Part shown: in pieces, positions 1-22,362 of the stretch
How the letters are laid out: every line of letters begins with the position of its first letter
Numbering within the stretch: position 1 is the first letter of the stretch
Virus record (IMG/VR): IMGVR_UViG_3300020159_003234
Span: 1-22,362 of that record
DNA length: 22,362 bases
Strand: one strand, 5' to 3'
Source of the DNA: a virus
Program-made: the position numbers and the translations under genes
The notes under the pieces: model-generated
Databases searched by the model: none
What the model saw: only the letters and a program-made list of their open reading frames with translations
Told to the model about the DNA's origin: nothing

Positions 1-100
1 CCTCCAGTACCTCCTGCTCCAGTGCCTCCAGTACCTCCTGCTCCAGTACCTCCTGCTCCAGTACCTCCTGCTCCAGTACCTCCTGCTCCATCTTCTCCAG
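1..100 (-). repeat. Tandem 15-bp repeat encoding Gly-Ala-Gly-Gly-Thr
   Basis: The plus strand shows CCTCCTGCTCCAGTA repeated with one or two 9-bp partial units (CCTCCAGTA). Read on the minus strand in frame, it encodes GAGGT pentapeptides with a few GGT units. The array continues beyond the left edge. Its unit lengths (15 and 9 bp) keep the frame, so copy number can change without breaking the gene. Confidence 0.85.
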
Positions 101-575
101 AAGTATCTATACTATCTTCTTCTAGGTTAACTCGTAGTCTACTTCCACTACCCTTACCACAAGGGTCTATAAGTTCTGCAGAAACATTTTCTAAAAATCC
201 AAATCCAGGATTGACAATATCAAATCCAATTATAGAAGAAGATATTGGACTAATAATTGCATTAGCAGATGCACCAAATCCACCTCCACCAAAAAATTTT
301 ACTAAAGGGGGTCCACAAGATTGCGGAGCAGTTGGACATTCTGGAGCAGTAGGAAGTAAATCTGTAGGTAATAATTGATTTACTGCATCAATTCCAAGTT
401 CTTGTTCAACACCATCACCGTTTTGAAAATAAAATTTCTTATCTGGATTTTGTTTTGCAACTTGATTTGCTTGATCTACAGTAACTCCCCTAACTTTCTT
501 TCCGTCAGTATCAAAGAAAGATACTTTAATTCCGGTTTTAGGTATAATTGAAGATAAAATTGGAAAGTCTGCCAT
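1..575 (-). CDS. Virion structural protein, 5' part only (Gly/Thr-rich repeat tail)
   Basis: The gene starts at the ATG at 575 and runs off the left edge, so only the first 191 codons are visible and the C-terminus is missing. It begins MADFPILSSI and shows no signal peptide or membrane segment. Residues around 95-140 are Gly-rich followed by a beta-type segment (FDIVNPGFGF). From about residue 163 the protein becomes a tandem Gly-Ala-Gly-Gly-Thr repeat with some shorter Gly-Gly-Thr units. It lies 11 bases after the gp5-like gene on the same strand, so it is probably the last part of the tail-hub operon. Such Gly-rich low-complexity segments are common as linkers in phage fibre or spike proteins, which makes a baseplate or fibre-associated role plausible. 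I do not recognise the family. Confidence is high that it is a gene and low on function. Confidence 0.75.
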   Translation of the reverse strand, partial: MADFPILSSIIPKTGIKVSFFDTDGKKVRGVTVDQANQVAKQNPDKKFYFQNGDGVEQELGIDAVNQLLPTDLLPTAPECPTAPQSCGPPLVKFFGGGGFGASANAIISPISSSIIGFDIVNPGFGFLENVSAELIDPCGKGSGSRLRVNLEEDSIDTSGEDGAGGTGAGGTGAGGTGAGGTGGTGAGGTG

Positions 576-586
576 GATTAATAAAG

Positions 587-2422
587 TTACAATGAATCTC
601 TAACTAATTTTTTTTCTTCTGCTGCCGCTAATTGAGTTTCAGCATTTGACTCTCCAACATTAAGGTCTGACGTATTCTTTGTAACATTTGCAGATACTGG
701 TCCAGACTCATTTGCTCCTGTTCCTGTTGGAGCATTTGTTTGAGCATCGGAAGGAGTTGAAACAGCATCTCCTCCTGGAAGTGCTGAACGATCTTGGGAT
801 ATTTCAGTATATTTAACACATTCCTTAGGTTCATCACAAGAAAAGAATTGTACGATTCCAGCAATAAATTCAAGAGCACTAAACATACTTGCTCCACCAA
901 TTCCAAGAGCACCTAAACCAGCACCAACCAGTCCACCCAAACCTCCACCAAATACTCCAGCAATAGATCCAATTAGAGCATTTATTGGAGCAAGTACAGT
1001 TTGTAATGTTGATGTAATAGGACCAAGAATACTATCTAAAACATTTCCCAATAAATTCTCAGCAGCACAAAGAGGAGCATTAATTGCTTGATCTAATATA
1101 TTTGAGATTAAATTTGCTAGAAGACCTTTAAGTCCTTCGATTAATTTATTAAAAAGACAATTAATAAGACTTAATCCTTTTTCTACCTGCTCAGTTAATT
1201 TTGGAACTTCACTTGGAAATAAAAAAGGTGCTATTTCTTTTATTCGTCTTTGAAGTTCTGTTACAATATAACCACGAACACCATTTATAATATCTTTAGT
1301 ATATCTAGATATTTCTTCAATTGCTCCAAATACTTTTTCTTGAATCATTGCAGAAAATTCTACAACCTCAGTAGCAAAAGCAGATACTTGATTAAATTGC
1401 TTTTTAAGTTCTTCTACAGCATTTAAAAGATTTTTTAAAATTCTTTGTATTCCTTTTGTTTCGGAATTATTACTTTTACAAACATCCTGTAAAGGAATTA
1501 TCTTCTTACTATCTTTTTCTTGATCTATTTTTGCCTTTGTTTCTATGTGTTGTGCTTCAGTGGTTGATAATATAGTAGTTCCAACAATCCTATCATCAGG
1601 AACCTTTGCTGCCCGCATTGGGTCACCATCAGTATAAGTATTATTAAATTGTTGATATCCTTGATTGCAATTTCCAGCAGCACCTGCAGATGCTCCAGGT
1701 TGTCTTGATGCTTTTACTGTTGCAATTAACGCTTGCCTCTCAACTTCATTTGCAGGTAGTCCAGCAGATCTTGCTTTTTCTCGTGCAGATGCTGCCGCTT
1801 TAAAAACTGCGGATGATGGAGTTTTGGAAGGATCTAAAAGTTTAATTAATTGAGTGGTACTTAATTGATCAACTTGTGGGGGAACAGGAACATTTGCTAA
1901 ACTTCCAGGTCCTGTTGGTGGTGTTGGAGGTTGTGTAGTTGTAACTGTTGGTGGTGTTCCTGGCGGAGATCCTACTGGTGGTGGAGTTACAGATGTTTGT
2001 GGTTGATTTGGTGCAGGATTTTCTCTTTCTTTGGGAACATTATTGTTGGAGTTACCAAGAAGTCCCATAATATAACCTTCTTGTCCCGCCATTCCATCCA
2101 TAAAGAATCCAAACACTACGGATCCAGATTCAATAGATGGTGTTATTGATGCTCCTCCATGACCAGAACCAGCAGTTACAGGCATCACAACCTGACAGAA
2201 TGCCATATCCTTTGGAGGAAGTTGTTCTAAATCTCCAGTATGCCAATTGAAAATTCTTACTTTATATCTGTGTCCCCATCCTTCTATTCCAGCAACATTC
2301 GTAAAAGTTTCTCCTGCAATATTATCATTCCAAGTTTCCTTTGCCTCAACTCTACCTAACCACCAAGGTGGATTCATAAAGAACTGAGGATTAAAAGCAG
2401 TACCAGTTGTTACATCAGACAT
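587..2422 (-). CDS. gp5: gp5-like baseplate central spike protein, without lysozyme domain
   Basis: This 611-residue protein begins with an OB-fold-type domain (about residues 15-130) like that of T4 gp5. Visible marks are NPPWWLGRVE, WGHRYKVRIF, the segment around LPPKDMAFCQVVMPV and VVFGFFMDGMAGQEGYIMG. In T4 this domain joins the gp27 trimer to the spike that pierces the outer membrane. A Pro/Thr-rich linker follows (about 135-180), then a long helical region (about 290-460), a Gly-rich hydrophobic stretch (about 483-509) and a polar Ser/Thr/Ala tail. T4 gp5 has a lysozyme domain after the OB fold; I see nothing like it here, nor a clear beta-helix repeat. The gp27-like gene lies just upstream (one small gene between), which supports the assignment. 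Peptidoglycan hydrolysis may be supplied by the 1303-residue protein upstream. The role is well supported for the N-terminus and unknown for the rest. Confidence 0.75.
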   Translation of the reverse strand: MSDVTTGTAFNPQFFMNPPWWLGRVEAKETWNDNIAGETFTNVAGIEGWGHRYKVRIFNWHTGDLEQLPPKDMAFCQVVMPVTAGSGHGGASITPSIESGSVVFGFFMDGMAGQEGYIMGLLGNSNNNVPKERENPAPNQPQTSVTPPPVGSPPGTPPTVTTTQPPTPPTGPGSLANVPVPPQVDQLSTTQLIKLLDPSKTPSSAVFKAAASAREKARSAGLPANEVERQALIATVKASRQPGASAGAAGNCNQGYQQFNNTYTDGDPMRAAKVPDDRIVGTTILSTTEAQHIETKAKIDQEKDSKKIIPLQDVCKSNNSETKGIQRILKNLLNAVEELKKQFNQVSAFATEVVEFSAMIQEKVFGAIEEISRYTKDIINGVRGYIVTELQRRIKEIAPFLFPSEVPKLTEQVEKGLSLINCLFNKLIEGLKGLLANLISNILDQAINAPLCAAENLLGNVLDSILGPITSTLQTVLAPINALIGSIAGVFGGGLGGLVGAGLGALGIGGASMFSALEFIAGIVQFFSCDEPKECVKYTEISQDRSALPGGDAVSTPSDAQTNAPTGTGANESGPVSANVTKNTSDLNVGESNAETQLAAAEEKKLVRDSL

Positions 2423-2432
2423 GATTAATAGT

Positions 2433-2645
2433 TCATTCGTAAATTCTACACTCTAAAGCATTTGGATAAAGGTTACAATATAATTCTAATGAAGTTGGAT
2501 CATAATCACTACTTATATGATTTTCTTGATATTTTTCAAGATCTTCTACTTCATTTTCTAAATGACGGCGCCGCTGACTATTAATAGTAGAACTATCCAA
2601 TTCACTATAGTTATCATTAATATGTTGTTGGAGTGTTCTTGGCAT
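2433..2645 (-). CDS. Small hypothetical protein between gp27 and gp5
   Basis: About 70 residues starting MPRTLQQHIN. An in-frame GTG at 2654 would add three residues; the ATG at 2645 is preferred. The protein is charged and probably helical (HLENEVEDLEKYQENH), with two cysteines near the C-terminus and no signal peptide or membrane segment. It has its own late promoter box at 2673-2680 and ends 10 bases before the gp5-like gene, so it is likely co-transcribed with it. I do not recognise the family. Its place between the two hub proteins suggests a small tail component or an assembly factor, but this rests on position only. Confidence 0.65.
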   Translation of the reverse strand: MPRTLQQHINDNYSELDSSTINSQRRRHLENEVEDLEKYQENHISSDYDPTSLELYCNLYPNALECRIYE

Positions 2646-2672
2646 ATTGAACACAAAAAAGTAATTGTTAAT

Positions 2673-2680
2673 TATTTATA
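2673..2680 (-). promoter_or_regulatory. T4-type late promoter for the gp5 sub-operon
   Basis: Perfect TATAAATA on the minus strand in the short gap after the gp27-like gene, about 28 bases before the ATG of the 70-residue gene. This is the -10 element used by phage sigma gp55 in T4-like phages. It would allow separate late transcription of the small gene, gp5 and the structural gene after it. Confidence 0.7.
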
Positions 2681-2686
2681 CCCACT

Positions 2687-3991
2687 TTACATAGGTTTTC
2701 TTCCATAAGAATCCCGAGTCAATTCTAAAGATGTATATGATTGTTGCTGAGGAGTGATGCGATGACATAATGCAGAAATCAAATATCTTCCACTCATTCT
2801 GGGATTGTGTGTAGTATTTGGTTTTGTTGATTGTTCAGGGAAATCGCAATGAATTATTTGTCCTGCTTCTAAACCAAAATCACCAGCAATTGTAATATTT
2901 ACCTTCACCGTAAATGCTTGATTATATCTAGATGCAGACTGTGAAGTATATTCTTTTTTTACTACATCATACTCTTTTGATTGTTCCACAGGTTTCAATC
3001 CTCCAATCATTTCTGCACCAGGAGTGAAAAATCTTGATGGATTTGAAATGAATAATGGATTTAAATTTTTTCCATACTCAGTTCCAGCTGCCTTAATTGC
3101 ACTTTCTTGTTCTTGTATTGTCAATGGATTGCAATTAAAAGAACTCTCAAAAGTATTAAAAAGATTTGTGGATGAATTAAAAGTTCCCATCATTAATTGA
3201 TCTTTCATATCAGCACTATCTGTTACTTCATAATTTAATATTTTTGCATTATATCCAGAAGGAATATCCATTGATGATGTGTTATTAAAAAGGTATTTCT
3301 TTACTGGATCTTGATCAAATAATCCATCAATGGATTTAAACTTATATCCAGTATGAGTTTCATAAAAGAAATAACCAGCAAGAAGACCAGTCGCAGAAGT
3401 ATTTTCACGAATAGACTGAGATGCCAACCACAGTAAGAACCAGAAAGGTTTTTTAGTTGTTCCTATAAAAGATCTTTCATTTTTAGTTGCTTCTACTTCA
3501 TAATCTTTTTTTGTTTTAAGGTCTTCTATGAGAATTTTTGTTACTGAGTCTGATATTTTTCCATCAAATCTTTTAATAATACGAATACTTTCGTTTCTTA
3601 AATGTTCTTCTGATACTAATTCTAATGTTTCAATGTCTCGTAATTTATCACTAATTCTAGTTCTTGCTGATATAAAAAGAGCATTATTATCTGTTTTAAA
3701 AGATAGTTTATTTTCTTCTGGTTGACTATCTATTAATTCAAGATAAACTTTTTCTGTTCCTGTTATCTTAAGTTTATCTGAAGCAGTGACTTTCGCTCCT
3801 GTTCCATCATCAGAATCAGCAGCATTTCCAGTATCAACATAAGTTACAGTTACACGAATTGTTTCGGATAAAATATTTTCATAATACTTTAGTTCTGCAA
3901 CACCACCAAGAAACGGTATTGGTTTTCCGCCACCATTGGGAAATACATCAAAAACTGGAATATTACTTTTAGAGAGTGCGTCTAATCTCAT
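2687..3991 (-). CDS. gp27: gp27-like baseplate hub protein
   Basis: 434 residues, a little longer than T4 gp27 (391). It begins with a conserved-looking N-terminus (VFDVFPNGGGKPIPFLGG) followed by beta-rich sequence with ENILSETIRVTVTYVDTG and DKLKITGTEKVYLELID, as expected for the tandem barrel-like domains of gp27/late-control-D hub proteins. KKPFWFLLWLASQSIRE in the middle is typical of the helical segment in this family. The C-terminus (FGLEAGQIIHCDFPEQ and GRYLISALCHRITPQQQSY) resembles the late-control-D-type end. gp27 forms the trimeric hub that carries gp5. The ATG follows an AGGA by 5 bases and lies one base after the stop of the 1303-residue gene, so the two are translationally close. 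The gp5-like gene downstream supports the call. Confidence 0.75.
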   Translation of the reverse strand: MRLDALSKSNIPVFDVFPNGGGKPIPFLGGVAELKYYENILSETIRVTVTYVDTGNAADSDDGTGAKVTASDKLKITGTEKVYLELIDSQPEENKLSFKTDNNALFISARTRISDKLRDIETLELVSEEHLRNESIRIIKRFDGKISDSVTKILIEDLKTKKDYEVEATKNERSFIGTTKKPFWFLLWLASQSIRENTSATGLLAGYFFYETHTGYKFKSIDGLFDQDPVKKYLFNNTSSMDIPSGYNAKILNYEVTDSADMKDQLMMGTFNSSTNLFNTFESSFNCNPLTIQEQESAIKAAGTEYGKNLNPLFISNPSRFFTPGAEMIGGLKPVEQSKEYDVVKKEYTSQSASRYNQAFTVKVNITIAGDFGLEAGQIIHCDFPEQSTKPNTTHNPRMSGRYLISALCHRITPQQQSYTSLELTRDSYGRKPM

Positions 3992-3992
3992 A

Positions 3993-6900
3993 TTATCCTA
4001 CTTGTGTGAGAGTTGCTTCCATTCCATTATTCTTATTTACACCACCACCAATGAATATATTTCCACCACCACCTGAACCAATAGGAACTGGAACTTCTAC
4101 AGGAACTTCTATGTAGACAATTTGTGGTTCTTGATTTGGGTTTTCATAATCAGTATATCCGGATATTGATTTAAGTTTTTCTATGATTGATGGTACTTTT
4201 GCTATTAGTTGAGTTTTGTTTTCAACACTGTTCAAATCCATCAATAAATCAATACCAAAAAGTTTTCTAGTATCAAAATCAATTACAACTTCTCCTTTAT
4301 GGAGATTATATACCCCCTCTTTTGTTATTTCTCCACCATGAAAACGAGAACCACTTAAGAATTTTTTAGGATCAATTGTTCCTTCAAAAGATCCTGATCT
4401 AGTTGCTTTACCTTTTCTTATTTCATAGTGAAAAACACCAGTTTGATCAGTTCCTTGTTGAACACGAGTTCCCGCAGACACTGTTTGTCCCAATCTCACC
4501 AAGTTACTTGTTCCTTCTGCAATTCTTTCGGTAATACCAAGACTTCTATTGTAAATATCAACAACATTACCATATCCACCTCCTGCATTTGCAGAATATA
4601 TAACTTCTCCGCCTATACGACTGTAAAAAGTTCCATTATTTGGAGCATCATAATCTTGTCCAGCGTGTTTCCTTGCTCCACCACCTCTACTATCTCCATA
4701 ATTTTGCCCTTTCATAGTTCCAGTTGGCGGAAGAGGGGGAAGACCGCTTTGATTAACTGAACCAGAACCACCAGTTGATGATACTGAGATATTTCCGAGA
4801 TTTGGTGCTTGTGCTGGACTTGGGTTTTTCTTACCATAAGCAATTGCACCTGGACCAACGTACCATCCATATAAATGCCCATGTCTTTCTTTATATCCAA
4901 AACCACCAGGATACTTATTAGCGGCGGTGGGTGTTGCAAAATCAGTTCTACCACCAACAAATTCTGCAGAATTCTTTCGCAACTGAGCATTTCTTATATT
5001 GGCGGCAGTATCCTCAATCATTTTTGCGGCATTTCTTCCTCTAGGGTGAGCAGATAATGCTTGTATAGCAGTTTGTTTATCTATAATTTTTGACCAGATA
5101 TCGTATCCACCACGGGTTTCTCTTACTGGTTGAAATTGACCTCGTGCTAATATATGACCTTTAATTGTATGATTACTACCCTGTCCAAAATTTGATCTTG
5201 AAGCAACTCTGTTATATACTGCTTGTGCAACATCTGCCTGTCCTTGCGAATTGCTGCTTTCCAAAGATGCAACTGCGGCCAAAGACCAAAAGTCCGCATT
5301 TCCTCCAGATATTCTTGCCCCACTTCCAGAACCAGGTTCCGTCATTTCCATAGCAGTTTCTAAAGACATTTGTGCTAAAGGTGACCCTGTGGTTTTACTA
5401 ATAACTTTACCAGAAGAATCTACAGTTGCGCCTGCCTTTAATTTTTTAAAATAACTTTTAATCATTTTGCGAAGTTTATTCCCACCACTATTCATTGGAT
5501 CAGATTGTCTTAATTTATCTAAATCCCATCTTTGTGGTGCTCCGGGCAAAATGCCAGATTTTGTTGCATATCTTTCCCATTCACCATGAGTCCTGACATT
5601 TTTTTCAATAGTAGATTCATCCCACCCCCAAGCAACAGCCAATCTAGCCGCCTCAAGAGCCATTGCACTTACTTGTGCAGAGGTTGGAGGAAATGATCCA
5701 AATTTATTTTCATTGACTCCTTTACCTCCCATAGCAGCAATTGATAATCCCACGGAGTTTGTATTAGCACCAGCAGTATGTTCAGTTCCATCTACACCAT
5801 AACCTCTATTTCTTACAGCTCTGCCATTTCCCAGAAAAGTTGTATGATAATTATTAAAATTTTTACTATGATCACTGGCAGTCCAATGTAAAAATATTTT
5901 TCTAGTTTTATCTCCTTTACCGGGATTAAATCCTGAAGTTGCTTGAACAGCAGGACCTGGTGTTCCGTGAGGAGAATCATCATAACCTCCACCTTCGCCA
6001 CCATCACCTCCACCACCTCCAGTGCCTTTTCGGGTATTTTCTTGAGTCATCTCATCTTTACCAACAGGTCGCCTTAAAGACAACTCATCCTTTAAATTAC
6101 GAATAGTTGTATCAATTTCTTTGGAAACAGAGTCCTCAACTGATTTTGCTATTACTTGGGTATAATCTTCACCACCAAAAAATTGCTTAGCATCTACTTC
6201 ACCGCCACCAGCAAATCCAAGTGGTCCGGTTTTAAATACGCCTTGCATCCAAGAATTTAATCCTTGTCCAACTTTTAGATAATCTAGTTTATTTGGTTTA
6301 TCACCCAATACTGACTTTAATGCAAGAGTAAAAAATGGACCAAAGAAATTAGATTTTCCTAGAACATCATTACTCTCTATTAAAAATTCTTGAGGATTTG
6401 AAACTTTTTCTGTAGGTTTTTTTGGTTGTTCTGCCGGTTGATTTGGTTTATTGCCAAACAATCCAAAAGGATCCCACCAGTTTTTTTCTGGATTTGGAAA
6501 TACTGATTGAACTTTATCTTCACCTCCAGCACTCTTTCCTGGTTTTATTTTTGATGGGATAATAGATAAAAATCTTGTTGATTTCTTTTTCTTTTTTAGT
6601 GTTCTTGTCGAAGCAGGACTAACAGATTTACCTCTTCGCGTAGAAGGTATTGGTGATCCTCCTCCTGCAAGTTTATTTGTCTTTCCTTGTTTTTGAGTTG
6701 GTTTTTTACCTCCAAAAAATAAATCATAAAGAGCACCACCAGCCATATCACCAGCAGTTCCACCAATTATACCCCCAATAATATTTCCGGCAATAGGAAC
6801 CACTGAACCAACAGCAGCACCAACAGCACCCAATAATCCAGCACCAATTGATCTAAACGCAGCCTTTCCTACATTTTCTCCAAGAGCAACTGATAAACCA

Positions 6901-7904
6901 AAATCAATTAGAGCGCCGATAACAGGTAGAGGTATTCTTTTTAAAAATGGCCGAACCGATGAGAGTAATGCTCTATTTCCACCACCGCCACCCAGAGTGA
7001 CTCTTGGTTTTGCTCTCAATGGATTTCTTATATCAGGTATACCTGCACCGCCACCACCACTTGTAGTTACTCCAGGTCTCTGACGTAATGGATTTCTTAT
7101 ATCAGGTCTACCTGAACCTCCACCACCACTTGTAGTTACTTTAGGTCTTCCACCTTGTCCAGGTTTTACACCAGAACCAGGTTTTGCACCCGTGCCAGGT
7201 TTTACACTAGAACCAGGTTTTTTACCCAGTCCACCAGATCCTGCAGCGACTAATCCAGCAATAATTGCTAAATTTAAAAATTTATTTAATACCCCAGAAA
7301 GTTGATCAAATTGCTTAACACCATTTTCACCAAAAATATTTTTAATAAATCCACGAGTTGCATCATATGCCTTGTATCCCCAATCAATAAAAGTTACTAA
7401 TCCGTCTAAAAGTTTTCCACCAATGTCAGTAATAAAATCGGTAACTTTAATAATAACCGGAAGTATTTTTAGAAGTTGAGGAAGAAAATCTATTAGACGA
7501 ACAGCAATAAATCCGAGAACAGTTTGAGTAATAAAGTTTTTAATCCAATCCAAAAATCCCATTTTAGGAGGAGTTGGTAAATTTACTCCTTTTTGTTTCT
7601 TTGGTTTTTTCTTTTCTAATTCTTTTTCTCTATCCTCAAATTCTTTTTGTTCTCCTTTGATTCTTACTTTTTTTTGTTGCTTCTTTTTGAGAGCAAAAGA
7701 ATCCTTTAAAAGTTTATCAATCTTTATAACTTTCTTTTCTATTTGTAAAATAATATCTTCAGAAGGATCTTTAGATTGTTTTGGTTTAACTGAATTTGCA
7801 TTTACTTTTGTTGATTTTGTATTAAGGAACTTATCTGCTTTAATGATTGCAGATTTCTGAGATTTAATTATAGGTGATTTTGTATATGGTACTAGATTTG
7901 CCAT
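3993..7904 (-). CDS. Giant tail protein with amidase, SleB-like and degenerate M23 domains
   Basis: 1303 residues. The N-terminus (1-105) is Lys-rich and coiled-coil-like. Residues 117-141 form an amphipathic segment shared with the neighbouring 1165-residue protein. Pro/Gly repeats lie at 227-305 and a Gly/Ala hydrophobic stretch at 325-395. Three hydrolase-type domains follow. Amidase_2 spans about 665-800: H673 in KIFLHWTA, H709 in EHTAG with NTNSVGLSI, H773 in THGEW and D794 in RWDL look like the metal site. A SleB/CwlJ-type domain spans about 868-1030: LAAVASLESSNSQGQ with candidate catalytic E882, then DVAQAVYNRV and GQFQPV. An M23-type domain spans about 1066-1184: H1080, D1084 and H1159 are kept, but the two usual catalytic histidines appear replaced. 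The C-terminus has GGEITKEGVYNLHKGEVVID, a motif style seen at the ends of tail proteins. The likely role is local cell-wall digestion during DNA injection. It precedes gp27 with one base between. Confidence 0.8.
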   Translation of the reverse strand: MANLVPYTKSPIIKSQKSAIIKADKFLNTKSTKVNANSVKPKQSKDPSEDIILQIEKKVIKIDKLLKDSFALKKKQQKKVRIKGEQKEFEDREKELEKKKPKKQKGVNLPTPPKMGFLDWIKNFITQTVLGFIAVRLIDFLPQLLKILPVIIKVTDFITDIGGKLLDGLVTFIDWGYKAYDATRGFIKNIFGENGVKQFDQLSGVLNKFLNLAIIAGLVAAGSGGLGKKPGSSVKPGTGAKPGSGVKPGQGGRPKVTTSGGGGSGRPDIRNPLRQRPGVTTSGGGGAGIPDIRNPLRAKPRVTLGGGGGNRALLSSVRPFLKRIPLPVIGALIDFGLSVALGENVGKAAFRSIGAGLLGAVGAAVGSVVPIAGNIIGGIIGGTAGDMAGGALYDLFFGGKKPTQKQGKTNKLAGGGSPIPSTRRGKSVSPASTRTLKKKKKSTRFLSIIPSKIKPGKSAGGEDKVQSVFPNPEKNWWDPFGLFGNKPNQPAEQPKKPTEKVSNPQEFLIESNDVLGKSNFFGPFFTLALKSVLGDKPNKLDYLKVGQGLNSWMQGVFKTGPLGFAGGGEVDAKQFFGGEDYTQVIAKSVEDSVSKEIDTTIRNLKDELSLRRPVGKDEMTQENTRKGTGGGGGDGGEGGGYDDSPHGTPGPAVQATSGFNPGKGDKTRKIFLHWTASDHSKNFNNYHTTFLGNGRAVRNRGYGVDGTEHTAGANTNSVGLSIAAMGGKGVNENKFGSFPPTSAQVSAMALEAARLAVAWGWDESTIEKNVRTHGEWERYATKSGILPGAPQRWDLDKLRQSDPMNSGGNKLRKMIKSYFKKLKAGATVDSSGKVISKTTGSPLAQMSLETAMEMTEPGSGSGARISGGNADFWSLAAVASLESSNSQGQADVAQAVYNRVASRSNFGQGSNHTIKGHILARGQFQPVRETRGGYDIWSKIIDKQTAIQALSAHPRGRNAAKMIEDTAANIRNAQLRKNSAEFVGGRTDFATPTAANKYPGGFGYKERHGHLYGWYVGPGAIAYGKKNPSPAQAPNLGNISVSSTGGSGSVNQSGLPPLPPTGTMKGQNYGDSRGGGARKHAGQDYDAPNNGTFYSRIGGEVIYSANAGGGYGNVVDIYNRSLGITERIAEGTSNLVRLGQTVSAGTRVQQGTDQTGVFHYEIRKGKATRSGSFEGTIDPKKFLSGSRFHGGEITKEGVYNLHKGEVVIDFDTRKLFGIDLLMDLNSVENKTQLIAKVPSIIEKLKSISGYTDYENPNQEPQIVYIEVPVEVPVPIGSGGGGNIFIGGGVNKNNGMEATLTQVG
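4353..4709 (-). other. Degenerate M23 peptidase domain (coding segment)
   Basis: Segment encoding residues about 1066-1184 of the 1303-residue protein. It has HAGQDYDAPNNGT (metal-binding H and D) and GVFHYEIR where active enzymes have HLHFE. Only the second, metal-binding His remains. The usual YAHL motif reads IAEG. The metal ligands are therefore kept while both catalytic histidines seem lost. The alignment was made by eye. Confidence 0.6.
6988..7228 (-). repeat. Gly/Pro linker repeats within the hydrolase protein
   Basis: Residues about 227-305. First come several (K)PG(S/T)G units (GKKPGSSVKPGTGAKPGSG). Then there are two near-identical units of about 23 residues, each with VTTSGGGG and PDIRNPLR, followed by a partial third (VTLGGGGG). 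Direct repeats are visible in the DNA around 7015-7145. They look like a flexible, expandable linker. Confidence 0.75.
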
Positions 7905-7910
7905 TTCTTA

Positions 7911-10900
7911 TTATCTCATAATCCCAAGTGTTTCTTTGTGAGTACGAGTTCCTTTACTATGTTGTGCATTAAAAGATGGTGAGTTTGAACCTGATGATGG
8001 TTTTGATCCACTTCCTCTTCTTCCACTACCACCAGTACCAGCAACTATTGGTTTTGGTTTTGGTCTTGGTAAAGGTGTTATATTTGGTGTTCTTCTTCGT
8101 TGCGATGAAGATATGTTTGCGGCAGTATATCTTGGACTCATTGATGCCTTATATTTTTCAATATCTTCTTGTCTTCTAGTTAACTTGGGTTTGGGTTTGT
8201 TTCTATAATTCAAATCATTTTGAACATCTTTTAGATTTCCACCCATTTGTTTCATCATTCTTGCTTGAGCGTCAGGTGCCATACCTTGCTTTTGAAATCC
8301 TTCCAAAGAATTAACCATTGCTTCTTTGTGCTTTTGTCTCGCAAGTTTTGCATCATTGTCTTTATATGCACCTGGATTAATTGATCTACCTAGTCTTTCG
8401 AAAATATTTGATGTCCCTTGTCCTGGTTGAGCACCTTTCACATAAACAATTTTTCCATTCTTCAATGCTTTATGCCCAACAAATGGTCTTCCCTTATCAT
8501 CAGTCATAATTTGAGTTTTTGGTGCATCTTTAAATGATTGTTCTTTTAGTCCATAACCACCTTTAATTCCCCCTCCCTGATATGCACTAGAACCAATTCC
8601 TTCTAAAATTGCTCTTGCATTCTTTGATAATTTTTTAGAAGAACTTTCTTTTCCCATTCCAATAATAGAATCAAATACCCCACCAAATCCCTTTTGCCAC
8701 CGTTCCTCCCTTTCAATCACACCTTTCAATCTTTGTATGTAATTTTCTTTTTTATCTCCGGTTAATTTTTCACCTTCATCAATTTTATTTGCAATAATCA
8801 TTGCATTAACTTTATCAAATCCCCTTTCCATCAAATAATTTGCAAGCAGTTCTACACCTGCAGATTTAAGTCCTCCCACTAATGTTGACCCTCCAATACC
8901 ACGAAGACCTCCACCAATACGAGGACTATTAGGTTTCATAGTTCCAGATTGTCCTGCAAATCTTTGAAGTTCTGGAAAATTTTGCATTCCTGGTCCAGTT
9001 GCTCTAAGAGTTGCCCCCGGTCTGTATCTATTAAATGATGAATTTGAATTAATTTTTGGCGTAGATCTAGAAGCATCTAATTGACTTCTATCAAATACGG
9101 ATTGATCATTTATTCCCAATAATCTTTTTTCGACATCAGTCCAATTTCCAATTGGATTAGAATTAATCGGACTTCTAGAAAAATAGTTTTCAGGTAATGC
9201 ACTTGATTGTCCTCTTAAGAAATAACTTGGAGAAAGTTCTGATGCAAATGTAGGTATTTTTGGTTTTAATGTTGATGTTGGTGTATTTAGTTTTGGTGTT
9301 GGATTTGGTCTATTTAATTTTAGTGTTGGTTTTGGTGTATTTAATTTTGGAAGATTTTCTGCGTATCTTGGTGCAGTTTTTGCATCAAGGTCATATCGTT
9401 TTGATAAATCATCTAATCCCGATGCCGATCTGGAACTTTGAGTGAATGATTGAGGTCTTTTGATCGCATCCCTCATCTTATCTAATATTCCTTTTGCTCC
9501 GGGATTATCACCATCTATAGCACCACCCTGAAAAGCATCAAAATCTTTAGTTCCTATAATGTTATCAAATTTAGGATAACCATGAGTTTTAAATGACTTG
9601 TATATTTCATCTGCCGGAATTTTAAGAGTTCCAGAAAATCTATCAGCAAACTTACGCATAGAAGCATCACTTACCTGCCCAGGAGAATAATAAGGAACAT
9701 TCCCAACCAATCCACCACCAGTATGAGGAACACCAGAAATCATTTTTTCTGCCATATCTTTAAGAGGATTTTTAAATCCCTTAATTATTTGGCTGTCTAT
9801 ATTGGTTGATTCTATATCAGGCAGAGAATTATAGTATTTTGAAATTTCGGAAATTTGTTTATTAGTGAGTTTAGATATTAAATCTTTACCAAGTTTATAT
9901 TCATATGCTTTACGCAATTTAATTTCTTTTGGCGTTTCACCAATCAAACCACCACCAACAGCATAAGTCTTACCACCCATAATCTTGGGTTTATTAGTTC
10001 CTCCACCAGCAGCGTTCATTGATTCAAGAGTATCCACACCATACTTCTGTACGGCACCAGTGGACATCACAAATTCACCATCAGTAAGCATCGCAGGAAC
10101 TTTATCTACACCACTTTGACCACTTACAAATCCATTAAACATTTCTTGTGGTTTGCCGGATCCTAATGCAGCACCAGCAAGCATTCCCATAGGTCCAAAC
10201 ATTGAACCCATTCCTGCTCCCTTAAACATATTACCAAAGTTTGCAAATCCACCACCAGAAAATCCATAAGATTTAGTTTTTCCCGTTTCTAATAAAGAAA
10301 TTTGTTCGTCAATTTCAGATCCTTTTCCTTGAAGTTTTTCAAAAACATTTAAATTTGCTTTTTGTTGTTGAAGTGCTTTTATTTTATCTTCAGTACTTCC
10401 AGGTGCCTTCGTAGTTTTTCTTTCTTGTTCATTTACCGTACCAGGGAACATTGCTGGTATTGTTGCTCCTGCAGTAAAAAGAGCAATACCAGCCCCTAAA
10501 GGGGTTTTTATAAATTTTAAAAGTTGTGGTATTGCAACTTTTCCGATATGAAGGATAAACCTTCCAACCATACCAGTAGCACCACGAATAAATTTTCCAA
10601 AAGTTGTTCCAAATAAAACATAAGAACCAAGTAAAGCAGGCCACCAATCGCCTAAAAATCTTATAATTGCTTTTGCTTTTTCTTGATTTTTAGGATTAGC
10701 AAGCCAATCAAGTAATTTGATTACTATTCTACCAAGAATAACATTAGTAATAAAATTAACAATTCTATCCCATATTGATTGGAATGGTTTTGTAATTGCA
10801 GATAATGCTTTTTTAATTCCTTCAAATGGTTTTGATTCTAAATCAGTTTCTCTTTGACTTCTTCTTTTATTTTCAGCGTCTGTTCTCTGTCTGGTTGATT

Positions 10901-11408
10901 GTTCTCTATCAAAATTATTAATATTAGTTAAAGTTTCTAATATTGAATCAAGAATATCACTTATTCTTATTAATGGATCTACTTGCGAAGATTTATCAGG
11001 TGTTATATCTTTTACATTAACAGGTTCAACTCTAGGTGTATTAAAGAGTTTTTCTGTGGTGATTTTTCCAGATGGAGGTGCTTTTACGATTGTACTTGTT
11101 TTTGGTGGATCTTCGGGATTATTGGGTTCATTAGGACTAGGAGGAGGTGGTGAAGATACTTTAGTTTTTTTACTTTTTAATATTACAAATCTACCTTCTT
11201 TATTTCTAACTCTCTTAAACTCTTCTCTTAATAATATATCTTCTTCGGCAGGAATAAATGCCCCCACCATTCTTGAAGATGCTAATTTAATTTTTAATTT
11301 TTTAGCATAAATCTGATAATCCAGTTCCGTTCCAGTTTCTAACTTCAGTAACCTAAGAATTACCTCATCAATATTTTCTGTAGAAGTTTTTCCTGGATTA
11401 CTATCCAT
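7911..11408 (-). CDS. Giant tail protein, tape-measure candidate
   Basis: 1165 residues. The N-terminus (1-80) is a helical charged domain (NIDEVILRLLKLETG), followed by a Pro-rich linker (85-125) and a coiled-coil-like region (148-205). Residues 212-236 are an amphipathic/hydrophobic segment, 12 of 25 identical to residues 117-141 of the next gene's product, followed by further hydrophobic stretches to about 325. Residues 429-448 (SGQSGVDKVPAMLTDGEFVM) followed by AVQKYGVDTLESMN match a motif often found in tail tape-measure proteins. The rest is Gly/Pro/Ser-rich with a LNTPKPTLK-type repeat at 688-718 and basic C-terminal stretches. The gene lies directly after the gp26/gp51-like pair, the usual place of a tape-measure gene after its chaperones. 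Its ATG overlaps the end of the gp51-like gene by 8 bases (ATGGATAG). The length would suit a long tail, but the low-complexity sequence is unusual for a pure helical ruler. Confidence 0.7.
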   Translation of the reverse strand: MDSNPGKTSTENIDEVILRLLKLETGTELDYQIYAKKLKIKLASSRMVGAFIPAEEDILLREEFKRVRNKEGRFVILKSKKTKVSSPPPPSPNEPNNPEDPPKTSTIVKAPPSGKITTEKLFNTPRVEPVNVKDITPDKSSQVDPLIRISDILDSILETLTNINNFDREQSTRQRTDAENKRRSQRETDLESKPFEGIKKALSAITKPFQSIWDRIVNFITNVILGRIVIKLLDWLANPKNQEKAKAIIRFLGDWWPALLGSYVLFGTTFGKFIRGATGMVGRFILHIGKVAIPQLLKFIKTPLGAGIALFTAGATIPAMFPGTVNEQERKTTKAPGSTEDKIKALQQQKANLNVFEKLQGKGSEIDEQISLLETGKTKSYGFSGGGFANFGNMFKGAGMGSMFGPMGMLAGAALGSGKPQEMFNGFVSGQSGVDKVPAMLTDGEFVMSTGAVQKYGVDTLESMNAAGGGTNKPKIMGGKTYAVGGGLIGETPKEIKLRKAYEYKLGKDLISKLTNKQISEISKYYNSLPDIESTNIDSQIIKGFKNPLKDMAEKMISGVPHTGGGLVGNVPYYSPGQVSDASMRKFADRFSGTLKIPADEIYKSFKTHGYPKFDNIIGTKDFDAFQGGAIDGDNPGAKGILDKMRDAIKRPQSFTQSSRSASGLDDLSKRYDLDAKTAPRYAENLPKLNTPKPTLKLNRPNPTPKLNTPTSTLKPKIPTFASELSPSYFLRGQSSALPENYFSRSPINSNPIGNWTDVEKRLLGINDQSVFDRSQLDASRSTPKINSNSSFNRYRPGATLRATGPGMQNFPELQRFAGQSGTMKPNSPRIGGGLRGIGGSTLVGGLKSAGVELLANYLMERGFDKVNAMIIANKIDEGEKLTGDKKENYIQRLKGVIEREERWQKGFGGVFDSIIGMGKESSSKKLSKNARAILEGIGSSAYQGGGIKGGYGLKEQSFKDAPKTQIMTDDKGRPFVGHKALKNGKIVYVKGAQPGQGTSNIFERLGRSINPGAYKDNDAKLARQKHKEAMVNSLEGFQKQGMAPDAQARMMKQMGGNLKDVQNDLNYRNKPKPKLTRRQEDIEKYKASMSPRYTAANISSSQRRRTPNITPLPRPKPKPIVAGTGGSGRRGSGSKPSSGSNSPSFNAQHSKGTRTHKETLGIMR
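9255..9347 (-). repeat. Pro/Lys/Asn-rich imperfect repeat in the 1165-residue protein
   Basis: Residues about 688-718 contain three to four imperfect units of the form K-L-N-x-P-x-P-T-L-K (KLNTPKPTLK, KLNRPNPTPK, KLNTPTSTLK). The plus strand shows the matching T/G-rich direct repeats. It is probably an extended linker. Confidence 0.7.
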
Positions 11409-11571
11409 TACCCTGTAGTTTCTGTTTGGACTCTTCTTCTTCTATATGTTGCTTGAGAAGTTCAACATAAACATCTCTCTCCCAAGGTATCCAATTTTCA
11501 ATCTCTGTTAATGAATATTTATGGTACTGCATTAGTGAGAAATTTAATTTAAAATAACTCTCAAGATCCAT
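11401..11571 (-). CDS. gp51: gp51-like small protein, likely second part of a frameshifted tail assembly chaperone
   Basis: 56 residues from the ATG at 11571 (MDLESYFKLN). An in-frame ATG at 11580 gives 59. The 11571 ATG is preferred as a free start because AGGA lies 9 bases before it, while it directly touches the 11580 ATG. The protein has a helical N-terminus and IPWERDVYVELLKQHIEEEE, a Pro-Trp-Glu-Arg-x-x-Tyr pattern like that of the small second ORF of many phage tail assembly chaperones. In T4, gene 51 (hub assembly catalyst) follows gene 26, and the same order holds here. The reading frame stays open upstream across the end of gp26, and a slippery heptamer lies there, so the product may also be made as a gp26 fusion. 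Its 3' end overlaps the start of the tape-measure-like gene by 8 bases. Assignment to gp51 rests mainly on position. Confidence 0.65.
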   Translation of the reverse strand: MDLESYFKLNFSLMQYHKYSLTEIENWIPWERDVYVELLKQHIEEEESKQKLQGNG

Positions 11572-11582
11572 ATGAATCATTC

Positions 11583-12302
11583 CTAGGCGAAAAAACTTGA
11601 TAGACCCTCAAGAACTACTTCACTTTCAACTTCAGTATTTGGATTTTTTACTTTAATAGTATGAGATAACTTAGGCATAGTCTCAAAGAATTTTTCAATC
11701 TGTTTAAATTGAGAAGTATTCATTTGATCTAAGAAATCCATAAGTTCTTTCTTAGTTACATCAGCAGCTGCCCATACCTCATCTTCATTATAAATTTTAT
11801 CAACACAAGATGCAACAAGTTCAAATGATTGGTCAATTGCACTATTATTTGAAATATCAAAGTTATTCTTAATGAATTGTTCTAATGAAGGATATTTCAT
11901 TTCCATCATTAAAGTATCATCAAGTTTTATTCTATTTGTATGATCTTCGTTTGTTTGAACTTTAATATCATCAACATTAATTTTCACGGAAACACTGGTC
12001 TCTTCATCATCGGGGCAAATGATATTTACCTCAATTTCTTCTCCAACTGACTTGGCACGAATATTTAAAAACAAATATTCAATATCAAAGGTAGGAAGTG
12101 TTTCTACTTTAATTCCTTTAGTTTCAATGCAATTTTTAATGACTGTTTTGATCGCATTTGTAATCTGCTTAGTATCTTCTGATTCTAGTGCAATTACAAG
12201 AAGTTTTTCTTCTTTTACTAGAAACGGTCTAAACTTTATAGTTTGTTCAGTTGATGGCAACTCAAGTTCATAAGTTGGCGTGGCAATTCTGGGCAAAACC
12301 AT
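11583..12302 (-). CDS. gp26: gp26-like baseplate hub subunit (T4_baseplate family)
   Basis: 239 residues, close to T4 gp26 (208). It begins MVLPRIATPTYELELPST and has IKFRPFLVKEEKLLVIALES, a conserved signature of the gp26 family. Next come an Ile/Leu-rich helix, FDIEYLFLNIRAKSVGEEIE, a beta segment with acidic residues, and a helical C-terminus. In T4, gp26 is needed to assemble the central hub. Similar folds occur in phage tail assembly chaperones, which bind tape-measure proteins, and this gene lies just upstream of one with only the gp51-like ORF between. The last codons read AGT TTT TTC GCC TAG, so a T TTT TTC slippery heptamer sits two codons before the stop. A late promoter lies at 12333-12340. 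Confidence 0.85.
   Translation of the reverse strand: MVLPRIATPTYELELPSTEQTIKFRPFLVKEEKLLVIALESEDTKQITNAIKTVIKNCIETKGIKVETLPTFDIEYLFLNIRAKSVGEEIEVNIICPDDEETSVSVKINVDDIKVQTNEDHTNRIKLDDTLMMEMKYPSLEQFIKNNFDISNNSAIDQSFELVASCVDKIYNEDEVWAAADVTKKELMDFLDQMNTSQFKQIEKFFETMPKLSHTIKVKNPNTEVESEVVLEGLSSFFA
11589..11595 (-). other. Putative -1 programmed frameshift site (T TTT TTC)
   Basis: On the minus strand the gp26 reading frame ends AGT TTT TTC GCC TAG. The heptamer T TTT TTC fits the X XXY YYZ rule in the correct phase. A -1 slip continues as TTT TTT CGC CTA GGA ATG into the gp51-like frame, which is open. The product would be gp26 joined through Arg-Leu-Gly to the 59-codon ORF, about 300 residues. 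I see no strong stem-loop just downstream; only weak palindromes (CCTAGG, ATGATTCAT) are present. Confidence 0.55.
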
Positions 12303-12331
12303 TTTAAAATCTCACTATTATAATGTTTGAT

Positions 12332-13192
12332 TTATTTATAATCAATTTGAACCCTTAGATCAGTATCAATTCCCCTTGATCGTTGATAATTAGTTAACGG
12401 TCCGGAAGTAGTAATATAACCAGTAACTAAACATTTCCACAACTTAGAGTTTAATTGTTTAGAATAAGTTTCTCCAAGATTTTTTATATGACCAGTTTCA
12501 ACATTTTTCCTCCCAGATTTTCTCCCAATTTCTTGCTTTTCTTCTTTAGTAAATGCGTGTATTCCTGTTTTATTTTTATAGGCATTATTACCACTAGTTT
12601 TTCCACCCCTACTTCTTGCTTCATTTCTTTCACCTCCATCCATACCAAAAAGTCCCAATCCATTTTCAGAACACAATTTCCCATATTCTTTACCAAGTTT
12701 TTGTATATGACCAGTTTCAACATTTCTTTGTCCTAATCTTTTACCATTTTCTTTTCTTATTTCTGGAGAAAGTCCATATATTCCAATTCCCATTTTTTTT
12801 TGAGTTTCTCTACCCTTATTGCCATCTTTTATAATTTGCTCTCTTGTCCTTGAATGTATTCCTATCTTATTTTCAACTTGAGTTTTTGCTCCCTTTTTAC
12901 ACATTTCTGTTGAAACTATTCCACCGCAATTTTTATTTAAACAATATGGGTCATCAAGAAAAGGTTTAATTAACCTATTCTCCACTCTTCTACATTCTTC
13001 ATATCCTTCATTTGTATAATCAAATAACTCTAATATTTGTTTCTTTGGTGTATAAAGTTCCCAACACCATTTGTGAGTAACTGGAGATCCCATATAATAT
13101 TCATTATATTTCTTTTCTTTGTGACTACCATAATAATAATATGGAACTTCCTCAAAGGTAATCTTATATGTGTATATTCTTGAAGAATACAT
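12332..13192 (-). CDS. Free-standing GIY-YIG homing endonuclease with NUMOD3 repeats
   Basis: 286 residues. The N-terminal nuclease domain (about 5-95) has YTYKIT and YYYYGSHKE in place of GIY and YIG, then EYYMGSP, the likely catalytic Glu at E71 (RRVENRLIKPF), and DDPYCLNKNCGG. This pattern is common in phage GIY-YIG enzymes. After it come several NUMOD3-type DNA-binding repeats, recognised by GIH/GIYG followed by a helix and Gly-(K/R)-(K/R)-x-G (for example GIYGLSPEIRKENGKRLG and GIHAFTKEEKQEIGRKSG). NVETGHI occurs twice. The end resembles other phage endonucleases (TGYITTSGPL). Such enzymes cut a specific site in related phages lacking the gene, so that the gene is copied in by repair. 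It sits between gp54 and gp26, and its final codons contain the late promoter of gp26. It looks intact. Confidence 0.85.
   Translation of the reverse strand: MYSSRIYTYKITFEEVPYYYYGSHKEKKYNEYYMGSPVTHKWCWELYTPKKQILELFDYTNEGYEECRRVENRLIKPFLDDPYCLNKNCGGIVSTEMCKKGAKTQVENKIGIHSRTREQIIKDGNKGRETQKKMGIGIYGLSPEIRKENGKRLGQRNVETGHIQKLGKEYGKLCSENGLGLFGMDGGERNEARSRGGKTSGNNAYKNKTGIHAFTKEEKQEIGRKSGRKNVETGHIKNLGETYSKQLNSKLWKCLVTGYITTSGPLTNYQRSRGIDTDLRVQIDYK
12333..12340 (-). promoter_or_regulatory. T4-type late promoter of gp26
   Basis: Perfect TATAAATA on the minus strand, 31 bases before the gp26 ATG. It overlaps the last codons and stop of the homing endonuclease (GAT TAT AAA TAA), so the same bases serve as coding end and promoter. 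Confidence 0.75.
12485..12725 (-). repeat. Pair of 22-bp exact direct repeats inside the endonuclease gene
   Basis: The same 22 bases occur at 12485-12506 and 12704-12725. They encode the NVETGHI segment of two NUMOD3 repeat units (NVETGHIQKLGKEYGK and NVETGHIKNLGETYSK). Identity at DNA level beyond the protein suggests a fairly recent internal duplication or gene conversion. Confidence 0.8.
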
Positions 13193-13218
13193 AACTGCTC
13201 TTAAATTGACTGCATTAT

Positions 13219-13226
13219 TATTTATA
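13219..13226 (-). promoter_or_regulatory. T4-type late promoter, proximal to the endonuclease
   Basis: Perfect TATAAATA on the minus strand, 27 bases before the endonuclease ATG. Transcription would start about 20 bases before the ATG. It lies between the two arms of the long-range stem and just after the terminator hairpin. Confidence 0.7.
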
Positions 13227-13227
13227 C

Positions 13228-13249
13228 AAGAAAAGGTGCCGAAGCACCT
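13228..13249 (-). terminator. UUCG hairpin terminator upstream of the endonuclease
   Basis: On the minus strand AGGTGC-TTCG-GCACCT is followed by TTTCTTG: a six-pair stem, a very stable UUCG loop and a T-rich tail, the form of an intrinsic terminator. It would stop leftward transcripts entering from the gp54 side, or short RNAs from the box at 13288-13295. The proximal late promoter lies just after it. Confidence 0.65.
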
Positions 13250-13287
13250 CTTCTACCCGTAGAGATTGCAGTCAACTCAGGCATCTT

Positions 13288-13295
13288 TATTTATA
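13288..13295 (-). promoter_or_regulatory. Distal T4-type late promoter box
   Basis: Perfect TATAAATA on the minus strand, 96 bases before the endonuclease ATG. RNA from it would run only about 55 bases before the UUCG terminator and would carry the first arm of the long-range stem. It could make a short RNA or the structured leader of the endonuclease. Confidence 0.5.
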
Positions 13296-13328
13296 GTGCT
13301 TGTGCCAGTTTAAAAAGTGTCCCCGCAA

Positions 13329-13358
13329 TTGACAAATCAACTAAACACCTACTATAAT
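13329..13358 (+). promoter_or_regulatory. Consensus sigma70-type early promoter
   Basis: TTGACA at 13329-13334 and TATAAT at 13353-13358, separated by 18 bases: both hexamers perfect. It points at the small secreted-protein gene starting at 13388, with a predicted RNA start near 13365. Host-type promoters of this quality drive early genes in T4-like cyanophages, so this gene should be expressed early although its neighbours are late structural genes. Confidence 0.85.
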
Positions 13359-13387
13359 TACAGGGTAGTTAAAAATCTTTTCAAACT

Positions 13388-13717
13388 ATGTCTATTCTTA
13401 AAAATGTTGGTTTTGTCGTGGCGGGACTAATTGGAGCAACTGCAATTCCTTCAATTGCATCAACAGCAACAGAAACCGTTACTCTTACTTCGGGACAAAT
13501 TGAATTTATTCGCAAACTAGACCAAGCATCGGGAAAAACAAATTTTCGTGGACTTGCTGAAAATCCTGCGGCAATTCCAATGATTAAATCTGCTACTGTT
13601 GCTTGCGGAAACATTGATCTTCAAAAACAAGCAGTTTATGCTGCAGGAGGAAATCAAATTCAAGCAAAATATGCTTCGTACAATTTTGAAACTCTATTTT
13701 GTAACAACAAAATCTGA
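13388..13717 (+). CDS. Small secreted protein in an early, moron-like cassette
   Basis: 109 residues. The N-terminus (MSILKNVGFVVAGLIGATAI) is a typical signal peptide: a Lys, a hydrophobic core, then PSIAS before TATETV, giving a likely signal peptidase I cut near residue 25. The mature part, about 85 residues, is mostly helical or mixed, with FIRKLDQASG and two cysteines (VACGN, TLFCNN) that could form a disulfide in the periplasm. It has its own perfect early promoter and a strong terminator just after it, and it runs against the genes on both sides. I do not recognise the family. Export with early expression suggests action on the host envelope, for example superinfection exclusion or inhibition of a periplasmic enzyme, but that is inference. 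The Shine-Dalgarno is weak. Confidence 0.8.
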   Translation: MSILKNVGFVVAGLIGATAIPSIASTATETVTLTSGQIEFIRKLDQASGKTNFRGLAENPAAIPMIKSATVACGNIDLQKQAVYAAGGNQIQAKYASYNFETLFCNNKI

Positions 13718-13739
13718 TAATTAAATTTGAATAATATTG

Positions 13740-13770
13740 AAAGGAGAGATTAATCTCTCCTTTTTTTGTG
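13740..13770 (+). terminator. Strong intrinsic terminator after the secreted-protein gene
   Basis: A perfect 24-base palindrome (AAAGGAGAGATT followed by AATCTCTCCTTT, 13740-13763) runs straight into a T tract on the plus strand. It ends the early cassette. On the minus strand the T tract is short, so it would end gp54 transcripts less well. Confidence 0.85.
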
Positions 13771-13771
13771 T

Positions 13772-14647
13772 TTAAAATGCTCTAAAGTTACTACTAATAT
13801 TATCTAATTCTGCGTTTTGAAATACTCTTGTTGGATCATCACGACCAGCATCAAATACTGTGCCAAGAGAAATATTACCTTGACTTAATGCCACATTCGA
13901 ATTAAATCCAAGCTTTGAATTTATTTCTGCCAGTCCTTGCGGAGTTGTATCAAATGGCGATCTTGGTACTGTAGTGGCAGTTGATTGACCAGGTTGACCA
14001 GTTTTTCCTTGTAGATTTAATCCTTCAATCCAATAACGACTATAAGTAAATGAAACCGTACATTTAAGTAACTGTGAGGAGTCATAAGAAACTGGCATAG
14101 AATTAATACTAATTGGAAATGCTTTCACAAAATTATATCTTAATGAAGCACTCCCCTTTGCTTCTTGAGTACCATAAGATCTTTCAAACTTTGTAATAGA
14201 AAGGGCATCAGTAGTATAATCTTTTGAATAATTGACACGGTAATTATAATTTCTTCTTGCTGGATCATTTCCATATTGTTCATTCACCGCATATCCAATC
14301 CACGATTCAAAAAAATTAATTACATAATATTCTTCAGCGTCTACATAAAAACTAAAATCTGCCCTGTCATCATACAAGCGGCGATATGCATGTTTTTCAG
14401 TAACTCCTGTAAAATCATTATTAATATCGTGAGTCTGTAAGGAAGATCCTGGAAGAGACGCATCAGAACAAGCGAGAGATAATCTATCTGCTCTTTTTAT
14501 TGCAGTATTAGATATTCTTGATGATAAAAAACCATTTGCAGATTGTGGTGGTTGAAAGTCGCAAATATAATGAGAGGTTAATGCTGGTCTCAGTAACTTA
14601 GATTTTATTTCACTTAAAGTAACTCTACTTGGGCGAGGCGCAGCCAT
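13772..14647 (-). CDS. gp54: gp54-like baseplate tail tube initiator
   Basis: 291 residues (T4 gp54 has 320). It starts MAAPRPSRVTLSEIKSKLLR with LTSHYICDFQPP, followed by LACSDASLPGSSLQTHDIN, YDDRADFSFYVDAEEYYVINFFE and FVKAFPISINSMPVSYDSSQ, then a beta strand ending in FTYSRYW. This is the layout of tail-tube-like proteins: FxxSFYVD..YYVINFFE..W and a final beta-hairpin. gp54 sits on the baseplate with gp48 and seeds polymerisation of the tail tube. The C-terminal 90 residues are Gly/Thr/Asn-rich. A CATAAATA late box precedes it at 14674-14681, overlapping the start of the divergent gp4 gene. gp4, gp48 and gp53 are adjacent on the opposite strand. Confidence 0.8.
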   Translation of the reverse strand: MAAPRPSRVTLSEIKSKLLRPALTSHYICDFQPPQSANGFLSSRISNTAIKRADRLSLACSDASLPGSSLQTHDINNDFTGVTEKHAYRRLYDDRADFSFYVDAEEYYVINFFESWIGYAVNEQYGNDPARRNYNYRVNYSKDYTTDALSITKFERSYGTQEAKGSASLRYNFVKAFPISINSMPVSYDSSQLLKCTVSFTYSRYWIEGLNLQGKTGQPGQSTATTVPRSPFDTTPQGLAEINSKLGFNSNVALSQGNISLGTVFDAGRDDPTRVFQNAELDNISSNFRAF

Positions 14648-14648
14648 C

Positions 14649-14656
14649 TATAAATA
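14649..14656 (+). promoter_or_regulatory. T4-type late promoter of gp4
   Basis: Perfect TATAAATA on the plus strand, 22 bases before the gp4 ATG at 14679. It lies just before the start of gp54 on the other strand. Confidence 0.75.
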
Positions 14657-14673
14657 TTCTACAGTTTATTATA

Positions 14674-14681
14674 TATTTATG
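14674..14681 (-). promoter_or_regulatory. T4-type late promoter of gp54 (CATAAATA)
   Basis: CATAAATA on the minus strand, 26 bases before the gp54 ATG at 14647. It differs from the T4 consensus only in the first base. It overlaps the gp4 start codon, so divergent late promoters face outward from a 31-base gap. Confidence 0.6.
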
Positions 14682-15125
14682 GCACGAGACGGAAAATATC
14701 ATCAAGGAAGATTCAATCCTCAGAATCCAGAAAAATATAAAGGTGATACTAGAAACATCATTTATAGATCTTCTTGGGAATTAAAATTTCTTCAGTGGTG
14801 TGATCGTAATGAAAATATTTTAGAGTATGGATCCGAAGAGTTTTTTATTCCTTATCTTGATCCCACCACTGGTAAAATAAGACGATATTTTCCCGATGCT
14901 TATGTAAAGATTAAAGAAGCAAATGGAAAGATTAAAAAATACATTATTGAAATCAAACCTTTGAGGCAAACAAAACCACCAGTTCCTGGAAAGAAAAAGT
15001 CTAAGACTTTAATGAATGAAGCAATGACTTATGAAAAGAATATTGCAAAATGGGAGGCCGCAAAACGATGGTGTGATGATAGACTGTTAGAATTTAAGAT
15101 CATTACTGAAAAAGATCTTTTTTAA
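14679..15125 (+). CDS. gp4: gp4-like head completion protein
   Basis: 148 residues, the same size class as T4 gp4 (150). It starts MARDGKYHQGRFNPQNPEKYKG, followed by IIYRSSWELKFLQWCDRN, ILEYGSEEFFIPYLDP, YFPDAYVKI and KYIIEIKPL. The conserved Glu, Asp and Glu-x-Lys (WELKF, FPDAYV, IEIKP) reproduce the core of the PD-(D/E)XK nuclease fold seen in this family (TnsA-like). In T4, gp4 (gp50) is needed to complete filled heads before tail joining. It starts the rightward late operon gp4-gp48-gp53, with a late box 22 bases before the ATG. Confidence 0.85.
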   Translation: MARDGKYHQGRFNPQNPEKYKGDTRNIIYRSSWELKFLQWCDRNENILEYGSEEFFIPYLDPTTGKIRRYFPDAYVKIKEANGKIKKYIIEIKPLRQTKPPVPGKKKSKTLMNEAMTYEKNIAKWEAAKRWCDDRLLEFKIITEKDLF

Positions 15126-15126
15126 T

Positions 15127-15134
15127 TATAAATA
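15127..15134 (+). promoter_or_regulatory. T4-type late promoter of gp48
   Basis: Perfect TATAAATA on the plus strand immediately after the gp4 stop codon and 20 bases before the gp48 ATG at 15155. Confidence 0.7.
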
Positions 15135-15154
15135 AAGAATAAAGTCTAAAAATA

Positions 15155-16516
15155 ATGGCAGCACCAGCAGGATGGTCTGAACCAAATTCTCAAGGATATT
15201 ACAGTGCAGAGTTCAGAAAACCAATTAAACCACTTGGTGGTAAAGGAGGAAATCCCGATCAAGATTTTGCATATGACTCAAATCCAAAAACAGGTGATAG
15301 AATTGTTTACGCAATCGCCCCAAAACTACTTGGGATCGGGGGCGGGCGCAGAGGTGTTTTTTCAGTAGATTCTACTGGAAAACTTACAAAATTAGAAGCA
15401 TATGCCGATATTGAAAATAAATTTGGAGTAGAAGGAATTTCAAAATTGAGAGATAACAGTAAAACTGCTACTTCTCAATTGATGGTAGCAACAAATAATA
15501 CAAGTGGCGCGGTTGCAAACTCAAGTGAATATAAGAGTTCAGTAGGAAATTTAGCAAATTCTGAATCTACGGGAGATGATTTATCTGGTGCTGGCACTGA
15601 AATAGGACGTTTATCCAATCTCGCTTCAATAAGTCGTAGTAGTACAAGAAATAGAGGCATAAAAAACTATCCGGGTAAGGAATTACTAAAATATCCAATT
15701 GATTTAAATCAAAGTGAGCAAGATTTTATTTCGTTTACTATGTTGGAATATTCTCCTAAAAAGTATGCAGATTTATCCACTCTTGCAAATACTGGAACAA
15801 TCGGTGGGAGAGGAGATAGAACATTAGGAAGTACAGTTGTTCTACCAATTCAACCAGCAATCACAGATATCAATACCGTTGAATGGGGATCGGATCCTAT
15901 GAATGCTCCCGAATTAATTGCAGCATCTTTGGCTCTTAATGCTATGTTAGGTGGACCAAAAGAAGCTACTAAATCTGTAAACGAAATTATAGATTTAATT
16001 GGTGGAGCGGGTAATAAAGATATTCAAGCATTAGTAGCGACCAGTCTTGCTGGAGCAGCTGCTGGAACCAAAGGACTTCTTACAAGAATTACTGGTGGTA
16101 TTGTAAATCCAAATATGGAACTTTTGTTCACTGGTCCACAGTTAAGAACCTTTCAATTAAATTTTTCTCTTTCATCAAGAGAACCAAAGGAATCAAATAA
16201 TATCCGTAATATCATAAGATTTTTTAAGCAAGGAATGTCAGTAAAGAGATCAACTACAGATTTATTCTTACAATCTCCACATACTTTTCAAATTAAATAC
16301 ATCTATGGGAAATCTGGAAAAGATCATCCTTGGATTAATAGAATAAAAGAATGTGCTCTTACTGGATGTACTGTGAATTATACTCCTGCAGGAAGTTATG
16401 CTACTTTTATTGATGGTGCTATGACTTCTTATGAAATAGGTCTTCAATTTTCAGAACTTGAAGCAATTTATGATGATGATTATCTAGAACTATCAGAAAA
16501 CGAAATAGGTTACTAA
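15155..16516 (+). CDS. gp48: gp48-like baseplate tail tube cap
   Basis: 453 residues, longer than T4 gp48 (364). The N-terminus is Gly-rich and polar (to about residue 170) and then a conserved core appears: DFISFTMLEYSPKKYADLST, VVLPIQPAITDINTVEWG, a Gly/Ala helix region, NPNMELLFTGPQLRTFQLNF, SSREPKESNNIRNIIRFFKQ and PHTFQIKYIYG. The end reads KECALTGCTVNYTPAGSYAT followed by TSYEIGLQFSELEAIYDDDY. The LF.G..LR.F.L.F and E..NIR.IIR.FK patterns are typical of gp48, a tube-like protein that with gp54 caps the hub and starts the tube. It is followed after one base by gp53. Confidence 0.85.
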   Translation: MAAPAGWSEPNSQGYYSAEFRKPIKPLGGKGGNPDQDFAYDSNPKTGDRIVYAIAPKLLGIGGGRRGVFSVDSTGKLTKLEAYADIENKFGVEGISKLRDNSKTATSQLMVATNNTSGAVANSSEYKSSVGNLANSESTGDDLSGAGTEIGRLSNLASISRSSTRNRGIKNYPGKELLKYPIDLNQSEQDFISFTMLEYSPKKYADLSTLANTGTIGGRGDRTLGSTVVLPIQPAITDINTVEWGSDPMNAPELIAASLALNAMLGGPKEATKSVNEIIDLIGGAGNKDIQALVATSLAGAAAGTKGLLTRITGGIVNPNMELLFTGPQLRTFQLNFSLSSREPKESNNIRNIIRFFKQGMSVKRSTTDLFLQSPHTFQIKYIYGKSGKDHPWINRIKECALTGCTVNYTPAGSYATFIDGAMTSYEIGLQFSELEAIYDDDYLELSENEIGY

Positions 16517-16517
16517 A

Positions 16518-17186
16518 ATGGCATCTTACTTCAGACAGGTTCCAGATTTTAATTATGTTAGTAGACTTCCTGATGCAAAGATTTCTGATTATATAAGAGT
16601 TAAAAACTTTTTTAAGAAGGGAAAATTAAGAGAAGATATTTTTAAAAATCTTGCATTTTTTGAAAAATATTCTATTATTGGAGATGAAAGACCTGACAAT
16701 GTTGCTTTTAAGTTTTATAATGAAGAAACCTTAGATTGGGTTGTTCTTCTTTCAAATAATATTTTAAATATTCAATCGGAATGGCCATTACCTCAAACAG
16801 ACTTTGATAGATTTTTATTGAATAAGTATGATGATTACAATACTCTTTATAATGGTATTCATCATTATGAGACTGAAGAAGTTAAAAGTTCAAATGGAGT
16901 TACCATAGTTCCTGCAGGTCTTCAAGTGGATTCTGATTATTCCGTAAGTTATTATGATAATATTTTAAGGCAACAAATACAAACAGGAAATCTTTCAATC
17001 CCGATAACTAATTATGAATACGAAAATAAACTTAATGAAGATAAAAGAAATATTTTTATTCTTAAAGGAAGTTACTTAAGTGTAATCTTCAATGATATGG
17101 ATGAAATTATGCCATATAAAAAAGGTGCCACTCAGTATATAAGCGACACCTTAAAAGAAGGAGATAATATTAGATTATATTCCTAA
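16518..17186 (+). CDS. gp53: gp53-like baseplate wedge protein
   Basis: 222 residues (T4 gp53 has 196). It starts MASYFRQVPDFNYVSRLPDA, with VKNFFKKGKLREDIFKN, FEKYSIIGDERPDNVAFKFY and ETLDWVVLLSNNILNIQSEWPLP. The last block, with its Trp-Val-Val-Leu-Leu-x-Asn-Asn pattern, is the mark of gp53. DFDRFLLNKYDDYNTLYNGIHHYE follows. The C-terminus (NIFILKGSYLSVIFNDM) fits the LysM-like end of the family. gp53 clamps wedge units together in the baseplate. Its ATG is one base after the gp48 stop, with AGG upstream. The stop codon abuts the gp32 stop on the other strand, and the final 70 bases hold the hairpin expected to end gp32 transcripts. Confidence 0.85.
   Translation: MASYFRQVPDFNYVSRLPDAKISDYIRVKNFFKKGKLREDIFKNLAFFEKYSIIGDERPDNVAFKFYNEETLDWVVLLSNNILNIQSEWPLPQTDFDRFLLNKYDDYNTLYNGIHHYETEEVKSSNGVTIVPAGLQVDSDYSVSYYDNILRQQIQTGNLSIPITNYEYENKLNEDKRNIFILKGSYLSVIFNDMDEIMPYKKGATQYISDTLKEGDNIRLYS
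17118..17152 (-). terminator. gp32 terminator inside the gp53 coding region
   Basis: On the minus strand AAGGTG...CACCTT forms a stem that extends inward through several G-U pairs to about 13 base pairs with a five-base loop, followed directly by TTTTTT. It lies about 35 bases beyond the gp32 stop, wholly within the 3' end of gp53. On the plus strand there is no T tract after it, so it should act mainly on gp32 transcripts. Confidence 0.65.
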
Positions 17187-18125
17187 TCACTCATTCGCAA
17201 GTTTCTGAAAATATGAGAGGGTGTCATCATCTTCATCACTTGTTACTTTGGGAAGATCTACACTCTTGCTCTTGCGGTAAGATTCTTCAAGTTCCTGCAT
17301 TACATTTTCTTCAATGTTTTGCTTTGGAGTATAAGACTCATAACGCTCTTCTTCATCAGCAGTAGATGTCTTGGGAGCAACTTTACCAATACCAAGAACA
17401 GAATTTAGACGATTTTCAAGTTCATCATAAGATTTGAATTGATCTGGTGCAACAATCGCAGAAAGTGAGTACTCTTTCTTCCATAGTGCTTCCAGAGCAT
17501 CATCATCATCCATAAGAGGTTCAGGTGAATCAAACTCCGACTTATCATAGTTCCAATAACCTTCTACCTTACGAATCTTGAGACGGAAGTTTGCGCCTGC
17601 CCAAAAATCAAACGGATTGATAGGTGCTTCATCTTCAAATTCTGGTTGCATTGAGTTCAGAATTTTATCAAAAATTTTCTTACCAAATTTAAAGAGGAAA
17701 ATCTTGCCTTCGTTTTCAGGATTTGCAGGATCTTTGATTACATAGATGTTTGAATAGTATGATAGTTTACGCTTCCGTTGACGAACTGTTTCCTTATCTC
17801 GGTCGTTTCCAGAGTTCCAGAGTTCAGTGTTTGATGCACACACAGGGCACTTCTGCCCTATTGTAGTGGAGCAGTTGTCTATCAACCAACCACCAGTTCC
17901 CTGAAATGCGTGATTATACAGTTTTACCCAAGGTAGATCTTCATCTGCAGGAGCAGGAAGAAATCTGATAACTGCAGAACCTACATCTCCTTTGCCTAGG
18001 ATCGGTTTCCAGAATCGTTCATCAGGTCCTCCCTGAGAACCGGTATTCATTTTTTCAACTTCTTTTACTAGTTTATCAGTAAGAGAACCAAGTTTAGATT
18101 GTTTTTTTAGAGATTCAAATGACAT
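17187..18125 (-). CDS. gp32: gp32 single-stranded DNA-binding protein
   Basis: 312 residues (T4 gp32 has 301). The N-terminus MSFESLKKQSKLGSLTDKL carries the basic LAST-like patch for cooperative binding. Zinc ligands are clear: H72, C85, C93 and C96 (H-x12-C-x7-C-x2-C, against H-x12-C-x9-C-x2-C in T4). Aromatic/basic core segments such as RKRKLSYYSNIYVIKDP and GKIFLFKFGKKIFDKI match the OB-fold DNA groove. The C-terminus ends acidic (SDEDDDTLSYFQKLANE), as in gp32, where it contacts replication partners. It coats ssDNA during replication and recombination and works with gp59, encoded just upstream. A TTGACA-N17-TAGAAT promoter lies at 18187-18215. The start is weakly marked by a Shine-Dalgarno sequence. 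Confidence 0.93.
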   Translation of the reverse strand: MSFESLKKQSKLGSLTDKLVKEVEKMNTGSQGGPDERFWKPILGKGDVGSAVIRFLPAPADEDLPWVKLYNHAFQGTGGWLIDNCSTTIGQKCPVCASNTELWNSGNDRDKETVRQRKRKLSYYSNIYVIKDPANPENEGKIFLFKFGKKIFDKILNSMQPEFEDEAPINPFDFWAGANFRLKIRKVEGYWNYDKSEFDSPEPLMDDDDALEALWKKEYSLSAIVAPDQFKSYDELENRLNSVLGIGKVAPKTSTADEEERYESYTPKQNIEENVMQELEESYRKSKSVDLPKVTSDEDDDTLSYFQKLANE

Positions 18126-18186
18126 TTTATTTCAGTACAGATTTGGCCTTTGTGATTTAGCTTAAGGGATCATCCAGCCCATAAGT

Positions 18187-18215
18187 ATTCTACACTTCCT
18201 CTTCAGGAATGTCAA
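18187..18215 (-). promoter_or_regulatory. gp32: Sigma70-type early promoter of gp32
   Basis: On the minus strand TTGACA (18210-18215) and TAGAAT (18187-18192) are 17 bases apart. The -35 lies in the last codons of the DUF1825-like gene (LDIP). It gives gp32 its own promoter besides the operon promoter before gp33, with a leader of about 55 bases. Confidence 0.7.
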
Positions 18216-18534
18216 GTTGTTCTCGCATCATTTCAATCAACCTTGTCATATTATTGAAAATAATGTTCATATCAACATTTGGTGGCATACCCATCATTGC
18301 AGCAGATTCAACAATTTTTTCCTTCATTTCAATTGCCTCCGGATCATCAGACAAACTTAACCGGGTATAAAGAATTTTTTGTTTATTCAAGAGTTTTTCA
18401 AGAAGTGTAATATGAAACTTTTTTTCCTGATTATTCATTGTAGGAAATGTAAAGACATTACAATAAATGTCTTCCTGTAACATTGCAATTTCAGACATTT
18501 CTGCTCGAACTATATCAGAGTTAAAAAAACTCAC
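18190..18534 (-). CDS. DUF1825-like protein shared with cyanobacteria
   Basis: About 114 residues from the GTG at 18534, preferred over the GTG at 18543 because a GAGGGAG Shine-Dalgarno lies about 10 bases before it, because GTGA overlaps the gp59 stop in the usual way, and because the product then starts MSFFNSDIV. This resembles the start of the cyanobacterial DUF1825 family as I recall it (FFDSEIV). The rest is helical: FPTMNNQEKKFHITLLEKLL, ILYTRLSLSDDPEAIEMKEK, MMGMPPNVDMNIIFNNM and an acidic end. The function is unknown to me. Its place inside the gp59-gp32 replication operon suggests a role in replication or in redirecting a host factor. The family call is by eye and moderately sure. 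Confidence 0.7.
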   Translation of the reverse strand: MSFFNSDIVRAEMSEIAMLQEDIYCNVFTFPTMNNQEKKFHITLLEKLLNKQKILYTRLSLSDDPEAIEMKEKIVESAAMMGMPPNVDMNIIFNNMTRLIEMMREQLDIPEEEV

Positions 18535-19118
18535 ATTACACACTCCCTCAAAATTGATTTGAATTTATTACTATCAATATGTATAAAAGGAGAATATTTT
18601 TCAATTCTCATAGATACAAATTCCCAAACGGGGTCTTTAAGTTTCTTATCAAATTGTTTTTTATAATCAAGAATGTTATTCAAGATAATCATCGTTTCTA
18701 ATGATATTTTTTTTTGTAAGAATTCTTTTAAAATTTTTGGATGCTTATTACCTTCAATGTTGAACATCTCATCAAAGTTTTTTGAATTAAAAATACTCAC
18801 CTCATCCTTAAAGATATAAGAAAGAGATTGAGTTCTACGCATCCAGTTCTTATAATTTTCTTCTCCTTCTTTAATAATCTCACCGATCCAGAGTGACTGA
18901 GCATCATCACAAGAAGCAAAGTTAGATACAAAAAAGTTAATTATTTCCTCATCAGTTTTCTGACGAGACATCTTCTCAAAATAGAATCTGTCCTTGCGTT
19001 TATAAAAAGACTGAATATTTGCTTTTATTTTTCCGTTGTATGTGAAATAGTTATAGTTCTTATTTGTGAAGTGATTTTTTATTGCCAAATATGTAGTATA
19101 AACCTGAAAGGGATTCAC
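18531..19118 (-). CDS. gp59: gp59-like helicase loader
   Basis: About 195 residues; T4 gp59 has 217. The start is uncertain: GTG at 19118 (giving NPFQVYTTYLAIKNHF) or TTG at 19124, which overlaps the gp33 stop. No in-frame ATG occurs near. Conserved features include VYTTYLAIKNHF, YFTYNGKIKANIQSFYKRKD with RFYFEKMSRQ, EIINFFVSNF, DAQSLWIGEI, SLSYIFKDEV and ISLETMIILNNIL. These match the T4 gp59 pattern (FYKRKDRxYFxKL; SFETFxLLxxxL). gp59 loads the gp41 replicative helicase onto forked DNA coated with gp32. It is encoded between gp33 and gp32, as in T4, with one extra gene (DUF1825-like) inserted. Confidence 0.9.
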   Translation of the reverse strand: MNPFQVYTTYLAIKNHFTNKNYNYFTYNGKIKANIQSFYKRKDRFYFEKMSRQKTDEEIINFFVSNFASCDDAQSLWIGEIIKEGEENYKNWMRRTQSLSYIFKDEVSIFNSKNFDEMFNIEGNKHPKILKEFLQKKISLETMIILNNILDYKKQFDKKLKDPVWEFVSMRIEKYSPFIHIDSNKFKSILRECVM

Positions 19119-19120
19119 AT

Positions 19121-19387
19121 TCAAAATACTAATCTTGCCTTGGAAGTTTTCTTGAGAAAGTTAAGTTCCATTGCTTCAAACTTAATCTTTTCTTTTAGTG
19201 GTTTTGAAATCAGTTTTGGAACTGATTCCAAATCAATTTTATTTATTTCACAAAAAGCAATTATTGCATCAATATAAGAAACCCTTTCTTGCACTACAAG
19301 TTTTTCAACTTCTTGAGCAAATCTTGAGGGACAGAAAAACTTTTCTTCTAATACTTTTTCTAATTCTTTATTGTAATCAGAAGTCAT
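19121..19387 (-). CDS. gp33: gp33-like late transcription co-activator
   Basis: 88 residues from the ATG at 19387 (MTSDYNKELEKVLEEKFFCP). A GTG at 19411 would give 96 residues, but the early promoter's RNA start would then be very close, so the ATG is preferred. The protein is helical, with EEKFFCPSRFAQEVEKLV, SYIDAIIAFCEINKIDLESV, PKLISKPLKEKIKFEAMELN and a basic-hydrophobic end KARLVF. In T4, gp33 binds the RNA polymerase beta flap and, with gp55 and the sliding clamp, activates late promoters such as the TATAAATA boxes in this window. The gene order 33-59-32 is that of T4. It is the first gene after a consensus early promoter. Confidence 0.8.
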   Translation of the reverse strand: MTSDYNKELEKVLEEKFFCPSRFAQEVEKLVVQERVSYIDAIIAFCEINKIDLESVPKLISKPLKEKIKFEAMELNFLKKTSKARLVF

Positions 19388-19434
19388 TAATTGAACGAGC
19401 GTAAGTGGCACAATAATTTAATTCACTTTTGTTC

Positions 19435-19463
19435 ATTATAAAACTTTAGTCCTTATGTGTCAA
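19435..19463 (-). promoter_or_regulatory. Consensus early promoter of the gp33-gp59-gp32 operon
   Basis: On the minus strand TTGACA (19458-19463) and TATAAT (19435-19440) are 17 bases apart, a perfect sigma70 consensus. The -35 overlaps the stop codon of the exonuclease gene. RNA should start near 19428, about 40 bases before the gp33 ATG. Confidence 0.88.
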
Positions 19464-20128
19464 GCAATTTGTTCTAACTTATCGTTTACAAACTTTTTGA
19501 TATACTGAATCACAAGTTTCATATATTTTTCTAAATCTCTTTCTTCATAAACAACACATTCCCCATCTTCACAGGTCATTATGATAACTAATTTTTTAAT
19601 TGAAATGCCCGTCATCTCATATAACGCCATTCCATAAAACATAGTTTGAACAAAATAATCAGTTATCCATTCGCGGGGCTTTGGTTTTGCAGAAGTTTTA
19701 TAGTCAATAACTGCAAGTTCTCCATCAAATTCTCCTATAGTATCGACCGAACCAGCAACACCCAAAATTTCACTATATAGAGAACTTTCTAAACAGTGAA
19801 TATTATTTATACGGTTTAGAGTTGGTTTTGCTAGTTTGAATAGCATTTCAGAAATTGGTTGAACCTCTGACAGTTCTTCATTTAGCAAATAACTCTCAAT
19901 GAGAGTATGAGTATCAGTACCACGACTGGTTGCTCTTTTTGTGATTCTATTTGCTTCTTCTTCACCAACTCTTTTGCGCCACTTTGCAAACTTCTCTTTA
20001 CTGTAATGACTAATCACAGAAGTAATTGAGACTAGTTTTTTATTTTCTCCACCAATGTTGTAATAACGAACTCCATCTATACTCTCCCTTGTAAGTTTTG
20101 GGAGTTTCAAATCAATATGTGTGAACAT
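19460..20128 (-). CDS. PD-(D/E)XK exonuclease (RecB/MGME1-like)
   Basis: 222 residues. Motifs in order: SITSVISHYSKEKFAKWRKR; SRGTDTHTLIESYL with the Gly-x-x-x-His motif (H74); YSEILGVAGSVDTI with the metal-binding D129; LAVIDYKTS with D142-Y-K144; and VQTMFYGMALYE with the Gln-x-x-x-Tyr of motif IV. This set defines RecB-family exonucleases like MGME1 or Cas4 without the Fe-S cysteines. It probably degrades or trims single-stranded ends during replication or recombination, or helps digest host DNA. It begins one base after the PhoH stop, so it belongs to the same transcript, and its end overlaps the -35 of the next operon. T4 has no obvious counterpart at this place. Confidence 0.85.
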   Translation of the reverse strand: MFTHIDLKLPKLTRESIDGVRYYNIGGENKKLVSITSVISHYSKEKFAKWRKRVGEEEANRITKRATSRGTDTHTLIESYLLNEELSEVQPISEMLFKLAKPTLNRINNIHCLESSLYSEILGVAGSVDTIGEFDGELAVIDYKTSAKPKPREWITDYFVQTMFYGMALYEMTGISIKKLVIIMTCEDGECVVYEERDLEKYMKLVIQYIKKFVNDKLEQIA

Positions 20129-20129
20129 T

Positions 20130-21968
20130 TTATATGTTAATATTTAAGGAATGTTTTGCAATTAAGTACTCTTTAACTAATCCGCTTCTACAAACATCTT
20201 CAATTCCAAATTCAATGAAATCAAATGATGGCATAATTTGAAGAATTTTTATAAAATCATGAATTCCATTTCTTTCATTCTGTCGTACCAAATCACTTTG
20301 AGAAGCATCACCACAGAACATAATCTTACAATTTTCACCAACACGAGTGATGATAGAATCGTTCTCATGTCCATTCATATTTTGGAATTCATCCACAATA
20401 AGAATACAATTGTCAAAAGTGGTTCCTCTTAGAAAAGAGGAAGACCAGAAAGAAATAGTACCTTGAGATTTCAGATTTCCATACAGCATCTCAAACTCAT
20501 CTTCAGATGGCAGTTGGAACATATATTTTACCATATTCTTATATGGTATTTCAAAGAGTGCGGATTTATCTTCGTGATTACCTGGCAAGAAACCAATTTC
20601 ACGAGTTTGCACTAAAGACCTAATGATATAAATTTTATCATAAGGTGTCTTTTCATTGAGAACATCTTTGAGTGCATTGTAAAGAACAATGAATGTATTA
20701 TGAGTGATAATATAATCATCGGTTATATAGAGATGTTTATTATCTTCAATCATAATACATTGCGCCTCTTCTTCTCCAACATAATTTACAGTTTTAATTT
20801 TTCTTCTATATTGAAGTTTATCGTATGTTTCTCTACAAAGATCTTTTTTTCTTTGTAAAGTAAAGAGGTCTTTTGGATTTCTTACAGTAATCCAGACATT
20901 ATAACATTTTTTACCTATTTTTTTAACTCCATCATACATATAAGTTGGAATTTTAGAAGTAATTTTGCAAATACCACCCAAAGACCAAATAATTTCCTGA
21001 ACCTGTTTTGCTAAAATTTCACTTGTTGTTGAAAATGATACTGTGCCATTTTTATGATCAACAGTTCCATCAGTATCCATCAATCCCTTCATAAGATTGA
21101 GTTTTTGTTCTGTTCCAGAATGAAGGTATATTGATGGAATAATTTTTTCATACGATTTTTTACCATGAATTCTAAGTTCCTTCAATACTTTGGTTAATGA
21201 ATTGAATTTATTTTTTCTTGATAAGGGATCTACGAAATTATAATCATAGTTGTTTCCGGTACAAGATTTTATTAATATATTTTCACCCATTACTTCTTGT
21301 AATTTATCCAATATTTGAGTATCTTTTGTTGAAAATTTAGGTGTACCTGTCGTTAAACATCCATCCCCAATTAAACATCCAATAAGATAAGGATCTATTG
21401 GAAGATCAATATTTTCAGTGTTAACAGGTTCAATTAAATCAATTGAAATATTAGTTGTTGATTTTCTAATTTCCTTTTCTTTCAAAAAATCAATAATATA
21501 TTGCGTATTAACAACTTTTTTAGAACCTTTTTTTCTTCTGCCCCATCCACTTGGAGCATTAATTTCCCAAAGATGTTCTAAACAACATCTAGTTTTTGAT
21601 CCGTCGTGAAAAATAATTTCGTAAATATGTTTTTTTCCTTGAGGAAAAATTCCACAAACCTTTGATTTTTTTCCAGTAGGAGTTAATACATATTCACCAA
21701 TTTTAATTTGACCCACAGTAGTCCAACCACTGGGAGTTAAAATTTTAGAATATAAAGGTTGAGCTTTACCAGTTCCAGCAGCTCCATAAGCAACAATGTG
21801 CTTACCTTCATCATAAGATTCAAATAGTTTTCCTTGATTATCTGTTAGAGGTTGAATATCTAAAAGTAAATCGGTGTTTAATGGTTTTCTACGCTTCATA
21901 TGTTTCGTAGTCATAGGAACACCACCAACAGACTGAGTATCCTGAGTAGTTCTTTTTCTTCTTGCCAT
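20130..21968 (-). CDS. phoH: PhoH-like P-loop ATPase interrupted by an intein
   Basis: 612 codons. Residues 1-68 and 425-612 are the host protein (256 residues after splicing, normal for a cyanophage PhoH), and residues 69-424 are an intein. The insertion lies exactly inside Walker A: AAGTGK (63-68) is joined after splicing to TFIVLYNAL (from T425). Walker B is CILIVDEFQN (D526, E527). Other PhoH-type segments are IYIIRSLVQTREIGFLPG, SFWSSSFLRGTTF and GENCKIMFCGDASQSD. PhoH-like proteins are ATPases widespread in marine phages; the phosphate link comes from E. coli, and the true phage role is not settled. The N-terminus is basic (MARRKRTT). The gene starts one base after the 80-residue gene and is followed at once by the exonuclease. 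Without splicing the ATPase could not bind ATP. Confidence 0.93.
   Translation of the reverse strand: MARRKRTTQDTQSVGGVPMTTKHMKRRKPLNTDLLLDIQPLTDNQGKLFESYDEGKHIVAYGAAGTGKAQPLYSKILTPSGWTTVGQIKIGEYVLTPTGKKSKVCGIFPQGKKHIYEIIFHDGSKTRCCLEHLWEINAPSGWGRRKKGSKKVVNTQYIIDFLKEKEIRKSTTNISIDLIEPVNTENIDLPIDPYLIGCLIGDGCLTTGTPKFSTKDTQILDKLQEVMGENILIKSCTGNNYDYNFVDPLSRKNKFNSLTKVLKELRIHGKKSYEKIIPSIYLHSGTEQKLNLMKGLMDTDGTVDHKNGTVSFSTTSEILAKQVQEIIWSLGGICKITSKIPTYMYDGVKKIGKKCYNVWITVRNPKDLFTLQRKKDLCRETYDKLQYRRKIKTVNYVGEEEAQCIMIEDNKHLYITDDYIITHNTFIVLYNALKDVLNEKTPYDKIYIIRSLVQTREIGFLPGNHEDKSALFEIPYKNMVKYMFQLPSEDEFEMLYGNLKSQGTISFWSSSFLRGTTFDNCILIVDEFQNMNGHENDSIITRVGENCKIMFCGDASQSDLVRQNERNGIHDFIKILQIMPSFDFIEFGIEDVCRSGLVKEYLIAKHSLNINI
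20697..21764 (-). mobile_element. Class 3-type intein with LAGLIDADG homing endonuclease in PhoH
   Basis: 356 residues (69-424 of the precursor). It begins with Ala69 (AQPLYSKILTPSGW), not Cys or Ser, and ends YIITHN before Thr425. The class 3 triplet is present: W134 in EHLW (block B, two residues after H132), C404 in EEEAQCIMIE (block F) and T422 in THN (block G). In class 3 inteins the block F Cys replaces the N-terminal nucleophile. An endonuclease domain lies between: PYLIGCLIGDG (D202) and LMKGLMDTDG (D300) are the two LAGLIDADG motifs, with LHSGTEQKLN before the second. All parts look intact, so it should both splice and home into intein-free phoH genes. The ATPase active site is a typical inteins' target because it is conserved and hard to lose. 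Confidence 0.9.
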
Positions 21969-21969
21969 T

Positions 21970-22212
21970 TTAGATTTTTTTTACAAGTGACTTAGGTGCC
22001 TTAGATGCTTTATCCAAAACTTCGTTCCATCCGGGGTGCTTAGAAACTAATTTATTTCTCCAATCACCCACCTCTCCGGGAGTTGCACATCCTTCACTCC
22101 AATCACGCTTCCATTCTAAGTTATTACTATACCATTCCTGAATGTCATGAACACTCATCTCAATAACTTTTTTTTCACCAGTTTCTTTATGAATAATTGG
22201 GTATATCGCCAA
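21970..22212 (-). CDS. Conserved small protein upstream of PhoH
   Basis: 80 residues from a TTG at 22212, chosen because GAGGTG lies 7 bases before it and the next in-frame Met is 18 residues in. Sequence marks: IYPIIHKETGEKKVIEMSVH, IQEWYSNNLEWKRDWSEGCA, GEVGDWRNKLVSKHPGWNEV and a basic C-terminus (APKSLVKKI). It has four Trp residues and one Cys, with no signal peptide or membrane segment. I recall similar small proteins next to phoH in other cyanophages, but know no function. It ends one base before the phoH start codon, so the two are likely translated together. A variant late box (AATAAATA) lies at 22239-22246. Confidence 0.75.
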   Translation of the reverse strand: MAIYPIIHKETGEKKVIEMSVHDIQEWYSNNLEWKRDWSEGCATPGEVGDWRNKLVSKHPGWNEVLDKASKAPKSLVKKI

Positions 22213-22238
22213 AATTTACACCTCTATTGTGTTATAAT

Positions 22239-22246
22239 TATTTATT
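22239..22246 (-). promoter_or_regulatory. Possible late box before the PhoH operon (AATAAATA)
   Basis: AATAAATA on the minus strand in the short gap after the Cys-rich gene, 26 bases before the TTG start at 22212. It differs in the first base from TATAAATA and overlaps the upstream stop codon, so it could be chance in AT-rich DNA. Confidence 0.3.
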
Positions 22247-22362
22247 CTATGCAAATTGAAGGGGCATCATCACACTCAATACAATCAATACACTCATCAA
22301 TATCTGGATGAGATTTCAAAAATTCTTGAAAGTCTTGCTCCGTAAAAAGAACTTTAAATATA
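22242..22362 (-). CDS. Cys-rich acidic protein, 3' end only
   Basis: The last 39 codons of a gene that enters from the right edge. The visible end reads VLFTEQDFQEFLKSHPDIDE, then a short acidic Cys-rich tail with C-x2-C-x2-C (CIDCIEC) and a further Cys four residues from the end. The cluster could bind zinc or iron, but with the start missing nothing more can be said. It ends 29 bases before the start of the 80-residue gene on the same strand. Confidence 0.65.
   Translation of the reverse strand, partial: IFKVLFTEQDFQEFLKSHPDIDECIDCIECDDAPSICIE

What the first reader, a model, noticed from the sequence alone, without database searches (positions are those of the whole stretch)
11401..11610. 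gp26 and the gp51-like ORF may be a G/GT-type frameshifted tail assembly chaperone
The last codons of gp26 are AGT TTT TTC GCC TAG. T TTT TTC is a canonical -1 slippery heptamer in the right phase. The -1 frame is open across the gp26 stop into the 59-codon ORF, giving a fusion of about 300 residues. The ORF contains IPWERDVYVELL, like the second part of many tail chaperones, and the next gene is the tape-measure candidate. This is the layout of lambda G/GT-H and many siphoviruses and myoviruses. I know of no report that T4-type gp26/gp51 is made this way. A free ATG with AGGA upstream also exists, so both forms may be produced.
Basis: partly seen in the sequence, partly recalled or inferred. 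Interest (0 to 1): 0.8.

Follow-up and report, generated by a model that had tools for sequence, protein, structure and literature searches.

The report
Frameshifted tail chaperone of T4-like cyanophage
This cyanophage very probably makes two versions of a tail-building helper protein from one gene by letting some ribosomes slip back one base at a T-run, a trick conserved in hundreds of T4-like phages and, in outline, already reported in 2022.

Summary
T TTT TTC lies in phase two codons before the gp26 stop (window 11595-11589, minus strand), and the -1 frame is open across the stop into the 59-codon ORF. In 294 distinct related loci the -1 frame is always open for at least 149 nt past the stop; the +1 frame never reaches 100 nt. 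All 273 loci outside the Ackermannviridae-like group keep an in-phase T6 run. In 41 of the 273 the downstream ORF has no start codon in its first 45 nt.

The 59-codon ORF is not a complete gp51. It is the C-terminal domain of a 300-aa protein that matches the gp26 family end to end. T4 gp51 is the same N+C protein as a separate gene. Ten sampled genomes with one gp26-family gene keep the frameshift layout; four with two copies have lost the heptamer. The gp26 model's N-domain resembles solved tail assembly chaperones.

This is a G/GT-type frameshifted chaperone. Vladimirov, Gautam and Davidson (Virology 2022) already described T4-like tail chaperones, so the kind is known. Possibly new: a constrained internal Shine-Dalgarno-like element and a clade-specific hairpin. 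No expression data were available.

The parts
11583..12302 (-). gp26 / TAC-N: tail assembly chaperone, short form (239 aa)
   Evidence: Pfam T4_baseplate PF12322, E 1.1e-76; phrog_150, E 2.6e-81; AF2 model pLDDT 86, residues 1-96 align with solved tail assembly chaperones 2OB9, 3FGX, 3KLU
11589..11595 (-). -1 slippery heptamer T TTT TTC
   Evidence: sequence; in-phase T6 in 273/273 distinct non-Ackermannviridae-type relatives; 0/10 sampled relatives with a stand-alone gp51 have TTTTTT in the last 60 nt of gp26, and T4's gp26 end lacks it
11401..11595 (-). -1 frame C-terminal domain (TAC-C); read as a fusion from the heptamer, 64 residues from FF, stop 11403-11401
   Evidence: open in all 294 loci; conserved FFR[IVL][AGS][ML]...YY..NF...HKYSLTEIENM.PWERDIY; phrog_634, E 6.7e-29; aligns with T4 gp51 residues 204-244
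11401..11580 (-). 59-codon ORF as annotated from its first ATG ('gp51-like'); a fragment of the fusion
   Evidence: 41/273 relatives have no ATG/GTG/TTG within 45 nt of the gp26 stop; strong ribosome-binding site at only 1 of 134 representative loci that have a candidate start
11605..11609 (-). internal Shine-Dalgarno-like GAGGG, 9 nt 5' of the heptamer; probable stimulator
   Evidence: anti-SD pairing peaks here across 167 representatives and exceeds synonymous-codon shuffles (-6.96 against -5.57, sd of mean 0.12)
11565..11578 (-). 5-bp hairpin GATTC-ATAT-GGATC, 10 nt 3' of the heptamer; possible stimulator, this clade only
   Evidence: complete in 45/94 near-clade representatives, 0-2 in slid controls, absent from P-SSM2-like and syn9-like clades; Asp codon choice follows the pairing base, Fisher p 0.0017
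7911..11408 (-). next gene (1165 aa), candidate tape measure protein; overlaps the 3' end of the -1 frame by 8 nt
   Evidence: only weak matches to tape-measure PHROGs, E 0.003-0.008; assignment is by gene order, inferred

Best explanation
This is the tail assembly chaperone gene of a T4-like cyanophage. Most ribosomes translate gp26 and stop, giving the short form (TAC-N). A minority slip back one base at T TTT TTC while decoding the two Phe codons and continue in the -1 frame, giving a 300-aa long form (TAC-NC) with the extra helical C-domain. By analogy with lambda gpG/gpGT, the shared N-domain would coat the tape measure protein and the C-domain of the rarer long form would recruit tube subunits, after which both leave. 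T4 reaches the same two products from two genes, 26 and 51. Shown here: the sequence signals, their conservation, the end-to-end family match and the natural control. Inferred: that slippage occurs and at what rate, the stimulators' action, and the chaperone function.
For: Open -1 frame in 294/294 loci and in-phase T6 in 273/273. Third-base invariance at the slip codons and T before them regardless of residue. 41/273 loci without any start codon in the first 45 nt. Between heptamer and gp26 stop, bases follow -1 frame constraint: the last 0-frame residue varies (A, G, V, S, E and others) while the -1 residues are R (142/155) and I/V/L (155/155); the gp26 stop is TAG in 115/167 although the -1 ORF's own stop is mostly TAA. 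Fusion matches phrog_150 over 1-286 with 304 bits against 274 for gp26 alone. T4 gp51 carries the whole T4_baseplate domain (residues 1-201) plus the C-domain. One-copy genomes (10/10) have the open -1 frame into the C-domain, with a T6 heptamer in all but the Ackermannviridae member; two-copy genomes (4/4) lack the heptamer. gp26 model: top three PDB alignments are tail assembly chaperones, Z 7.3-8.0, next 4.9. Internal SD-like element.
Against: No protein, ribosome-profiling or reporter data. T TTT TTC is not the strongest slip site in E. coli (from memory). The window itself has two ATGs after the stop, so some free C-domain could also be made. A structural Z of 8 is only moderate. The tape measure next door is not firmly identified, and the window is a 22-kb fragment, so absence of a second gp51 copy elsewhere in this phage could not be checked.
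Confidence: 0.95

Rival explanations
1. Separate translation: the 59-codon ORF is an independent small gene (gp51-like) started by re-initiation or coupling at its own ATG, and the heptamer is incidental.
For: An ATG lies within 18 nt after the gp26 stop in 191 of 273 loci; databases annotate it as a separate gene; in the window the ATG at 11571 has AGGA 9 nt upstream.
Against: 82 of 273 loci lack such an ATG and 41 lack any start codon within 45 nt. Ribosome-binding sites before the candidate starts are weak. The -1 frame is under coding constraint upstream of every ATG. It does not explain invariant third bases or loss of the heptamer where gp51 is a separate full-length gene.
Confidence: 0.03
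2. Transcriptional slippage: RNA polymerase adds or drops a U at the T6 run, so the fusion comes from edited mRNA rather than from ribosomal frameshifting.
For: The site is a homopolymer, and T7 runs occur in 11 of 273 loci.
Against: Six bases is short for efficient polymerase slippage (general knowledge). The run is almost always closed by C in phase, and an SD-like element at the ribosomal-stimulator distance is conserved beyond coding needs.
Confidence: 0.015
3. A real fusion gene broken by a sequencing or assembly error in a homopolymer.
For: Homopolymers are error-prone; some phages encode N+C as one ORF (T4 gp51).
Against: The same layout in 294 distinct loci and in independently sequenced named genomes, including syn9, P-SSM2 and phiM12.
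Confidence: 0.005

Closest known systems
T4-like tail assembly chaperones (Vladimirov, Gautam and Davidson, Virology 2022; paper not held, cited in PMC10885494 and PMC12846349)
   Same: Same protein family and genes: TAC-N is gp26, TAC-NC is gp51 in T4. From memory of its abstract, frameshifting is conserved in several T4-like groups and T4 uses separate genes.
   Different: Which cyanophages it lists could not be checked. The internal SD-like element and clade hairpin were measured here; whether that paper mentions them is unknown.
Phage lambda G/GT (Xu, Hendrix, Duda 2004; reviewed in PMC5009743)
   Same: Short chaperone plus rarer -1 frameshift extension, upstream of the tape measure gene; neither present in the virion of lambda.
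   Different: Slip site is T TTT TTC two codons before the stop; C-domain about 60 residues; sequence similarity to lambda G/GT was not tested; contractile-tailed T4-like phage.
Vandenendeviridae and Andersonviridae tail chaperone frameshift (phage Adele, PMC12846349)
   Same: Poly-T slip motif near the end of TAC-N and uninterrupted -1 frame through the locus.
   Different: Motif GTTTTT, different phage families, no TTTTTTC heptamer reported.
T4 genes 26 and 51
   Same: gp26 is the homologue of TAC-N (E 1.3e-18); gp51 has the same N+C architecture as the fusion.
   Different: Two divergently transcribed genes; heptamer lost (GAG TTC TTT GAG) although the two Phe residues remain.

Membership tests
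[quoted passage not shown]
   T TTT TTC at 11595-11589; conserved 273/273
G/GT-type frameshifted tail assembly chaperone | Open -1 frame across the stop encoding a conserved C-terminal domain | tested here: met
   294/294 loci open at least 149 nt; conserved domain
G/GT-type frameshifted tail assembly chaperone | First domain has a tail assembly chaperone fold | tested here: inconclusive
   AF2 model residues 1-96 align with HK97 gp13 2OB9 Z 8.0, 3FGX Z 8.0, YqbN 3KLU Z 7.3; next match 4.9. Foldseek alone ranks 2OB9 second at E 0.64. Points to yes; Z is moderate.
G/GT-type frameshifted tail assembly chaperone | Located directly upstream of the tape measure gene | tested here: inconclusive
   Next gene is a 1165-aa protein with only weak tape-measure PHROG matches
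G/GT-type frameshifted tail assembly chaperone | Both short and frameshifted products made, in a fixed low ratio | not testable with these tools
   needs proteomics or a reporter
G/GT-type frameshifted tail assembly chaperone | Both products needed for tail assembly, absent from the virion | not testable with these tools
   T4 gp26 and gp51 are listed as hub assembly chaperones in PMC3004832
T4 gp26/gp51 (PF12322, phrog_150) | Sequence membership | tested here: met
   PF12322 E 1.1e-76; fusion covers phrog_150 5-279 of 282

The most novel reading that the evidence does not exclude
The T4-like tail chaperone frameshift is a bipartite programmed signal: an internal Shine-Dalgarno-like element about 9 nt 5' of T TTT TTC, kept beyond what the protein needs and found in several T4-like families, plus clade-specific hairpins 3' of it. 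Duplication into separate 26 and 51 genes released T4's lineage from this constraint.
Probability: 0.6. Interest if true: 0.45.

Novelty: new member of a known kind. Interest (0 to 1): 0.35.

Why it matters
It corrects a widespread annotation error: the small 'gp51' or 'baseplate hub assembly catalyst' genes of cyanophages are C-terminal pieces of a frameshift product, not whole proteins. It ties T4's long-puzzling hub factors gp26 and gp51 to the lambda G/GT chaperone system. It also offers a clean natural experiment in which gene duplication replaces a programmed frameshift, with a measurable cis-acting signal.

Tried and rejected
RNAalifold on the pooled downstream regions gave no consensus structure; the hairpin was seen only on clade-specific inspection and is absent elsewhere, so it is treated as suggestive. 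It was noticed first and then tested on the same sequences. Folding the window site alone is not unusual (z -0.74). PDB sequence searches with gp26 and C-domain profiles gave only chance matches. The C-domain model (pLDDT 79, four helices) has no informative structural neighbour, which shows nothing either way. Some collection scans with divergent queries returned few or no loci. Vladimirov et al. 2022 could not be opened, so its content rests on later citations and memory.

Full report
Observation. gp26 (12302-11583, minus strand) ends AGT TTT TTC GCC TAG. T TTT TTC is in the X XXY YYZ phase and the -1 frame is open from upstream of it through the 59-codon ORF to a stop at 11403-11401. The fusion would be 300 residues.

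Conservation. Relatives were collected with internal gp26 peptide patterns, so the collection was not selected on the 3' end (one search found none). Of 294 distinct loci with enough downstream sequence, all have the -1 frame open at least 149 nt beyond the gp26 stop; the +1 frame never reaches 100 nt. An in-phase TTTTTT[C/T/G] is present in 273 of 273 loci that are not Ackermannviridae-like. The slip codons are TTT TTC in 261, and the preceding base is T in all, through Ser, Asn, Asp, Ala, Thr, Gly and His codons; elsewhere TTT is 73% of Phe codons. After thinning to 167 dissimilar representatives the pattern is the same. Related sequences are not independent, so the formal probabilities are only indicative. 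The 21 loci without T6 (Ackermannviridae members and their close relatives, plus Vibrio phage K369) keep the open -1 frame but have other sites such as A ATT TTC.

Coding across the stop. Before any start codon, bases between the heptamer and the gp26 stop behave as -1 frame codons. The last 0-frame residue is free to vary, while the -1 residues are Arg in 142 of 155 and Ile, Val or Leu in 155 of 155. gp26 ends with TAG in 115 of 167, although the -1 ORF's own stop is mostly TAA. In 41 of 273 loci the -1 frame has no ATG, GTG or TTG within 45 nt after the stop. Candidate starts, where present, mostly lack a good ribosome-binding site. The window does have two ATGs, so some free C-domain cannot be excluded.

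What the protein is. gp26 belongs to T4_baseplate PF12322 and phrog_150. The phrog_150 profile continues past gp26 into the C-domain, and the fusion matches it over residues 1-286 with 304 bits against 274 for gp26 alone. T4 gp51 contains the whole PF12322 domain (1-201) and, at 204-244, the C-domain. T4 gp51 is thus equivalent to the fusion, and cyanophage 'gp51' genes are its C-terminal fragment. AlphaFold2 models gp26 well (pLDDT 86). Its first 96 residues align with HK97 tail assembly chaperone gp13 (2OB9, Z 8.0, 4.0 A over 84 residues), 3FGX (8.0) and YqbN (3KLU, 7.3), with the next match at 4.9; Foldseek alone ranks 2OB9 second but without significance. That 3FGX and 3KLU are tail chaperone relatives is partly general knowledge; PMC9603447 discusses gp13 and YqbN together as TAC-family proteins.

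Natural control. A PF12322 search of 14 complete genomes found one copy in ten (cyanophages S-SM2, P-SSM2, syn9 and S-CRM01; phiM12, AsFcp_2, DLP6, PVA23, Maynard, P10VF) and two in four (T4, CC31, AB-Navy4, G37-3). The ten one-copy genomes all have the open -1 frame into the C-domain, nine with a T6 heptamer; the exception is Maynard of the Ackermannviridae. T4 and ten further phages with a separate full-length gp51 have no such heptamer. Seven of these eleven keep the two Phe residues but spell them TTC TTT or TTC TTC. This argues that the invariant spelling is not a coding need.

Possible stimulators. Pairing to the anti-Shine-Dalgarno sequence peaks just upstream of the heptamer (8-mers starting at -17 to -14). 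Across 167 representatives it is stronger than in synonymous-codon shuffles (-6.96 against -5.57, sd of the mean 0.12) and control windows (-1.76). In the window it is GAGGG at 11609-11605, 9 nt before the heptamer, a spacing like that known from E. coli dnaX (general knowledge). It lies too far from the downstream ATGs to serve them. S-CRM01, AsFcp_2, PVA23, P10VF and others have similar elements, some in different codons; it is weaker in syn9. Downstream sequence folds better than shuffles on average just 3' of the heptamer (mean z about -1.6) but not 30 nt further. In the window's clade this includes a 5-bp hairpin, complete in 45 of 94 representatives with linked base changes (Fisher p 0.0017), absent in two other clades. 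I treat the SD-like element as likely and the hairpin as suggestive.

Prior knowledge. A 2016 review described G-T frameshifting as conserved among long-tailed phages 'except T4' (PMC5009743). Vladimirov, Gautam and Davidson (Virology 2022) then identified T4-like tail assembly chaperones. PMC10885494 cites it for T4-like phages that carry one short and one fused long gene, and PMC12846349 cites it for poly-T frameshift signals in TAC-N genes of T4-like phages. The paper itself is not held; from memory its abstract says the frameshift is conserved in several T4-like groups and that T4 uses genes 26 and 51. Searches for cyanophage-specific reports found nothing further.

Verdict.

Noticed in passing
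window 20130-21968 (-): PhoH-like gene interrupted by an in-frame intein-like insert with a LAGLIDADG domain (residues about 58-430; PhoH match resumes at 424).
   Followed up: partly
window 12332-13192 (-): A homing-endonuclease-like gene (phrog_314) sits between the tail-tube-like gene (13772-14647) and gp26; in SynMITS9220M01 the corresponding two genes are adjacent without it.
   Followed up: partly
window 13388-13717 (+): A 109-aa ORF with a signal-peptide-like start, no Pfam or PHROG match, on the opposite strand next to the homing endonuclease.
   Followed up: no
window 3993-7904 (-): A 1303-aa protein with Peptidase_M23 and Hydrolase_2 (cell wall hydrolase) matches just below Pfam cut-offs, in the tape-measure neighbourhood.
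   Followed up: no
L088, L089, L091, L092 and L336-L353 (gp26 3' ends): Ackermannviridae-like loci and Vibrio phage K369 keep the open -1 frame but have sites such as A ATT TTC, A CTT TTC or G GCT TTC instead of T6; how they shift is unclear.
   Followed up: partly
PDB 5IR0 against the gp26 model: ORF19 of a Vibrio cholerae PICI-like element is the best non-chaperone match to the gp26 N-domain (Z 4.9); it might be a tail-chaperone-like protein of a phage satellite.
   Followed up: no
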